Part shown: one piece after another, positions 1 through 64,000 of the stretch
Position numbering within the stretch: the stretch's first letter is position 1
How the letters are laid out: each line of letters begins with the position of its first letter
NCBI RefSeq assembly: GCF_013283195.1
Contig: NZ_JABEKT010000001.1
Coordinates: forward strand, 2,576,509 to 2,640,508
Direction of reading: 5' to 3'
DNA length: 64,000 bases
From: Ensifer adhaerens
GTDB taxonomy: Bacteria > Pseudomonadota > Alphaproteobacteria > Rhizobiales > Rhizobiaceae
The notes under the pieces: generated by a model
What the model saw: only the letters and a program-made list of their open reading frames with translations
The model's database searches: none
What the model was told of the DNA's origin: nothing
Made by a program: the position numbers and the translations under genes

Positions 1-2
1 AT

Positions 3-131
3 GACGACGCCTATCTCGGCCAGGTGATCGACGAAGCCATCGGCCGCAAGCCCAAGGGCCACGATTTCATCATCGACCGCGAGCACAACCGCCCGGCCGT
101 TGCCCGCCACATGAGCGTCACTGGCGGCTGA
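3..131 (+). CDS. C-terminal end of an unrecognised protein (partial)
   Basis: An open frame enters from the left edge and runs about 42 codons to a TGA at 129-131. The residues are hydrophilic and include [18 protein letters not shown] and a HMSVTGG tail. I do not recognise the family from this fragment. The frame has the codon bias of its neighbours and ends where the repeat-rich gap begins, so it is probably the true 3' end of a gene whose body lies outside the window. It converges on the chemotaxis receptor on the other strand. Confidence 0.5.
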
Positions 132-177
132 GCGTCACTGGCGGTCGAGCGAGCCAATATTCATCAGTGCGTGGTCC

Positions 178-228
178 GCCCCTCATCCGCCTGCCGGCAC
201 CTTCTCCCCGCCAGCGGGGCGAAGGACG
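178..228. repeat. Rhizobial palindromic repeat, CTTCTCCCCGC type
   Basis: The segment reads CCCCTCATCCGCCTGCCGGC, then CTTCTCCCCGC and a nearby GGGGCGAAGG complement. This arrangement is familiar from dispersed intergenic repeats in Rhizobiaceae. It lies in the gap between the left-edge gene and the chemotaxis receptor, opposite a related element at 408-450. Confidence 0.6.
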
Positions 229-251
229 CGTGTGGCAGCGCTCCCGCTCCA

Positions 252-306
252 CCCTGAGCCCTGAGCCCTGAGCCCTGAGCCCTGAGCCCTGAGCCCTGAG
301 CCCTGA
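252..306. repeat. Tandem heptamer repeat (CCCTGAG)7 plus 6 nt
   Basis: Seven perfect head-to-tail copies of CCCTGAG occupy 252-300, followed by CCCTGA. There are no spacers between units, so this is a simple tandem repeat of the kind that changes copy number by slippage. It sits between two inverted palindromic repeats and outside any gene I can support. Confidence 0.95.
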
Positions 307-407
307 TGGCGAGGAGTTGAGACGTCGGTCAAGCGCGAATAGCGCGTCGTAAGAGGCCATGTGATGGGTAGAATGGCCCAAGGTCACACGAAACCCATCG
401 CGTGGCA

Positions 408-450
408 CGTCCCCTCTCCCCGCGGGCGGGGAGAGGGTTAGGGTGAGGGG
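408..450. repeat. Rhizobial palindromic repeat, CCCTAACCCTCTCCCCGC type
   Basis: CCCCTCTCCCCGC, then GGGCGGGGAGAGGG, then TTAGGGTGAGGGG form a strong hairpin. Read on the opposite strand it gives the CCCTCACCCTAACCCTCTCCC motif common between rhizobial genes. It lies just beyond the stop of the chemotaxis receptor and could act as a transcription terminator for it. Confidence 0.7.
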
Positions 451-485
451 CAACCGGCAGGCACATCGCACGCCGGAGGCGTCCC

Positions 486-3038
486 TCAAGCTGCGTAGTG
501 TGCTCCGTAACCACGCCCATGCCCCTGGCCGCGAACCATCGACGTGCCAGTCTTGAAACGCTCGATCTTTTCGTTGAGCGCCTCGACCTGCCGGCGCAGG
601 CCGTGGATCTCGGCGGTGTTTTCCTCCACCATCGCCGCGTTCTGCTGGGTGATCAGCTCGACCTCGTGCACCGCCGAGTTGACTTCGTTGAGGCCGGTAT
701 ACTGATCGGCGGCGGCAGCCTCGATGTTGCTGACGAGCTGGTGGATGGTGCCGATGTGGTCGTTGATGACGGCAAGCGCGTCGCCGGTTTCCTGTACCAG
801 CGCCACACCACTTCTGACCTGCGCCGAGCTTTCGGAGATCAGCCCCTTGATCTCGCGCGCAGCCCCGGCGCAGCGCTGGGCAAGTTCCCGTACTTCCTGC
901 GCGACAACGGCAAAGCCGCGACCCGCCTCGCCTGCGCGTGCCGCTTCGACGCCGGCATTGAGCGCCAAGAGGTTGGTCTGGAAGGCGATCTCGTCGATGA
1001 CGCTGATGATCGTGCTGATCTTCTCCGACGAGCGGTTGATCTCCGCCATCGCGTCGATCGCCTTGGCGACTACCTGACCGGAATGCTTGGCGTAGGAATT
1101 GGTCTCGTCGACAGAAACCGTGGTCTTGCGGGCGCTGTCGGCGGTCGAGCGGACGATCTCGGTCAGTTGGCGAAGCGCACGCGAGCTTTCCTCGAGAGCT
1201 GCCGCCTGCTGTTCCGTGCGACGGGCCAGATCGTCGGCCGAGGCCGAGAGGTTGCTGGTGCCACCGGTGATCTCGCCGGTCACCATCCTGACATCGCTGA
1301 GCGTAGCGCGCAGCGCCTCAACAGCATTGTTGTAGGTGCGCGCCATGATCACGTAGTCGGCCGGCAGGTCCTCCGCCATGCCTTCTTCGAGATTGCCGGC
1401 GGCAAGCTCTGCCAGCACGTCAGAAAGTGCGTTCAGCGCCTGCATCTGTTCGGCTTCGATCCGCGCGCGCTCCTCGGCCCGGCGGGCTTCCTCCTCTGCA
1501 GAAAGCGTGCGGGCGGCTTCCGCCTCGCGTCCCAGCCGGACGTTTTCGACCGCGTTGTCGCGGAACACCGCAACCGAGCGCACCATGTCGCCGATCTCGT
1601 CGCCGCGATTGCGGCCTTCGATCGCCACGTCGAGGTCCCCATTGGCCAACCGTGTCATCGTCTCCGTCACGCGCTTCAAGGGGCCGCGCAGCGTTTCGAC
1701 CAGCATCAGGCCGCCGATGATGGCAAGCAGCGTGCCCGCTACCATCGCCACGATCGACATGTCTGCCGAACGCTGGCTGTCTGCCTTACCGACCTCCTGG
1801 GCGCTGCTGACGAAGCTTTCGAGTGTCGCGCTCGCGCCGGCCACCAACGTCGAGGCGGCAGCCTTGGCTTCCTGCCAGCGCCCGCCGACGTCGATCAGGG
1901 CCGCCGTGCCCGTGTCGATATTGTCGAGCGAAGGCTTGAGCTTGGCCGGCAGGTCGCGAAGTGCTGCATTCTTGCCGCCGAGCTCGGACAATTTGCCCGC
2001 GCTGTCGCGAACGGCCTGAATGTCGGCCATCACCAGGTCACGACTTTCCGCGTCAAGCTTGCGGTGCAGCTCGCTGATGTGCAGCCGGGTGCTGTCGAGA
2101 GCCTTGAAGGTGTCGCCCATCAGCGCGATCAGCGTCTTCAGCTGGGAGATTTCGCTATCCATGCCGACGAAGCGCTTGGCAGCCGTGTCAGAGTTCTTGG
2201 CAGCTTCCTTGCCGAAATCGGCTTCGTATTTCGAGAATTTGCTGAGGATCGGCACCAGCGCGTTCTTCTTTGTTTCACTGTCTTCAGCGCCGGCAAGGAT
2301 CGCCTGAACCTTGAGCGCCTGCTCCTTCAATTCTGCAATCGGCTTTTGAACCTTTTCCGAAGCGATCGTCTCAGCCTCCCCGATCTGTTTGATCAGATGC
2401 GGCAGCAACTTGCCGGCCTGGTCGATCTTGGCATCGGCACTGGCCGCCATCGTCACCGGCAGGCGGAACTTCTTGATGCGCTCGGCAACGCCCTGATAGG
2501 CCGCGGCATCGAACAGCAGCGCCTTGGCGAAGGCTTCCTTCTCGCCCGATTCCTTGCGGATGATGTCGATCTGCTTGTAGGCGCTGTTGCCCTGCGCCGT
2601 CATTTCGGTGAGCGCCGCCTCGAGCGACGCCGTTACCTGATCCTGCTCGACCTTGATCGACCACAGCTTGTCGGTCTGGGCGCGCATCGCGTCACCGAGC
2701 GAAAGCACCGAGGCGATCTCCGATTTGTCCGCCTCGCGCGTCAAAAGGCCGTCGAGCGCGCGGACGCCCGCTTCCTGCTCGTCGACCTGTGCACTCAGCG
2801 CGGCCCTCGTCTCTTCGCTCGGTTGATCGGCAAAGCCCTGCAGCGCACCGCGCAGCGCCTGGAAATCCGAGAGATTGTTGATGGTTTCCCGCGTCACGGT
2901 CATATGGCCGTTGAGCGTTCGCGCGGTGAAAAAGCCGACAAGGCCGATACCCGCGATCAGCACCACAAGCGGAACCACGAAGAGCAGGACTTTGGTGACG
3001 ATACGCAGTCGCTGCAGCAGACGATCGATGAAAGACAT
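486..3038 (-). CDS. Methyl-accepting chemotaxis protein with large periplasmic domain
   Basis: An inner-membrane chemoreceptor that would signal to CheA/CheW. The 850-residue protein has a first membrane helix at about 18-38, a long helical periplasmic region to about 425, a second membrane helix at about 425-447, a HAMP domain to about 500, a coiled linker, a second HAMP-like segment (AAGNLEEGM) and an MCP signalling domain. The signalling hairpin tip contains [21 protein letters not shown]. The C terminus (GYGAHYAA) lacks the aromatic pentapeptide that tethers CheR/CheB in some receptors. The ligand is unknown. The gene is apparently monocistronic and its 5' end faces the EamA gene. Confidence 0.93.
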   Translation of the reverse strand: MSFIDRLLQRLRIVTKVLLFVVPLVVLIAGIGLVGFFTARTLNGHMTVTRETINNLSDFQALRGALQGFADQPSEETRAALSAQVDEQEAGVRALDGLLTREADKSEIASVLSLGDAMRAQTDKLWSIKVEQDQVTASLEAALTEMTAQGNSAYKQIDIIRKESGEKEAFAKALLFDAAAYQGVAERIKKFRLPVTMAASADAKIDQAGKLLPHLIKQIGEAETIASEKVQKPIAELKEQALKVQAILAGAEDSETKKNALVPILSKFSKYEADFGKEAAKNSDTAAKRFVGMDSEISQLKTLIALMGDTFKALDSTRLHISELHRKLDAESRDLVMADIQAVRDSAGKLSELGGKNAALRDLPAKLKPSLDNIDTGTAALIDVGGRWQEAKAAASTLVAGASATLESFVSSAQEVGKADSQRSADMSIVAMVAGTLLAIIGGLMLVETLRGPLKRVTETMTRLANGDLDVAIEGRNRGDEIGDMVRSVAVFRDNAVENVRLGREAEAARTLSAEEEARRAEERARIEAEQMQALNALSDVLAELAAGNLEEGMAEDLPADYVIMARTYNNAVEALRATLSDVRMVTGEITGGTSNLSASADDLARRTEQQAAALEESSRALRQLTEIVRSTADSARKTTVSVDETNSYAKHSGQVVAKAIDAMAEINRSSEKISTIISVIDEIAFQTNLLALNAGVEAARAGEAGRGFAVVAQEVRELAQRCAGAAREIKGLISESSAQVRSGVALVQETGDALAVINDHIGTIHQLVSNIEAAAADQYTGLNEVNSAVHEVELITQQNAAMVEENTAEIHGLRRQVEALNEKIERFKTGTSMVRGQGHGRGYGAHYAA

Positions 3039-3491
3039 TGCGGACCCCAGATTATTCTTATGAGAAACATGTCCGCGCGGTGGCTTCTCTTATTGGAAGC
3101 ATGGTGTGAAGTCTCGGCGCAAGCGCCTCCCAGGCCCCGACCGACACCCCTTGAATGGCGCGCTACCAGGGTTCCGGCGCACGCCATCCACCGATCGCAT
3201 CATGCGATTGGAAGCGGAATGTTCGGGACGATAGGCAGCGAAACTTAAGATTCCGCGAATAGAAGCGGCGCCTAATAGCCCTGCGTTCCAGGCTGACACA
3301 GTCTTCGATCGGCCTGAACTGACCGGCAGGACACCGTTTTACTTGCGATGGAAGAAAAAACGCCCTTCGGCCGCTTGGTGTTTGCACAAAATGACGGCCG
3401 ATGCTTAAACGGTATGCGACATCCGGCAACGGATTCGCCCTCCCCATCCGCCTCAGGCCCCAGCCCGATCCGGCGCCGCAGGACAGCCAGC
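3039..3491. other. Gene-free divergent intergenic region
   Basis: This gap separates the chemoreceptor start from the most likely start of the EamA exporter. An in-frame upstream ATG at 3348 would extend the exporter by 48 hydrophilic residues of atypical composition, which I consider non-coding. I see no recognisable RNA gene or repeat here. Both promoters should lie in this stretch. Confidence 0.5.
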
Positions 3492-4400
3492 ATGCAATCC
3501 TCCAGCAATTTCCGTGGCATCGTCTTCATGTGTTTGGCGATGATCGCCTTTTCCTGCAACGACGCCCTGGTGAAATCGGTGACCGGAGCGATGAATGTCG
3601 GCCAGATCATGTTCGTGCGCGGGCTGTTGACCACCTTGATGGTGATCGTCATTGCCCGGCACTTCCGCGCATTTCGCCCGCTGCGCACCATCCTGAAGCC
3701 GGTCATCATCCTGCGCATCGTCATGGAGGCACTGGCCTCCATCACCTATATTTCCGCCCTTGGCCAGATTCCGCTCGCCAATGCCTCGGCCATCATGCAG
3801 GCGCTGCCGCTGGCCGTTACGCTCGGCGCCGCAGTATTTCTCGGCGAGCCCGTTGGCTGGCGGCGCTGGACCGCCATCTTCGTCGGTTTCATTGGCGTGC
3901 TGATCGTGCTCCGCCCCGGACCTGAAGGTTTTACGCCGGCCGCGCTCACGGTTGTCGCCTGCGTCTTCTGCACCGCGACACGCGACCTCTGTACCCGCCG
4001 CATCGACCACGACATCCCTTCGCTCTATATCACCGTGACGACGGCGCTGGTGACGACCTTGGTCGGCGCCGCACTGATCGTGCCGCTCGGCGGCTGGCAA
4101 TCGATGTCGTCAACCACGATGACCCACGTCGCCGCCGCCAGCCTGCTGCTGATGGTTGGATACCAGACGATAGTGCTCGCCATGCGTGGCGGCGACATCT
4201 CCGTCATCGCGCCCTTCCGCTACACCAGCCTGCTCTTTGCGATCACGATCGGCATTTTCTTCTTTTCGGAGAAGCCGGATGCATGGATGCTGGTGGGCGT
4301 CGCCGTCATCGTCGGTTCAGGTCTCTACACCTTCTACCGCGAGAGCCGGCGTGGCAAAAATCCTGTCGCCCAGAGCGCGGTGACCGGGCCACTCGAATAG
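3492..4400 (+). CDS. EamA/DMT family inner-membrane transporter
   Basis: A 302-residue polytopic protein with about ten predicted membrane helices in two EamA repeats. The first repeat begins GIVFMCLAMIAFSCNDALVKS, and the second ends with a helix near residue 290. DMT members export metabolites or amino-acid-like compounds, but the substrate cannot be told from sequence. I chose ATG 3492 because hydrophobic homology starts right after it. The in-frame ATG 3348 adds only unrelated residues. mobA starts 17 nt downstream on the same strand, so the two may be co-transcribed. Confidence 0.85.
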   Translation: MQSSSNFRGIVFMCLAMIAFSCNDALVKSVTGAMNVGQIMFVRGLLTTLMVIVIARHFRAFRPLRTILKPVIILRIVMEALASITYISALGQIPLANASAIMQALPLAVTLGAAVFLGEPVGWRRWTAIFVGFIGVLIVLRPGPEGFTPAALTVVACVFCTATRDLCTRRIDHDIPSLYITVTTALVTTLVGAALIVPLGGWQSMSSTTMTHVAAASLLLMVGYQTIVLAMRGGDISVIAPFRYTSLLFAITIGIFFFSEKPDAWMLVGVAVIVGSGLYTFYRESRRGKNPVAQSAVTGPLE

Positions 4401-4416
4401 GAACGACGATCCCAGG

Positions 4417-5079
4417 ATGCCAACGGCAACGACTTCAGATGAGAGACATGCGCCTCGGCCGGCGGTTGTGCTTGCCGGCGGACTATCCCGCCGCATGGGT
4501 CAGCCGAAATCCGAGCTGAACCTCGGTGGAAAGCCACTTCTGTCGCGGGTCCTCTCCCGGCTCGAGCCTCAGGCCGATGGTATCACCATCAACCTCAATG
4601 GCACCGGGCTGCACATGATCGGCAGCCGCACGGTGATCGGCGACACGGTGCCCGGCTTTCTCGGTCCGCTTGCCGGCGTCCTGGCCGCCATGCGCCACAC
4701 AGCCGCAACGACGCCAGCGGCAAGTCATGTTCTCGTCGTGCCGACGGATACGCCGTTCTTTCCGCCAGACCTCAGCCGGCGACTGACGATGGCGATGACC
4801 GCGCATGGCCAGATTGCCGTGGCAGCATCCAACGGCGCCCTGCATCCGCTCTTTGCGCTCTGGCCGGTCGCGCTCGCCGACGATCTCGAGAGCTGGCTGA
4901 CCACCGATCCGAAACGCCGCGTGCGCGCCTTCATCGAGCGGCACCCGAACGTCACGGTCGATTTCCCGATGACAGACACGGCCGGCGGCATGTTTGACCC
5001 GTTCTTCAACATCAACACGCCTGATGACCTCAAGCAGGCCGAAGAGTGGCTGCATATCCTTGGAGAGAGTGCCGCATGA
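4417..5079 (+). CDS. mobA: Molybdenum cofactor guanylyltransferase MobA
   Basis: Cytoplasmic enzyme that joins GMP from GTP to Mo-molybdopterin to form the guanine dinucleotide cofactor used by DMSO-reductase-family enzymes. The nucleotide-binding signature LAGGLSRRMG lies at residues 19-28, followed by a conserved lysine (K31). A PTDTPFF segment near residue 110 fits the metal-binding aspartate region. The length (220 aa) is normal for the family. Its stop overlaps the mobB start (ATGA at 5076-5079), which indicates translational coupling and one cofactor-maturation operon. Confidence 0.93.
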   Translation: MPTATTSDERHAPRPAVVLAGGLSRRMGQPKSELNLGGKPLLSRVLSRLEPQADGITINLNGTGLHMIGSRTVIGDTVPGFLGPLAGVLAAMRHTAATTPAASHVLVVPTDTPFFPPDLSRRLTMAMTAHGQIAVAASNGALHPLFALWPVALADDLESWLTTDPKRRVRAFIERHPNVTVDFPMTDTAGGMFDPFFNINTPDDLKQAEEWLHILGESAA

Positions 5080-5603
5080 CCGGAACGAAAATCTTCGGAA
5101 TAGCTGGCTGGAAGAACTCGGGAAAAACCGGCCTGATGGTCCGCCTTGTCACCGAGTTGACGGCGCGTGGATACGTCGTCTCGACCGTCAAGCACGCCCA
5201 TCATGATTTCGACATCGACAAGGTCGGAGCCGACAGTTTTCGCCATCGGGAAGCAGGCGCCCACGAAGTCACTATCGTTTCCGGTACGCGCTTTGCGATC
5301 ATGCATGAGCTGCGCGGTGCGCCCGAGCCGAGCTTCGAGGAGATCATCGCCCGACTCGCGCCTTGCGATCTGGTTCTGGTCGAAGGCTACAAGCGCGAGC
5401 CGATCCCCAAGATCGAGGCGCGTCGGCTCGAATCGGCGAACCGCGAGCCCTTGGCGCCGACAGATCCACATATCTGCGCCATTGCCGCCGATCATCCGGT
5501 CGCAGACACGAAGCTTGCGGTCTTCGATCTCGATGATACCGATGCGATTGCCGATTTTGTCGAGCAGATCACGGGCCTGACGCGAAAGAGCAGCACGCCC
5601 TGA
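5076..5603 (+). CDS. mobB: Molybdopterin-guanine dinucleotide biosynthesis adaptor MobB
   Basis: A P-loop GTP-binding partner of MobA. The start overlapping the mobA stop gives MTGTKIFGIAGWKNSGKTG, which places the Walker A motif GWKNSGKT at residues 11-18, as expected for MobB. An in-frame ATG 30 nt upstream lies inside mobA and is less likely. Later residues include LVLVEGYKREPIPKIEARR, a family-typical stretch. At 175 residues the protein is of normal length. It ends 13 nt before the convergent Sel1-repeat gene. Confidence 0.93.
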   Translation: MTGTKIFGIAGWKNSGKTGLMVRLVTELTARGYVVSTVKHAHHDFDIDKVGADSFRHREAGAHEVTIVSGTRFAIMHELRGAPEPSFEEIIARLAPCDLVLVEGYKREPIPKIEARRLESANREPLAPTDPHICAIAADHPVADTKLAVFDLDDTDAIADFVEQITGLTRKSSTP

Positions 5604-5616
5604 CGCGTCGATCGCG

Positions 5617-6870
5617 TCACTTCTTCGGCAGCGCGTCGAGATACTGTTGCGCCTCCGGGATCCCTTGGGCCGCCGCCTTGCGATACCATTCGGTCGCCGC
5701 AACATCATCCTTGGCAACGCCCTCGCCTCGCTCATACAGCAGCGCGAGATTGTACTGTGAACGCGCATGGCCCTGCTCCGCAGCCCGGCGGAACCACGAG
5801 ACGGCCTTGGCATCGTCCTTGCCGACACCCCGTCCGCTGTAATAGGCAAAGCCGAGATTGTACTGTGCCGAGGCATTCGCCCCTTCGGCTGCCGAACGAA
5901 GCCAGTGCATCGCCTCGACCTCGTTGCGCGGAACACCCATACCTCTGCCGTAGATCAGCGACAGGTTGAACTGGGCGACGGCATCCCCCTTGTCGGCAGC
6001 GGCGCGAAGCCAAAGCATGCCTCTTTCAGTGTCGATGCGACCCGCCCGGCCATCCATGTAGCGCAGGCCGACCACGACCTGGGCCTCAAGATTGCCCGCT
6101 TCCGCAGAGCGCAAATACCAGCGCATGGCTTCCAGCGGATCAGGAGCGGCTCCGGCCCCCCTGTCATACATCATGCCAAGATTGAACTGCGCGCCATCAT
6201 GGCCGAGCTGGGCCGCCTTCAATGTCCAGCGGTATGCCTCAGCCTCGTTCCTGGGCGCTCCGGTGAGACCAAGGTGAACAATGCCGAGATTGTACATTGC
6301 GGGCGCATAACCCTGCTCCGCTGCCTTCAATGACCAGCGAACTGATTCTGCATTGTCACGCTTCGTGCCCCGACCGTCCCGATAAAGAACCGCGAGATTG
6401 TACTGAGCCTGATCGTCGCCCTGCTCAGCCGCCAGCAGGTAATATTGCAGCGCCTGTGCCTCATCCTTCCCGACACCCAATCCTCGTTCGTAGAGGAGGC
6501 CAAGATTGTACTGAGCGAATGCCGTGCCGCGTCCTGCCGCCATGGAATACCAGCGCTTTGCCTCGGCATAGTTTCGTCTGACGCCGGCAGCGCCTTTCAT
6601 GTAGATCCCGCCGAGATTGACCTGCGCCTTGGTGCTGCCATTGTCGGCCGCCCGTCGGTACCAGCCAATGGCTTTCATCACGTCAATTGGGACACCCTCT
6701 CCCTTCTCGTAACGTGAACCGAGCCGAAACTGCGCCTCGACATCCCCTTCGTCCGCCAACGTCCGATCCTTTTCTAACTCGGCGACGGCGCTGGTCGTTT
6801 CCGCCGACGCCAAGGGCGCAACCACGCTGAATGCAAGGGCAGCAATCAGGCCGAAGACGGTGCGTTTCAT
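5617..6870 (-). CDS. Secreted Sel1-like tetratricopeptide repeat protein
   Basis: A 417-residue protein with an N-terminal signal peptide (hydrophobic core FGLIAALAFSVVAPLASA) and about ten 36-residue Sel1-like repeats. Each repeat carries a variant of AQYNLGLLYERGLGV followed by A..WYRRAAEQG. Such solenoids mediate protein-protein contacts, often in the periplasm or at the envelope, and have no enzymatic activity of their own. A GGAGGAACGA ribosome-binding site precedes the start. The gene converges on mobB and stands alone. The partner is unknown. In rhizobia related proteins influence exopolysaccharide or stress signalling, but that role is not shown here. Confidence 0.88.
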   Translation of the reverse strand: MKRTVFGLIAALAFSVVAPLASAETTSAVAELEKDRTLADEGDVEAQFRLGSRYEKGEGVPIDVMKAIGWYRRAADNGSTKAQVNLGGIYMKGAAGVRRNYAEAKRWYSMAAGRGTAFAQYNLGLLYERGLGVGKDEAQALQYYLLAAEQGDDQAQYNLAVLYRDGRGTKRDNAESVRWSLKAAEQGYAPAMYNLGIVHLGLTGAPRNEAEAYRWTLKAAQLGHDGAQFNLGMMYDRGAGAAPDPLEAMRWYLRSAEAGNLEAQVVVGLRYMDGRAGRIDTERGMLWLRAAADKGDAVAQFNLSLIYGRGMGVPRNEVEAMHWLRSAAEGANASAQYNLGFAYYSGRGVGKDDAKAVSWFRRAAEQGHARSQYNLALLYERGEGVAKDDVAATEWYRKAAAQGIPEAQQYLDALPKK

Positions 6871-7011
6871 TCGTTCCTCCGGAGACGGATCAATCCGCCT
6901 CGGAAGCTAAACAACGAAAAGTTGATTCGCCACGGGTTTCAACCCGAAACAGGAAAGGGAGCGTGCAAGACCTGGTCTACCGCTTGAAGCAACCCCAAAA
7001 GTCGAGCAGCG

Positions 7012-7755
7012 TCAGTTGGTGGCGCCGACCGTCATCTCGTCGGGAATGTCATCGAGGCGCACGAAGTTGTAGCCCTTCGCCTTCAGGTCGAGAATGCCGC
7101 GCGCGACGCCGGCGCCGGCCGCATGTGTCGGCTGGTTGATATGGGCGATGATCACGTCGCCGTCCCGGGCATTGCGGATGCGCTTCTCGGCCATCGCCGC
7201 GCCCAGCAGCGAACCGCCGTCGCCGTTTACCGAATAGCCTGCAATGCGGTAACCCATCTCGCGGATCTGGCTCATCGAGGTGTGGGTGTATTTCGCCGTT
7301 GCGCCGCGGAACCAGCGCGGCGCCGCAAGGCCGTGCGCCTTGATCGCCGCCGCACCACCTTCGACCTCGGCTGCAACGGCAGCACTCGAACCGGCAGCCG
7401 CCAGCCCATAGACGGAAACCTTGATGTCGATTGGCGGCACGTGCATGGCGCCGTGATCCTCGATTTCGAAGAGATCCGGATGCGCCTTCATCACCTCGAC
7501 CACCAACCCGTTGCGCTTCAGCCACCGCGCCGTCACGAAGATCGTCGCCGGGATGCGGTTTTCGATCAGCGTGCCGAGGATGCGCATGTCCGTTGCGCCA
7601 CTGCAGGCATCGAGCGTCAACGCCACGCGCGGCGGTTGATCCTTGCCGGCAGGATTGCTCGGAAGCCGCAGGTCGGGCTCGACGAGAGCCGGTGCCGCAT
7701 GGGCGGCCGGGGCGAACAGGACAAAGGAGGCAAGGAGCAGAGCAGTGGTTTTCAT
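7012..7755 (-). CDS. Exported polysaccharide deacetylase family protein
   Basis: A 247-residue NodB-homology protein with signal peptide (MKTTALLLASFVLFAPAAHA). The first catalytic motif, normally TFDD, appears as LTLDACSG near residues 47-53. A second motif with two histidines (EDHGAMHVPP) fits the metal-binding H-x-x-x-H site. Late residues include DGDVIIAHINQPTHAAG. The fold removes acyl groups from N-acetylated sugars, but the substrate is unknown. The single Asp in motif 1 is a deviation seen in a recognisable subgroup, so activity is plausible but not certain. It lies downstream of, and on the same strand as, the OmpA-family gene, with a hairpin between them. Confidence 0.82.
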   Translation of the reverse strand: MKTTALLLASFVLFAPAAHAAPALVEPDLRLPSNPAGKDQPPRVALTLDACSGATDMRILGTLIENRIPATIFVTARWLKRNGLVVEVMKAHPDLFEIEDHGAMHVPPIDIKVSVYGLAAAGSSAAVAAEVEGGAAAIKAHGLAAPRWFRGATAKYTHTSMSQIREMGYRIAGYSVNGDGGSLLGAAMAEKRIRNARDGDVIIAHINQPTHAAGAGVARGILDLKAKGYNFVRLDDIPDEMTVGATN

Positions 7756-7791
7756 GGCAATCCTGGAAAGAAGTCTCGGAATGAAACGGCA

Positions 7792-7819
7792 GAAACCCGC
7801 CCTTTGAAAGGCGGGTTTC
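7792..7819 (-). terminator. Hairpin downstream of the OmpA-family gene
   Basis: GAAACCCGCC at 7792-7801 pairs perfectly with GGCGGGTTTC at 7810-7819 and the stem continues into the loop. It follows the stop of the OmpA-family gene on the minus strand. The run of U beyond the stem is weak, so it may be a processing or stability hairpin rather than a strict terminator. Confidence 0.55.
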
Positions 7820-7858
7820 GCATATTCTAAGCAGACGCTCGAGCCAGGCTCGAACCTG

Positions 7859-10237
7859 TTAGCGCTGGGCGACCGGGCGAACGAGCGGCGTGACGCGGCG
7901 GATGGTCACGCGGCGGTTCTGCTGTTCGGCGGCCTCTGTGCGAACCTTGAGGAAGCGCTCGCCATAGCCCTGGGTCACCAGGTTTTCGGCAGGAATGCCG
8001 TAGACCTCGGTGAGCAACGAGGCAACCGATTCGGCGCGCTGGTCCGAAAGCACCAGGTTCGACCGGTCCGAGCCGACGGCATCCGTGTGACCTTCGATGA
8101 AGAAGGTTTCGCCCGGATCCTTGGCCAGCACCTTTTCCATGGCAGCTGCAACGCCGCGCATGGTCTTGGCCTGAGACATCGACACTTCGGCGCTGCCTGT
8201 CGGGAAGGTGATGGTGTCGAGGTCGATGCGGCGGACCTTGTCACGCAGACGCGCGGAGTGACGGACCTCGTCGATCGAATAGACACGCTCGACGCGCTCC
8301 ACCGGCGGCTCGGCCAGGAAGTCGTAGTAGTCGCGGCCCGGGTCCTCGGAGACATCGGCGATATATTCGCGAACCGGGATGCGCAGGCGCATCGGCGGCA
8401 GTTCGTAGCCGACGTCGATGATCGCCGGACGCGGACCTTCGTCACGCTCGGGCGCGTAGATCATCAGGTACTCGTTGCCATCACGATCGACGCGCGAACG
8501 CTGCAGGATGTCGCCATAGCGGTTGTAGATCGTCACGATCCGGTAGCCACCGGGACGAACGATGGTCTCGCGGGTCCGGCCGCGCGGAAGCTGGTCGTAG
8601 AAGGTTTCTTCCGCATCGCGACGAAGGCGCGGGCGGTCGTCGCCGCGAACGAAGATCTGGTCGCCGACGCCGAGGATGATCCGGTTGTCGATCTCCTGCA
8701 CCACTTCAACATTGGTGATGTTGTTCGTGACGTTGTTGACCGTCGTGTTGTTGTTGATCACCGTGTTGTTGATGATGGTGTTGTTGACGATGTTGGTCGT
8801 CTCGGGAACGGCGAACACCGGCACTTCCTCGACGCGTGTACCCTTCTCGGCCAGGTTCGCCTCGATCTTCTGCGGCAGGTCTGCCTGAATTTCGGCCGGC
8901 ATCTGCGCCTGTGAAGAAGCGTCATCGGTCGGCGCAGGCACGGCTTCCTCCTGCGCGCGCAGTTCTTCGCGCAGCTTCTGGCGGTCTTCGCGCGACTTAT
9001 TGCCGCCGGCATTGTCGGCGTCCTTGTCGCTGTCGAGAACGGCTGCACCGTTTTCAACCGGAAGGACGACGGTCTCGTCGCTCGCGGCCGGATCGTCGGC
9101 GATCTTCTGCTTTTCTTCCTCGGTCCGGGTCTCGACGATTTCCGGGACGGGCTGGACCTCAGGCTGCTGTTCAGCCGTCGCCGGCTGCTCGGTACCCGGA
9201 ACCGGCTGGCCCTCGCCCGTCTGCGGTTCGCCGGTCTGCGGTTCGACAGCCGGTGCCACGGCTTCGCCGGCATTCTGGCCGTCGGTTGCCGGTGGCTGTT
9301 CGCCTGCCTTCTGTTCCTCGGTCACAGCAGGCTGTTCGCCGGCATCCTGACCTTCCGTTGCCGGCTGCTGGCCGGTCGTTGCTTCTCCACCAGCCGGCGG
9401 GCAAGCGGTCGATGCGTCCTGGCCTTCCGGCACGACGCATTCGCCAGTCTGAGCCTTCTTGGCTTCCTCAGCCTGGCGTGCGGCCTCTGCTTCGGCGGCC
9501 TTCTGCTGTTCGGCGGCCTGGCGGGCGGCTTCGTCTTCTGCAGCCTTCTGCTCGTCTGCGGCCTTCTGCTGAGCTTCGCCTTCAGCAGCCTTCTGGGCTT
9601 CAGCGGCCTTCTCCTGCTCGGCGGCCTGGCGTGCAGCCTCGTCTTCAGCAGCCTTCTGCTGTTCGGCGGCCTGACGGGCTGCCTCTTCGTCGGCAGCCTT
9701 CTGGGCCTCGGCTTCAGCGGCCTTCTGGGCTTCCGCGGCCTTTTCCTGTTCGGCGGCCTGACGCGCGGCCTCTTCTTCAGCGGCCTTCTGCTGCTCAGCC
9801 GCTTGCTGCTCCTGTTGCTGGCGCGCGGCCTCCTCTTCCGCCGCCCGCTGGGCTTCCGCGGCCTTCTCCTGTTCGGCTGCCTGGCGAGCGGCCTCCTGCT
9901 CGGCGGCCTTCTGCTGCTCGGCCGCCTGGCGGGCAGCCTCCTCTTCGGCAGCCCTCTGCTGTTCGGCCGCCTGCTGCTCCTGCTGCTGGCGCTGCGCTTC
10001 GGCTTCCGCCGCGCGCTGCTGCTCCTCTGCGGCACGCTGTTGTTCTTCGGCTGCGCGTTGCTGCTCTTCGGCCTGGCGCTGCTGCAGAAGCAGCTCTTCC
10101 TCGGACGGCTGGCCACTCCCTTCCTGCGCCACCTCGAACGGCTTCATCAGGCTGTCGGCAAGGGCTGGTTGCACCGCAAGCGACACCGAGAGCACCGGCA
10201 GCGCCACGGTCGCGAATAGTCTGGATCGAATCGACAT
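7859..10237 (-). CDS. OmpA-family protein with very long Ala/Gln/Glu repeat region
   Basis: A 792-residue envelope protein. The order is a signal peptide (ends near VQPALA, residue 27), then a low-complexity stretch at about 45-260 built from imperfect AAEEEAARQAAEQQKAAE-type units, a Pro/Glu/Gln-rich linker, an Asn/Thr-rich segment near residue 490 (NNTVINNNTTVNNVTNN), and a C-terminal OmpA peptidoglycan-binding domain at about 680-780. That domain holds IEGHTDAVGSDRSNLVLSDQRAESV, the diaminopimelate-binding region. It probably anchors the outer layer to peptidoglycan with a long extensible spacer. The gene is monocistronic. The repeat region is GC-skewed and produces long artefactual frames on the other strand. 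Confidence 0.88.
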   Translation of the reverse strand: MSIRSRLFATVALPVLSVSLAVQPALADSLMKPFEVAQEGSGQPSEEELLLQQRQAEEQQRAAEEQQRAAEEQQRAAEAEAQRQQQEQQAAEQQRAAEEEAARQAAEQQKAAEQEAARQAAEQEKAAEAQRAAEEEAARQQQEQQAAEQQKAAEEEAARQAAEQEKAAEAQKAAEAEAQKAADEEAARQAAEQQKAAEDEAARQAAEQEKAAEAQKAAEGEAQQKAADEQKAAEDEAARQAAEQQKAAEAEAARQAEEAKKAQTGECVVPEGQDASTACPPAGGEATTGQQPATEGQDAGEQPAVTEEQKAGEQPPATDGQNAGEAVAPAVEPQTGEPQTGEGQPVPGTEQPATAEQQPEVQPVPEIVETRTEEEKQKIADDPAASDETVVLPVENGAAVLDSDKDADNAGGNKSREDRQKLREELRAQEEAVPAPTDDASSQAQMPAEIQADLPQKIEANLAEKGTRVEEVPVFAVPETTNIVNNTIINNTVINNNTTVNNVTNNITNVEVVQEIDNRIILGVGDQIFVRGDDRPRLRRDAEETFYDQLPRGRTRETIVRPGGYRIVTIYNRYGDILQRSRVDRDGNEYLMIYAPERDEGPRPAIIDVGYELPPMRLRIPVREYIADVSEDPGRDYYDFLAEPPVERVERVYSIDEVRHSARLRDKVRRIDLDTITFPTGSAEVSMSQAKTMRGVAAAMEKVLAKDPGETFFIEGHTDAVGSDRSNLVLSDQRAESVASLLTEVYGIPAENLVTQGYGERFLKVRTEAAEQQNRRVTIRRVTPLVRPVAQR

Positions 10238-10651
10238 TGTCTTCCTTCCTCGTCCTGGGAGGTCCCTTACCCGCCACTGTTACCCACCGGACAGCCGGTT
10301 CGGCAACAGAGACAGGCGTGAATTCTCAAGGGCTTTGTTCCAAGGTTCCGGCTTTTTTGTGTTGCCCGCTTCAAGAGCCGCCAACGCAACGCCCGAACCT
10401 GTGATCGGTTCCCGCAATAGGCCTAGCCAAAGCAAGATTAACCGCTGCTGAACGCGGCGTTCATGTTCGCGGCGAGCATGGCCGATGCAATCTCCGGTCG
10501 AATTTCTTTTCCCGGTGGGCGCCGTCGCTTTCCAGTTGATTTTTGCCGGAAAACAGTACGAATATCGCCCCAACCGGTGGCAAGCGCCCCGGTCAAGATA
10601 GGCATCCGTGAAGAACAAGAAACCGGATGTCGGCCAACAGAGAGGACTATC
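10238..10651. other. Divergent promoter region, no gene seen
   Basis: This 414-bp gap lies between the diverging OmpA-family and amino-acid-binding-protein genes. An open frame starting at 10463 is in phase with the binding protein, but its 63 extra residues would bury the signal peptide, so I treat it as non-coding. I see no RNA or repeat. Promoters of both flanking genes should be here. Confidence 0.5.
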
Positions 10652-11434
10652 ATGCGTATTTCCAGACGGCTGGCAGCCGCCGCATCGGCTGCCGTTTTCG
10701 TGCTCATGGCTGGATCTGCCATGGCAGATGGCGAAAAGGTCGTTATCGGCACGGAAGGCGCCTACCCGCCCTTCAACAACCTTGCAGCTGACGGCACGCT
10801 GACCGGCTTCGACGTCGACATTGCCAAGGCGCTATGCGTCGAGATGAAGGTCGAATGCACGTTCGTGACGCAGGACTGGGACGGCATCATTCCGGCACTG
10901 ATCGCCAAGAAGTTCGACGCCATCATCGCGTCCATGTCGATCACCGCTGAGCGCAAGGAAAAGGTCGACTTCACCAACAAGTACTACAACACGCCGCCGG
11001 CGATCGTGGTGCCGAAGGATTCGCCGATCACCGAAGCAACCGAGGCAGCCCTTGCCGGCAAGACGCTCGGCGCCCAGGGCTCGACCACCCACTCCAACTA
11101 TGCCGAAGCGCATATGAAGGAAGCGGAAATCAAGCTCTATCCGACGGCTGAAGAATACAAGCTCGACATCGTCAACGGTCGCGTCGATGCCGTGATCGAC
11201 GACGTCGTCGTGCTTTCGGAGTGGCTGAAGTCGGCTGACGGCGCCTGCTGCAAGCTGCTCGGTACGCTGCCGGTCGACCCGGTCATCAACGGCGAAGGCG
11301 CTGGCATTGCCGTGCGCAAGGGCGACGACGCTCTGCGCGAGAAGTTCAACAAGGCGATCGAAGCCATCCGCGCCAACGGCAAGTACAAGGAAATCAACGA
11401 AAAGTACTTCCCGTTCGACGTTTATGGCAGCTGA
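10652..11434 (+). CDS. Periplasmic amino-acid-binding protein of an ABC transporter (LAO/octopine type)
   Basis: A 260-residue family-3 solute-binding protein for import of polar or basic amino acids. The start at 10652 follows AGAGAGGACTATC and gives a clean signal peptide ending at AGSAMADGEK. Conserved ligand-pocket stretches are EGAYPPFNN, FDVDIAKALC, DAIIASMSITAERK and IDDVVVLSEWL. Its best functional guess is lysine/arginine/ornithine or opine uptake, from family resemblance only. Two permease genes follow after a strong intrinsic terminator, an arrangement that usually gives excess binding protein over membrane subunits. Confidence 0.9.
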   Translation: MRISRRLAAAASAAVFVLMAGSAMADGEKVVIGTEGAYPPFNNLAADGTLTGFDVDIAKALCVEMKVECTFVTQDWDGIIPALIAKKFDAIIASMSITAERKEKVDFTNKYYNTPPAIVVPKDSPITEATEAALAGKTLGAQGSTTHSNYAEAHMKEAEIKLYPTAEEYKLDIVNGRVDAVIDDVVVLSEWLKSADGACCKLLGTLPVDPVINGEGAGIAVRKGDDALREKFNKAIEAIRANGKYKEINEKYFPFDVYGS

Positions 11435-11501
11435 TCGACGGCTTCCGGCCTGTTTTCCTAGTGAATCATGCCGGAAAAACGTTGGTTGATGAAAAAAATG
11501 C

Positions 11502-11538
11502 AACGGCGGATGGCTTGCCCTTCCGCCGTTTTTGTTTG
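11502..11538 (+). terminator. Intrinsic terminator between binding protein and permeases
   Basis: AACGGCGGA (11502-11510) and TCCGCCGTT (11522-11530) form a perfect 9-bp stem followed directly by TTTTGTTT. It lies 67 nt after the binding-protein stop and about 70 nt before the first permease. Partial read-through would set a high ratio of binding protein to permease. Confidence 0.85.
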
Positions 11539-11603
11539 ACAAGAACCTAAAACATAAGCGCGATCCATTTTCATAAGAACAGCGCAAAGGGGAATTCTCT
11601 GAC

Positions 11604-12407
11604 ATGAGCGGGTTATTTGCCGGCTTCTATTCGATCCTAGCCTGGATCGGCTCCATCGTGGATCCATTTTGCGGCCCAGTCGGCGTTTTTCGCTGGTTTG
11701 CATCCGGTACGCTTCTCGCCTGCGGCGACGCAGGCTGGGGCGACGAGATCGCCTACGGCTTCGTTGTCACCGCAAGCCTTGCCATCGCAACCTTGCCGGT
11801 CGGTCTTTTGATCGGCTTCTTCGTCGCACTCGGCAAGCAGTCGGAAGAGCGCACCGTTCGCCTCGCATCGAACATCTACACCACCATATTCCGCGGCTTG
11901 CCGGAGCTCTTGACGCTGTTCATCGTCTATTACGGTCTGCAGATTCTGGTGCAGCAACTCCTGGCATCGTTCGGTTACGAAGGTCCCGTCGAGATCAACG
12001 CCTTCTTTGCCGGCATGATCGCGCTGGGCGTGGTCTTCTCCGCCTATTGCTCCGAGGTTCTGCTGTCGGCTTTCAAGGCGATCCCGCATGGCCAGTACGA
12101 GGCCGGTGCTGCGCTCGGCCTGCATCGTGGCCGCACCATGCGGCTGATCATCCTGCCGCAACTCGTGCGCATCGCCCTGCCAGGCCTCGGCAATCTCTGG
12201 ATGGCGCTGCTGAAAGACACGGCGCTCGTCTCGGTCGTCGGCCTGCCCGATATTCTGCGCCAGACCGGTATCGCCGCCCGCGTCACCAAGCAGGCCTTCG
12301 AGTTCTTCGGCATGGCCTGCGTCCTCTTCCTCCTTCTGGCCATGGTTTCGTCAATCGTATTCTCGAACCTTGAACGCTGGACCAAGCGTGCGGAGATGGG
12401 CCGATGA
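11604..12407 (+). CDS. Amino-acid ABC transporter permease (HisQ/OccQ type)
   Basis: A 267-residue inner-membrane permease of the His/Glu/Gln/Arg/opine family with about five or six membrane helices. The ATPase-docking EAA loop is visible as EAGAALGLHRGRTMRLIILPQ near residues 170-190. The first helices contain a longer loop than usual (residues 20-45, with VDPFCGPVGVFRWFASG). Its stop overlaps the next permease start by 4 nt (ATGA), so the two subunits are translationally coupled and should form the heterodimeric channel. Confidence 0.9.
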   Translation: MSGLFAGFYSILAWIGSIVDPFCGPVGVFRWFASGTLLACGDAGWGDEIAYGFVVTASLAIATLPVGLLIGFFVALGKQSEERTVRLASNIYTTIFRGLPELLTLFIVYYGLQILVQQLLASFGYEGPVEINAFFAGMIALGVVFSAYCSEVLLSAFKAIPHGQYEAGAALGLHRGRTMRLIILPQLVRIALPGLGNLWMALLKDTALVSVVGLPDILRQTGIAARVTKQAFEFFGMACVLFLLLAMVSSIVFSNLERWTKRAEMGR

Positions 12408-13234
12408 GCTTCGTCGAGACGATGATCCCGCCGCAGGCTCCGCCACCGGCGCCGCCCAAAGCCTATACGCTTGCACGCTTTGTCGGCAGCGTGACGCTCG
12501 GCATCTGGCTGGCCCTCGGCGTCGGCATATTCCTGACCGTCGTCAACGGCTGGGACCCGGCGAAGTTCGCCAAATACGGTCCGAGCTTCCTGTCGGGCCT
12601 TGGCGTCACCCTGATGCTGGTCGCCTGCTCGGTCGTGCTCGGCGCCATCCTTTCGCTGCCGATCGCGCTCGGTCGCATGTCGAAGAACAAGATCTGGTCC
12701 TGGCTTGCCTACGCCTACGTCTACTTCTTCCGCGGCACGCCGCTGATCGCCCAGTTGTTCCTGATCTATTACGGGCTCGGCAGTTTCCGCCCGCAACTCG
12801 AATCGGTCGGCCTATGGTGGTTCTTCCGTGAAGCCTGGAACTGCGCGCTCTTCACCTTCACGCTGAACACCGCAGCCTATCAGGCGGAAATCCTGCGCGG
12901 CTCGATCGAGAGTGTGCCGCGCGGCCAGCGCGAGGGTGCTGCCGCCCTCGGTCTGCCGGAGCGCGTCGCCTTCTACAAGATCATCCTGCCGCAGGCGATG
13001 ATCGTGGCGTTGCGCCCCTATGGCAACGAGATCATCCTGATGATCAAGGGCTCGGCCATCGTCGCGATCGTCACCGTCTTCGATCTGATGGGTGAAACGC
13101 GCCGCGCCTTTTCGCGCACCTTCGACTACCAGATGTATGTCTGGGCGGCGATCCTCTATCTCCTGATGGTGGAACTGCTGCGCAATGTCTGGGCCTGGCT
13201 GGAAAACCGCCTGACGCGGCATCTGAAACGCTAG
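12404..13234 (+). CDS. Amino-acid ABC transporter permease (HisM/OccM type)
   Basis: Second membrane subunit, 276 residues. A proline-rich cytoplasmic N terminus (PPQAPPPAPPKAY) precedes the first helix, and the EAA loop is EGAAALGLPERVAFYKIILPQ near residue 185. It pairs with the upstream permease and the periplasmic binding protein. No ATPase gene follows. The operon ends at the strong hairpin at 13266. The ATP-binding subunit must therefore be encoded elsewhere or shared with another transporter. Confidence 0.9.
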   Translation: MSFVETMIPPQAPPPAPPKAYTLARFVGSVTLGIWLALGVGIFLTVVNGWDPAKFAKYGPSFLSGLGVTLMLVACSVVLGAILSLPIALGRMSKNKIWSWLAYAYVYFFRGTPLIAQLFLIYYGLGSFRPQLESVGLWWFFREAWNCALFTFTLNTAAYQAEILRGSIESVPRGQREGAAALGLPERVAFYKIILPQAMIVALRPYGNEIILMIKGSAIVAIVTVFDLMGETRRAFSRTFDYQMYVWAAILYLLMVELLRNVWAWLENRLTRHLKR

Positions 13235-13265
13235 ACTGTCGTTTCGACAAGACCAAGTTGAGACA

Positions 13266-13310
13266 AAAGGCTTGGCAGCACTCTTCATCGAGCGCTGCCA
13301 AGCCTTTGTT
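13266..13310 (+). terminator. Strong intrinsic terminator after the permease pair
   Basis: A perfect 14-bp stem, AAAGGCTTGGCAGC at 13266-13279 with GCTGCCAAGCCTTT at 13294-13307, closes a 14-nt loop and is followed by GTT. It ends the amino-acid transporter operon. Confidence 0.9.
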
Positions 13311-13348
13311 ATTACGCCTAAAGTTTCAGGCTGAAGCAAATATTAGAA

Positions 13349-13366
13349 CTTGATTAATAAATCAAG
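13349..13366. promoter_or_regulatory. Perfect inverted repeat upstream of usg
   Basis: CTTGATT-AATA-AATCAAG is a perfect 7-bp inverted repeat in an AT-rich stretch 44 nt before the usg start. It could be an operator for a dimeric regulator or a small hairpin. No regulator is identified. Confidence 0.4.
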
Positions 13367-13409
13367 CGTTTCATCATAAAGACCAACCTTTGCGAGAAGT
13401 GAGGTTCAT

Positions 13410-13676
13410 ATGACGAACGAAATGGAACTGCAGTTGAAGGGCTACGGCATGACCACGGCCCAGATCCTCTACCGCATGCCGGATCATCCGACATTTCTGC
13501 AGACCTTTATCTGGCAGCACTACGACATCGCTCCGGATTTCCCGGAGATGCGCGGCTTCCTGAAGTTCTGGCAGGAAAAGCTGGATGGTCCACTGCATTC
13601 GGTCCGCTACGTGCATCGCAAGCTGATATCGGCCACCGAATGGCGGGCGCTCAAGGGCGAGTTCATTCTCAACTGA
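13410..13676 (+). CDS. usg: Usg family protein
   Basis: An 88-residue cytoplasmic protein matching the small Usg family of alphaproteobacteria, recognisable by YRMPDHPTFLQTFIWQHYDI, a PEMRGFLKFWQ segment and a C-terminal EWRALKGEFIL. The family name comes from an old association with a gene upstream of trpF, but biochemical function is not established. Length and motif order are normal. The gene is monocistronic between the transporter terminator and a repeat/pseudogene region. Confidence 0.85.
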   Translation: MTNEMELQLKGYGMTTAQILYRMPDHPTFLQTFIWQHYDIAPDFPEMRGFLKFWQEKLDGPLHSVRYVHRKLISATEWRALKGEFILN

Positions 13677-13689
13677 ACCCGCCAAAGAA

Positions 13690-13729
13690 TGCCTAATTCC
13701 TCAAGTCGGATTCGATTTGGGGGAAATGG
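13690..13729 (+). repeat. Partial copy (5' half) of the 104-nt dispersed repeat
   Basis: TGCCTAATTCCTCAAGTCGG followed by ATTCGATTTGGGGGAAAT matches the first 40 nt of the elements at 31530 and 61804 (TGCATAATCCCTTAAATCGG, AATCGATTTGGGGAGAAAT). The second half, with the large hairpin, is absent. Confidence 0.65.
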
Positions 13730-13809
13730 TCCGGCGAAGTTGAAGCCTTACGCCGTCCCCGGGTATCGTCGTCGAGGCGCAGTGCTGTTGAAGAAGACGC
13801 GAGCAGATC

Positions 13810-13975
13810 TGGCGCATGATACCGACGTCGATCCGAGTGTTCTGGCCGGTCCTGTAAGCACCGCGGTCGGTCGCCAGGAACGCGACCGGTTCGACCATCT
13901 CTTCCGACGTGCCGTGGCGCTTCATTGGAACGCGATTACGCCGTTCTTCCGTCTCCGGCAGCCTGTCGATGCCGG
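13810..13975 (-). pseudogene. Remnant of a short-chain dehydrogenase/reductase C terminus
   Basis: On the minus strand the frame reads LPGIDRLPETEERRNRVPMK, then RHGTSEEMVEPVAFLATDRG, then AYRTGQNTRIDVGIMR. This is the usual SDR C terminus (typically R.GTPEEIAEAVAFLASD and YITGQ...VDGG). A stop codon lies directly upstream (TGA near 13976-13978), there is no Rossmann-fold part, and the frame runs on past the expected end. It is therefore a decayed fragment, not a working gene. Confidence 0.65.
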
Positions 13976-14045
13976 GCAGTCATAAGCAGCAACCGCAAGC
14001 GACAAACTCTGAAGAAGGATACACATCCTTTGCGGACGGGCCGCA

Positions 14046-14777
14046 TCAGACGTGCACCTCGCCGTGGGCAAGCTCGCCCTCGCCTCGCTCCTTGTGCAGC
14101 GAACCGTAGAGCACGACGGCATAGAACAGCACCACCGCCAGTATGACCGGCCAGCCCGGCAGCGGGCCGAGCGCGGCATTCTGCGTCACATCGGCCCAGG
14201 AGCGCACATGCCCGAACGGCTCACCATTGGACGACAGCTTCGGCGACGAGATCTTCAGCGCCCAGGCGAGCAGCAGGATCAGATACATCCAGCAATAATT
14301 GCGCTGCAGCCGCCGGCATACCGCCTCGCGATAGCTCATCAGGAAGGCCGGCTTGCGCAGGCTCTTGGCGATTGCCGCCGCCCAGTTGAGGTTCGGCGCC
14401 CCGTCCGGTGCCAGGATCTGGGCGAAATACCCGCGCTCAAGCTGACGCACCCGGGCGCGGTAGACATCGAAGAAGCGGTAGCGCCGCGCCTCGATCAGGA
14501 GCAGCAGCGTGATCAGCAGCATGGCAAACAACAGCACGCCGTGATGCGAGGATGGCGTCGACAGTGAGACGGACAGGAGGGCGGCGACCACAGTGATCGC
14601 CCAGTTGGACGTGCGGTCGATGCGATCCCGCCAGCCGGCCATCCGCCCCATCTCGCCGCGATAATAGTGCACGACGGCATTGATCTGCTCTTGCGACGTC
14701 TGGGGCAGCGGCGGGCCTTTCAGCTCCTTCATTTCCGTGCCAACAAGCAGCGGACTGAGTTCGGCAGCCATCGGCAT
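14046..14777 (-). CDS. DUF2270 family membrane protein
   Basis: A 243-residue protein with the DUF2270 pattern: an N-terminal cytoplasmic helix (INAVVHYYRGEMGRMAGWRDRIDRT), then two closely spaced helices at about 57-100, a central EARRYRFFDVYRARVRQLERGYFA segment, and two further helices at about 160-175 and 205-228. Function is unknown for the family. The gene is alone, 173 nt from the divergent methyltransferase gene. Confidence 0.8.
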   Translation of the reverse strand: MPMAAELSPLLVGTEMKELKGPPLPQTSQEQINAVVHYYRGEMGRMAGWRDRIDRTSNWAITVVAALLSVSLSTPSSHHGVLLFAMLLITLLLLIEARRYRFFDVYRARVRQLERGYFAQILAPDGAPNLNWAAAIAKSLRKPAFLMSYREAVCRRLQRNYCWMYLILLLAWALKISSPKLSSNGEPFGHVRSWADVTQNAALGPLPGWPVILAVVLFYAVVLYGSLHKERGEGELAHGEVHV

Positions 14778-14950
14778 TTCCTCCGTCTTTTCTTGTTGTT
14801 GCGATCATGAACCCTTTCCGCGCCGGGATAAATCCCACGCTCGCCGCTTGCCTTCTTTTTTCGTTTTTCGGCACCCTGCCGACGCCTGATCTCGTCTGAC
14901 CGCAACGGCAGCACATTGCCAAAGACGGCCTTCGGACGTAAGAAGCGCCC

Positions 14951-15778
14951 ATGACCCAGAACACCACGAAAATCGACGAGGAAGCGTTGGCGGAAGCCTA
15001 CAACCGCGCCCTCTCCCTGGAAAAATCCGGCAACTTCGATGCTGCGGCCGATGCCTATGCCGAAGTGCTGGCGCTCGATCCCGAGGATCACGGCGGCGCT
15101 TCCGTGCGTCTTGCCTCGATGGGGCGCGGCGAGACGCCGGTGAAGGCGCCGGACGCCTATGTCGCCACTCTCTTCGATCAGCACGCTGACTTCTTCGACA
15201 ACGTGCTCGTCGAGCAGCTTGGCTACTGCGTGCCGCTTCTGGTGCGCCAGCGCCTGCAGGCACTCGAACTCGGCCCCTTCAACCGCGTTCTCGATCTTGG
15301 CTGCGGCACGGGCCTGACCGGCGGCGCGCTGCGCGACATGGCCGAAGACATCACCGGCATCGACCTCTCGGAAAACATGGTCGAGCTCGCACACGAGAAG
15401 GATCTCTACGAGACCCTCTACGTGGCGGAAGCCGTCGACTTTCTCGACGACAATGACGACGAGCCCTTTGACCTGATCGTCGCAACCGACGTGCTGCCCT
15501 ATATGGGCGCGCTCGAGGCGCTGTTCTTCGGCGCCGTCGACAATCTCGTGCCAGGCGGCCTGTTCATCTTTTCGAGCGAGACCCTGCCGGCCGAAACCTT
15601 TGCCGGCCGCCCCTTCATGGTCGGCCCGCACCAGCGCTTCGCCCATGCCGAGACTTATCTGCGCGAACGGCTGACGGCGACCGGCTTCGAAGTGATCGAG
15701 GTCGGCGACATTACCGTGCGCATGGAAGAGGGTGAGCCGATCGCCGGCCACCTCGTGATCGCCCGCTTCAAGCCATAA
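14951..15778 (+). CDS. TPR-linked class I SAM-dependent methyltransferase
   Basis: A 275-residue cytoplasmic protein. Residues 8-45 form a tetratricopeptide-like helix pair (YNRALSLEKSGNFDAAADAY). The methyltransferase core follows, with SAM-binding motif I VLDLGCGTGLTGGAL near 113-127, an acidic loop ITGIDLSENMVELA and motif IV DLIVATDVLPYMG. The acceptor substrate is unknown. Proteins with this TPR-methyltransferase order are common in Rhizobiales. A hairpin downstream (15797) probably ends its transcript. Confidence 0.85.
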   Translation: MTQNTTKIDEEALAEAYNRALSLEKSGNFDAAADAYAEVLALDPEDHGGASVRLASMGRGETPVKAPDAYVATLFDQHADFFDNVLVEQLGYCVPLLVRQRLQALELGPFNRVLDLGCGTGLTGGALRDMAEDITGIDLSENMVELAHEKDLYETLYVAEAVDFLDDNDDEPFDLIVATDVLPYMGALEALFFGAVDNLVPGGLFIFSSETLPAETFAGRPFMVGPHQRFAHAETYLRERLTATGFEVIEVGDITVRMEEGEPIAGHLVIARFKP

Positions 15779-15796
15779 GCGACACGACAAGATCAA

Positions 15797-15825
15797 CGAC
15801 GGAATGGGATCCACCCGTTCCGTCG
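15797..15825 (+). terminator. Probable terminator hairpin after the methyltransferase gene
   Basis: CGACGGAA at 15797-15804 pairs with TTCCGTCG at 15818-15825. The downstream tract (CCCCTTTCCC) is pyrimidine-rich but not U-rich, so termination may be partial. Confidence 0.5.
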
Positions 15826-15888
15826 CCCCTTTCCCGCATTCGCGCCATCAGCTAAACCTCACCCAAAGCAATTGGGAGTGTTCAGGAA

Positions 15889-16758
15889 ATGGCAAAGGTC
15901 GCATTCATCGGTCTCGGCGTCATGGGTTATCCCATGGCCGGCCACCTCAAGGTTCGTGGCGGACACGAACTGACGGTCTATAACCGCACCTTCGCCAAGG
16001 CCGAAAAGTGGGCTGCCGAATTTGGTGGTCGCGCCGTCAGGACGCCGGCGGAAGCCGCCGATGGTGCCGATTTCGTCTTCGCCTGCGTTGGCAATGACGA
16101 TGACCTGCGCTCGGTCACCACGGGCAAGGACGGCGCCTTCGAAACGTTGAAGGCCGACGCCATCTTCATCGACAACACCACTGCCTCGGCCGAAGTCGCC
16201 CGCGAACTTTATGAGGCAGCCACGAAGCGGGGCGCCCATTTCATCGATGCGCCCGTGTCGGGTGGCCAGGCCGGCGCTGAAAACGGCGTGCTGACGGTGA
16301 TGTGCGGCGGCGACGAGCCCGCCTTCGAGCGTGCCAGGCCGGTGATCGATGCCTTTGCCCGCATGGTCGGCCTGATGGGCCCGGCCGGTTCCGGCCAGAT
16401 TACCAAGATGATCAACCAGATCTGCATTGCCGGCCTCGTCCAGGGGCTCGCCGAAGGCATCCATTTCGGCAAGAAGGCCGGCCTCGACATCGAGAAGGTC
16501 GTCGACGTCATCTCCAAGGGGGCTGCCGGATCCTGGCAGATGGAAAACCGCCACAAGACGATGAATGCCGGCAAGTATGATTTCGGCTTTGCTGTCGACT
16601 GGATGCGCAAGGATCTCGACATCGTCTTGACGGAAGCCCGCCGCAACGGCGCCAAGCTGCCGGTGACCGCCCTCGTCGACCAGTTCTATGGCGACGTCCA
16701 GGAAATAGGTGGAAACCGCTGGGATACGTCCTCGCTGCTGGCACGACTGGAAAAATGA
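15889..16758 (+). CDS. NAD(P)-dependent beta-hydroxyacid dehydrogenase (3-hydroxyisobutyrate dehydrogenase family)
   Basis: A 289-residue oxidoreductase. The N-terminal Rossmann motif is FIGLGVMGYPMAGHL (residues 5-19), the substrate-binding motif is FIDAPVSGGQAGAENG, and the catalytic lysine lies in GSGQITKMINQ. A C-terminal helical domain follows. Family members oxidise 3-hydroxyisobutyrate, tartronate semialdehyde or similar beta-hydroxyacids, and the exact substrate cannot be assigned. Its stop overlaps the start of the AlkD-like gene (ATGA at 16755-16758), so the two are co-translated although no functional link is evident. Confidence 0.88.
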   Translation: MAKVAFIGLGVMGYPMAGHLKVRGGHELTVYNRTFAKAEKWAAEFGGRAVRTPAEAADGADFVFACVGNDDDLRSVTTGKDGAFETLKADAIFIDNTTASAEVARELYEAATKRGAHFIDAPVSGGQAGAENGVLTVMCGGDEPAFERARPVIDAFARMVGLMGPAGSGQITKMINQICIAGLVQGLAEGIHFGKKAGLDIEKVVDVISKGAAGSWQMENRHKTMNAGKYDFGFAVDWMRKDLDIVLTEARRNGAKLPVTALVDQFYGDVQEIGGNRWDTSSLLARLEK

Positions 16759-17477
16759 CGCTCTCGCCGACCTCGAGTGCCGAAGACATCATCACGCACC
16801 TGCGGGCACAGCGCTCGCAGGAAAATCTTGCCGGCATGGCGCGGTTCGGCATCGTCACCGATACGGCGCTTGGACTCTCTAATGTCGAGCTGCACCGGGT
16901 CGCGCGGCAGGTGAAGATCGACCATGCCCGGGCGCTCCAACTCTGGCAGTCCGGCATCCGCGAGGCCCGCATCCTCGCCGCCTTCACCGCCGCCCCGAAA
17001 ATGCTGACGCTCGACCAGGCAAGGCGCTGGGTTGAGGATTGCAATTCCTGGGAGATCGTCGACACCGTCGCCGACCTCTTCGTCACCGCGCGCTTCGAGC
17101 AGGTGCTGATCCCGGAATTTGCGGCGGATGGTCGGGAATTCGTTCGCCGCATGGCCTTTGCCATGATCGCGACGGCAGCCGTGCATCTGAAGAAGGAGCC
17201 GGACGCCAGCCTGCTTGCCTTGCTGCCGCTGATCGAGCAATACGCCGAGGACGAACGCAACTTCGTCAAGAAGGCAGTCAACTGGGCGCTGCGCCAGATC
17301 GGCAAGCGCAGTGCCGCCTGTCATGGCCCGGCGCTGGCCCTCGCCGGGAAGCTTGCCGGCGGCAACGACCGCACGGCAAGATGGATCGGCAAGGATGCGT
17401 TCAGGGAACTGAGCAGCGACAAGATCAGGGCGAGGCTCGGCATCCACGATGGTTTCGCTGAAGACACAGAACGCTGA
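16755..17477 (+). CDS. AlkD-like DNA alkylation repair protein (HEAT repeats)
   Basis: A 240-residue all-helical protein of the DNA alkylation repair family. Typical stretches are RVARQVKIDHARALQLWQSG, a CNSWEIVDTVAD motif near residues 96-107, and a late YAEDERNFVKKAVNWALRQIGKRS. AlkD proteins cleave the glycosidic bond of bulky or cationic N-alkylated bases without base flipping. Key Trp and Asp residues of the CNSWE..D motif are present. It is translationally coupled to the upstream dehydrogenase. Confidence 0.82.
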   Translation: MTLSPTSSAEDIITHLRAQRSQENLAGMARFGIVTDTALGLSNVELHRVARQVKIDHARALQLWQSGIREARILAAFTAAPKMLTLDQARRWVEDCNSWEIVDTVADLFVTARFEQVLIPEFAADGREFVRRMAFAMIATAAVHLKKEPDASLLALLPLIEQYAEDERNFVKKAVNWALRQIGKRSAACHGPALALAGKLAGGNDRTARWIGKDAFRELSSDKIRARLGIHDGFAEDTER

Positions 17478-17672
17478 AGCGGCGCGTTGACGAATCACGA
17501 TGGCAACGCCATCCTTTTTTAAAGGCGTGGCCTGCGCCCAACCTCCGAGGACCTTCCCCAGCAGGGTCTTAAACGGAGGCAAAGGGACTTCTGTCCCGGG
17601 TTACTCGTCTTGGTCCGACCGTCTCGGGCGTGTTGCTGGGGAACTGACGCCTGCGACGTGAAAGGCCCGACA

Positions 17673-18665
17673 ATGACCAAAAATGCAAACTTCAAACGCC
17701 GAGTCCGTGCGCGCGCCGCCAGAACGGGCGAATCCTATACATCGGCACTCAGGCATATCCGGCAGATAGAAGCCGACCATCCGACCATCGGGTCCGTTCG
17801 GCTTGCCGTGGCGCAGACTTCGCTTTTCAACGATCCTCGCGATGCTTCCGGCCTCCGGGCCAGCGGTACTGAAATGCGCCGCCTGATGCGAGACGCACGC
17901 GCTGCCGGAGCACGGCTTATTCACTTTCCGGAGGGCGCAACGTGTTCGCCCAACAAGCGGATCATGTCAGAAACCGGCCCCGGAGAAATTGGCCTGTCCG
18001 ATTGGACCTGGTTCGAGTGGACGGTTCTGCGCGACGAGTTGGACGCAACCAGCCGCCTTGCCCGCGAGCTCGGGCTGTGGACGGTATTCGGGTCGGTCCA
18101 TCGACTGAGCGCGCCGCACCGGCCGCACAACAGCCTCTACGTCGTCTCCGATCGCGGGGAACTCGTGACGCGCTACGATGAGCGCATGCTGTCGAACACG
18201 AAAGTCTCCTACATGTACACGCCGGGCAATGCACCGGTGACATTCGAGATCGATGGCATTCGTTTCGGCTGTGCCCTTGGTATGGAAACGCACTATCCGG
18301 AAATCTTCACCGAGTACGAAGGACTGGATGTCGATTGCGTCCTGTTCTCGACAACGGGCGAGACACCGTCTGCCGCGCCGGCTTTCGCCGCTGAGGCACT
18401 CGGGCATGCTGCAAGCAACACCTATTGGGTCAGCTATAGTGCCCACGCGCCGCAAAGCGTCGCCTTTCCCTCGGGAATTGCGGCACCCGATGGCCGCTGG
18501 ACCGCGCAATGCCCGCCCGACGGAGCGGCCGCCATTGCAATTGCCGACATCGAAATCGATCCAATGCAGCGTGCACGACTGTGGCGGCGAACGGCACGCG
18601 GCGATCTTTATGCACCGCATCGGGTGCTCGACGACCCGAGAAGCGACGGTCGCAACACGTTCTGA
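17673..18665 (+). CDS. Carbon-nitrogen hydrolase (nitrilase superfamily) with an N-terminal basic segment
   Basis: A 330-residue cytoplasmic protein. Residues 1-35 form a basic segment (FKRRVRARAARTGESYTSAL), then the nitrilase fold begins at VRLAVAQTS. The catalytic Glu is E87 in HFPEG and the nucleophile Cys is C200 in FGCALGMETHYPE. The expected lysine of the Glu-Lys-Cys triad (Y-x-K-x-x-L) appears as YDERML, with E170 in its place. ATG 17673 was preferred over the in-frame ATG 17610, which adds 21 atypical residues. The substrate is unknown and activity is uncertain because of the E170 substitution. The gene converges on the Lrp regulator. Confidence 0.78.
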   Translation: MTKNANFKRRVRARAARTGESYTSALRHIRQIEADHPTIGSVRLAVAQTSLFNDPRDASGLRASGTEMRRLMRDARAAGARLIHFPEGATCSPNKRIMSETGPGEIGLSDWTWFEWTVLRDELDATSRLARELGLWTVFGSVHRLSAPHRPHNSLYVVSDRGELVTRYDERMLSNTKVSYMYTPGNAPVTFEIDGIRFGCALGMETHYPEIFTEYEGLDVDCVLFSTTGETPSAAPAFAAEALGHAASNTYWVSYSAHAPQSVAFPSGIAAPDGRWTAQCPPDGAAAIAIADIEIDPMQRARLWRRTARGDLYAPHRVLDDPRSDGRNTF

Positions 18666-18709
18666 GAAAGTCGCGGCGGGCGGCGGCGACCGCCACCCGG
18701 CTGTCAGCT

Positions 18710-19198
18710 TCAATCCTCGCTGGATTTCGCCTGGTCGATCATCATGTAGTCGAGCGGAAGCTCGGTCGTGTACTTAATCTGCTCCATGGCAAAAGCAGAG
18801 GAGACGTCGCGGATCTCGATCTTGGCGATCAGACGCTTGTAGAAGGCGTCATAGGCGGCGATATCGGGAACGACGACGCGCAGGAGGTAATCGACGTCAC
18901 CGCTCATGCGGTAGAACTCGACCACTTCGGGGAATTCACCGACCACTTCCGAGAAGCGGCGCAGCCATTCGATCGAGTGCGTATTGGTGCGGATGGAGAC
19001 GAACACCGTCACCTTGGTGTTGATCTTGACCGGATCAAGCAGCGCCACGCGGCGGCGGATGACGCCGTCCTCTTCCATCTTCTGGATGCGCCGCCAGCAA
19101 GGCGTGGTCGACAGGCCAACCTTCTTGGCGAGGTCGGCAACAGCCAACGTGGAATCCTCCTGCAACAGGCGCAGGATTTTGCGGTCTAGGCGATCCAT
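18710..19198 (-). CDS. Lrp/AsnC family transcriptional regulator
   Basis: A 162-residue DNA-binding protein. The N-terminal winged helix starts DRLDRKILRLLQEDSTLAVADLAKKVGLSTTP and the recognition helix lies in TTPCWRRIQKMEEDG. A C-terminal RAM/ligand-binding domain (residues 65-150) follows, with GDVDYLLRVVV and an ELPLDYMMI tail. Such proteins usually sense an amino acid and act as octamers. The start at 19198 is preceded by GAGAGGGACACTC. The longer in-frame ATG at 19246 would add 16 basic residues and lacks a good site. The target operon is unknown. Confidence 0.9.
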   Translation of the reverse strand: MDRLDRKILRLLQEDSTLAVADLAKKVGLSTTPCWRRIQKMEEDGVIRRRVALLDPVKINTKVTVFVSIRTNTHSIEWLRRFSEVVGEFPEVVEFYRMSGDVDYLLRVVVPDIAAYDAFYKRLIAKIEIRDVSSAFAMEQIKYTTELPLDYMMIDQAKSSED

Positions 19199-19263
19199 GA
19201 GTGTCCCTCTCGAATTATTTTTCTTTCTATAGCGCGAAATCGGCAAAGATAAAGAATAATTTT

Positions 19264-19899
19264 TCAGGAAATCAACAGGGTGATCCGCTCGCGCAAAAAC
19301 GGCAGGACATCCGCCTCAAACCATGGATTGCGCTTCAGCCAGCCGGTATTGCGCCAGCTGGGATGCGGCAGCGGCAGGATCGCCGGCACGGCGTTGCGCA
19401 TCGCGTATCGGCGCCAGTCGGCAACGGTCTCGGTCATCGATTTCGGACAATCCGGCCCGATATGCCAGCGCTGCGCATAGTGGCCGATCGCCAGCACCAG
19501 TTCTACCTGGGGCATTGCTTCCATCACCCGCGAACGCCAGAAGGGGGCGCATTCGCGGCGAGGCGGCAGGTCGCTGCCATGGGCGTCGTAGCCGGGAAAG
19601 CAGAAGCCCATCGGCGCGATCGCCAGCTTGTCTCTGTTGTAGAACGTCTCGCGGTCGACGGCGAGCCACTGCCGCAGCCGGTCGCCGGAAGCGTCATTGA
19701 ACGGCAATCCGCTTTCATGAACCCTGAGACCAGGCGCCTGCCCGGCCAGCAGCACCCGCGCGGATCTTGAGATGACGGCCACCGGTCGCGGTTCGTGCGG
19801 CAGGCGGTCTTCCGGCCCGCGAGCCGGTTGATCGCGACAGATGCGACAGGCAGCGATCGCGGCGCGGAGCGGTCCGAGATCGTCCTGCTCCTCATGCAT
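19264..19899 (-). CDS. Uracil-DNA glycosylase family protein
   Basis: A 211-residue UDG-superfamily protein for base excision repair or a related nucleic-acid function. It has an N-terminal CRICRD pair of cysteines (C18, C21), the active-site-region motif VLLAGQAPGLRVHESGLPFND, and the C-terminal HP-S loop LPHPSWRNTGW. The start (MHEEQDDLG) overlaps the end of the nuclease gene by 8 nt. A longer open frame upstream is only the shadow of that gene. Further cysteines exist, but I cannot assign an iron-sulfur cluster with confidence. Overlap with a nuclease gene suggests co-expression. Confidence 0.8.
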   Translation of the reverse strand: MHEEQDDLGPLRAAIAACRICRDQPARGPEDRLPHEPRPVAVISRSARVLLAGQAPGLRVHESGLPFNDASGDRLRQWLAVDRETFYNRDKLAIAPMGFCFPGYDAHGSDLPPRRECAPFWRSRVMEAMPQVELVLAIGHYAQRWHIGPDCPKSMTETVADWRRYAMRNAVPAILPLPHPSWRNTGWLKRNPWFEADVLPFLRERITLLIS

Positions 19900-20560
19900 C
19901 GCCAATCCTCGCAAACAGTGCCGAGAGCTGCTCGAACAGCCAAAGCCGGATCGTGTCCAGCCAGCCATCGACCACATGCGGCGTCTCGTCCGCATGGCCG
20001 TTGGCCCGACGCCAGGCTTGCGGCCGGGTGAAATCGCCGGCCCAAAGCCCAACATTCTGTTCTTCCGCCGAAGCTTCCTCTTTCTGATAGCGGCCATAGC
20101 TGACGGCATAACCGGTTGCCACCATCTGCCGTCCGATGTCTCTTCCATTCGTTTCGCACGTACCGAGGTCGCGACCATATTTGTCGCGTCCGTGCAGGCG
20201 ACAGACCGTCGTGCCACTCGACACCATCGTGCGCAGTCGCTGGCGGGCGTCAGCCCCACAGTCCCATTCCGCGCCTTGGCGGTTGCAGGTCTGGCCGATC
20301 TCGGGAGCATCGATGCCTTCGAGGCGTATGCGCCGCCCGTCGAGACGCAGGCTGTCGCCATCGCTTGCGCTCGCCACTCCCGAGAGCTCGCCTGTGACGG
20401 CGCGCTCCGGCGGTGGCAGCTTCGAGGCGAAGTAAGCGCCGACGCAGAGCAGCAGAAAGAAGATCCAGCCACCGATGGTTCCCATCCGGCCGGCAGGAGC
20501 GCCACCCTCAGCGCCCCTTCTGCCGCCCGTGAAGCGATATCTGGATCTGCCCGATCTCAA
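19892..20560 (-). CDS. Membrane-anchored thermonuclease (SNase-like) protein
   Basis: A protein of up to 222 residues. A membrane helix (IGGWIFFLLLCVGAYFASKL, residues 28-47) precedes a staphylococcal-nuclease-like OB fold. That fold contains DGDSLRLDGRRIRLEGIDAPE, then TVCRLHGRDKYGRDLGTCE, the usual active-site Asp/Arg regions, and a C-terminal tail of unknown role. It probably acts in the periplasm or at the inner-membrane face. Initiation may be at the first Met or at MGTIGG (residue 26), which would put the membrane helix right at the N terminus. It overlaps the UDG-family gene by 8 nt. Confidence 0.82.
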   Translation of the reverse strand: MRSGRSRYRFTGGRRGAEGGAPAGRMGTIGGWIFFLLLCVGAYFASKLPPPERAVTGELSGVASASDGDSLRLDGRRIRLEGIDAPEIGQTCNRQGAEWDCGADARQRLRTMVSSGTTVCRLHGRDKYGRDLGTCETNGRDIGRQMVATGYAVSYGRYQKEEASAEEQNVGLWAGDFTRPQAWRRANGHADETPHVVDGWLDTIRLWLFEQLSALFARIGDA

Positions 20561-20703
20561 TTTGCGGCACCCTTTGGTTTTGCAACGCCCGATCGATCCG
20601 GCAAATCACGATCGCGCCACAATGGTTGTCGAATCCTTCATGTCAGGCAGCAACTTCTTAAGGATTGCTCACTAGACTGCAACCAGCTGTAACCTTTGCA
20701 TAT

Positions 20704-22245
20704 ATGAGCATGAGTATCGCCGTCAGCACATCGACAGATAAGATTATTGTCGACAAGTCGCGAAGCCATCGAAACAAGGCTGTTTCGAAGACGGTACGCG
20801 CGACGCGCGAACGGCTGCAAACCGGTTCGTCCGCGCCTTCCGGCTTCGAACGCGAAATGCTCAATCTCTATATCGGCTCGGTATTGCATGGCGCCATCGC
20901 CATGCCGCTACTGGTGGCTCTCATTACCGCCGTCGGTATTTACCTCTCCGGCAATCTGAGCATCGTCGTCTGGGCCGTCATGACGCTCTCGGCCCACGCC
21001 ATTACCGTCTTTCTGGCGCGAAAGGCGCGCAAGGACGAAATCGCCGCCGACAAGGTGCCGGTCTGGCGTCGCCGCTTCCTGATCGGCCAGCTGCTGATGG
21101 GGCTGTGCTGGGCAACGTTCATGACGCAGGACTGCGCGGCCTGCGGCGACATTCGTTACGGCTTCTTTGAAGGTACGGTATTGCTGATCGCGCTTGCCGC
21201 CACCGCCATGGGCACCTTCCTGCTGCGCAACGCCCTGCTTTACACCTTCCTGCCTGTCGTGGCCGCCCTCGCCTTTTCGTCGCTGACGACCGGCGATCCG
21301 GTGCATGTCGGCCTGACCGGCGTGATTTCGCTTTCGCTGCTCTTCCTCGTGTTTATGACCGACCGCATGAACCGCGCCAATGTGCATATTCTTTCGATGC
21401 AATCGGAGAAGGACGATCTGATCGCCGAGTTGGAAGTGGCGAAATCCATGTCGGATGAAGCCCGCAGGCGCGCCGAGGAAGCCAACCTTGCCAAGTCGCG
21501 CTTCCTGGCCTCGATGTCGCACGAGCTGCGGACGCCGCTCAACGCCATTCTCGGCTTCTCCGAAGTCATGTCGACGGAGGTGCTTGGGCCGCTCAACAAC
21601 CCGACCTACAAGGAATACACCAGCGACATCCATCGCTCGGGCGAACACCTTCTGAACCTGATCAACGAGATCCTCGACCTCTCGCGCATCGAGGCCGGCC
21701 GCTATGACCTCAACGAAGAGGCCGTCAGCCTTGTCGATATCGCCGACGATTGCATCGGCATGGTCCAGCTTCGCGCCCGCGCCAAGACGATCGGCATCAA
21801 CGCGCAGTTCGAACAGGGCATGCCGGCCGTCTGGGTCGACGAAAAGGCCATGCGCCAGGTCATCCTGAACCTCTTGTCGAATGCGGTTAAGTTCACGAGT
21901 TCGGGTGGCGAGATCACCGTCAAGGTCGGTTGGACGGCCGGCGGCGGTCAATATCTCTCGATCAAGGACAACGGCCCCGGCATTCCCGAGGAGGAGATCC
22001 CGATCGTGCTCTCCGCCTTCGGCCAGGGCTCCATTGCCATCAAGAGCGCCGAACAGGGCACCGGTCTCGGCCTGCCGATCGTCCAGGCAATCCTCGCCAA
22101 GCACAATGGCGAGTTCATCCTGCGCTCCAAACTGCGCGAAGGCACGGAAGCCATCGCCATCCTGCCGGCCCGACGCGTGCTTGAAAGCCTGCCGGCAGTC
22201 GAGGACGTGCCCGCCCCCGCCCGCCGCCGCAAGAGCTTTGCCTGA
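20704..22245 (+). CDS. PleC/PdhS-like membrane sensor histidine kinase
   Basis: A 513-residue inner-membrane kinase. After a basic N terminus come about five or six membrane helices (residues 55-220) with no large sensory domain, a coiled region (QSEKDDLIAELEVAK), then the dimerisation domain with phospho-acceptor H273 in ASMSHELRTPLNAILGFSE. The catalytic domain has the N box QVILNLLSNAVKFT, G1 DNGPGIPEEE and G2 GTGLGLPIVQ. The H box resembles the PleC/DivJ cell-cycle kinase family. No response regulator is adjacent, so the partner (perhaps DivK-like) is inferred only. ATG 20704 is preferred to the upstream in-frame ATG 20665. Confidence 0.88.
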   Translation: MSMSIAVSTSTDKIIVDKSRSHRNKAVSKTVRATRERLQTGSSAPSGFEREMLNLYIGSVLHGAIAMPLLVALITAVGIYLSGNLSIVVWAVMTLSAHAITVFLARKARKDEIAADKVPVWRRRFLIGQLLMGLCWATFMTQDCAACGDIRYGFFEGTVLLIALAATAMGTFLLRNALLYTFLPVVAALAFSSLTTGDPVHVGLTGVISLSLLFLVFMTDRMNRANVHILSMQSEKDDLIAELEVAKSMSDEARRRAEEANLAKSRFLASMSHELRTPLNAILGFSEVMSTEVLGPLNNPTYKEYTSDIHRSGEHLLNLINEILDLSRIEAGRYDLNEEAVSLVDIADDCIGMVQLRARAKTIGINAQFEQGMPAVWVDEKAMRQVILNLLSNAVKFTSSGGEITVKVGWTAGGGQYLSIKDNGPGIPEEEIPIVLSAFGQGSIAIKSAEQGTGLGLPIVQAILAKHNGEFILRSKLREGTEAIAILPARRVLESLPAVEDVPAPARRRKSFA

Positions 22246-22248
22246 TCC

Positions 22249-22788
22249 ATGCAGATTGAAACCGAGCGCCTGCGGCTGCGGCCCTGGCAAGAGCGCGATG
22301 TCGCACCCTTTTCCGACATCAATGCCGACCCGGAAGTTCGTCGCTACTACTATCCGAGCATCCTCACGCCAGCAGAGACAGCAGATGTCATTGCTGAATG
22401 CGATGCTCACCTGCGCCAGCATGGCTTTGCCTTCGTAGCATTGGAGCGCAAGACCGATGCGGCCCTTGTCGGCGGCCTGGGTCTTTCCATCGCCGGCGAC
22501 GAAATCCCCGGTGGTCCGCATATCGAGATCGGTTGGATCCTCGGACGGCCCTACTGGCGCAACGGCTATGCTCTGGAAGCGGCCGGCGCCTGCCTCAAGC
22601 ATGCCTGGAGAAGGCTCGGTCTGACTGAAGTTATCGGCTACACGTCACGCATCAACGATCCCTCGCGGGCGTTGATGGAAAAGCTTGGAATGCTTAGCGA
22701 CCCGGCCGAGGATTTCGACGATGCGACCGTGCCCGTAGGCAACCCGCTGCGGCCGCACGTGCTTTATCGCGCCAGACCGAACGGCTGA
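22249..22788 (+). CDS. GNAT N-acetyltransferase (RimJ/RimL type)
   Basis: A 179-residue acetyltransferase. The N terminus ETERLRLRPWQERD and a central HIEIGWILGRPYWRNGYALEA are diagnostic of the RimJ/RimL branch, which acetylates protein N termini, amino acids or small amines with acetyl-CoA. A late GYTSRINDPSRALMEKLGM completes the fold. It starts 3 nt after the histidine kinase stop, so it is probably in the same transcript, although the substrate and any functional link are unknown. It converges on the diacylglycerol kinase gene. Confidence 0.87.
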   Translation: MQIETERLRLRPWQERDVAPFSDINADPEVRRYYYPSILTPAETADVIAECDAHLRQHGFAFVALERKTDAALVGGLGLSIAGDEIPGGPHIEIGWILGRPYWRNGYALEAAGACLKHAWRRLGLTEVIGYTSRINDPSRALMEKLGMLSDPAEDFDDATVPVGNPLRPHVLYRARPNG

Positions 22789-22794
22789 TATCGC

Positions 22795-23208
22795 TCAGCC
22801 GAAAAAGCCGACGAAGATCACCACGTAGCCGGCATAGACTGCGTTGGCGACGATCAGGCACAGGCAGGCGAACGAGCCGAGATCCTTGGCATTCTTGCCC
22901 ATCTCGGAAATTTCCGGCGAGACGCGGTCGACGATCTCTTCGATCGCGGTGTTGATCGCCTCGAAGGCCATCATCAACAGGAACAGGATCGCCATGGCGA
23001 TGTACTGGAAGAAGGTGGCGCCGGCGATGACGAACGCGACCATGGCCACCGCAAAGGCGATCAGCTCGTGCCGGAACGCCGCCTCGCCGATCAGCCGTTT
23101 GGCGCCACCAAGCGAATAGCTGGCAGCTGCGAACAGATGGCGGATCCCCGTCTGTTTTTCGACCGGTCCGGTCTGGCCGCGGCGGGGCGTGGTGTTGTTG
23201 GCGTCCAT
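22795..23208 (-). CDS. dgkA: Diacylglycerol kinase (prokaryotic DgkA type)
   Basis: A 137-residue inner-membrane enzyme that phosphorylates diacylglycerol released during membrane-lipid or periplasmic-glucan turnover. Three membrane helices are visible. The catalytic signature [19 protein letters not shown] lies near residues 81-99 and is followed by [10 protein letters not shown]. The start at 23208 ([11 protein letters not shown]) gives family-like length with a 20-residue hydrophilic leader. An upstream in-frame ATG adds 48 unrelated residues. Confidence 0.9.
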
Positions 23209-23398
23209 TTCATCTCGACTGGCTGTAAAACTGCGCTGCTTCGACATCGTTATTGAGGCGAATGCAAGGCGGTCTCGGTTGCAGTGGTCGCCCGCAGGTG
23301 GCTGCGGCGTGCATGTGCGCCTCTGGATAGGCGAGAAGAATGCGGCCAGCAAGGCCCGTTACGGGCAAGAGAGAGGCTGGCGACAGCCAATCGACAGC

Positions 23399-23432
23399 AA
23401 ACGGCGGGCCTTTACTCAAACGCCCGCCGTTT
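23399..23432 (-). terminator. Terminator hairpin after cobT
   Basis: AAACGGCGGGC at 23399-23409 pairs perfectly with GCCCGCCGTTT at 23422-23432. It lies 6 nt beyond the cobT stop on the minus strand. Confidence 0.8.
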
Positions 23433-23437
23433 CCTGC

Positions 23438-24454
23438 TCAGTTCTTGTTGCTGACGCCCGCCTGCGCGAACGTCGCCATACCGCTATGGCAGGCCGCAGC
23501 CGCCTTGACGATGCCGGCGGCAAGGGCTGCACCCGTGCCCTCACCAAGGCGCATGCCAAGGGCCAGCAGCGGTGTCTTGCCGAGTTTCTCGATCGCCTTC
23601 ATGTGACCGGGTTCGCCCGAGACGTGGCCGATCAGGCAATGGTCGAGCGCAGTCGGGTTGGCGGCCTTGAGGATCGCGCCGGCAGCCGTCGCCACGTAAC
23701 CGTCGAGGATGACGGGGACCTGCTGCATCCGCGCCGCAAGGATGGCACCGGCCATGGCCGCGATTTCACGACCGCCAAGGCGGCGCATCAGCTCCAGCGG
23801 ATCGGACAAATGGCTTTGGTGCAGCGCAACCGCCTTTTCGACGGCGGCGACCTTGCGCTTAAGAACCTCGCCCTCCGAGCCCGTACCCGGGCCGACCCAG
23901 TCTTCGGCAGTACCGCCGTAAAGACCGAGATTGATTGCCGCAGCGATCGTCGTGTTGCCGATGCCCATCTCGCCGATGCACAACAGGTCGGTGCCGCCGG
24001 CGACGGCTTCCATGCCAAAGGCCATGGTGGCGGCACAGTCACGCTCGGAAAGGGCAGCCTCCTCGGTGATATCGCCGGTGGGATAGTCGAGCGCGAGGTC
24101 GAAGACCTTCAGGCCAAGGTCGTGGCTGACGCAGATCTGGTTGATCGCGGCACCACCGGCGGCGAAGTTCTCGACCATCTGTGCCGTGACCGACGACGGA
24201 AAGGGTGTGACGCCCTGGCGGGTGACGCCGTGATTGCCAGCGAAGATGGCAACGAGCGGCCGGTTGACCGCCGGCGGCTTGCCGGTCCATGCGGCGAGCC
24301 AGAAGGCGATCTCTTCCAGGCGCCCGAGCGCGCCCGGCGGCTTCGTCAGCTGCGCATCGCGATCGCGCGCGGCAACCAGCGCGGCCGAATTGGGGCCCGG
24401 CAGGTTGCGCAGCAATTCGCGGAAATCATCAAACGGGAGGCCGCTGGCGCTCAT
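23438..24454 (-). CDS. cobT: Nicotinate-nucleotide--dimethylbenzimidazole phosphoribosyltransferase
   Basis: Cytoplasmic enzyme that makes alpha-ribazole phosphate, the lower ligand of cobalamin, from nicotinate mononucleotide and 5,6-dimethylbenzimidazole. The 338-residue protein contains the family stretches FAGNHGVTRQGVTPFPS, GEMGIGNTT and DHCLIGHVSGEPGH. In the nomenclature used for the classical aerobic producer Pseudomonas denitrificans the same enzyme is CobU. I chose the start at 24454 (MSASGLPFDD) over an upstream in-frame ATG. It diverges from cobS, which catalyses the following step, across a 151-nt gap. Confidence 0.93.
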   Translation of the reverse strand: MSASGLPFDDFRELLRNLPGPNSAALVAARDRDAQLTKPPGALGRLEEIAFWLAAWTGKPPAVNRPLVAIFAGNHGVTRQGVTPFPSSVTAQMVENFAAGGAAINQICVSHDLGLKVFDLALDYPTGDITEEAALSERDCAATMAFGMEAVAGGTDLLCIGEMGIGNTTIAAAINLGLYGGTAEDWVGPGTGSEGEVLKRKVAAVEKAVALHQSHLSDPLELMRRLGGREIAAMAGAILAARMQQVPVILDGYVATAAGAILKAANPTALDHCLIGHVSGEPGHMKAIEKLGKTPLLALGMRLGEGTGAALAAGIVKAAAACHSGMATFAQAGVSNKN

Positions 24455-24605
24455 GGAGAAGAATCCTTGCATATCGTGAAGTTCAATCCACGCTCCTCAT
24501 AGAGGGCGAGGAAATTTGGGGCAACGACATTTGCGCCAATCCGCGTCGCCGGCGCATGATCCGCCGAACGCGCGTCGATTCGGCGCGGCCGGGACTGGAG
24601 GGGCC

Positions 24606-25394
24606 ATGACCTATCTTCGCGACTTTTGTGACGATCTAGCACGCTCGGTCGCCTTCCTCAGCCGCATCCATATGCCGCAACGCCATTTCGTCGATTACGA
24701 CGGTCGGCTGAACCGTGCCGTTCGCGCCTTTCCGCTGGCGGGCCTGCTGATCGCCCTGCCCGCGGCCGCCGTTGCCTCGTTGCTGATCGCGCTGCAGGTC
24801 AGCTCCCTCTTCACAGCCTTCCTGGTCGTCGCCGTGCAGGCGCTCGTCACCGGCTGCCTGCACGAGGACGGGCTCAGCGATACCGCCGATGGCTTCGGCG
24901 GCGGGCGTGATCGGGAGGGGGCGCTGGTCATCATGAAAGACAGCCGCATCGGCTCCTATGGCGCGGTCGCCCTGATCCTCTCCTTCGGCCTGCGCGTGTC
25001 GGCGCTCGCCTCCTTCCTGCCGCTGTTCACGCCGACGGGTGCCGGGATGATGATCCTTGGTGCCGCAGCCCTCAGCCGTGCGGCCATGGTCTGGCACTGG
25101 TCGCGCCTGCCGCCGGCCCGCCGCGACGGTGTCGCAGCCTCGGCCGGTGAACCGGATCCGGCAGCCACCTCGTTCGCACTTGGCTCAGGATTTCTCATCG
25201 CCATGCTGCTTTTCTATTTTGCCAAGGCCCCAGCGCCGGCGCTCGTCCTGTCGCTTGTCGCCGTCATCGCAACCGTTGCTGTCTTTGGCCGCCTCGCCAA
25301 CCGCAAGATCGGCGGCCATACCGGCGATACGATCGGCGCCACCCAGCAACTGACCGAAATCGCGGTTCTCAGCGCCCTTGCACTGACGGTTTGA
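24606..25394 (+). CDS. cobS: Adenosylcobinamide-GDP ribazoletransferase (cobalamin synthase)
   Basis: Polytopic inner-membrane enzyme that joins adenosylcobinamide-GDP and alpha-ribazole (phosphate) to give cobalamin. In P. denitrificans nomenclature it is CobV. The 262-residue protein has about six membrane helices and the metal-binding signature CLHEDGLSDTADGFGGG near residues 80-97, followed by MKDSRIGSYGAVAL. ATG 24606 was chosen because homology starts at MTYLRDFCDD. An upstream in-frame ATG adds 30 residues. No cobalamin riboswitch is evident in the gap shared with cobT. Confidence 0.93.
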   Translation: MTYLRDFCDDLARSVAFLSRIHMPQRHFVDYDGRLNRAVRAFPLAGLLIALPAAAVASLLIALQVSSLFTAFLVVAVQALVTGCLHEDGLSDTADGFGGGRDREGALVIMKDSRIGSYGAVALILSFGLRVSALASFLPLFTPTGAGMMILGAAALSRAAMVWHWSRLPPARRDGVAASAGEPDPAATSFALGSGFLIAMLLFYFAKAPAPALVLSLVAVIATVAVFGRLANRKIGGHTGDTIGATQQLTEIAVLSALALTV

Positions 25395-25464
25395 AAAGCC
25401 GATATAATCAGTCGAAACAACACCGGCCCGCGCCGCCGCAACCCGGGACCTTCAGTTCAGGACC

Positions 25465-25686
25465 ATGGAAACTCCCTGCATTCTCGTCTGTTCCATCGAT
25501 GACAAGACCGGTTACTGTTTCGGCTGCGGTCGCACGCGCAACGAGGTCGGCGCCTGGTCGCTTTACACCGACGCCGAGCGCCGGGCGATCATGCTGTCGC
25601 TGCCGGCAAGGCTCGAAACGATGGAGCGCAAGCCGCGCCGCGAAACGCGCCGCACGCGCATGGCCAGGGAACGCGGCGACGCATGA
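25465..25686 (+). CDS. DUF1289 family small cysteine-rich protein
   Basis: A 73-residue protein with four cysteines in the pattern C5-x3-C9 and C18-x2-C21 (CILVCSIDDKTGYCFGCGRT), a likely small metal- or cluster-binding knuckle, followed by W-x-L-Y-T-D-A-E-R and a basic tail. Function is unknown for the family. Its stop overlaps the start of the aspartic protease gene by 4 nt (ATGA at 25683), so the two are translationally coupled. Confidence 0.87.
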   Translation: METPCILVCSIDDKTGYCFGCGRTRNEVGAWSLYTDAERRAIMLSLPARLETMERKPRRETRRTRMARERGDA

Positions 25687-26384
25687 CACGCCTTCTGATC
25701 CTGCTCTCGATCTTGGCGATCGGCCTTTTGTTGCTGATCGTCAACCACGACGCCGGCCGCACCTTTGGCCTTGCGAATGACGATTTCGGCCAGCTCGTCT
25801 CGCTCGGTGCAATTGCCACCTTGCTGAGCGCCGGCATCTGGCAGAGCCGTCGCCGCTTTGGTGAAGGCGCCCGGCAGGCGGCAATCTGGCTGCTCATCGT
25901 GCTCGCCCTCGTCTCGGCCTATGTCTATCGCTTCGAGCTGCAAGGCTTCGGCAACCGGGTCCTTTCCGGCCTGATACCCGGTCGCGCGACAGTCATCACC
26001 GACAGCGAGGGTCGCCAGGAAGTGGTGCTTCAAAAGATGATCAACGGCCATTTCGAGACCAATGCTGCGGTCAACGGCCAGGAGATCAACATGCTGGTCG
26101 ACACTGGCGCCAGCAGCATCGCGCTGACCTTCGAGGATGCCGAGCGGATTGGTCTCGACCCGGCGAACCTGAGCTACACGATGACGGTCATGACCGCCAA
26201 CGGTCAGGCGATGGCCGCGCCCGTGCTGCTCTCCGAAGTCGCCATCGGCCCGATTGTGCGCCACGACATCCGCGCGACGGTCGCCGCCGAAGGCAAGCTC
26301 GACCAGAGCCTGCTCGGCATGAGCTTCCTGTCGACGCTCGACTTCCTGCAGATGCGCACCGACGAACTTCGACTGCGCGACTGA
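25683..26384 (+). CDS. Membrane-anchored retropepsin-like aspartic protease (TIGR02281 type)
   Basis: A 233-residue protein with three N-terminal membrane helices (residues 3-21, 37-53 and 66-82) and a C-terminal periplasmic or cytoplasmic clan AA aspartic protease domain. The active-site triplet is D140-T-G in MLVDTGASSIALT, and a late LGMSFLSTLDFLQMRTDELRLRD is typical of the family. These enzymes act as dimers with one catalytic Asp each. The substrate is unknown. It is translationally coupled to the DUF1289 gene. Confidence 0.88.
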   Translation: MTRLLILLSILAIGLLLLIVNHDAGRTFGLANDDFGQLVSLGAIATLLSAGIWQSRRRFGEGARQAAIWLLIVLALVSAYVYRFELQGFGNRVLSGLIPGRATVITDSEGRQEVVLQKMINGHFETNAAVNGQEINMLVDTGASSIALTFEDAERIGLDPANLSYTMTVMTANGQAMAAPVLLSEVAIGPIVRHDIRATVAAEGKLDQSLLGMSFLSTLDFLQMRTDELRLRD

Positions 26385-26470
26385 CCGGAATTTGCGGCAG
26401 ACGCATCTTCGTGCATGTTGGCGATACCGCCGTGCGAATTTCCGCAGATCGTTGCTCAAGGAGTCGCCGC

Positions 26471-27151
26471 ATGGATTTCATGCGCTTGCTGAAGTCGATC
26501 GAAGAGCTTCTCTACGAACTTGTGTCGTGGCTGCTGTTCTATCCGCTGACGATGTGGCGCACGCTGCGCCAGCCGCAGGCCATGATGCACTATGCAGACA
26601 TGGAGCTGACGGACGACGTCTCGGAGCAATACACCGAGACGCTGAGCCCGCCGCTCTTTTTGCTGATCACGCTCATGCTCGCCCACGGCGTCGAGCTCAG
26701 CCTGGTCAATCAAACGACGCCCTGGGCACCGCCGCCGCTGCTCGCAAACGATTCCAATCTTCTGATGTTTCGCGCCGTCGCCTTCAGCATTCTGCCCCTG
26801 CTGATGGCGGTGAAGCTGCTCCGCCATAAAGGCGCGCGGCTCACCCGTGATACGCTGCGGGCACCCTTCTATAGCCAGTGCTACGTCACCGCCCCATTTG
26901 CGCTCGTGCTCAGCGTCGGCATGCTACTCACCCGAACGGAAAGCCACACAGCGCTTGTCGCCGGTCTCGCCTGCGTGCTTGCCGCATTCGTGTGGTACGT
27001 GATCGTCGAGACACGCTGGTTCAAGACAGACCTTGGATTATCGACGACAGGCGCCGTCCTGCGCGTCATCTGGACGTTGCTTCAGGCACTGCTCGCCATT
27101 CTGCTTGCCGGCGCCGCTATCGTTTATGGCACAGGCAGCCCGCCCGCCTGA
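26471..27151 (+). CDS. Uncharacterised integral membrane protein
   Basis: A 226-residue protein with about five membrane helices, beginning MDFMRLLKSIEELLYELVSW. A cytoplasmic stretch (ADMELTDDVSEQYTETLSPP) precedes helix two. I do not recognise a functional family with confidence. The general layout resembles bacterial Yip1-like or permease-type proteins of unknown role. ATG 26471 follows AAGGAGTCGCCGC, a good ribosome-binding site, whereas the in-frame ATG at 26411 does not. It converges on the ABC-2 exporter with an 18-nt gap. Confidence 0.65.
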   Translation: MDFMRLLKSIEELLYELVSWLLFYPLTMWRTLRQPQAMMHYADMELTDDVSEQYTETLSPPLFLLITLMLAHGVELSLVNQTTPWAPPPLLANDSNLLMFRAVAFSILPLLMAVKLLRHKGARLTRDTLRAPFYSQCYVTAPFALVLSVGMLLTRTESHTALVAGLACVLAAFVWYVIVETRWFKTDLGLSTTGAVLRVIWTLLQALLAILLAGAAIVYGTGSPPA

Positions 27152-27169
27152 TATCGCTCGGTCCCGCCG

Positions 27170-27927
27170 TCAGTTGCGCAGCCGGTAACCGGTGCGGAAG
27201 ATCCAGGCGAGCACCGACAGGCAGACCGTCAGGAAAACCAGAATGATCACGGCACTGACGACCGGGTTGACATCAGACACTTCAAAGAAGCTCCAGCGGA
27301 AGCCGCTGATGAGATAAAGCACCGGGTTGAAGTGGCTGACCGCCTGCCAGAACGGGGGCAGCATGTCGATCGAGTAGAAGCTGCCACCAAGGAACACCAA
27401 TGGCGGGATCACCAGCATCGGGATCAAGTTCAGCTGCTCGAAGTCCTTGGCCCAGATACCGATAATGAAGCCGAACAGGCTGAACGACACGGCTGTCAGC
27501 ACGAAGAAGAAGATCATTGCCAGCGGATGGGCGATCGAAAGGTCGACAAACAGCGAAGCTGTCAGAAGAATAATCGTGCCGATCATCAACCCCTTGGTCG
27601 CCGCCGCCCCGACATAGCCGAGCACGATCTCGATCATCGACACAGGTGAGGACAGAACCTCGTAGATGGTGCCGGTGAATTTCGGGAAATAGATACCGAA
27701 GGAACCGTTGCCGATGCACTGCGTCAGAAGCGTCAGCATGATCAGGCCGGGCGTAATGAAGGCGCCATAGGAGACGCCGTTGATCTCCTGGATGCGCGCG
27801 CCGATCGCCGCACCGAAGACGATGAAATAGAGCGACGTGGAAATCACCGGCGACACCACGCTCTGCAGCAGCGTGCGCCGCGTGCGCGCCATCTCGAAGA
27901 AGTAGATCGACTTGATCGCTTCGATGT

Positions 27928-27931
<4 letters not shown>
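27170..27931 (-). CDS. ABC-2 type exporter, membrane subunit
   Basis: A 253-residue inner-membrane protein with six predicted helices of the ABC-2 transporter family (drug, polysaccharide or lipid export). Recognisable features are the N-terminal amphipathic segment [20 protein letters not shown] and the conserved [25 protein letters not shown] near residues 180-205. Its start overlaps the end of the ATPase gene by 4 nt, so the two subunits are coupled. The substrate is unknown. Confidence 0.9.
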
Positions 27932-28854
<923 letters not shown>

Positions 28855-28959
28855 GAAGCTGATCCGGATGCGGGGGGCGAAGTCGGCAGGTCACGCCTAT
28901 ATGGGACGATTCACCGCAATTTGCAGCCTACCGGATGGAAAAAACAAGGTGACGAAGCG

Positions 28960-29454
28960 TCAACGCTCCGACAACCGGCCGCCGTCTGCCCGCAGGGCAA
29001 GCGCGCCCTCGCCTTGCCGACGCGCACCGATGCGCGGCAGCCGGTCGTGCAGCGCCATGCCGGCGAGCATGGCGACGACGAAGAGCATCGTCGCCGGCAA
29101 CCCGAGCGAAAGCGACGCGACCGCCGGACCGGGGCAAAGACCGACCAGGCCCCAACCAACTCCAAAAATCGCCGAACCGACGATGAGGCGGCGGTCGATC
29201 ACACGGTTCTGTGGCAGGTGAAAGGCATCATCCAGCAACGGCCGCTGCATGCGTCGCGTCACGAGAACCCCGAGCGCCGACACGACGACCGCGCCGCCCA
29301 GCACGAAAGCAAGGCTCGGGTTCCAGTCACGCGTGACGTCGAGAAAGCCGCGAACCCGAGCCGGATCCAGCATGCCGGAAAGCGACAGACCAATGCCGAA
29401 GATGACGCCGGACACAAGCGTTGCGCCCAACCGCAGGAAGGCACTGCCGCTCAT
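28960..29454 (-). CDS. YeeE/YedE-type membrane protein, second half (DUF6691-like)
   Basis: A 164-residue membrane protein with four helices. Motifs FGIGLSLSGMLDPARVRGFLD (residues 20-40) and IFGVGWGLVGLCPGPAVASL (near residues 94-113) are those of the C-terminal half of YeeE/YedE thiosulfate transporters. The Cys in GLCPG is the conserved substrate-relay cysteine type. With the next gene it probably forms a split two-subunit sulfur-compound importer. The two overlap by 4 nt. Confidence 0.85.
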   Translation of the reverse strand: MSGSAFLRLGATLVSGVIFGIGLSLSGMLDPARVRGFLDVTRDWNPSLAFVLGGAVVVSALGVLVTRRMQRPLLDDAFHLPQNRVIDRRLIVGSAIFGVGWGLVGLCPGPAVASLSLGLPATMLFVVAMLAGMALHDRLPRIGARRQGEGALALRADGGRLSER

Positions 29455-29858
29455 GGGAAGAAACCTTGGAGATAGACCGTGGCGATGGCCGCGATCATGA
29501 ACGTGGCAACCGCCGCGACAGACCGGCGGGAAAGCCGGGCTAGACCGACGACACCGTGACCGCTGGTACAGCCCGAGCCCATGCGTGAGCCGAAGCCGAC
29601 AAGCAGTCCGGCAATCATCAGCAGTGGCCAGGAGGATGTGACGGTGACCGTAGGCCAGGCGCCAGCGAAAAGACGGTAGATTACCGGCCCCGAGATCAGG
29701 CCAACAACGAAAACAAACCCGGTTGCGGCCTGCACACCCTGCAACAGCCTTCCGACAATTCCGCTGATGCCGGCCACGCGACCGTTGGCCACCATCAGGA
29801 TCGCCGCCGAGAGCCCGATCAGCAGGCCTCCGGCAAGCGCATTCCAGTATTCATTCAT
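29451..29858 (-). CDS. YeeE/YedE-type thiosulfate/sulfur transporter, first half
   Basis: A 135-residue membrane protein with four helices and the family motifs GGLLIGLSAAILMVANGRVAGISGIVG near residues 10-36 and GFGSRMGSGCTSGHGVVGLARLS near residues 87-110, the latter with the conserved cysteine. Homologues import thiosulfate or related sulfur species. It overlaps the arsR-type gene by 4 nt upstream and its partner by 4 nt downstream, giving a tight three-gene operon. Confidence 0.88.
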   Translation of the reverse strand: MNEYWNALAGGLLIGLSAAILMVANGRVAGISGIVGRLLQGVQAATGFVFVVGLISGPVIYRLFAGAWPTVTVTSSWPLLMIAGLLVGFGSRMGSGCTSGHGVVGLARLSRRSVAAVATFMIAAIATVYLQGFFP

Positions 29859-30187
29859 TTTTTCGCGCCTTCGCGACAGAAGATCTGACAGAGCGTGCCT
29901 ACAAGCCGCCCGACCTTATCATGGCTGAGGCGATAGAAAACCTGCTTGGCCTGCCGTCGCGTCGAAACGACGCCGGCATCGCGCAAGACGGTCAATTGCT
30001 GCGAAAGCGTCGGCTGGCGGATCCCTAGCAATTCCTCCAGTGCCGCCACGGAATGTTCTCCTTCGAGAAGCGTGGTGACGATCAGCAGCCTGTTGCGGTT
30101 GGCAAGCGTGCGCAGGATCAGTGACACTTCGGTGGCGTGTGCCGTCATGTCGGCACGCACCCCTGGAAATCGCATAACAGTACCCAT
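29855..30187 (-). CDS. ArsR-family repressor (BigR/SqrR-like)
   Basis: A 110-residue winged-helix repressor. The HTH reads HSVAALEELLGIRQPTLSQQLTVLRDAGVV (residues 46-75), followed by the wing and VFYRLSHDKVGRLVGTLCQIFC. BigR/SqrR-type persulfide sensors control YeeE/YedE and sulfide-detoxification genes with two conserved cysteines. Here the N-terminal position near residue 39 lacks cysteine, while C100 and C104 lie at the C terminus. It is the first gene of the sulfur-transport operon and is likely autoregulated from the AT-rich region upstream (30270-30305). Confidence 0.85.
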   Translation of the reverse strand: MGTVMRFPGVRADMTAHATEVSLILRTLANRNRLLIVTTLLEGEHSVAALEELLGIRQPTLSQQLTVLRDAGVVSTRRQAKQVFYRLSHDKVGRLVGTLCQIFCREGAKK

Positions 30188-30264
30188 GCTTTCCTCCTGT
30201 CGTGCCTAGGAGTGAGTGGAGACCCAAAAGAAGCGCCCGGAACAAACCGGGACTCAATCCATGA

Positions 30265-30310
30265 TTGTTATACGAATTAATATATTATGGTATTACTTAT
30301 TCATATGTCA
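30265..30310. promoter_or_regulatory. AT-rich control region upstream of the ArsR-type gene
   Basis: This short stretch is far richer in A+T than its surroundings and contains the palindrome AATATATT (30279-30286) and nearby TATTACTTATTCATATG. AT-rich palindromes are the usual operator type for BigR-like repressors, so it is a candidate operator/promoter for the sulfur operon. No experimental consensus was matched. Confidence 0.4.
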
Positions 30311-30487
30311 GACGAAACACAAACGCGTTACCACCGCGCGCCGACGCACTTCAACGCGAACACAAAAAATCATATAGCAAAAACAGTTCGCTACAACCGT
30401 GCGTCGCTGAAGAGATACCCGCTTGAGTTGGTGTGCGCACGGAAAGAAACCATAAGGTCAGGCTAAAATCCGTGACGCGAAAACGCT

Positions 30488-31288
30488 TTACCCGTACAGG
30501 CTGTAGAGAAATCGTGCCGCAATCAAAATCATGAAGATGCCGAATCCGGTCTCGAGTTGACGCCGGTTCATGGCGTGAGCGGCGCGCACGCCAAGTGGCG
30601 CCACCAGCAATGTGATCGGGATGATCAATGCGACAGCGATCCAGTTGATGAAGCCGGTTGAAAGCGGCGGCAGCCCCGGCAGGCCCCACCCGGCCCAGAC
30701 GTAGCCAAAAAGTCCCGGGATCGAAATCAGCACCCCGACGCCGGCCGAGGTCGCGACCGCCTGATGGATCGGGCGCCCATAGAGCGTCATGAAGGTGTTG
30801 TTGAGCACACCACCGCCGATGCCCATCAGGCCAGAGAGGATGCCGATCGCGACGCCGACCAACCATTTTACCGGATTGCGCGGCAGGTCGGAGCCAAGCC
30901 GCCAGCTTGCGCGGTTGAACAGCATGCGAAAGGCGACGGCAAGTGCGATCACCGCAAAGATCAGCCGAAGCGTTCCGCTGCTGACGGACGCTGCGATGAC
31001 CGACGCCAGGATGGCGCCAAGCGGCACGGCGACGGTCCAGTTTCGCAACAGCGCCATGTCGACGACGCCCCGCTTGTAGTGCGACAGGAAGGATCGCACA
31101 GAGGTCGGCACGATAATGGCGAGAGACGTTCCGACCGAAAGATGCATGCGAACGGCGTCATCGATACCAAGCAATCCAAACACCTGGTAGAAAACGGGAA
31201 CGAGGATCGCCCCGCCGCCAATGCCGAAAAGACCGGCAAGCAGCCCGGCGACCACACCTGCGGCGGCCAGCGCCAGGGCAAACATCAT
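30488..31288 (-). CDS. TauE/SafE family membrane transporter (sulfite/sulfonate export type)
   Basis: A 266-residue protein with about eight membrane helices in two repeats. Diagnostic motifs are AGLLAGLFGIGGGAILVPVFY at the first repeat and VAIGILSGLMGIGGGVLNNTFM at the second. Family members export sulfite, sulfoacetate or other organic anions. The start given (MMFALALAAAG) puts the first helix at the N terminus. An in-frame ATG 21 codons upstream (31351) is possible. It lies upstream of the YeeE/YedE operon on the same strand, which supports a sulfur role. Confidence 0.85.
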   Translation of the reverse strand: MMFALALAAAGVVAGLLAGLFGIGGGAILVPVFYQVFGLLGIDDAVRMHLSVGTSLAIIVPTSVRSFLSHYKRGVVDMALLRNWTVAVPLGAILASVIAASVSSGTLRLIFAVIALAVAFRMLFNRASWRLGSDLPRNPVKWLVGVAIGILSGLMGIGGGVLNNTFMTLYGRPIHQAVATSAGVGVLISIPGLFGYVWAGWGLPGLPPLSTGFINWIAVALIIPITLLVAPLGVRAAHAMNRRQLETGFGIFMILIAARFLYSLYG

Positions 31289-31529
31289 CAGTTCCGAAAC
31301 CGGCGGCACGGCTGCTCCGATCGTGACAGTGGGAATCCGGCGAAGAAACACGATACGGCCGCCGGCACGGCAGTTCTGTCACGAAACGGTGATGCTTTTC
31401 AATCAGTTTGGCGTGGCACGCGGCGCGCTCGCCACGTGATTTGCACGCATCGCTTTGGTTCCGGGGATTCTTCTCCGGACGTCGGCCGGCTCCCCCGCCG
31501 GCCTCTTTTTTTGCCGGCTCACGACCTGA

Positions 31530-31633
31530 CTGCATAATCCCTTAAATCGGAATCGATTTGGGGAGAAATTATGCAGTAAATTTATAGTGTTACAGCGTCC
31601 TTAGCGCGCCATATTCGGCGCGCGGCGCTGTAG
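31530..31633 (+). repeat. 104-nt dispersed rhizobial repeat, copy A
   Basis: Begins CTGCATAATCCCTTAAATCG, continues GAATCGATTTGGGGAGAAAT, then TATGCAG...AGTGTTACAGCG, and ends in a GC-rich hairpin closed by GGCGCTGTAG. Copies at 61804-61907 (same length) and 62900-63004 (inverted) align over the whole length, and a half copy lies at 13690. It sits between the TauE/SafE gene and the extensin-like gene. Confidence 0.85.
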
Positions 31634-31648
31634 CGGCGCAAGCGCTCC

Positions 31649-32902
31649 TCAATCGCAGTGACGGTAACCGGTCTTGCGGGTCCTCAGATCGAAATGGAAA
31701 TGATCCTTATGAAAGGGATCGCTGCCCGGGCCGAGAACCGTGTTGAAGTATTTGCAGCTGTCGGTGCGCACCGCCTTCAACAGACCCTTTTCGCGAAAGG
31801 CAAAGAATCCCTTCTTGCGCACGTCGATTTCCTTGCCGTTCTTCAAGACAAACTTGCCGACGTCGATGGCGTTGCCATGCGCATGTTCGGACATCGGGTT
31901 GCCGCGGCGCGAGTTCATCGTGCGGCAGGAATAACCGCCGAGCGGCTTGATGGTCTTGACGCCGGACCAGTAGCGGTAGCGCGACGATGGCGCCAGTTCG
32001 TACTTCACCCACTTGGCGAAGGCTTCAGTCACTTCGCAGTTGAGCTTGACCGCAGGCTTGACGTCGATGCCTCCGGAGAGACCGCTGAGTTGGATCGGAT
32101 AGTCGATGCCACAGGATGGACCGTTGCTGATACGCGGGATATCGCGAAACTCAACCCCGAGCTTGCGCAAGCGCTGGCGGCAGGCAATTTCCGAGCGCGG
32201 CATCTGGCCGTTAAACTGCGATTCCGGCTCCGATAGCGGATTGCGTGCCCGCGGCAGCATCGCCACCTCCTGCGGTTCCTGGGCGCGCTGCATTGCCTGC
32301 TGGCGCTCGAAGGCGCGACGACGCTGTGCCTCTTCGGCGGAAATTTGCTCCGGCGTCAAAGGCGGCAGATCCGGGTCGCCGCCAAGGCTCGCCTGCGCCT
32401 CGTTCAGCGTCTGTGGCGGGCTGCCGAGCTGGCGGACATTGTCCTCGCCGATGCCGCCGACCACAGGCTGGCTGGCGTTGCCCTCGGCGATCTCGTTGTT
32501 CTGCTCCTCCGCCAGCCCGACCACGGGCTGAACGCCAAGCATCGCATCCATGTTGACGCCTTCGGAAGGAATGGCGGTCGAGCCGGTATTGGCCGGCTGG
32601 GCACCGGAGAGCGCCGCCTCTTCGCTATCGATCATCGGCAAGGCACGCCGGGTCGGCTGATGGGTCGCCGCAGGCACGGTTCTGCCGTTGCCGTTGCTGA
32701 ACGTCGAAACCGGGTCCCCTGAAGGATAGGCCGCAACCTCCTGTTCCGGTACGGCATCGACCGGAACGGGGCTGATCGCGCCGACGCGTTCGCCGCTATC
32801 GATCCGCGCAGACGGCGTCAGCGCATCGGTCGTGCAGGCGACAAGCGAGATCGACAGCACGAACGCCGTCAACGGACGATGGAGAGTGGGAACATACGCC
32901 AT
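31649..32902 (-). CDS. Extensin-like C-terminal domain protein, exported
   Basis: A 417-residue protein with an N-terminal hydrophobic segment (TAFVLSISLVACTTDA) whose LVAC could be a lipobox, making it a possible lipoprotein. A long Pro/Gly/Asn-rich disordered linker (residues 30-225) precedes a C-terminal Extensin_C domain (about 230-415) with CRQRLRKLGVEF, SCGIDYPIQLSGL, GGYSCRTMN and SEHAHGNAIDVGKF. The His/Asp cluster resembles D-Ala-D-Ala metallopeptidase-type zinc sites, so a role in peptidoglycan trimming is plausible but unproven. Confidence 0.82.
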   Translation of the reverse strand: MAYVPTLHRPLTAFVLSISLVACTTDALTPSARIDSGERVGAISPVPVDAVPEQEVAAYPSGDPVSTFSNGNGRTVPAATHQPTRRALPMIDSEEAALSGAQPANTGSTAIPSEGVNMDAMLGVQPVVGLAEEQNNEIAEGNASQPVVGGIGEDNVRQLGSPPQTLNEAQASLGGDPDLPPLTPEQISAEEAQRRRAFERQQAMQRAQEPQEVAMLPRARNPLSEPESQFNGQMPRSEIACRQRLRKLGVEFRDIPRISNGPSCGIDYPIQLSGLSGGIDVKPAVKLNCEVTEAFAKWVKYELAPSSRYRYWSGVKTIKPLGGYSCRTMNSRRGNPMSEHAHGNAIDVGKFVLKNGKEIDVRKKGFFAFREKGLLKAVRTDSCKYFNTVLGPGSDPFHKDHFHFDLRTRKTGYRHCD

Positions 32903-33221
32903 ACCGATTTGCCGCCTTCATCCAGAACGATATCAACGACATCGCCGCACACAATCGACGTCAAAACGGTGCAGGCTACCTGTGTCGCAAGCCGGGCACA
33001 CCGCCGAAAAAGGCCGATTTGCGATGCATTTTATGCAAACACAGTAAATGAAGCCTTGCGTGCGGCTCCCAACATCCGGCAGGTCCGGTGGCGAAACCTT
33101 TCCGGTCTCATGGCCACAAAGGCCTGTGTACCCACGGCCCGCGGACCTCAAAATTGAAGAATGAAATATGCTGCACCTCGCCGCAATTCACGCCAGGGAG
33201 ACAACCAAAAGCGCACTGGCG
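32903..33221. other. Gene-free region upstream of the extensin-like gene
   Basis: This gap holds the promoter side of the extensin-like gene (minus strand) and ends at the terminator of the Kazal lipoprotein gene. Short open frames are present on both strands but show no recognisable motif and no good ribosome-binding site. I see no RNA gene. Confidence 0.45.
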
Positions 33222-33258
33222 CAAAAAGGCCCGCGTCGATTGCTCTGCGCGGGCCTTT
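33222..33258 (-). terminator. Intrinsic terminator after the Kazal lipoprotein gene
   Basis: AAAGGCCCGCG (33225-33235) pairs perfectly with CGCGGGCCTTT (33248-33258), and on the minus strand the stem is followed by TTTTTGC. It lies 24 nt beyond the stop codon. Confidence 0.85.
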
Positions 33259-33282
33259 AGCGATCCTGAGGTTTACGCGTGT

Positions 33283-33834
33283 TTAGCGGCACTCACCGGG
33301 GTGCACGACCCGGAAGCCGGCGCCACCAGCTTCGCAGGAGTTCGGGAAGGTCTGAATCCGGTTGCCGCGCTGGCCGCAGACCGGCGCATATTCGCGGGTG
33401 CAGAACTGGCCCTGCGGCGGACGGTCGTCGTCGCGGCGGCACTCGCCGGGCGCAACCACGCGGAAGCCGTCGGCACGCGCCATGCAGGCGTTCGAGAACG
33501 TCTGCTGCTGGCGGCCGCGCTGGCCGCACACAGGCGCATATTCCCGCGTGCAGACCTGCGGCTCGCGCTCGGGCGGACGGTTGTCCGGGCGGCACTCTCC
33601 GCGGTGGATCACGTTGAAGCCGTCAGCCCGCGCCTGGCACGAATTCGAGAAGGTGCGCGTGCGATTGCCACGCTCGCCGCAAACCGGGGCATATTCCATC
33701 GTGCACATCGGCGGGCGGATCGGCCCCGGGCCGGGCCGCGGCTCATCGACCACGACGGTACAGGCTGACAGAAATCCGAATGCCAGAAGAATAGCCGCCC
33801 CCGGCCGGGTGAAAAGGAGTCTAAGAAGCGCCAT
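33283..33834 (-). CDS. Lipoprotein with three Kazal-type inhibitor domains
   Basis: A 183-residue predicted lipoprotein. The signal peptide ends in LSAC with C25 as lipid site, then a Pro/Gly-rich tether and three near-identical Kazal-like domains at about 44-81, 95-132 and 145-182. Each follows C-(T)xEYAPVCGxRG, T-F-x-N-x-C-x-A and GFxVxxxGEC, with four cysteines (two likely disulfides). Kazal domains block serine proteases by inserting a loop. Here the target could be a host, predator or self protease. The start (ATG 33834, after CCAGGGGATATTC) is preferred over an upstream in-frame ATG. No protease gene is adjacent. Confidence 0.85.
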   Translation of the reverse strand: MALLRLLFTRPGAAILLAFGFLSACTVVVDEPRPGPGPIRPPMCTMEYAPVCGERGNRTRTFSNSCQARADGFNVIHRGECRPDNRPPEREPQVCTREYAPVCGQRGRQQQTFSNACMARADGFRVVAPGECRRDDDRPPQGQFCTREYAPVCGQRGNRIQTFPNSCEAGGAGFRVVHPGECR

Positions 33835-34068
33835 GAATATCCCCTGGAGAGTACCGGTAGCCGCCGACCCGGCGACATGCCGCATCATTCCGCTCCCCGT
33901 CCAACCGTATCTAACCCCGCACAAGTTTTGGTCAAGCCCGCTTCGTCCCCGACACACAACCGATTGAACAGGGCTCGATGGCTCAACGTGCGCGCGCAGT
34001 TCGAGCCTTCAGCACCGCATCCACGCTTCCGATCCCATGGCACGCCCCGGCGAACGCCCGAGACGGCA

Positions 34069-34100
34069 AAGGGCCCGCGTGCTTTCGCAGGCAGGCCCTT
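34069..34100 (-). terminator. Hairpin after the sCache chemoreceptor gene
   Basis: AAGGGCC at 34069-34075 pairs with GGCCCTT at 34094-34100, 21 nt beyond the stop of the minus-strand chemoreceptor gene. The tail is short, so strength is uncertain. Confidence 0.55.
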
Positions 34101-34121
34101 CATCAATCGTCGGATACCGTT

Positions 34122-35936
34122 TCAGGCAGCACGGCCGTAGGCGGCCTGCCGAGACGTTTCCTGCAGGCGGAACTTGGTCAAGAGCATCTTCAATTCGCGG
34201 CTCTCGGCTGCAAGCGTCTGGCTTGCAGCCGTCGTCTCCTCCACCATCGCCGCGTTCTGCTGGGTCATCTGGTCCATGCTGTTGACGGCGGTATTGACCT
34301 CGGCAAGGCCCGTCGCCTGTTCGCGGGCCGCCGTTGCAATCGAGGCAACCTGCTCGTTGACGCGGTTGACCAGCGCTTCGATCTCGGTCAGCGCATCGCC
34401 GGTCGAGCGCACCAGCTCGACGCCGGCGCCGACTTCGCGCACCGATGTGCCAATCAGTTCCTTGATCTCCTTGGCGGCGCCGGCAGAACGCTGTGCCAGT
34501 TCGCGCACCTCCTGCGCCACCACCGCAAAGCCACGGCCGGCTTCGCCTGCCCGTGCTGCTTCGACGCCGGCGTTCAGCGCCAGAAGGTTGGTCTGGAAGG
34601 CAATCTCGTCGATCACGCCGATGATCTGGCTGATCCGGCTCGAAGACGTCTCGATCCGGCCCATGGCGTCGATCGCGTTGCGCACGATGCCGCCGGATTT
34701 CGCCGCACTCGCCTTGGTCTCATCGACCATGTTGCGCGCTTCGTTGGCCCGGTCGGAGGAATGGCGCACGGTCGAGGTGATCTCGTCGAGGGCCGCTGCC
34801 GTCTCTTCGAGTGCTGCCGCCTGTTGCTCGGTGCGGCGCGACAGGTTGTTGGCCGCTTCCGAAATGTCGCCGGCGCTGGCGGTGACGATCTCGGTCGAAT
34901 GCGAGATCGAGCCGATGACGTCGCGAAGGGCGGCAACCGCAGTGTTGAAGTCCTGCCTCAACTTTCCATATTCCGGGGCGATGTGGCCGATCTCAGCCGT
35001 CAGGTCACCGCTTGCCAGCAGCTCGAGCGCTGCCCCCACCGTTTCCATCGCGTCGGCCTGCGCATCGGCGGTTGCCCGCTGGCGCTGTTCGTTGCCGCGA
35101 CGCTCCGATTCCAGCCTGTCCTGCTGCTCGGCTTCGCGTGAACGCAGTTCCAGCCGCTCATGCACCGAATCGCGCAAGACCACGAGAACCTTGGCCATCT
35201 GGCCGATCTCGTCGCCACGGTCGGTTTCCGGCACGTCCGAGGAGAGATCCTCGTCGGCAATCGATCGCATCGATGCCTTCAGCTTCTCGACCGGCCTGAC
35301 CACGCTGCGCACGATCGCCAATGCTGCCATCAGGATCGCAAGGGCTGCGGCAAGAAGGATGCCGGCCACCTGCCAGGCGCGTTCGCGGAACATCGCCGTA
35401 AGATCGTCGGAATAGACGCCGGTGCCCACCACCCAGCCCCAGGGCTTGAATCCGGCGACATGGGAATATTTCAGCACAGGCTCTTCTGCGCCCGGCTTCG
35501 GCCAGTAGTAATCGACGAAACCCTGCCCGTCCTTTTCGACCGTCTTGACGAACTCGACGAACAGATGCTTGCCGTTCGGGTCCTTGTTGGCGGTAAGGTC
35601 GCTGCCATCCATCGCCGGCTTGATCGGATGCATGATCATCGTCGGATGCATGTCGTTGATCCAGAAATAGCCGCTGCCCTGGTAGCGCATCGCCTTGACC
35701 GCTTCGAGCGCACGCTTCTGCGCGTCCTCGCGCGACAGCGTGCCGGCCACTTCCTGCTTGTGATAGGCGTCGAACACTGCAACGGCATTTTCGTTCATGG
35801 CCGACAGCATCGCCTTGCGTTCGCCGACGAGTTTGTCCTGCGCCTGAAACAGGCCAAACGTCAGCGCCGCCGCCATGGTCAAAAGTGCGAATGCGACGAG
35901 CGCATAGAGCCGCACCGAAATCCTGAATCTCTTCAT
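34122..35936 (-). CDS. Methyl-accepting chemotaxis protein with sCache_2 sensor
   Basis: A 604-residue receptor. Membrane helix one is at about 12-32. A single Cache domain follows (residues 40-190) with [18 protein letters not shown] and [13 protein letters not shown], the small-molecule-binding fold. Helix two is at about 195-215, then come HAMP, a coiled linker, and the MCP signalling domain with [21 protein letters not shown]. The C terminus ([11 protein letters not shown]) has no CheR/CheB tether pentapeptide. sCache_2 receptors often sense organic acids or amino acids. ATG 35936 ([10 protein letters not shown]) is preferred to the in-frame ATG at 36020. Confidence 0.92.
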
Positions 35937-36148
35937 CCCCAGTCCCCTGCCTCCAGTAGAAGCGTGCAGGATAGGGGTGGCTCTTTGCAAAGCCCCTAAC
36001 AAACGATCCCTAAATTTCACAGACCTCCATTAACATCTTCGCAAGAAGTGAAGTTCGTGATCGTCCACCTCGCGCGATTTGTCTGACGGCGCACTTCCCT
36101 GAAGAAGCAACCATGCGCTACATCTCCTAGGACACGAGGGAGACAGGG

Positions 36149-36535
36149 ATGACTGCAGACACCAGACCGACCGGCGAACTGACCTTGCGCACACTGGCCA
36201 TGCCCGCCGACGCCAATGCCGCCGGCGACATCTTCGGCGGCTGGGTGATGGCGCAGATGGACCTTTCCTGCGGCATTCGCGCCGCCGAGCGGGCCCGCGG
36301 CCGCGTGGTGACAGCGGCAGTCAAGGAAATGGCCTTCGCGCTTCCCGTCAAGATCGGCGACACGCTCTGCATCTACACCGACGTCGTCAAGGTCGGACGC
36401 ACCTCGATGACGCTCAAGGTCGAGGCCTGGGCGCAGCGTTATCTCTCGCACCTGATGGAGAAGGTGACCGACGCCATCTTCGTCATGGTCGCGCTCGACG
36501 AGAACGGCAAGCCAAAGGTGGTACCGGCGGAATAG
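36149..36535 (+). CDS. Acyl-CoA thioesterase, YciA-type hotdog fold
   Basis: A 128-residue cytoplasmic thioesterase that hydrolyses acyl-CoA to free acid and CoA. The hotdog signature NAAGDIFGGWVMAQMDLSCG (residues 22-41) contains the catalytic Asp, and TAAVKEMAFALPVKIGDTL follows. The length is typical. A RBS-like AGGGAGACAGGG precedes the start. The next gene begins 20 nt downstream with its own Shine-Dalgarno, so co-transcription is likely. Confidence 0.88.
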   Translation: MTADTRPTGELTLRTLAMPADANAAGDIFGGWVMAQMDLSCGIRAAERARGRVVTAAVKEMAFALPVKIGDTLCIYTDVVKVGRTSMTLKVEAWAQRYLSHLMEKVTDAIFVMVALDENGKPKVVPAE

Positions 36536-36555
36536 ACGGAAGAGGAGGAACGACC

Positions 36556-37146
36556 GTGGACCCGACCCAGCCTGATCCGGCGATCTTTTCGCATATCCGG
36601 GTCGTCATGGGCATGGTCGTCAGCCTCAGCCTCGCTCGGCTCTTAAGCGGGCTTGCGCTCTTCGTACAGCACCCGGGAAAGACCCGGGTTTACTGGATCC
36701 ATCTCGGCTGGGTCCTGTTCATGTTCGTCTTCCTCGTGCATTTCTGGTGGTGGGAATTCCACCTCCACGCCCTGCCCGTTCTCGACGTCACCGTCTACCT
36801 CTTCGTCATCCTCTATTGCTGCGTCTTCTTCTTTCTTTGCGTGCTCCTGTTTCCGACCACGCTCGACGATTACAGCGACTACGAGCACTACTTCATGTCG
36901 CGGCGAAAGTGGTTCTTCGGCTTTCTGGCGCTGGCCTTCGCCGTCGACCTCGTCGACACGGCGCTGAAGGGCAAGGCCTATTTCGCCTCCTACGGGCTCG
37001 AATACCCGATGCGCAACGTCACCTACATCGTGTTGTGCATGATCGCCGCCTGGACGCCGAACCGACGCTTCCATGCGGCCTTCCTCATCGGCGCGGTGGC
37101 CTACCAGCTGGTCTGGATGTACCGAGCCTTCGATCTCCTGGATTGA
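36556..37146 (+). CDS. Uncharacterised six-helix membrane protein (GTG start)
   Basis: A 196-residue protein with about six membrane helices, rich in Trp/Phe/His in the second and third (VFLVHFWWWEFHLHALPVLD). The start is GTG at 36556, preceded by AGAGGAGGAACGACC. No upstream ATG fits. I do not recognise a family with known function. The conserved-looking cytoplasmic loop DDYSDYEHYFMSRRKWFFG and the ALKGKAYFASYGLEYPMRN segment suggest a coherent fold. It follows the thioesterase gene and converges on nrsF with only 6 nt between stops. Confidence 0.7.
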   Translation: MDPTQPDPAIFSHIRVVMGMVVSLSLARLLSGLALFVQHPGKTRVYWIHLGWVLFMFVFLVHFWWWEFHLHALPVLDVTVYLFVILYCCVFFFLCVLLFPTTLDDYSDYEHYFMSRRKWFFGFLALAFAVDLVDTALKGKAYFASYGLEYPMRNVTYIVLCMIAAWTPNRRFHAAFLIGAVAYQLVWMYRAFDLLD

Positions 37147-37152
37147 GAGCGA

Positions 37153-37797
37153 CTACCAGCGCAGCCAGCGCCGCCCGACGAAATAGCCGGCTGCGGTTAC
37201 GAGCAAGACAGCGATCGAGTACCAGACCGAAAGAAACAGCGGACTGTCATCAGGGCAGTGAAACGCATAGAGCAAGGCGGCAATGGCGCCGGCGGCAAGG
37301 CCCGCCGACGCACCTGCAAGACCGGGGTTGTCGGGCGCGCCATTCCTCAGGACGATCAGGAAGCCGGCGAGCGGCGCCAGCGACAGCACCGGAATGAAGA
37401 ACAGGCAGAAGCCGGCATTCCTGCCGATCAAACTCGCCGTCCAAGCCTGCGATGGCAGCACCAGGAGCTCGGAAACAACCGCAATTGCGAGAAGAAGGCC
37501 AGGGACGGCAAGTTGAAATCCACGTGCCTTGAGTGATCGCCCGGGCTGTCCGACAAGGAAGACGAGACGGCACGCGACAATGGCGAGAACCAGCGTGAAG
37601 CCGATCTTGAACAGGACGCGCGCCGTCTCGATAGCTGTTGCCAGGTTGGGGCGGACACCGACCGTCGACAGGAGAACCAGAGCGGACACGACGCCCCCTG
37701 CGACGAGGGCAAGCGCCAGCATACGGCCAAGCCGCATGCCCACGGGCGCGTCCTCTGCGAGCAGGCTGATCAGGTCATTCGTCTTCACGTGTCTCAC
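37153..37797 (-). CDS. nrsF: NrsF-type membrane anti-sigma factor (DUF1109)
   Basis: A 214-residue inner-membrane protein with six helices that holds the partner ECF sigma factor inactive. The N-terminal cytoplasmic stretch (VKTNDLISLLAEDA) is the expected sigma-binding part. In Caulobacter NrsF, cysteines 131 and 181 are needed for release of SigF under heavy-metal stress. This protein has cysteines at residues 131 (NAGFCLFF) and 181 (YAFHCPDD). It overlaps the sigma gene by 23 nt. Function is inferred from family and context. Confidence 0.9.
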   Translation of the reverse strand: MRHVKTNDLISLLAEDAPVGMRLGRMLALALVAGGVVSALVLLSTVGVRPNLATAIETARVLFKIGFTLVLAIVACRLVFLVGQPGRSLKARGFQLAVPGLLLAIAVVSELLVLPSQAWTASLIGRNAGFCLFFIPVLSLAPLAGFLIVLRNGAPDNPGLAGASAGLAAGAIAALLYAFHCPDDSPLFLSVWYSIAVLLVTAAGYFVGRRWLRW

Positions 37798-38341
37798 TCC
37801 GATAGAGGGCTGCCAACGACTTCAACGCCCTGTGCAGCGCCACGCGCACCGCCCCTTCACTCATCTTCAGCCGATCGGCCGTCTCGCGCACACCTGCACC
37901 TTCAAGCGAAATAGAGCGGACGATATCACGCTGCGGGTCCTTCAGGCGCTCCAGCATGTTGACCGCATCCATCCGGCCCAGCCCATCACCCTGCTCTTCC
38001 GCCTCCAATGTCGCAATCACATCTTCGATCGGTACATTCACGTGACGACCCCGGCGCCGCAGGCTGTCGATCAGCTTGTTGCGCACGATCGCCGACAGCC
38101 ATGGACCGATCGGGCGATCCGGATCCCACGTTGCGCGCTTGAGGTGGACGGCCAGCAGCACCTCCTGCACCACATCCTCCGCCTCGCTCGCAGGCGCCCC
38201 GAACTGATCGCAGCGCCGGCGCGCCATGGCGCGCAGATGCGGGGTCACCGACGAGAGAAGGCGATGGTAGGCCTGCGTATCGCCCTTCATGGCGCTGCGC
38301 ATCCACTCTGCCCATTCCTGCTCACGCGTCGAAGCATTCAC
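37775..38341 (-). CDS. sigF: ECF sigma factor, SigF-like
   Basis: A 188-residue sigma-70-family protein with region 2 (residues 25-95: AMARRRCDQFGAPASEAEDVVQEVLLAVH and RPIGPWLSAIVRNKLIDSLRRRG) and region 4 (residues 125-180, RDIVRSISLEGAGVRETADRLKMSEGAVRVALHRALKSL). It is the first gene of sigF-nrsF and lies divergent from the bufferin operon. GTAAC-N17-CGTAG promoters occur in front of both units, so it should activate itself and buf. The predicted transcript start would leave only a few nucleotides before ATG 38341. The alternative start is Met14 (38302). Confidence 0.92.
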   Translation of the reverse strand: MNASTREQEWAEWMRSAMKGDTQAYHRLLSSVTPHLRAMARRRCDQFGAPASEAEDVVQEVLLAVHLKRATWDPDRPIGPWLSAIVRNKLIDSLRRRGRHVNVPIEDVIATLEAEEQGDGLGRMDAVNMLERLKDPQRDIVRSISLEGAGVRETADRLKMSEGAVRVALHRALKSLAALYRSETREDE

Positions 38342-38354
38342 CCGACATCATCCT

Positions 38355-38382
38355 CTACGAACCGGCACACGTTTTTGTTACC
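38355..38382 (-). promoter_or_regulatory. Predicted SigF-type promoter of sigF-nrsF
   Basis: On the minus strand the sequence reads GGTAAC, a 17-nt spacer, then CGTAG (forward coordinates: GTTAC at 38377-38381, CTACG at 38355-38359). The same two boxes and spacing occur at the bufA1 promoter on the other strand. This fits an autoregulated ECF sigma factor. Confidence 0.72.
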
Positions 38383-38493
38383 GAGCGCAGAAGAAATATT
38401 TCTGAATCGCCGGAAAGCCTTGGTTCGCCTGCGTTTTCCCTTGCAATCGGAAAGACTGCAAGCGCACGGCGCGAAAAAAATCGAAAAGCGCGA

Positions 38494-38521
38494 TGTAACG
38501 AACGGCACCCCGCCTCCGTAG
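38494..38521 (+). promoter_or_regulatory. Predicted SigF-type promoter of the buf operon
   Basis: TGTAAC at 38494-38499, a 17-nt spacer, and CGTAG at 38517-38521. It matches the sigF promoter box for box, with identical spacing, and lies about 45 nt before the bufA1 start, which leaves room for the GGAGAC ribosome-binding site. Confidence 0.75.
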
Positions 38522-38567
38522 CCCAAGTGTCAGCCAATCACGGCCGACCACCAACGGAGACAGTTCC

Positions 38568-38837
38568 ATGAAAAACAGCATCGCTACTCTGGCGCTCGCA
38601 GGTTCGCTCGCTTCGGCCCTTGCCACTATAGCTGCGCCGGCCGCCTTCGCCGCCGAAAACAACGAAAAGTGCTACGGCGTTGCAATGAAGGGCCAGAACG
38701 ATTGCGCGGCCGGCAAGCATGATTGCGCCGGCAAGTCGACGATGGATTTCGACAAGGGCTCCTTCAAGCTGGTGCCGGCTGGAACCTGCACCTCGATGAA
38801 GACCCCTGACGGCCACGGCATGCTGATGCCGGCCTGA
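38568..38837 (+). CDS. bufA1: Bufferin-type metallophore precursor peptide 1 (DUF2282)
   Basis: An 89-residue exported precursor. The signal peptide (about residues 1-29, ends [10 protein letters not shown]) is followed by a core with four cysteines at 35, 46, 53 and 74 in [22 protein letters not shown] and VPAGTC. In Caulobacter, BufB/BufC convert core cysteines to thiooxazole-type heterocycles and the product buffers copper in the periplasm. The same is inferred here from gene order bufA-bufA-bufB-bufC and the conserved core. The RBS is GGAGAC. Confidence 0.9.
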
Positions 38838-38894
38838 TCACACGATCCGGTCGACAGCAAGCCTCCCTCAACAGATTCAGGACTGAACAGCATC

Positions 38895-39179
38895 ATGAAC
38901 AAGATATCCGCAAGCGTCTTTGCCGCCTCAGTCGCAACCGCGCTGTCTCTCGTCGCAAGCGTCCCGGCCTCGGCCGCCGATGCGACAAAGGAGAAGTGCT
39001 ACGGCGTGGCCCTCAAGGGCCAGAATGATTGCGCCGCGGGACCCGGCACGACCTGCGCCGGGACCTCCAAGATCGATCACCAGCAGAACGCCTGGAAGCT
39101 CGTTCCCGCCGGCACATGCGAAGCGATGAAGACGCCGAATGGCCATGGCTCGCTGACGCAGGGCCCGGCGCCAGCCTAG
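38895..39179 (+). CDS. bufA2: Bufferin-type metallophore precursor peptide 2 (DUF2282)
   Basis: A 94-residue paralogue of the upstream precursor. The signal peptide ends near VPASAADA and the core cysteines are at 35, 46, 54 and 75. The blocks [17 protein letters not shown] and KLVPAGTC are nearly identical to the first peptide. The central loop differs ([16 protein letters not shown] against [15 protein letters not shown]), which may alter metal preference. Two precursors feeding one BufB/BufC pair suggest gene duplication with functional spread. The gap to the first peptide is 57 nt, with no terminator seen. Confidence 0.9.
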
Positions 39180-39257
39180 GCCCCCGGATCGCCGATATCC
39201 GACAAGACGGCGGCGCAGGTGCTGCGCCGCCGTCCCGCAACCAGAGGAGCAATCCGA

Positions 39258-40112
39258 ATGAAATTCTCCGATCTTCCGCGCCGTGCCGGTGTCGGCTTCA
39301 AGCCCGAGCACTTCCCCGCCATCAATGCGGAACCCCAGCCGATCGGCTTTTTTGAGGTGCATGCCGAAAACTACATGGGCGCCGGCGGCCCGCCGCACGC
39401 ACAACTCGGCAAGCTGCGTCAAGACTACGCGCTCTCCATCCATGGCGTCGGGTTGTCGATCGGCTCGGTTCAGCCGCTCGACAGGGAGCATCTCTCACGC
39501 CTGAAGATCGTCTGCGATCGCTACGAGCCGGAGAGCTTCTCTGAGCATCTCGCCTGGTCGACACACGATAGGGTCTTCCTCAACGACCTGCTGCCGCTGC
39601 CCTATACCGACCAGACCCTGGCGTCGGTCGCCGACCACATTGACCAGGTGCAGGAAACGCTGAAACGTCAGATGCTGCTCGAAAATCCGGCCACCTATCT
39701 GCTCTTTGCCGAAAGCACGCTGGAAGAAACAGAGTTCCTCACGGAAGTTGTTAGGCGCACCGGCTGTGGGCTGCTGCTTGATATCAACAATGTCTTCGTC
39801 GCCTCGACCAACCACCATATGCACCCAGGCGATTACCTCGCTCGTTTCCCGGTGGAAGCCGTCAGCGAAATCCATCTGAGCGGCCACTCCGAAACGGTCG
39901 ACGATGCGGGTGCGCCGCTGTTGATCGATAGCCACGATACGCCGGTCAAGGATCCGGTATGGGCCCTCTATGCCGCCTTGATCGCACGCATCGGGCCGGT
40001 CGCGACCCTGATCGAATGGGACAACGACGTGCCCGCCTGGTCGGTTCTCAGCGCCGAAGCGCAGGCCGCCGACGAGATTCTCAAAAACACAAACAAGCGT
40101 CGCGCCGCCTGA
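39258..40112 (+). CDS. bufB: BufB, multinuclear iron oxidase (MNIO, DUF692)
   Basis: A 284-residue TIM-barrel iron enzyme that oxidatively modifies cysteines of the precursor peptides. Visible metal-site stretches are [11 protein letters not shown] (residues 31-41), [11 protein letters not shown] near 61-71, SEHLAWS, a [13 protein letters not shown] segment and EIHLSGHSE, with the His/Asp/Glu pattern of the family. ATG 39258 (after AGAGGAGCAATCCGA) is chosen over the upstream frame opening at 39219. BufC starts 11 nt downstream. The reaction is known for the family and inferred here. Confidence 0.92.
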
Positions 40113-40123
40113 AGGAGATCTCC

Positions 40124-40879
40124 ATGTCCCTTTGCACCCAGACGCGGTTTGCGGCGGCCTTGGCCGACCCGGCCGTTGCCGTTCCGCCGGGGCTGACCGC
40201 CTGGAACGGGCTGCAGCCGCAGCGTCGCTTCGCCGTCTATCGCAACAATGTCGTGGTGGGTCTGACAGGGGCGATCGCCTCACGCTTCCCTGCCGCCCAG
40301 ACGATCGTCGGGGAAGCATTCTTCTCGGCGATGGCCGCCGAGTTCATCCGCGTCCACCCGCCGCGCTCGCCATTACTGCTGTCCTACGGCGACGACTTCG
40401 CCGATTTCGTCGAGCGGTTCGAACCGGCGAACGACATTGCCTACCTGCCCGATGTTATTCGGCTGGAGGCGGCGCGCGGCAAGGCCTATCACGCCGCCGA
40501 CGTCGCACCGCTCGACGCCGCGAAGCTTGCAGCCCTGCCGCCGGAGCGGCTCGCCGACCTTGTCTTCGTCCCGCATCCTTCGCTGAGCATCCTGAGGTCG
40601 CCGCACCCTCTCGTCACCATCTGGGCGATGAATGCGGGCGAAGCCGAATTGCGTTCCATCGAGGATTGGACGGCCGAAGACGCAATGGTGGCCCGGCCGC
40701 ACATGACGGTCGAGGTCCGGCGCATGCCGCCTGGCGGCGCGGTCTTCCTCCAGGCATTGGCAAGCGGAGAACGCCTTGCTACCGCCGTCGAGCATGCGAT
40801 CGAGAATGCTTCCGCATTCGACCTTTCGGCCAACCTCGCTGGCGCCTTGCAAACCGGCGCGTTCATTGCTTTCCACTGA
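40124..40879 (+). CDS. bufC: BufC, MNIO partner protein (DUF2063)
   Basis: A 251-residue cytoplasmic protein with an N-terminal DUF2063 domain (residues 5-100: RFAVYRNNVVVGLTGAIASRFP and PPRSPLLLSYGDDFADFVE) and a C-terminal domain that in this family recognises the precursor peptide and presents it to BufB. The start at 40124 follows GAAGGAGATCTCC. An overlapping longer frame beginning inside bufB is a shadow. Position, spacing and family all fit the buf operon. Confidence 0.9.
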   Translation: MSLCTQTRFAAALADPAVAVPPGLTAWNGLQPQRRFAVYRNNVVVGLTGAIASRFPAAQTIVGEAFFSAMAAEFIRVHPPRSPLLLSYGDDFADFVERFEPANDIAYLPDVIRLEAARGKAYHAADVAPLDAAKLAALPPERLADLVFVPHPSLSILRSPHPLVTIWAMNAGEAELRSIEDWTAEDAMVARPHMTVEVRRMPPGGAVFLQALASGERLATAVEHAIENASAFDLSANLAGALQTGAFIAFH

Positions 40880-40893
40880 CAGGAGTGAGGACC

Positions 40894-41385
40894 ATGCAGA
40901 ACGAAATGACCATGACACCGGACACCCAGCAGGGCATCGTCGGCAAAATCTGTTCCGTGCGAGACCTGCTCGACCGCGTGCCGCACGATGTCGTCGCGCT
41001 GATTGCGCGCCTGTCGATCGCCGCCGTCTTCTGGCGATCGGGCCAGACCAAGGTCGATGGCTGGCAGGTGACCGACAGTGCCGTCTATCTCTTCGAGAAC
41101 GAATACCGGCTGCCGCTGGTCGATCCGTGGCTTGCCGCCCATGCGGCGGCGTTCGCCGAACACCTGTTCCCGCTGTTGCTGGTGATCGGTTTCGCCAGCC
41201 GGATGTCAGCGCTGGCGCTTTTCGGCATGACTGCGGTGATCGAGATCTTCGTCTACCCCGATGCCTGGCCGACACACGGGACCTGGGCGGTCTGCCTGCT
41301 CGTCATCATCGCCGGCGGCCCCGGCCGCGCTTCGATCGATCATCTCATCGCCCGTCATTTCAGGGCTTGCCGTGCGGCTCGCTGA
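40894..41385 (+). CDS. DoxX family membrane protein of the buf operon
   Basis: A 163-residue inner-membrane protein with four helices and DoxX-like blocks RLSIAAVFWRSGQTKVDGW and AEHLFPLLLVIGFASRMSALAL. DoxX proteins are common last genes in bufferin and other MNIO operons and are thought to support redox or quinone-linked steps, but the precise role is not known. The start (ATG 40894) follows AGGAGTGAGGACC, 14 nt after bufC. It ends 20 nt from the convergent AraC-type gene. Confidence 0.87.
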   Translation: MQNEMTMTPDTQQGIVGKICSVRDLLDRVPHDVVALIARLSIAAVFWRSGQTKVDGWQVTDSAVYLFENEYRLPLVDPWLAAHAAAFAEHLFPLLLVIGFASRMSALALFGMTAVIEIFVYPDAWPTHGTWAVCLLVIIAGGPGRASIDHLIARHFRACRAAR

Positions 41386-41405
41386 ACGGCGGCAGGCTGC
41401 GACGG

Positions 41406-42218
41406 TCAATCCGTCGGCGCGCCACGCTGCGGCTGGCGCTCGGCGAGAAATCGGCCCGGCGGTTTGCCCGTCATCTTCTTGAACATGACCGCAAAGGCGC
41501 TGGCGCTTTCATAGCCGAGTTCATGGGCGACAGACTGCAGCGATAGACCGTGGGCGAGCAGTTGCACGCCGGTGACGACATGCATCTGCCGCCGCCAATG
41601 GCCGATGCTCATTCCTGTTTCCTGCGGGAACAGCCGTCGCAGATTGCGCTCGCTCATCCCGATATGACCGGCCCATTCGGCAAGGGTGCGGCGGTCGGCA
41701 GGATCGGCCAGCATGCCATCCGTCATCAGCCGCAGGCGTGTGTCGGCGGGGCGCGGCAAGTGAACCTCATCAATAGGGGAATGCGCGAGCTCATCGAGAA
41801 GCAGTCGGACGAAACATCCGTCAATGCCCTCCTCGTCGTAAAGCGCGGGCAACGTCACCGCGCGCATGAGAAGTGCTGCCAGAAGCGGCGACACGGCCAG
41901 ACTGCAGCAGACATCAGGCAATCGGTCGATCGCGTCCGGCTCGACGAACAGCGCGACTCCGGTCATCTCTCCTGCGCAGCGCGACCTGTGCAGCAGGCCA
42001 CCGGGGATCCAGATCGCACCATGAGGCGGGATGACCCAGACACCCTGTTCCGTCTCGCAGGTAATGAGACCACTGTCGTTGTAGAACACCTGCGCCCGCC
42101 GATGGCGGTGCCAGGGCATTTCGCCGCCTTCGGTCAATAGCGTGAAACCGGCGGCCGCGATCGGCCGGGCGCTGTCGTCCGGCTCGAAGTCCTGCGTTGG
42201 CAAGGCGGTGATCAGCAT
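41406..42218 (-). CDS. AraC family transcriptional regulator with cupin sensor
   Basis: A 270-residue regulator. The N-terminal cupin-like fold (residues 20-110: GGEMPWHRHRRAQVFYND and PPHGAIWIPGGLLHRSR) is the probable ligand domain. The C-terminal AraC DNA-binding domain at about 165-255 carries two HTH units (TLAEWAGHIGMSERNLRRLF and SLQSVAHELGYESASAFAVMFKKM). The ligand and targets are unknown. It converges on the DoxX gene and may control neither neighbour. Confidence 0.88.
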   Translation of the reverse strand: MLITALPTQDFEPDDSARPIAAAGFTLLTEGGEMPWHRHRRAQVFYNDSGLITCETEQGVWVIPPHGAIWIPGGLLHRSRCAGEMTGVALFVEPDAIDRLPDVCCSLAVSPLLAALLMRAVTLPALYDEEGIDGCFVRLLLDELAHSPIDEVHLPRPADTRLRLMTDGMLADPADRRTLAEWAGHIGMSERNLRRLFPQETGMSIGHWRRQMHVVTGVQLLAHGLSLQSVAHELGYESASAFAVMFKKMTGKPPGRFLAERQPQRGAPTD

Positions 42219-42236
42219 GGCACCCCGGTGAAATTT

Positions 42237-42671
42237 TCAGACCATGGATTGAGCGGCGCCCTGCTCCGGATCCGCTTCGGGCGCGCTCGGCAGCACGGTG
42301 CGGATCATGGCGCTCGCTTCGTCCCTGGAAGCGGCAACGAACATCGGATACCCCCAGAACTTCTCGTAGACCAGTGCGAAAGCCCGGGCCGCGATCCGCT
42401 TGGAGGTATTCGGCTCGATGTAGATCATCGCCCGCACCAGAGCCGTGATCGGCGTCTTGTTCCGCTTCATCCAGAGGGAGATCTTCTTCCTGTCTGCCAC
42501 AGCATGAGCGTCCTTGTCGCCCTCGACATCACCGCCTTCACCGAGAAAGACGAAGGGCGCGCCGCGCGCAAGCAGGCCTGTATAGACATCCAGGACCTCG
42601 TCTATGGTCTGGCCTGTGCCATGAGTGAAATCCATCCAAACTTCGGGAAACGCGGTGGCATCAACGTACAT
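42237..42671 (-). CDS. Uncharacterised 144-residue protein
   Basis: A 144-residue soluble protein beginning MYVDATAFPEVWMDFTHGTG and preceded by AAGGAGCTGATC. The fold is mixed alpha/beta with GLLARGAPFVFLGEGG and ALVYEKFWGYPMFVAAS segments, reminiscent of a small regulatory or scaffold protein, but I do not recognise the family. The in-frame frame extends upstream to 42860 with atypical residues, which I exclude. It is followed 18 nt downstream by the AraC-type gene on the same strand and may share its transcript. Confidence 0.6.
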   Translation of the reverse strand: MYVDATAFPEVWMDFTHGTGQTIDEVLDVYTGLLARGAPFVFLGEGGDVEGDKDAHAVADRKKISLWMKRNKTPITALVRAMIYIEPNTSKRIAARAFALVYEKFWGYPMFVAASRDEASAMIRTVLPSAPEADPEQGAAQSMV

Positions 42672-43026
42672 GATCAGCTCCTTGCCTCTTCGGGAACGTC
42701 CCGGCTTCTGTCTTCCGGCATGGAAGTAGCACCGGCGCCTCTCAGGCGTCATTGTCGCGCCCGGCCAGAAGAATGCGAGAACCGGCCAGAAAACGGGAAG
42801 CCCCAGATCGGCCTTCAGCGCCGGCAAGCCTTCGCCCTGCAAATGCCGAACCGCAGCCACCGGATGACGATTATTCCCGCACCGCCGGGCTCAGCCGCAA
42901 AAGCGTTTCGCAAAGCACGCCGACAACAAAACAAACAAACTCCATAAATTTTATGATCTTCTTTTACACTGATCCCAGTTCACAAGGACGGCGCCCATGG
43001 CCCTCCAGAAAACAGGAGCGGGACAG
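42672..43026. other. Gene-free divergent region before ssuA
   Basis: This 355-nt gap separates the diverging uncharacterised gene and ssuA. Its right part becomes AT-rich (AACTCCATAAATTTTATGAT near 42939-42960) and probably holds the ssuA promoter. The remaining sequence is GC-rich with no recognisable gene, RNA or repeat. Confidence 0.45.
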
Positions 43027-43980
43027 ATGTTCAAACTGACCAGACGGCTTTTCGGCACCGGCCTCTTCACTGCCGCGGTGCTCGCCTCCTTCGGCGTCAT
43101 GGCCGAAGACCTGAAGGAATTCCGTATCGGCTTCCAGAAGACAGGCCTGCCGGTCGTCGCCCAGCAGCAAAAGGTCATCGAAAAGGCGCTGGAGCCGAAA
43201 GGCGTTGCAGTATCCTGGGTGGAATTCACCGCCGGACCGCCGCTGGTCGAAGCCTTGAACGTCGGCTCCATCGATGCCGGCTGGACCGGTGACGCGCCGC
43301 CGATCTTCGGCCAGGCGGCCGGCTCGGCGATCGTCTATGCCGCGGCCCTGCCTTCGAACGGCAAGGGCGAGGCGATCTTCGTCAAGCCGGATTCGCCGAT
43401 CCAGTCGCTGGCGGACCTCAAGGGCAAGAAGATCGGTGTCGGCAAGGGCACCAGCGCCCACAATCTCGTCGTCGCGGCATTGGAAAAAGCCGGCATCGGC
43501 TTTGGTGACGTCACGCCCGTCTACCTGAGCCCCGCCGATGCGGCAGCCGCCTTCGCCAGCGACAAGATCGATGCCTGGGCCGTCTGGGATCCGTTCTTCG
43601 CCATTGCCGAAACACGCTACAAGCCGCGCATCCTGACGACCTCGGCGGAAACCCTCAAGGTCAACACCTACTTCCTCGCCAATCGCGACTTTGCCGCCAG
43701 CCATGCCGAGACCATCACGTCGGCAATCGGCGCGCTCAAGGATGCCGCGGTCTGGGCCGATGGTAACCGCGACAAGGTCGCAGCCGCACTCCACGAGGTG
43801 ACCGGTGTGCCGCTCGAAGCCCAGACGATCGCCGCCAACCGCACGGTCTTTTCGATCGGCCCGATCACCGACGACATCGTCGCCGGCCAGCAGCAGACGG
43901 CCGACCGCTTCTTCAAGCTCGGGCTGATCCCCAAGCAGATCACCATTTCCGATGCGGTCTGGACCGCACCGGGCAACTGA
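43027..43980 (+). CDS. ssuA: Aliphatic sulfonate ABC transporter, periplasmic binding protein
   Basis: A 317-residue SsuA/TauA-type binding protein. The signal peptide (LFGTGLFTAAVLASFGVMA) is followed by EFRIGFQKTGLPVVAQQQ and the family block KIGVGKGTSAHNLVVAALEKAG. A late DKIDAWAVWDPFFAIAE fits sulfonate-binding members. It supplies alkanesulfonates or taurine to the ssuC-ssuB transporter. ATG 43027 (after AGGAGCGGGACAG) is chosen over an in-frame ATG 10 codons upstream. No ssuD/ssuE monooxygenase gene is nearby, so desulfonation is encoded elsewhere. Confidence 0.9.
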   Translation: MFKLTRRLFGTGLFTAAVLASFGVMAEDLKEFRIGFQKTGLPVVAQQQKVIEKALEPKGVAVSWVEFTAGPPLVEALNVGSIDAGWTGDAPPIFGQAAGSAIVYAAALPSNGKGEAIFVKPDSPIQSLADLKGKKIGVGKGTSAHNLVVAALEKAGIGFGDVTPVYLSPADAAAAFASDKIDAWAVWDPFFAIAETRYKPRILTTSAETLKVNTYFLANRDFAASHAETITSAIGALKDAAVWADGNRDKVAAALHEVTGVPLEAQTIAANRTVFSIGPITDDIVAGQQQTADRFFKLGLIPKQITISDAVWTAPGN

Positions 43981-44081
43981 TCCCTCTGCCTCCCAAGGCG
44001 AAAACCGGCCGGCGTCGGGACGAAAGTTTCGGCGCCGGCGCCGCGAAGACTTGAGGCTGCGAGCGAACAAGGACCTGAGCC

Positions 44082-44864
44082 ATGGCGAAGACCGCAACGA
44101 ACACACTTGCGCGAAATCTCGCAGGCTGGCTCCTGCCCGCCGTCCTGATCCTCGCCTGGGAAGCCGCCTCCCGCACCGGTCTGATTTCGGAAAGCGTGAT
44201 CGCGCCACCCTCCGCAGTGCTTGCAGCCTTCATCCGCCTGCTGGCATCAGGCGAACTTGCCGAAAACATCGGCGTCAGCACTTTGCGGGCGCTCTCGGGC
44301 TTTGCCATCGGCGGCTCGATCGGTTTTGCCTTCGGGCTTGCCAACGGCCTGTCACGGTTGAGCCGGGATCTGACCGACACCACACTGCAGATGGTGCGCA
44401 ACATTCCGCATCTGGCGCTGATCCCGCTGGTCATTCTCTGGTTCGGTATCGACGAGGAAGCCAAGCTGTTCCTCGTGGCACTCGGCGTCTTCTTCCCGAT
44501 CTACGTCAATACGCTGCTCGGTATCCAGGGTGTCGACCCCCAACTCCTGGAGATGGGCCGGATCTACGGCATGTCGAAGCGCCAGCTCTTCTTGCGCGTC
44601 ATCCTGCCCGGTGCGCTGCCGGCCATCTTCGTCGGCCTTCGTTATGCGCTCGGCATCATGTGGCTGACGCTGATCGTCGCCGAGACGATCGCGGCCTCCT
44701 CCGGCCTTGGCTACATGGCGATGCAGGCGCGCGAATTCCTGCTGATCGATGTCGTCATCCTGTCGATCTTGATCTACGCGCTGCTCGGCAAGCTCGCCGA
44801 CAGCTTCGCCAGGCTGCTCGAGCGTCTGACGCTGCAATGGCACCCGGCCTTCCAGCCGGCCTGA
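44082..44864 (+). CDS. ssuC: Aliphatic sulfonate ABC transporter permease
   Basis: A 260-residue inner-membrane permease of the SsuC/TauC family with six helices. Typical blocks are [26 protein letters not shown] and the ATPase-docking EAA loop [25 protein letters not shown] near residues 155-180. Together with SsuA and SsuB it forms the sulfonate importer. Gene order is ssuA-ssuC-ssuB, with about 100 nt between ssuA and ssuC and 40 nt between ssuC and ssuB. Confidence 0.92.
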
Positions 44865-44904
44865 TCCGGCGCAGGCCCGGAAAAGAGAAGAGAGGAACGA
44901 TCCG

Positions 44905-45732
44905 ATGTCCGTCATCGCCCTTCACCCGAAACACGAGCAAGAGCGTGACCGCGTCGATGCGCCAGAGACCGGCCGCGTCGCCCCCTTGCCACAGCTTTCG
45001 CCCGCCCCGCCTCTCGCCTTCTCGCTCAAGGGCATCGGCAAGCGCTTCGGCGACAAGACCGTGCTCGACGGCATCGACCTCGACGTGCCCGAAGGGCAGT
45101 TCGTTGCGGTCATCGGCAAGAGCGGCTGCGGCAAGAGTACGTTGTTGCGCATCCTGGCCGGGCTCGACAAACCAACGAGCGGCACCTTGACCATCCCCGT
45201 CGGCAGCGCGCCCGATCGTCGAAGCCGCATCATGTTCCAGGAGCCGCGGCTGCTTCCCTGGGCGCGGATCGGCCGCAACGTCGAGGTCGGGCTGACAGGC
45301 ATCGCCAAGGGCGAAGTCGCCCGCGATCTGTCGTTGAAGATCCTTGACGAAGTCGGGCTTGCCGACCGCGCAGAGGAGTGGCCGTCGGTGCTGTCGGGAG
45401 GGCAGAAGCAACGGGTGGCGCTTGCTCGGGCGCTCGTCGCTCACCCGTTCATCCTGGCGCTCGACGAACCGCTTGGCGCGCTCGACGCCCTGACGCGCAT
45501 CGAGATGCAGCAACTGCTGGAGCGCATCTGGCAGCAACAGAACTTTACCGCGGTGCTCGTGACGCACGATGTTGCCGAGGCCGTGGCACTTGCCGACCGT
45601 GTCGTGGTTGTCGATGAGGGCCGCATCGCGCTCGATCTACCGATCCCGCTCGCCCGCCCCCGCCGCCACGGCAGCGCCGAAACCGCCAGGCTCGAAGGGC
45701 AGATCCTGGACCGATTGTTCGGCCGGGGATAG
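44905..45732 (+). CDS. ssuB: Aliphatic sulfonate ABC transporter ATPase
   Basis: A 275-residue ATPase. Walker A is GKSGCGKST near residues 72-80, the Q-loop is [10 protein letters not shown], the signature is [15 protein letters not shown], Walker B is [13 protein letters not shown] and the H-loop is [17 protein letters not shown]. An N-terminal extension of about 35 residues precedes the ATPase fold. It powers the SsuA/SsuC importer. The operon likely ends here, as the following gene is on the other strand. Confidence 0.92.
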
Positions 45733-45768
45733 GGTGTCGACTGCACGCACTGCCGGCACTCTCGCCGA

Positions 45769-46122
45769 TCAGCCCTTGAAGATGAACGAGGCGCCGATGG
45801 CGATCAGGGAGAAGCCGACGAGGTGATTCCAGCCGATCGACTCCTTCAGCCAGAACACGGAGAACGCCGCGAACACCAGGAGGGTGATCACCTCCTGCAT
45901 CGTCTTCAGCTGCGCCGCCGAATAGACCTCGTGGCCGATGCGGTTGGCAGGTACGGCCAGGCAATACTCGAAGAAGGCAATGCCCCAGCTTGCGGCGATC
46001 GCCATGTAAAGTGGCGATGAGGTGTATTTCAGGTGCCCGTACCAGGCAAACGTCATGAAGACGTTGGAAATCAGCAGCAGCAGGATCGGCCAGAGATAAG
46101 CCGGGTTGATGGCGAACGACAT
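45769..46122 (-). CDS. DMT-superfamily small membrane protein (DUF486)
   Basis: A 117-residue protein with four helices of the DUF486 family, recognised by PILLLLISNVFMTFAWYGHLKY, ASWGIAFFEYCLAVPANRIG and LKTMQEVITLLVFAAFSVFWLKE. DUF486 proteins belong to the drug/metabolite superfamily, but transport has not been shown. The true start is ATG 46122. The upstream open frame is non-coding. It converges on ssuB and is followed upstream by a long gene-free region. Confidence 0.85.
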   Translation of the reverse strand: MSFAINPAYLWPILLLLISNVFMTFAWYGHLKYTSSPLYMAIAASWGIAFFEYCLAVPANRIGHEVYSAAQLKTMQEVITLLVFAAFSVFWLKESIGWNHLVGFSLIAIGASFIFKG

Positions 46123-46884
46123 GAGGACCCTCGAAGGCGCGAATCGGTCCGGCAGAATGGTCCTGCTGGCCTCCTTCTGACAAGCTCCGACATCGTGTTT
46201 GCAACAGCCCACGCCGCATCGACCCGGCCAATGTGCTGAGAGCTTTTTCATAGATCCGGCTTTTGGCGACGTTCGCACGCGAAGGCAGCCACAACAGAAC
46301 GATTGCGGCGCCTCACTCCGTCGCAACCTGCCACGCCCCATCCAACTGGCTGCCTCTGAGCCCCCCAGGCTCGGGCGGAGGATGTCAATTCCGCCCACTT
46401 GCATCGCAATTCCCGCTTGATCGCGGTGGGCCGCCGCTGAAATTGCCGCCTCAATTAAGGCAGCAAGTGCCGCTCAACGGCGAGCGAACCGTCTGACGAA
46501 CACCGCTTAAACACAAAAACAACGCGTATTAGTCGTAAATGTTGACGATATCTAACCCAAACGAGTTAGATTACGCACGAAAATTCTCTCTTTTTGCCCT
46601 TTGCCACAATTTTGCACCAGACAGTGCGCAAAAGTCCGCGCACCGTCCGACGGGACAGGCAGGGGAATACCACACTCCGACGGCAATCGCCGTGAAGTTG
46701 GCACCGCGTTTCATCGCGGTTCGCCGGCGCGCTGATGCTGCGTTCAAGGTGCAACGCGCAGGCGCTTGCCGCCGATATCCCCCGAAACAGTGATCGATGC
46801 AGATGAAAACCGGGGGCAGTGTTCGGCGATCGCCAGGCACATCCGGGATGCACGCACCAAACAACTTGGCAAGGAGACCTGACC
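46123..46884. other. Gene-free stretch with an inverted repeat
   Basis: About 760 nt without a gene I can support. The only notable structure is the inverted repeat ATCTAAC-N8-GTTAGAT at 46550-46571 in an AT-richer segment. Small open frames on both strands lack motifs and ribosome-binding sites. A non-coding RNA cannot be excluded, but I see no defining secondary structure beyond this repeat. Confidence 0.45.
46550..46571. repeat. Perfect 7-bp inverted repeat ATCTAAC/GTTAGAT
   Basis: ATCTAAC (46550-46556), an 8-nt spacer and GTTAGAT (46565-46571) make one helical-turn symmetry, which fits a dimeric regulator operator better than a terminator because no U tract follows. It lies about 310 nt before the small amidase-like gene. 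Confidence 0.4.
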
Positions 46885-47331
46885 ATGAAGGTCCTGGCGT
46901 TTCTCGCGGCTGCCTATGTCGCGCTTCTGACACCGGATGTGGCCACGGCGGGCATGTTGGCCCAGGCCCAGCAATATAACGGCATGCACGAAGTCAAGAA
47001 CAACAGGCGGCTACGCACCGCACTCGGCATCAACCCGGCCCGCACCCCCTGGTGCGGCCACTTCATGGGCCTGATTGCCCGGAAGTCGGGCCGAACGCCA
47101 CCGCAAAGTTTCGGCATTGCCCGCTCATGGCTGCGCTTCGGCGCGCCGGTCAAGCTCTCCTATGCCCGCCCCGGCGATGTTATCGTCGTGCGCACCGGGC
47201 GCAGCTATCATGTCGGCATCCTCTCCGCCCTGTCGAAATCGACCGCGCAGGTGATGGGCGGCAATCAGTCCGGTCGCGTCAGGGTCTCGCAATTCAACCG
47301 CGGCCAGGTCGTTGCCGTCAGGCGTTAGCCG
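46885..47331 (+). CDS. Small exported Cys/His amidase-like protein (TIGR02594/CHAP-like)
   Basis: A 147-residue protein with a signal peptide (VLAFLAAAYVALLTPDVATA) and a compact NlpC/P60 or CHAP-like fold. The candidate catalytic pair is C57 in TPWCGHFMG and H109 in GRSYHVGILS, separated by ARPGDVIVV, the usual beta-strand arrangement. The family is associated with peptidoglycan amide hydrolysis, but activity is unproven here. The RBS is AAGGAGACC. Coordinates include the TAG stop. It converges on a GNAT gene. Confidence 0.78.
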
Positions 47332-47352
47332 GCGGAGAAAACAGCTTCGCGA

Positions 47353-47916
47353 TTACCGAACCGGGGGCTCGTTGTCGCCGTCGGGCTGTCCGTCGTCGAG
47401 CGTCAGGCGCATTGCGCAGCGCCGCTCCGCCGGCAAGCCGCAGGCAACCTCCTTCGCAAGGGTCTGCGTAAGCCTTGCATCGGCATCGAGCGCATCGGCT
47501 TCAAGCGTCACGAACCCGAGCTTTCGGTAGAAGCGCTCGTTCCATGCGAGTTCGCGGAAGGTGGTCAGCGTTACCGCGCCAAGCGATCGTTCGTGCGCAT
47601 GGGCGACGGCGGCTGCGATCAAGGCACGCCCGAGCCCAAGGCCTTGTCGATCATGCAACACCGCGAGTTGCCAGATATGCAGGGCGTCGTCGATGATCTC
47701 AGAGCAGAGAAAGCCGAGCGGACGATCGCCATCATCGACCGCGACCCAGGAGAGACCGGCGCGAACGAAATCGAGATGTGCGTCAACGGATTGCACATCG
47801 TCGTCGGCAATCCAGGCCAGCTCGGAAACAGTGCGAAATGCCTCTCCCGACGATCGCTCGATATCGGGCAGTGCGGGTGCGTCGTCTTGGCGGGTCAGTC
47901 GAATCAGGGCGTTCAT
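47353..47916 (-). CDS. GNAT family N-acetyltransferase
   Basis: A 187-residue acetyltransferase with acetyl-CoA site LAVLHDRQGLGLGRALIAAAVAHAHERSLGAVTLTTF (pyrophosphate-binding loop QGLGLGRAL) near residues 85-120 and a late ERFYRKLGFV. The N terminus IRLTRQDDAPALPDIERSS is the usual first strand of the fold. The substrate is unknown. The C terminus carries a polar tail of about 35 residues. The gene is monocistronic. Confidence 0.87.
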   Translation of the reverse strand: MNALIRLTRQDDAPALPDIERSSGEAFRTVSELAWIADDDVQSVDAHLDFVRAGLSWVAVDDGDRPLGFLCSEIIDDALHIWQLAVLHDRQGLGLGRALIAAAVAHAHERSLGAVTLTTFRELAWNERFYRKLGFVTLEADALDADARLTQTLAKEVACGLPAERRCAMRLTLDDGQPDGDNEPPVR

Positions 47917-48134
47917 GGCGGCATCCTATCGACGGAATTCACCTCGTCGACCCTGTCTTTGGCCACGACCACCAGGCAAGGCAGGACGGGGCCGAATTAA
48001 GGTGTTTGTTTATATAAAAACAATATCTTAAACAGACATCTTCGCCATACACACGATCCTCGCCCGCAGGCCGATCCCACCGACGGCCGATCCCGGCATG
48101 TCCGTACGGCTCTTAGAAGCCGCATTGTGCGCCG

Positions 48135-48635
48135 CTAGACGTGCGGCAGCGCCATCAGCATCTCATCGAAATACTGCCCATCGACGCAAAGGGCACGCGC
48201 TTCCAACCCGTAACCGACAAAGCCGAGTTTGGAATAGAGCCGGATGGCTACGGCATTGGAGGAGACGACGGTCAACTGCAATTGCTCGACCTTGCCCCGG
48301 GCCTCGTCGATCACCGCCTCGACCAACCGTTGCGATACGCCGCACCCGCGCGCCGCCTCGAGCACATACATGCCCCAGAGAATACCCTTGTGCCTCGTCT
48401 TGATGGCGCTTGGGATCGTCAGGCCCGCGACACCCACAAGCGCGCCGACCGTATCGAAGGCACCGACGATCACGGCGACCGTCAACCGATTGGCAAACCA
48501 GTCGAGCGGCTGCTTCGCCTCATCTTCATAGGACGCACCGAACGACTCGGGATGGCGCTTAAGACCATCGAGGCGCAAGGCTCGGTAGGCGTCGACATCT
48601 CTGGCTTCGAGGCGGCGGAGTTGAAAGGAAGACAT
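48135..48635 (-). CDS. GNAT family N-acetyltransferase
   Basis: A 166-residue acetyltransferase with N-terminal FQLRRLEARDVDAYRALRLDGLKRHPESFGASYED and the acetyl-CoA loop ARGCGVSQRLVEAVIDEARG near residues 95-115. It ends with YSKLGFVGYGLEARALCVDGQ. This arrangement fits small-molecule or peptide acetyltransferases, but the acceptor is unknown. It is separated from the preceding GNAT gene by about 220 nt and is not obviously co-transcribed. Confidence 0.87.
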   Translation of the reverse strand: MSSFQLRRLEARDVDAYRALRLDGLKRHPESFGASYEDEAKQPLDWFANRLTVAVIVGAFDTVGALVGVAGLTIPSAIKTRHKGILWGMYVLEAARGCGVSQRLVEAVIDEARGKVEQLQLTVVSSNAVAIRLYSKLGFVGYGLEARALCVDGQYFDEMLMALPHV

Positions 48636-48782
48636 TCAGCGGTTCCGAAATCCGGTTCTGGGCGCACGATACTCTCCGCGTCGACCCAGCCCTGTCAACG
48701 CCAATCCGCACTATCAGAGCCGCACGAAGAACATTATATTCTCCTTCTAAACACCTGAATCAATTTTTAAATGCCCTGCTCG

Positions 48783-49442
48783 TCACTCGACCGTCGAGAC
48801 CCGTTGTGCGATCCGTTCTAGCGCCGTGCGCAACCCTGCCTCCGGGCTCGTCAAAGGGGGCGGTCCTCGATGCACAAAGTCCGCCGCTCCCGCCATGGAG
48901 GCTTGAGCAAGGGCCACGATCGAAGCGCCATCGGCATAGGCGACGTCGCAAGCGCCAGCGATCGCAGCAAGATAGCCGTCGCGGTCACCCGCCTTGAACG
49001 AACTCCAGGCGCCGGCGACGAGGCGCACCTCGAGCGCCACCCCCCTGCGCTTCGCCGCCTCGGAAAACAATGCGGTGGTCGGAGCCACCGTCGTCTCGAC
49101 GGCGCAGAGCGCCACGACCTTGCCACCGACAGCCGTCGCCCCTTCGGCAAGCGCCGCATCGATCCGCAACACCGGCACCGGCGTCGGACCAACAATCGCC
49201 GTACTGGGCCCGAGTGTCGAGCAGGTGAGGAGCACGGCATCGGCCCGCGCTGCCAGCGCGCTCAGCGCTGCGGCCGTCTCGCGGGCGATTTCGTCTGTGA
49301 GACCCCCAGCCCGTTCCGCGGCCTCAAGCAGGTCCGGCCGCACCGTGTGATGAAGCACGTCGCTTGCAAGCCCGAGTTTGCGCGCGGCGGCTTCAAAAAC
49401 GGCGCAGTTGCTGTCGGCCGTATGCAGGCAGGCGATGATCAA
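48783..49442 (-). CDS. Aspartate/glutamate racemase-family protein (TTG start)
   Basis: A 219-residue two-domain racemase-like enzyme. The catalytic cysteines are in LLTCSTLGPS and VALCAVETTVAPT, one per domain, in the two-base arrangement of PLP-independent racemases and maleate isomerases. The first residues LIIACLHTADSN start at a TTG (49442), preceded by GAAGGGAAACACC. The longer upstream frame is non-coding by composition. The substrate is unknown. It diverges from the cyclase operon. Confidence 0.72.
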   Translation of the reverse strand: MIIACLHTADSNCAVFEAAARKLGLASDVLHHTVRPDLLEAAERAGGLTDEIARETAAALSALAARADAVLLTCSTLGPSTAIVGPTPVPVLRIDAALAEGATAVGGKVVALCAVETTVAPTTALFSEAAKRRGVALEVRLVAGAWSSFKAGDRDGYLAAIAGACDVAYADGASIVALAQASMAGAADFVHRGPPPLTSPEAGLRTALERIAQRVSTVE

Positions 49443-49739
49443 GGTGTTTCCCTTCGTCGTGAGTTTCAGGCCACGCGCACGCGCCGCCAGCGTATCGGGA
49501 TACCTTGCACGTTCCGCTGCCGGGCGAAACCGCGTTCGGGCGAGCCCACAACGCAAACTCTTCGTCGCCCCCAGCGCGCAATCCACGAGTGAAGGCCGTC
49601 TTGGCCCGCAAATGGCCTCAAAATCGGCGCAGCAATCGTTGGTTAGAGACGATCATGGCGTTTTCGCACTTCTAGATACACCTAATTTACGATACCCTTA
49701 ATTTCCTCTAGCCATACGCCGCAGGAGGGGCTCGCCCCC

Positions 49740-51494
49740 TTGGAACGGAAGCTCGCAGTCATCCTCGCTGCCGATGTCGCTGGCTATAGTCGCCTCGTCG
49801 CGACCGACGAGGAAGGTACGCTTGCGACGCTTGGCACCTATTGCGCCACGATCGGCGATCTCGTCGCCGAGCATGGCGGGCGAATTTTCAGCACTGCCGG
49901 CGACAGCGTCGTTGCCGAATTCCACAGCGCCGTCCAGGCCGTGCGCGCCGCCGTTGCCATCCAGCGCGCCCTGCAACGCCGCAATGCCGATCTGGCGCCG
50001 GAGAAACGCATGGAGTTCCGCATCGGTATCAATCTCGGTGATGTCGTGGTCGAGGGCGCCAATCTGCTCGGTGACGGCGTCAATGTCGCGGCACGGCTGC
50101 AGCAGGTGGCTCGCCCCGCGGGCGTGTGTATCTCGGGTACACTGCATGACCAGATCGAGGGCAAGCTCGACTTCCCGATGGTCAAGCTCGGCGAGCAGAC
50201 GCTGAAGAACATGCCGCGGCCGGTGCTCGTGCACAGTGTCGACTGGCGCGAGGATCCGACAGGCCCCGATTTGCCCGGAATGCCACTCCGGCTGCCGGAC
50301 AAGCCGTCGATCGCCGTGCTTCCCTTCGTCAACATGTCCGACGATCCCGGCCAGGACTACTTTGCCGATGGGCTGACGGAAGACATCATTACCGGGCTCT
50401 CCCTCTGCCGCTGGTTCTTCGTCATCGCCCGCAACTCCTCCTTTGCCTACAAGGGGCGCGCGGTCGACGTGAAGCAGATCGGTCGTGATCTCGGCGTGCG
50501 CTATATCGTCGAGGGCAGCGTGCGCCGGTCGGGGAGCCGAGTTCGCGTCACCGGGCAGTTGATCGAGGCCGAGACCGGCGTGCATCTCTGGGCGCAGCGC
50601 TTCGATCGAGAGGTGGCCGACATCTTCGCCATCCAGGACGAACTGACACAGCATGTCGTCGCCGCGATCGAACCGGAAATCCTGATCGGCGAAAATCGCC
50701 GTGCGCTCCTGCGCGGCACCGAAAATCTCGACGCCTACGAATGCCACATGCGCGGCACGCTGCTGCACAACGCCCAGGACACGGCCGCGCATTTTGCCGA
50801 GGCGATCGACTGGCATCGCCGCGCGATCGCGCTCGACCCGGACTTCGGCCGCGCCCATATGATGCTGGCACGCTCGCTCTACGCCCGATGCTTCTTCGGC
50901 TTCAGCGACGATATCGATCGCGACCGGGCCGAACTGCTTGTCGCAGCCGAGCGGGCCATCGCGCTCGAAGACAGGGATTCCTATTCGCACTACGTCATGT
51001 GCCTTGCCAATTTCGCAGCCCGCCGCCCGCATGCGGCCGTTGCCGAGGCCCAGCAGGCTATCGATCTCAACCCCAATCTCGCGCTGGCCCATATGGCGCT
51101 CGGCTGGGCCCGCATTTTCGTCGGCCGTTTCGCCGACGCGCTCGATCCGCTGCACAAGGCACTGCGGCTGAGCCCGCACGATCCGCTGACCTACCTCTTC
51201 CTCAACCGGATCGCGCTTGCCCATTACCATCTCGGCAATTACGAGGAGGCGCAGCACCACGCCGAACGCGGGCTTCTGTTGCGGCGCACCTATTTCAACC
51301 TGGTCGTGCTGCTCGCCTGCCTCGGCCAGCTCGGACGCACCGAGGATGCCTGCAAGCTCGTCGACGAGGCCGTCGCCAACGCGCCCCTCGATCTTCCGGG
51401 CTACTGGCAGATCTTTACCGCCTATGTCGACCCCGCCGATTACGCGCATTTCACCGACGGGCTGCGCAAGGCGGGCCTGCCAGCCGTTCCGTGA
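49740..51494 (+). CDS. Class III adenylate/guanylate cyclase with TolB-like and TPR domains
   Basis: A 584-residue cytoplasmic enzyme. The N-terminal cyclase domain (1-180) has metal-binding aspartates D12 (AADVAGYSR) and D55 (TAGDSVV) and the transition-state region GDGVNVAARLQ. A TolB/FlgO-like domain follows (about 185-320: SIAVLPFVNMSDDPGQDYFADGLTEDI), then TPR repeats to the C terminus. Translation starts at TTG 49740, with AGGAGGGG upstream. It is separated by 6 nt from the CHASE2 cyclase. The signal sensed is unknown. Confidence 0.88.
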   Translation: MERKLAVILAADVAGYSRLVATDEEGTLATLGTYCATIGDLVAEHGGRIFSTAGDSVVAEFHSAVQAVRAAVAIQRALQRRNADLAPEKRMEFRIGINLGDVVVEGANLLGDGVNVAARLQQVARPAGVCISGTLHDQIEGKLDFPMVKLGEQTLKNMPRPVLVHSVDWREDPTGPDLPGMPLRLPDKPSIAVLPFVNMSDDPGQDYFADGLTEDIITGLSLCRWFFVIARNSSFAYKGRAVDVKQIGRDLGVRYIVEGSVRRSGSRVRVTGQLIEAETGVHLWAQRFDREVADIFAIQDELTQHVVAAIEPEILIGENRRALLRGTENLDAYECHMRGTLLHNAQDTAAHFAEAIDWHRRAIALDPDFGRAHMMLARSLYARCFFGFSDDIDRDRAELLVAAERAIALEDRDSYSHYVMCLANFAARRPHAAVAEAQQAIDLNPNLALAHMALGWARIFVGRFADALDPLHKALRLSPHDPLTYLFLNRIALAHYHLGNYEEAQHHAERGLLLRRTYFNLVVLLACLGQLGRTEDACKLVDEAVANAPLDLPGYWQIFTAYVDPADYAHFTDGLRKAGLPAVP

Positions 51495-51500
51495 GGCGCC

Positions 51501-53672
51501 ATGACCCGTGCGCAACAGCTCGGCGTCGTGATCGGTCTGGCGGTCGTTGCAGTGCTGACATTGCTGCGCGCCAGCGACCCGCAGCTTCTGAAGCAAGGGC
51601 GCGACGTCACCTTCGATGAGTATCAACGGCTGTCCCCGCGCGCCTACGAGACCATGCCGGTCAAGGTCGTCGATATCGACGAAGCGTCGCTGCGCGCCTT
51701 TGGACAATGGCCCTGGCCGCGCGACAGGCTGGCGAAGCTGACCGACAGGCTGGTGGAGATGGGAGCGTCGGCGATTGCCTTCGACATCCTGTTTGCCGAA
51801 CCGGACCGGCTGTCGCCGCGCAACGTGCTGCGCGACGTGCCCGAAATCGATCCATCGCTGCTTAAGCGCCTGCCCGACAATGACGAGGTCTTTGCCAGGT
51901 CGATCGCGGAAAGGCCTGTCGTCCTCGGCTTCGGGCTGACCAATGAAGGAAGCTACCTGCCGCCGGTCAAGGCCGGTTTCGCCTTTACCGGCGAAAGCCC
52001 CGTTGGTGCGCCGCCGCGCATCCGCGCCGCCACCCCGCTGCGGCCGCAACTGGAGAGCAACGCCGCCGGGCTCGGCCATATCAGCCTCAACCCCGGTGGC
52101 TCCTCGGCCGTCGTGCGTGCAGTGCCGTTGTTCCTGAGCGACGGCCAGCAACTCTACCCCAGTCTGGCACTGGAGGCGCTGCGCGTGGCACAAGGCGGCT
52201 CGACCTATGTGCTGGCCGGGGCGCCCGATGTGCCGGATACGCTGACGGCCGCCAAGATCGGGGATTTCGTCGTGCCGGTGACCGCTTCCGGCGAACTCTG
52301 GCTCTACGTCAGTCCTGATACGACCGAGCGCTATGTCTCCGCGCGGCGCGTTCTCGAGGATGCCGATGTATCCCCCGATATCGCTGCGGCGATCGAAGGC
52401 AGCATCGTCTTCATCGGCACCTCCGCCGCCGGCCTGCAGGACGTGCGCACGACGGCACTCGGCCAGAACGTTCCCGGCGTCTCGCTGCACGCCCAGATCG
52501 TCGAGCAGATCCTCTCCGGCCGCTATCTCTCGCGTCCGGACTGGGCCAACGGGCTGGAAATCCTGTCGATCGCGATTGCCGGCTGCCTTCTCGTGCTGCT
52601 GACGACCTTCGTCAGTCCCATCGTTGCGCTTGCCTGCGGCCTGGCAATCACGGCGCTGGCGCTCGTCACGTCCTGGGTTGCATTCTCCTATGCCGGCCTG
52701 CTGTTCGATCCGCTGGCGCCGATCCTGGCTGCATCCATCACCCATTTCTCGGCGACGGCATTCCGTTTCCTCGTTACCGATCGCGAGCGCCGCGAGGTCC
52801 GCCAAGCCTTCGGCCGCTATCTCTCTCCCTCGCTGCTCTATCGGATAGAGCACAACCGCAACGCCCTCAGGCTCGGCGGTGACGATCGCGAGCTTACCGT
52901 CATGTTCGTCGATGTGCGCAGCTTCACCGAGATGAGCGAGCGCATGGCACCAACCGATGTCGTTGCCTTTCTCAACACGTTGCTCGACGCACTCAGCCGG
53001 CATGTGATTGCCAACGAGGGTACGCTCGACAAGTTCATCGGCGATTCGATCATGGCCTTCTGGAACGCGCCGGTCGATGTCACCAACCATCCGCGCAAGG
53101 CGCTGCGTGCTGCACTCGGCATGCGCCAGACCTTGGCGCGGCTCAATGCCGACGACGCCTTCGGCTTCGGTGCGGCGCAGGAGGTCGGCATCGGCATCGG
53201 CATCCACACCGGGATCGCCTGCGTCGGCAACATGGGCGCCGAGACGCGTTTCAACTATTCGGCCGTCGGCGACACCGTCAACATCGCCGCCCGTATCGAG
53301 GCGGCGTGCAAGGATGTGAGCTTCGACATCCTGGTGTCGGAGGCGACAGCGCAGGCCCTGCCCGGCTGCGCATTGCTGGAAGCCGGCGCCCTGGGGCTGA
53401 AAGGAAAGACGACGCGGACCCGGCTGTTTGCCGTCGCCGGCGACGAAGACGTCGCCGCATCGCCCGATTTCGATGAACTGCAACGCCTGCATTCAAGACT
53501 GGTCGAAAACCTGCGTGTGCGCGCCTCGGCCAGCCGCAGCCTTGCCAACGCCGCCAAGCTCAAGGCAGCAGCCATCACGCCCGGCCTGGTGGCGTTCTAC
53601 GGCAGGATCACCCGCCGCTCCGACCATTTCACAGAAACCCCAGCCGATCAGGCCAGCCGCATCGCCGAATAG
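51501..53672 (+). CDS. CHASE2-domain membrane adenylate/guanylate cyclase
   Basis: A 723-residue protein. An N-terminal helix (residues 7-23) is followed by a periplasmic CHASE2 sensor (about 30-340: KVVDIDEASLRAFGQWPWPRD), three closely spaced helices (about 350-425) and a C-terminal class III cyclase domain with metal-site Asp near residue 472 in TVMFVDVRSFTEMSERM and NYSAVGDTVNIAARIE. It makes cAMP or cGMP in response to an unknown periplasmic cue. It follows the TPR cyclase in one operon and converges on a FecR-domain gene, a pairing often seen for CHASE2 cyclases. Confidence 0.92.
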   Translation: MTRAQQLGVVIGLAVVAVLTLLRASDPQLLKQGRDVTFDEYQRLSPRAYETMPVKVVDIDEASLRAFGQWPWPRDRLAKLTDRLVEMGASAIAFDILFAEPDRLSPRNVLRDVPEIDPSLLKRLPDNDEVFARSIAERPVVLGFGLTNEGSYLPPVKAGFAFTGESPVGAPPRIRAATPLRPQLESNAAGLGHISLNPGGSSAVVRAVPLFLSDGQQLYPSLALEALRVAQGGSTYVLAGAPDVPDTLTAAKIGDFVVPVTASGELWLYVSPDTTERYVSARRVLEDADVSPDIAAAIEGSIVFIGTSAAGLQDVRTTALGQNVPGVSLHAQIVEQILSGRYLSRPDWANGLEILSIAIAGCLLVLLTTFVSPIVALACGLAITALALVTSWVAFSYAGLLFDPLAPILAASITHFSATAFRFLVTDRERREVRQAFGRYLSPSLLYRIEHNRNALRLGGDDRELTVMFVDVRSFTEMSERMAPTDVVAFLNTLLDALSRHVIANEGTLDKFIGDSIMAFWNAPVDVTNHPRKALRAALGMRQTLARLNADDAFGFGAAQEVGIGIGIHTGIACVGNMGAETRFNYSAVGDTVNIAARIEAACKDVSFDILVSEATAQALPGCALLEAGALGLKGKTTRTRLFAVAGDEDVAASPDFDELQRLHSRLVENLRVRASASRSLANAAKLKAAAITPGLVAFYGRITRRSDHFTETPADQASRIAE

Positions 53673-53675
53673 CGA

Positions 53676-54758
53676 TCAATCGTCGTCGTCGTTGTCGCTT
53701 CGATCGCGGTCGCGGTCGCGGTCGCGGCCACCATGGCGATCATTGTTGCCATTGCCATGATCGCGATCGGAACGCTCGCCGCTGTCGCCATCGTCGTTGC
53801 CGCCAGCGTGGCCGTCGTTGTCGGAGCCAGACGAGCCATGGTCGTCTTGCTTGCCTCCGCCGCCACCCTGCCCGTGATCCCCGTGATCGTCGTCATGATC
53901 CTTGTCGTGATGGCCGTGATCCTTGTCCCGGTCCGGCTTGTCGCGATCCGGTTTCTCATGATGGGGCTTTTCGTGATGCGGCTTTTCCGGTCTGGGTTTC
54001 TCCGGCTTGGGCTCTTCGCGCTCGATCGGCGCCTGCTGTTGCTCGATCTGCGCCGGCGGACGGGCGACATCATCGCGACGCGCGGCCTGCAATCCGCAGC
54101 CGGCACCGACGGCGCCGATCGTGCCGGAAAGCCTCTGGCCGCCGGAAAGGAAAGGCAGGGCCTGCGCATTGCCGAGGCTGCGCAATGTGCGCTGGCTGAC
54201 GCGCGCCGCCTGGCTGACCCCACCACCGGGTGTGGCAACCACACAATCGCAGCGCCGCGTCAGTTGCCGGCACCCACCGGCGCCGCAAAAGCTGGCCGCA
54301 CCGTTCAGCAGCACGACCGCAGTCGTGCCGTCGCGCCCCACATAGAAATCGAACGCCGTGCCACGCACGCCGATGGTGCCGGCGGGCGTGACGATCTCAT
54401 AGGCGGAATGTTTGGATTTGCCGCTGACCCAGCGAAAGGTGCCTTTGGCGGCCGTGATCGTCAGCTTCTTCACCGACCTGGTGCCGTCGTAGACGAATTG
54501 GTCGATGACCACGGAAGACCCCCAGCCGACGGCGAGCTTGGTCCCGTCCTGGAAAACGAACTGACCAAGACCGGACTTTGACGTCCGGATTCGTTCGTCC
54601 CGGTAGACCGGGTCCCTGACCGCCAGCGGACCGCTCGCGCCGGACACTTCGGTCCTGATCGATACCGCTTGACCGACGGGTTCGGCCGCAAAGCTCGTGG
54701 CAGGGCAAAGAAGCATTGCACGAAAAGCGATAAGGGCGGCACCACTCAAACGCGACAT
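53676..54758 (-). CDS. Exported FecR-domain protein with acidic/basic low-complexity tail
   Basis: A 360-residue protein with signal peptide (ALIAFRAMLLCPATSFAA) and a FecR domain (about 25-175: DERIRTSKSGLGQFVFQDGTKLAVG and YEIVTPAGTIGVRGTAFDFYV). After residue 220 the protein becomes low complexity, with PEKPHHEK, DRDKDHGHHDKDHDDDHGD and a final RDRDRDRDRSDNDDDD. FecR domains relay envelope signals. Proximity to the CHASE2 cyclase suggests it supplies the periplasmic signal. The start at 54758 follows GGAGGGGGCC. Charge patterning may bind metals or polysaccharide. Confidence 0.85.
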   Translation of the reverse strand: MSRLSGAALIAFRAMLLCPATSFAAEPVGQAVSIRTEVSGASGPLAVRDPVYRDERIRTSKSGLGQFVFQDGTKLAVGWGSSVVIDQFVYDGTRSVKKLTITAAKGTFRWVSGKSKHSAYEIVTPAGTIGVRGTAFDFYVGRDGTTAVVLLNGAASFCGAGGCRQLTRRCDCVVATPGGGVSQAARVSQRTLRSLGNAQALPFLSGGQRLSGTIGAVGAGCGLQAARRDDVARPPAQIEQQQAPIEREEPKPEKPRPEKPHHEKPHHEKPDRDKPDRDKDHGHHDKDHDDDHGDHGQGGGGGKQDDHGSSGSDNDGHAGGNDDGDSGERSDRDHGNGNNDRHGGRDRDRDRDRSDNDDDD

Positions 54759-54927
54759 GGCCCCCTCCAAACCACAATTGATATCATGCGTCAGGCTTGG
54801 GTGTCTTCTCGCCCATTCGGGGTAAGCTTCCAGCAACCAGAACTCGTAAGGGCTATCCAGCGCCACCCTGGACATCGGTCATGGCAATGCAGCCGCTCAA
54901 ACGTGCCACTCGCAGCGGGCCGTTGGC

Positions 54928-55365
54928 TCAGAAGTCGAGCCGATGCGTGATCCCCGATTGCGCGGCAGGTAGAAGGCCCATCCTTTCCCAAAACGCACCG
55001 GCTTCGGCCGTGCCGGCATTCACGGTGACACAGGGGGCATGGTTGCGGGCATGCCCGAGCAGCCTGATCGCCAGCTCACGCCCCAGACCGAGGCCGCGGA
55101 ACTGCGGGCGGACATAGAAGCGACGGAGCCGCAGAGCGGCTGGCACGCAGGGATCGGCGGTCAGACCGCCCAGTCCCGCGCAGGTCCCGGCCACGGCCGC
55201 CATCAGCAGGACCTCGCCGCGCCCATCGAAGCGCATGGCGCCTGACCCCCAATCCTTATGCAGCCGCTCGACAAATCGGTATCGCTCGGAGACGGCGTCG
55301 CGCCGCAGATCGTCGAAATCCTGAGGCAGGGACGATGTCGGCAAACAACGATCGATGACAAACAT
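54928..55365 (-). CDS. GNAT family N-acetyltransferase
   Basis: A 145-residue acetyltransferase with the central acetyl-CoA site [28 protein letters not shown] near residues 80-107 and the C-terminal [13 protein letters not shown] 55365 follows GGCAGGAGGTAAGC, an excellent ribosome-binding site. The much longer frame upstream is non-coding. The substrate is unknown. It diverges from uvrB across a 210-nt gap. Confidence 0.85.
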
Positions 55366-55574
55366 GCTTACCTCCTGCCATGCGCCGGCAAACGAGCTCG
55401 ACGGCAATGACCTCCTATTTGCAAAGCGAACGCATTGGTAGCCGCGATCATCTGTCCTGTGATCCACTGGCGCCCGAAACGCTGAAAACGAGCCTCGGAA
55501 AATCCGGAAATTTCGTTTCCCTTTTGTACTCATTCCCCCTTTATTTTCGCCCTGACTCTGTCCATATTCCCGCC

Positions 55575-58559
<2,985 letters not shown>

Positions 58560-58625
58560 GTCTTAGGAAGACTGGGCGCTCAGGCCCGCAATACGGCGAG
58601 CCATCCTGTGAAAGAGAGCCCAGCG

Positions 58626-58674
58626 CAATCTCCCCCCTTTATGTGGGAGATGTCCGCTAGGACAGAAGGGGTCC
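58626..58674. repeat. Rhizobial palindromic repeat, ATCTCCCCCC...GGACAGA type
   Basis: AATCTCCCCCCTTTATGTGG, then GAGATGTCCGCTAGGACAGA and AGGGGTC. This resembles a dispersed rhizobial intergenic element containing two nested inverted repeats (CTCCC/GGGAG and GTCC/GGAC). It lies between uvrB and the AT-rich cassette, close to the point where composition changes. Confidence 0.65.
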
Positions 58675-58817
58675 CAAAAGCCCGATCTCGACGAACGGAG
58701 CTGTGAGTGCTTCCGGATCCGCTCCAAAGAACGATCGTATTTCGCCTGGGACACCGGAGCGGCAGCCAAGTTAACAAGCTAATCTTCTTGCGCACGTAAA
58801 CGGCAAAAAAATCAGAC

Positions 58818-59414
58818 CTAAGCACCAATCAATTCTTTCGCACTTCCTGATATGCTTTCAATATACTTCACAAAAAAGGAAATATAGTTCCTAACGTCAG
58901 TTAGAGAGACATCATTTGCTTCATCATTGTGATGAACTATATTGTTGCGCTTTTCGACGACGGCGCCAACAATTCCCTTAACGGCATCGAAATCACCGCT
59001 CGCGCTGATATCACATCCCAGGAGCTCGAACAGTTTGATTGCCTTCCATGGGTTGGCCGAAAGCTTCTCACTCACAGCTTTCTCATCAATATTCAGCAAA
59101 AACCTATCATACTTCGAGTGCTTCTTTCCATCAAAACCATCCCTATGGACACTCCAAGCAATGATATTATTGGATACGTTAGTAGATGAAAGCCTTTGAG
59201 ACATCGTTCGAACGATGACCATCGCAGTATCCTTCAGGCATGCTTCAGTTATTGCGCAAAGATTTATCAGATACGACTTGGTGTAGAAGTTTATATTATC
59301 CGCGAAAAGTCGATCCGGCGGCTCCGATAGAACCCTTTGCTCAGTGCGCTCAATAATTTCCGCTAGCTTGCTCAGCTGACTGGCATAGAGTTGCAAAACC
59401 TGAGCGGGCATCAC
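58818..59414 (-). CDS. HEPN-domain protein of a two-gene DUF262 cassette
   Basis: A 198-residue helical protein of the MAE_28990-like HEPN group. The HEPN active-site motif R-x4-H is intact: R156-N-N-I-V-H161 in VEKRNNIVHHNDEA. An earlier helix has the typical INLCAITEACLKD stretch. HEPN proteins of this kind are metal-independent RNases in toxin, abortive-infection and defence modules. Its start overlaps the DUF262 gene stop by 4 nt, so the pair is translationally coupled, with the DUF262 protein made first. It is strongly AT-richer than neighbours, which points to horizontal acquisition. Function is inferred. Confidence 0.8.
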   Translation of the reverse strand: MMPAQVLQLYASQLSKLAEIIERTEQRVLSEPPDRLFADNINFYTKSYLINLCAITEACLKDTAMVIVRTMSQRLSSTNVSNNIIAWSVHRDGFDGKKHSKYDRFLLNIDEKAVSEKLSANPWKAIKLFELLGCDISASGDFDAVKGIVGAVVEKRNNIVHHNDEANDVSLTDVRNYISFFVKYIESISGSAKELIGA

Positions 59415-60448
59415 ACCAACGCCTTATCCAAAAGAGCATTCCAAAGCTCTGTACGACGCGCGATTGAAGCCTTCATTTGCAAGCCACCAGAGGTCGCTTT
59501 TTTGAAATCAGGGGAAGCGCATAGCTCTTTATATGCCTCTACAATACCAACTCGGTGCTTCTCTAAGTTCTCCTTGCTGTGCGCTACTAAAGTCTGCATC
59601 AGTAGATCATAATAGACCATCCCCTGACGCCGCCTTGCCTTGTTCATATCTACAAACAGTTCGCCGCCAAATACTACCTTGCATTTTTCTAATGCATCAA
59701 GGAAATGCAACCTTCTCGCTTTGACATCATCGACTGAAGACTCGGCATTAGTCTCCATGAATTCGTCAAGAAACTCTCGCAAATTATTCTTGTAATCCGC
59801 AGATCTTTCTCTGAAGGCAAAGAACCTCAAGACCTGCTCCTCCCCTTCCCTGCTGTCCTTTACTTTTTCTCCGTTCGCACCGACACCGAAATTCTTTATT
59901 TCCTCGACTTCGGATAGCTCTTTCAAAAGTTCGTCCAAGGCACCAGGGTACAAGGCATGCCTTATCTCTTGGTCGGACAGCTTAACGGCCCCTTGATTTA
60001 GACGTGAAAAAATCTCCCTCACGAGCTTCTTTGGATTTTCTTTCCTGAGGACAATACATCTTATAGTGGTAGCCTCCAACTCTGACTTCAGTGAGCCAAG
60101 TTCCGAGAATCTTCTCCCCTCAAGTTCCTTGAAGGTCGTCAGACCCTCCAATGCAAAATCATCGTTAAAAAACTTCATTATTGTTGTGATGCGCTGAACC
60201 CCATCAATGACCATGTGGCGCGATTGTTCATCCTCGGCGAAGTAGCAGGATGGCAAAGGAATGCGCATCAAGCACGACTCTATGAACTTCGATGACCTTT
60301 CCCAACCCTCTTTGTCCCACTTGTAGGCACGCTGAAAGTCCGGATTGAGAATTAGTTTGTTGGCCTTCACGCGCGAGACAAGCGTTTCAAAAGGATAGTC
60401 AATTGGATAAAGATTTAGTGTCTTTCCATTGCCCGAATTACTATCCAT
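59411..60448 (-). CDS. DUF262 (GmrSD-N/ParB-like) protein
   Basis: A 345-residue protein with the DUF262 signature: NPDFQRAYKWDKE near residues 35-47, HMVIDGVQRITTIMKFF near 78-94 with the key D82-G-x-Q-R motif, and REIFSRLNQGAVKLSDQEIRHALYPG near 145-170. DUF262 forms a ParB-like nuclease/NTPase fold and is the N-terminal half of GmrSD modification-dependent restriction enzymes. The GmrSD C-terminal HNH (DUF1524) part is absent, so the HEPN partner may supply nuclease action. Low GC and an isolated position between uvrB and a tyrS fragment suggest an acquired defence module. Confidence 0.85.
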   Translation of the reverse strand: MDSNSGNGKTLNLYPIDYPFETLVSRVKANKLILNPDFQRAYKWDKEGWERSSKFIESCLMRIPLPSCYFAEDEQSRHMVIDGVQRITTIMKFFNDDFALEGLTTFKELEGRRFSELGSLKSELEATTIRCIVLRKENPKKLVREIFSRLNQGAVKLSDQEIRHALYPGALDELLKELSEVEEIKNFGVGANGEKVKDSREGEEQVLRFFAFRERSADYKNNLREFLDEFMETNAESSVDDVKARRLHFLDALEKCKVVFGGELFVDMNKARRRQGMVYYDLLMQTLVAHSKENLEKHRVGIVEAYKELCASPDFKKATSGGLQMKASIARRTELWNALLDKALV

Positions 60449-60707
60449 ATCGTAAGGCCTTTCGCGATTCGTTCGAACTCAGAAAGCTCTTATCAGAATC
60501 TGGCAGATTCAACGAGAGGTCGAGTTTAGGTATGTCACAGCGTGACCTAGTTCCCACGTCCCTGCCAAGATCGCGCTCATCGCTGCCAACTATTATGTGA
60601 CGTCTCCATAGGGAGCGTCGCGTTTCGATTACGCCTTGAAACAAGCCTCCGTCAGGCGGCTCTATTTTGTTAAGTGCTCGCTGGCGGCAATGTCATGGAT
60701 AGCTCTA

Positions 60708-60970
60708 ATGACCCATTCCGACAGCCCCACCGATGCCTTTGAGCCGCGTTCTGCGATCACCCAGACACTAATCGAGCGCGGCTAAATCAGCCAAGTGACC
60801 GACCTCAAGGGCGTCGACAGCGCCCTTGAGGCCTGCATCGTGCCCGCTTATGCCGGCTTCGACGCTACCGCCGACAGCCTGCATGTCCGCCATCTCGTGC
60901 CGATCATGGCGCTTCGCGCGGCTGCAGCAGGCCGGCCACCGGCCTATAGTGGTGATCGGCGGCATTCGCC
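60708..60970 (+). pseudogene. tyrS: Decayed 5' fragment of tyrosyl-tRNA synthetase
   Basis: From ATG 60708 the frame reads MTHSDSPTDAFEPRSAITQT and LIERG, then a TAA stop (60783), then ISQVTDLKGVDSALEACIVP, AYAGFDATADSLHVRHLVPI and MALR. After a one-base insertion near 60917 the next frame gives RLQQAGHRPIVVIGG. These are the N-terminal blocks of TyrRS (family: AYIGFDxTAxSLHVGHL, GHRPIVLMGG). The HIGH-type HVGH is altered to HVRH and the rest of the gene is missing. It is non-functional and adjoins the AT-rich cassette. Confidence 0.82.
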
Positions 60971-60988
60971 CATCACCTCTCGCCTCCT

Positions 60989-61744
60989 CTACACCTTCAT
61001 CTCCGCCAGCGCCCGATGCAACGGCGCATCCGAAATCTGGATGGCACCGGTGAACGGGATGTCCATGTCGAGCACGATGAAGACCGAGCCGGCGATGAAC
61101 AGGGCTGAAACCAGGAACATGGCGACAACCGCGGCATTTTGCGGGGCGCGGTAGCCGAAGCTCGCGAAGACCAGCGTCATCCATGCGATCAGCATGCCGA
61201 TGACAGGCATCGGGATCGCACCTTCCGATTGCTCGACGATCGTCCAGCGTTGATCGACGATGCGGTTATACTGCTCGCGTGCTTCTGCCAGCATGGATTC
61301 ATGGAGGCTGTCGGCCGGCTGGATGGACGCAAGGCTGTTGCCGACAGTGTCCAGCCGCTGCTGTCCGGCGTTGCGCGCTTTATGCAGCGCATCGTTGACG
61401 CGCTCGGGGTTGGCGATCGCCGCCTCCACATAGGCGATCAGATATTGCCGGGCATCGTTGCCGGCGAGGCCATAGCTCCGGAGCGTGCGGTCGAGCAGGA
61501 TCAGGTTGGTGGCAAAGGAATGCACATTGTCGTCGATGCCCTCGAAGGTGTTCTTGGCCGAATTGATCATCAGGCCGAAAACCAGCGACGCCATGACGAC
61601 AAAAATGTTGGCGACGAGCCGCACCACAGTATTGGTATCGTCGTCACGATGCCGCGCGTGCAGCTTGGGGTAGACATGCATCATGCCGAGCGCCGCGACA
61701 CTCAGGCAGAGGAAGGCGGCAACGGCAATCAAGATCGCACTCAT
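60989..61744 (-). CDS. DUF4239 membrane protein
   Basis: A 251-residue protein with an N-terminal helix (MSAILIAVAAFLCLSVAALG), a second at about 40-58 (VRLVANIFVVMASLVFGLMINSAK), a long helical soluble region at about 60-175, and two further helices near 185-225. The DUF4239 hallmark is the INSAKNTFEG stretch after helix two. It resembles bestrophin-like layouts, but no transport has been shown. ATG 61744 is preferred over the in-frame ATG 15 codons upstream, which lies in a basic leader. Confidence 0.8.
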   Translation of the reverse strand: MSAILIAVAAFLCLSVAALGMMHVYPKLHARHRDDDTNTVVRLVANIFVVMASLVFGLMINSAKNTFEGIDDNVHSFATNLILLDRTLRSYGLAGNDARQYLIAYVEAAIANPERVNDALHKARNAGQQRLDTVGNSLASIQPADSLHESMLAEAREQYNRIVDQRWTIVEQSEGAIPMPVIGMLIAWMTLVFASFGYRAPQNAAVVAMFLVSALFIAGSVFIVLDMDIPFTGAIQISDAPLHRALAEMKV

Positions 61745-61803
61745 TCCAGCCCCGCTCCTGCTGCGCCGCCGCCCTCTGGGTCGGGGCAAATCAACGTCCC
61801 CTG

Positions 61804-61907
61804 CTGCGTGTTTCTATCCCTAAATGCTATTCGATTTACGGGTAGAAACATGCAGCAGTTCAAAGTGCTACAGCGCCGCGCGTCCAACAAGACGCGCGGC
61901 GCTGTAG
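61804..61907 (+). repeat. 104-nt dispersed rhizobial repeat, copy B
   Basis: CTGCGTGTTTCTATCCCTAA, then ATGCTATTCGATTTACGGG, TAGAAACATGCAG and AAAGTGCTACAGCG. The 3' half is a perfect 14-bp hairpin, CAGCGCCGCGCGTC with GACGCGCGGCGCTG, followed by TAG. It has the same length and layout as copy A and lies in the gap before the DUF4239 gene. Confidence 0.88.
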
Positions 61908-62043
61908 GATAGGACCTTTGGCGATGCGCGCAACGCCCTCGCGCGCCGAACCTTCGCAATGTCGGATCCAGCGGCCGCTCGAAATTAAGGGCAAGACATT
62001 GCTGCCGGGGCCGGATCATCGCCTGGCGATTGCCGGCCTCACC

Positions 62044-62766
62044 TTAGTTGCCGCCGCTGGCCGTCGCCTGCCCCAGCACCCCCACCAGCGCCTTGCCATC
62101 GGTGAAATAGGGATCGCCGCCGCCGTTACGGCCGGTCTTGGTCGCACCGATGCCGGGGATCTCGTAGGTCGATGCGATCTGCCCGGCCTTCTGCAGGTCT
62201 GACATCACCAGGTTTCGCTCCGCGTCCAGATCCGGGCCGATGTGGTGGGTGATCTGGCCCGTGTCGTGGCTTAAGCCGACGCCGCGGTCGAAGCTGGCCG
62301 AACCGAGCCAGAGCGACCCGCCGCCCTCCGCGGGCTGGTTGCTCAACCAGAAGCGCACATGGTTGCGCTCGTCGGCGCTTTTGCCGACCGGCTTTTCGAA
62401 CGCCAGATCCTGTTTCCGCCCCTCGAAGAACAACGGGCTGACCGGCGCATCGAGGTCGGGCCGATCCAGCACCACGCTCAAGCCGATATCGACAGATGAG
62501 CGGAGCGTGACCTTGTCGGCCGGATCCCAGCCCGCGGCCGCAAAGGCGCGGATAACCTGCTCCTTCGAACCGACGAGGCCGACATTGATGGGGTCGCCGG
62601 GGATATCCTGTTCCGTGGTGGTCACCATGGGGCTGAGACTGTCAATCCGGCTGCGGTCGCGGAAAAGCCAGAGGTCCGGCAGCAGGAAGTAGCTGATCAG
62701 CAGATAGGCTACGAGCCCGGCGGAAAGGGCGCTCAACACTGCACGAAGTTTGCTGTGGCGGGTCAT
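62044..62766 (-). CDS. LssY C-terminal domain protein
   Basis: A 240-residue protein with one N-terminal membrane helix (VLSALSAGLVAYLLISYFLL) and a LssY_C domain. The domain stretches are DPINVGLVGSKEQVIRAFAAAGWDPAD near residues 57-83, KQDLAFEKPVGKSADERNHVRFW near 118-140 and LWLGSASFDRGVGLS near 152-166. LssY was named in Legionella type I secretion loci. The biochemical role of this domain is unknown. It is probably anchored in the inner membrane with the domain in the periplasm. Confidence 0.82.
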   Translation of the reverse strand: MTRHSKLRAVLSALSAGLVAYLLISYFLLPDLWLFRDRSRIDSLSPMVTTTEQDIPGDPINVGLVGSKEQVIRAFAAAGWDPADKVTLRSSVDIGLSVVLDRPDLDAPVSPLFFEGRKQDLAFEKPVGKSADERNHVRFWLSNQPAEGGGSLWLGSASFDRGVGLSHDTGQITHHIGPDLDAERNLVMSDLQKAGQIASTYEIPGIGATKTGRNGGGDPYFTDGKALVGVLGQATASGGN

Positions 62767-62899
62767 ATGCGTTCACCTCGATCCCGGTGCGGCGATATCA
62801 GCTAAACCCGATACGGCCCGGAAAGCAACGGGGCGGCAAACGTGCAATCCCGCCCGCACCAAGCGGGATCGACGGGCTTTCAATCGCGGGGTCAATCGG
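62767..62899. other. Gene-free gap before an inverted repeat copy
   Basis: This stretch lies upstream of the LssY-type gene and contains its promoter. Short open frames carry no motif. It ends at the inverted copy of the 104-nt repeat. Confidence 0.4.
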
Positions 62900-63004
62900 C
62901 TGCAGCGCCGCGCATCAAGTGCGACATGCAGACGCCACCGTAACACTTTCTATTTCCTGAAGAATTCTCTCATCAAATCGATCCGGGCCCAAGGAATTAT
63001 GCAG
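62900..63004 (-). repeat. 104-nt dispersed rhizobial repeat, copy C (inverted, diverged)
   Basis: Read on the minus strand it begins CTGCATAATTCCTTGGGCCC, continues GGATCGATTTGATGAGAG and AAGTGTTACGGTGGCG, and ends GCGCGGCGCTGCAG. It therefore matches copies A and B over the full length but with more substitutions and a weaker hairpin. It lies between the LssY-type and J-domain genes. Confidence 0.75.
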
Positions 63005-63122
63005 GATCGGCAGACCGGCGACGGGCGTCAGGTCCCGAACGGCCGACAGCTCGACCAGGAACGCGCAGCGCCTCTGCCGCAAGTTGCTACCGCGCCGCTT
63101 GTCGACAGGATGCGCGCTGCCT

Positions 63123-63710
63123 CTACTCCGCCGCGTGCGCCTTGGCCTCCAGCGCCTCCAGCTCGTAGGAGTAGCCTTCCAGCATTTCATAGGCCTGCTC
63201 GATGGTCTTGATCTGCTCCTCGGTGGTCTTGATCGCCTCGGCGATCGAGCGGGAGCGCGCGCGCAGCATCGAGCCGAGCACGTCTGTCTCCGGCCGTCGG
63301 CCGAGACGGTCGAGGTGTTTTCGCACCCGGGCGCGGTGACGCTCCAGTTCGAGGATATGGAAGCGGCTCTTGACGATATCGTCGGAGAGTTTGCGGCGCA
63401 TGGCGGCAACGGGATCGAAGCTGCCGGGCTCGCGCTCGTCGAGGATGAAGTCGTTGACCAGCGTCTCAAGCATCATCAGGCCCTTGAGGTCGCGCGGCTC
63501 GGCGAGCTGCGGATCGTAGCCTGTGTCGTCAAAGACCTTCCGGCGCACCGGGTCCTTCAGGAGTTCATAGACCGCCTGCAGCCGGGCAAATTGCTCCGCA
63601 TCGCCGCCAGAGTCGGGATGGGCCGCCTTGGCCGCCTTGCGATAGGCCGTGCGGATGGTCTGGTCGTTCGCGTCGCGGTCTACGCCAAGCATCTCGTAGG
63701 GATCGATCAC
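63123..63710 (-). CDS. J-domain protein with coiled C-terminal region
   Basis: A 195-residue cytoplasmic co-chaperone-like protein. The J domain is at residues 1-62 (YEMLGVDRDANDQTIRTAYRKAAKAAHPDSGG, with the HPD tripeptide at 31-33), which stimulates Hsp70 ATPase. The rest (residues 65-195) is helical and charged (LVNDFILDEREPGSFDP and TTEEQIKTIEQAYEMLEGYSYELEAL), with no zinc-finger or client domain of DnaJ. It is thus a type III J protein, and the specific Hsp70 partner or client is unknown. Confidence 0.88.
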   Translation of the reverse strand: MIDPYEMLGVDRDANDQTIRTAYRKAAKAAHPDSGGDAEQFARLQAVYELLKDPVRRKVFDDTGYDPQLAEPRDLKGLMMLETLVNDFILDEREPGSFDPVAAMRRKLSDDIVKSRFHILELERHRARVRKHLDRLGRRPETDVLGSMLRARSRSIAEAIKTTEEQIKTIEQAYEMLEGYSYELEALEAKAHAAE

Positions 63711-63867
63711 GCTGCCCCCTGTTCGTCTTGCATTCCGATTTCTCCGCTTGACCTAACGCACGTACCGGAAGACCGGAACCAATCACCGGTAAAGCCTGCG
63801 CGTTATCCCAAACATGTTCAAGTGCTGATGCGATGTGAAAGGGATCAGCGTCGCACACCGCCGCCGC

Positions 63868-64000
63868 TCATCGGGGCGATACCCGTCCGTCGCGGCGGCG
63901 CGCACGTTCGATCGTGGTCGGGACGAAATTGTGGTGAGAAACGGGCCTTCCCCGATTTTTACGCGCCACGCGCGCGCCGAGCGGGAGCCGAAGGGACGCA
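63868..64000 (-). CDS. Possible C-terminal end of a gene entering from the right edge (partial)
   Basis: On the minus strand an open frame runs from the right edge to a TGA at 63868-63870 and reads ARVARKNRGRPVSHHNFVPT and ERARRRDGRVSPR at its end. I recognise no family, and the fragment is short and Arg-rich, so it may be a chance frame. The gap from 63711 to 63867 before the J-domain gene shows nothing else. Confidence 0.25.
   Translation of the reverse strand, partial: ASLRLPLGARVARKNRGRPVSHHNFVPTTIERARRRDGRVSPR

Follow-up and report, generated by a model that had tools for sequence, protein, structure and literature searches.

What a DUF262 protein and a HEPN protein, encoded by two overlapping genes beside uvrB, do together in Ensifer adhaerens is the question raised by this locus, for which the initial annotation had proposed a split sensor/effector pair and a plausible defence system. 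We address it from the genes themselves, their relatives and their insertion site, all within or compared with the window (the whole stretch of 64,000 nt that was analysed).

Gene organization and predicted products

The two genes, here called A and B (Table 1), overlap by four nucleotides as originally read, sharing GTGA: B starts with GTG at 59414–59412 and A stops with TGA at 59413–59411. Because the second codon of B is ATG, a start at that codon is equally possible and would make the junction with the A stop TGATG. In Pfam searches at E ≤ 1, A matched GmrSD_N alone (PF03235; residues 22–167, 1.7e-24) and B matched HEPN_RiboL-PSP alone (PF18735; 2.1e-20, 73.9 bits, above the cutoff of 28.4); at the same threshold there was no DUF1524/HNH domain in A or B and no fused endoRNase L-PSP domain in B. 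The earlier description of A as carrying an intact D82-G-x-Q-R signature without the DUF1524/HNH half, and of B as carrying an intact R156-x4-H161 motif, is borne out. In HEPN proteins R-x4-H serves as the RNase motif, and the predicted structure and sequence of B together give a helical HEPN fold with this motif, as in HEPN RNases.

Structure comparison of the predicted folds placed BrxU and SspE closest to A, and HEPN toxins closest to B, headed by the HepT toxins of HEPN–MNT pairs. The full-length alignment of A with BrxU has an rmsd of 14.5–14.9 Å, and the firm part of the match is the N-terminal domain (SspE, 3.3 Å over 132 residues). Foldseek by itself returned nothing at E ≤ 0.001, its best values being 0.014 for A and 0.39 for B.

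Table 1. Features of the A–B locus and its surroundings (window coordinates)
Feature	Position	Strand	Size or basis
Gene A, DUF262/GmrSD_N (ParB/Srx-like NTPase fold), without DUF1524 half	59411..60448	-	345 aa
Gene B, RiboL-PSP-type HEPN, predicted RNase	58818..59414	-	198 aa
Overlap of A stop and B start, 4 nt, GTGA	59411..59414	-	sequence
A motif D82-G-V-Q-R (nucleotide pocket in relatives, by literature)	60191..60205	-	invariant in 20/20 rows
B motif R156-N-N-I-V-H161	58932..58949	-	R, N and H invariant in 18/18 rows
Variable segment holding the pair; 62–67 bp there in two congeners	58553..60988		comparison with congeners
Decayed 5' fragment, second tyrosyl-tRNA synthetase gene	60566..60963	+	that gene in same slot in eight congeners

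Base composition

The pair had been described as AT-richer than the chromosome, and its G+C content is indeed 45 % against 62 % for the sampled genome (0.451 versus a mean of 0.621, sd 0.021, minimum 0.542, over 460 sampling windows, each 1631 bp long, taken from 20 stretches of the same contig that total 400 kb). When ORFs of at least 150 aa were picked mechanically and without overlap, A and B were the only ones of 50 in the window with a G+C content below 0.52, and the 400-kb sample held one among 321. The pair is also lower in G+C than its flanks in all 25 loci compared (20/20 without repeats), the gap being small in two AT-rich hosts (L065 and L067). Judged by composition, A and B are imported genes.

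Pairing and conservation of A and B

When one genome was scanned for each species, a two-row A profile gave 20 loci, 18 of which form the A subfamily (51–63 % identity); L070 and L071 were left out as members, at 24 % identity and with no B seen. The hosts belong to several families of Pseudomonadota, to Bacteroidota and to Cyanobacteriota, together with one Geobacter MAG (Thermodesulfobacteriota). The possibility that homologues are always separated, raised with the original proposal, did not hold: B lies downstream of A in 17 of the 18 genome loci, with both genes unbroken in 14, and all seven loci on viral contigs, some of them with identical pairs, contain both. In 16 genome loci (L052–L067) A is in one frame and B follows, its start lying between 17 nt before and 30 nt after the A end (with the start in L055 taken at ATG); B is truncated in L061 and in two pieces in L064. 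Of the other two loci, L068 has A in two frames followed by B, and L069 a truncated A and no B. The pieces of B in Gluconacetobacter diazotrophicus (L064 9016–10542) are about 680 bp apart, probably through an insertion. On one viral contig (L051) the pair is flanked by a terminase-like gene and by HsdR-like and DUF1016-like genes, as named from their sequences. A profile of B matched in three of 398 genomes of the phylum: that of E. adhaerens itself, one with A upstream and, weakly, one in which another HEPN lies next to a SIR2-like gene.

For the alignments, near-duplicates and duplicates (L072, L074, L075, L077 and L078) were left out; L068 and L069 were excluded both from the A alignment (A3, 20 rows) and from alignment A4, the latter additionally lacking L061 and L064, and L057 was retained though its A stops some 15 residues early. 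DGVQR is invariant in 20/20 aligned rows of A, and R156, N157, H161, N163 and D164 in 18/18 rows of B, so that the HEPN motif is retained in the intact relatives too. Among the broken copies of B, R-x4-H is present in L068 and was found neither in the truncated L061 protein nor in the first L064 piece. Over the 18 paired loci, A identity exceeds B identity in each of the 153 pairwise comparisons (means of 61.4 % and 39.5 %). As read from these alignments, conservation of the motifs in both proteins exceeds chance.

Relation to known DUF262 and HEPN systems

The best PADLOC model for A is NsnA (3.6e-77), with PD-T4-2_A at 6.5e-45 over residues 27–333; these two models cannot decide the system to which A belongs, because both match 30/30 DUF262 proteins scanned. 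For B the sole PADLOC row is Csx1, at 0.029. Neither PD-T4-2_B nor NsnB matched B at E ≤ 1, the PD-T4-2_B model has zero matches in the whole genome, and no NsnB ATPase lies next to A, the remaining neighbours being uvrB and a gene retained in congeners. By hhalign, A compares with PD-T4-2_A at E 5e-37 and, nearer still, with four DUF262 proteins that have a DUF3696/AAA partner at 2e-47 (small profiles), while B and PD-T4-2_B give a probability of 1.4 and E 0.037.

Relatives of A occur in 43 of 397 genomes of the order, that of E. adhaerens included. The longest ORF just downstream of the A relative at the 29 other best loci in the order matched PF18735 in 19, PF18737 in nine (the two may overlap), DUF3696/AAA in four, each also matching NsnB (best 5e-111), and transposase families in one. 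An annotated HEPN gene likewise adjoins DUF262 in the three plasmid regions opened; the HEPN genes of these three pairs have no PADLOC match. This partner survey and the plasmid regions indicate that DUF262 followed by HEPN is the common form. Three of the 398 phylum genomes have a match to the PD-T4-2_B model, and in all three a DUF262 gene lies upstream of it. In a tree of 51 DUF262 proteins, including 16 of the 20 rows of the A alignment and with its deeper branches partly unresolved, the A subfamily, the PD-T4-2 set (the three model-found loci and two added by the look of their HEPN gene) and the DUF3696-partnered set are separate groups, each with 100/100 support.

PD-T4-2 is a validated system: its deletion in ECOR65 increases plaquing by T4 (Vassallo et al. 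2022, PMC9519451). It resembles A–B in joining a DUF262-only protein to a following PF18735 HEPN, according to PMC10952713, and the two genes are adjacent or overlapping in the three model-found loci. A nevertheless stands outside the PD-T4-2 group, and B is missed by the PD-T4-2_B model and shows almost nothing in the profile comparison. Filing A–B as PD-T4-2 was considered and rejected, because the tree places the lineage apart from both PD-T4-2 and Menshen and because B fails that model. Menshen (NsnA and NsnB; DUF262 with an OLD/AAA-type partner) shares with A its best PADLOC model, which is not specific; the partner here is HEPN and not NsnB, and the DUF3696-partnered proteins group apart. 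Resistance by Menshen and by Dazbog is described as requiring their DUF262 genes (PMC10952713). GmrSD, BrxU and SspE have a DUF262 domain with DGxQR, and the last two are also structural matches of A, but the DUF1524 domain is missing here both as a fusion and in the next gene. In SspE, NTPase activity of DUF262 is described as triggering a change by which the DUF1524 half becomes active (PMC10952713). For the RiboL-PSP HEPN family of B, Anantharaman et al. (PMC3710099) had recorded 'operon with ParB' in their 2013 survey: B is a PF18735 protein encoded after a ParB-fold (DUF262) gene, as in that entry, which in the portion of the survey available is an operon note only, and B is free of fused endoRNase L-PSP. 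The DUF262 plus HEPN kind is already known; what is added is a separate lineage, its spread over several phyla, and the hotspot described next. Among the literature matches listed, no mechanism paper for DUF262–HEPN systems was found.

The chromosomal slot beside uvrB

No match to B was obtained in any of the 15 congeneric genomes. Two of them (G399 and G411) have 67 and 62 bp after the end of uvrB and then sequence that begins at window positions 60989 and 60983, which marks the 2.4 kb between as an insertion or a replaced segment. The interval from uvrB to a DnaJ-like gene (window 58560–63123; L106–L120, L124 and L125) holds AT-rich ORFs (at least 150 aa, G+C below 0.52) in ten of the 15 congeners and none in five. 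In total 16 of 46 ORFs in this slot are AT-rich, against 1/321 in the genome sample, the slot being the sole interval examined.

PADLOC models matched (E ≤ 0.001) in eight of the ten congeners with AT-rich ORFs; of the 16 ORFs concerned, 14 were scanned and 11 gave a match. A single match is weak evidence, because PADLOC contains generic and candidate models. The cargo comprises LmuB in G403 (4.5e-97, with no further Lamassu gene identified), AriA (1.1e-23) with AriB (3.2e-5) in G402, a SIR2-kinase protein in G406, SIR2 with STAND in G404 (ThsA, 3.4e-7), a Schlafen/AlbA protein in G407, RmrA in G408 (8.7e-21), and the HEPN of PDC-M34 beside a STAND-like ATPase in G409. In G398 (L110 5538–7290) the AbiU model spans two adjacent ORFs of 177 and 399 aa (best 3.4e-86), which on this evidence are a split or broken gene. 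The three scanned ORFs without a PADLOC match are the STAND-like ATPase of G409 and two AT-rich genes whose domain likeness lies below the Pfam cutoff, one nSTAND-like (G397, L113 3141–5057) and one DUF4238-like (G400, L115 6052–8142); the latter two are candidates for new defence genes. Taken on its sequence content, the interval is, in this genus, a hotspot for cargo that is AT-rich and for the most part defence-like. Four of 15 genomes outside the genus were viewed: a retron II-A-like set is present in one and a DUF262 gene in another, and two have no such cargo. The DUF262 gene, in a different genus (L124 1447–3149), directly follows uvrB, and the 209-aa gene upstream of it has no PADLOC match.

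Within the genus, the uvrB slot shows the proximity to other defence genes that the initial annotation had led one to expect. For the homologues in other phyla, counted without a control set, defence enrichment nearby is weak: among the 25 families shown (86 in total), no PADLOC family reached more than 2 of the 141 neighbours at E ≤ 1e-10.

The slot also houses a second gene for tyrosyl-tRNA synthetase in 8 of the 16 genus genomes, one of which has it in two pieces, and relics of it lie in two others (loci: the decayed piece at window 60566–60963, L109 2620–3882 and L128); a 56 %-identical synthetase is encoded elsewhere in all 16. At window 61800–61908 lies a repeat of about 110 bp that is dispersed in many copies through this genome and those of congeners, some 76–89 % alike among the matches listed. 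A short element at 58616–58671 is found again close to this slot in two congeners and resembles what we take to be a dispersed palindromic repeat.

Discussion

On the strength of homology and genomic context, which also support the split sensor/effector proposal, A and B most likely constitute an anti-phage module of two genes that acts in the manner of PD-T4-2 but is not classified as that system. The defence reading is supported by PD-T4-2, a validated system with the same two domains, and by the pairing of A and B, their invariant motifs and the defence-like cargo of the uvrB slot. Our current model is that A, a DUF262 NTPase, would act as a nucleotide-binding switch, both sensor of infection and regulator, and that B would be a HEPN RNase kept inactive by or with A. 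On infection A would release B to cleave RNA, be it host, phage or tRNA, and this cutting would block phage growth, probably at a cost to the infected cell; the HEPN protein would stand in for the DUF1524 half of SspE-type proteins. We infer NTP hydrolysis, RNA cleavage, contact between A and B, the trigger and the abortive outcome, and sensing or cutting of modified DNA by DUF262, as first suggested, is likewise presumptive for this branch.

The pair might instead be a toxin–antitoxin system first and a defence system second, in which A would neutralise the HEPN toxin B as part of an addiction or stress module. HepT toxins head the structural matches of B, B rarely occurs without A in the 398 phylum genomes, and overlapping genes with the regulator first suit such an operon; the usual antitoxin, however, is fast-evolving, whereas A has an invariant DGVQR and is consistently better conserved than B. 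We consider this reading possible but rather doubtful, and its odds overlap with those of the anti-phage module because the two are not mutually exclusive. It is unlikely that A recognises and cuts modified phage DNA in a type IV-like restriction system with B as an auxiliary effector: cleavage in GmrSD and BrxU is assigned to DUF1524 (PMC10952713), the pair has no DUF1524/HNH domain, and likeness to BrxU is firm in the N-terminal domain only. That A and B were imported and merely parked at a permissive site, with no part in defence, would fit the tyrS copies and IS66-like genes (the latter named by sequence reading) found there in some congeners, as well as the five congeners without an AT-rich ORF; against this, most congeners with such ORFs have matches to defence models, and the pair has the domain make-up of a validated system, which makes mere parking very improbable.

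Taking the PD-T4-2-like module further, it is tempting to speculate, though we hold this only tentatively, that A–B represents a distinct multi-phylum lineage related to type IV restriction but targeting RNA, in which an unusually conserved DUF262 NTPase would read one invariant sign of infection (for example, a modified nucleotide or a DNA mark) and license a fast-diverging HEPN RNase that the PADLOC 2.0.0 partner model misses, here within a so far unnamed uvrB–DnaJ-like defence hotspot.

The A–B lineage adds a well-separated branch to the DUF262–HEPN systems. These are probably under-counted, because PADLOC 2.0.0 misses both B and the HEPN genes of the three plasmid pairs. The slot beside uvrB is a place to look for further systems, two of its AT-rich loci, the nSTAND-like and the DUF4238-like, being without a PADLOC match, and the 18 aligned natural pairs, with their conserved sensor and variable effector, offer a start for finding the trigger.
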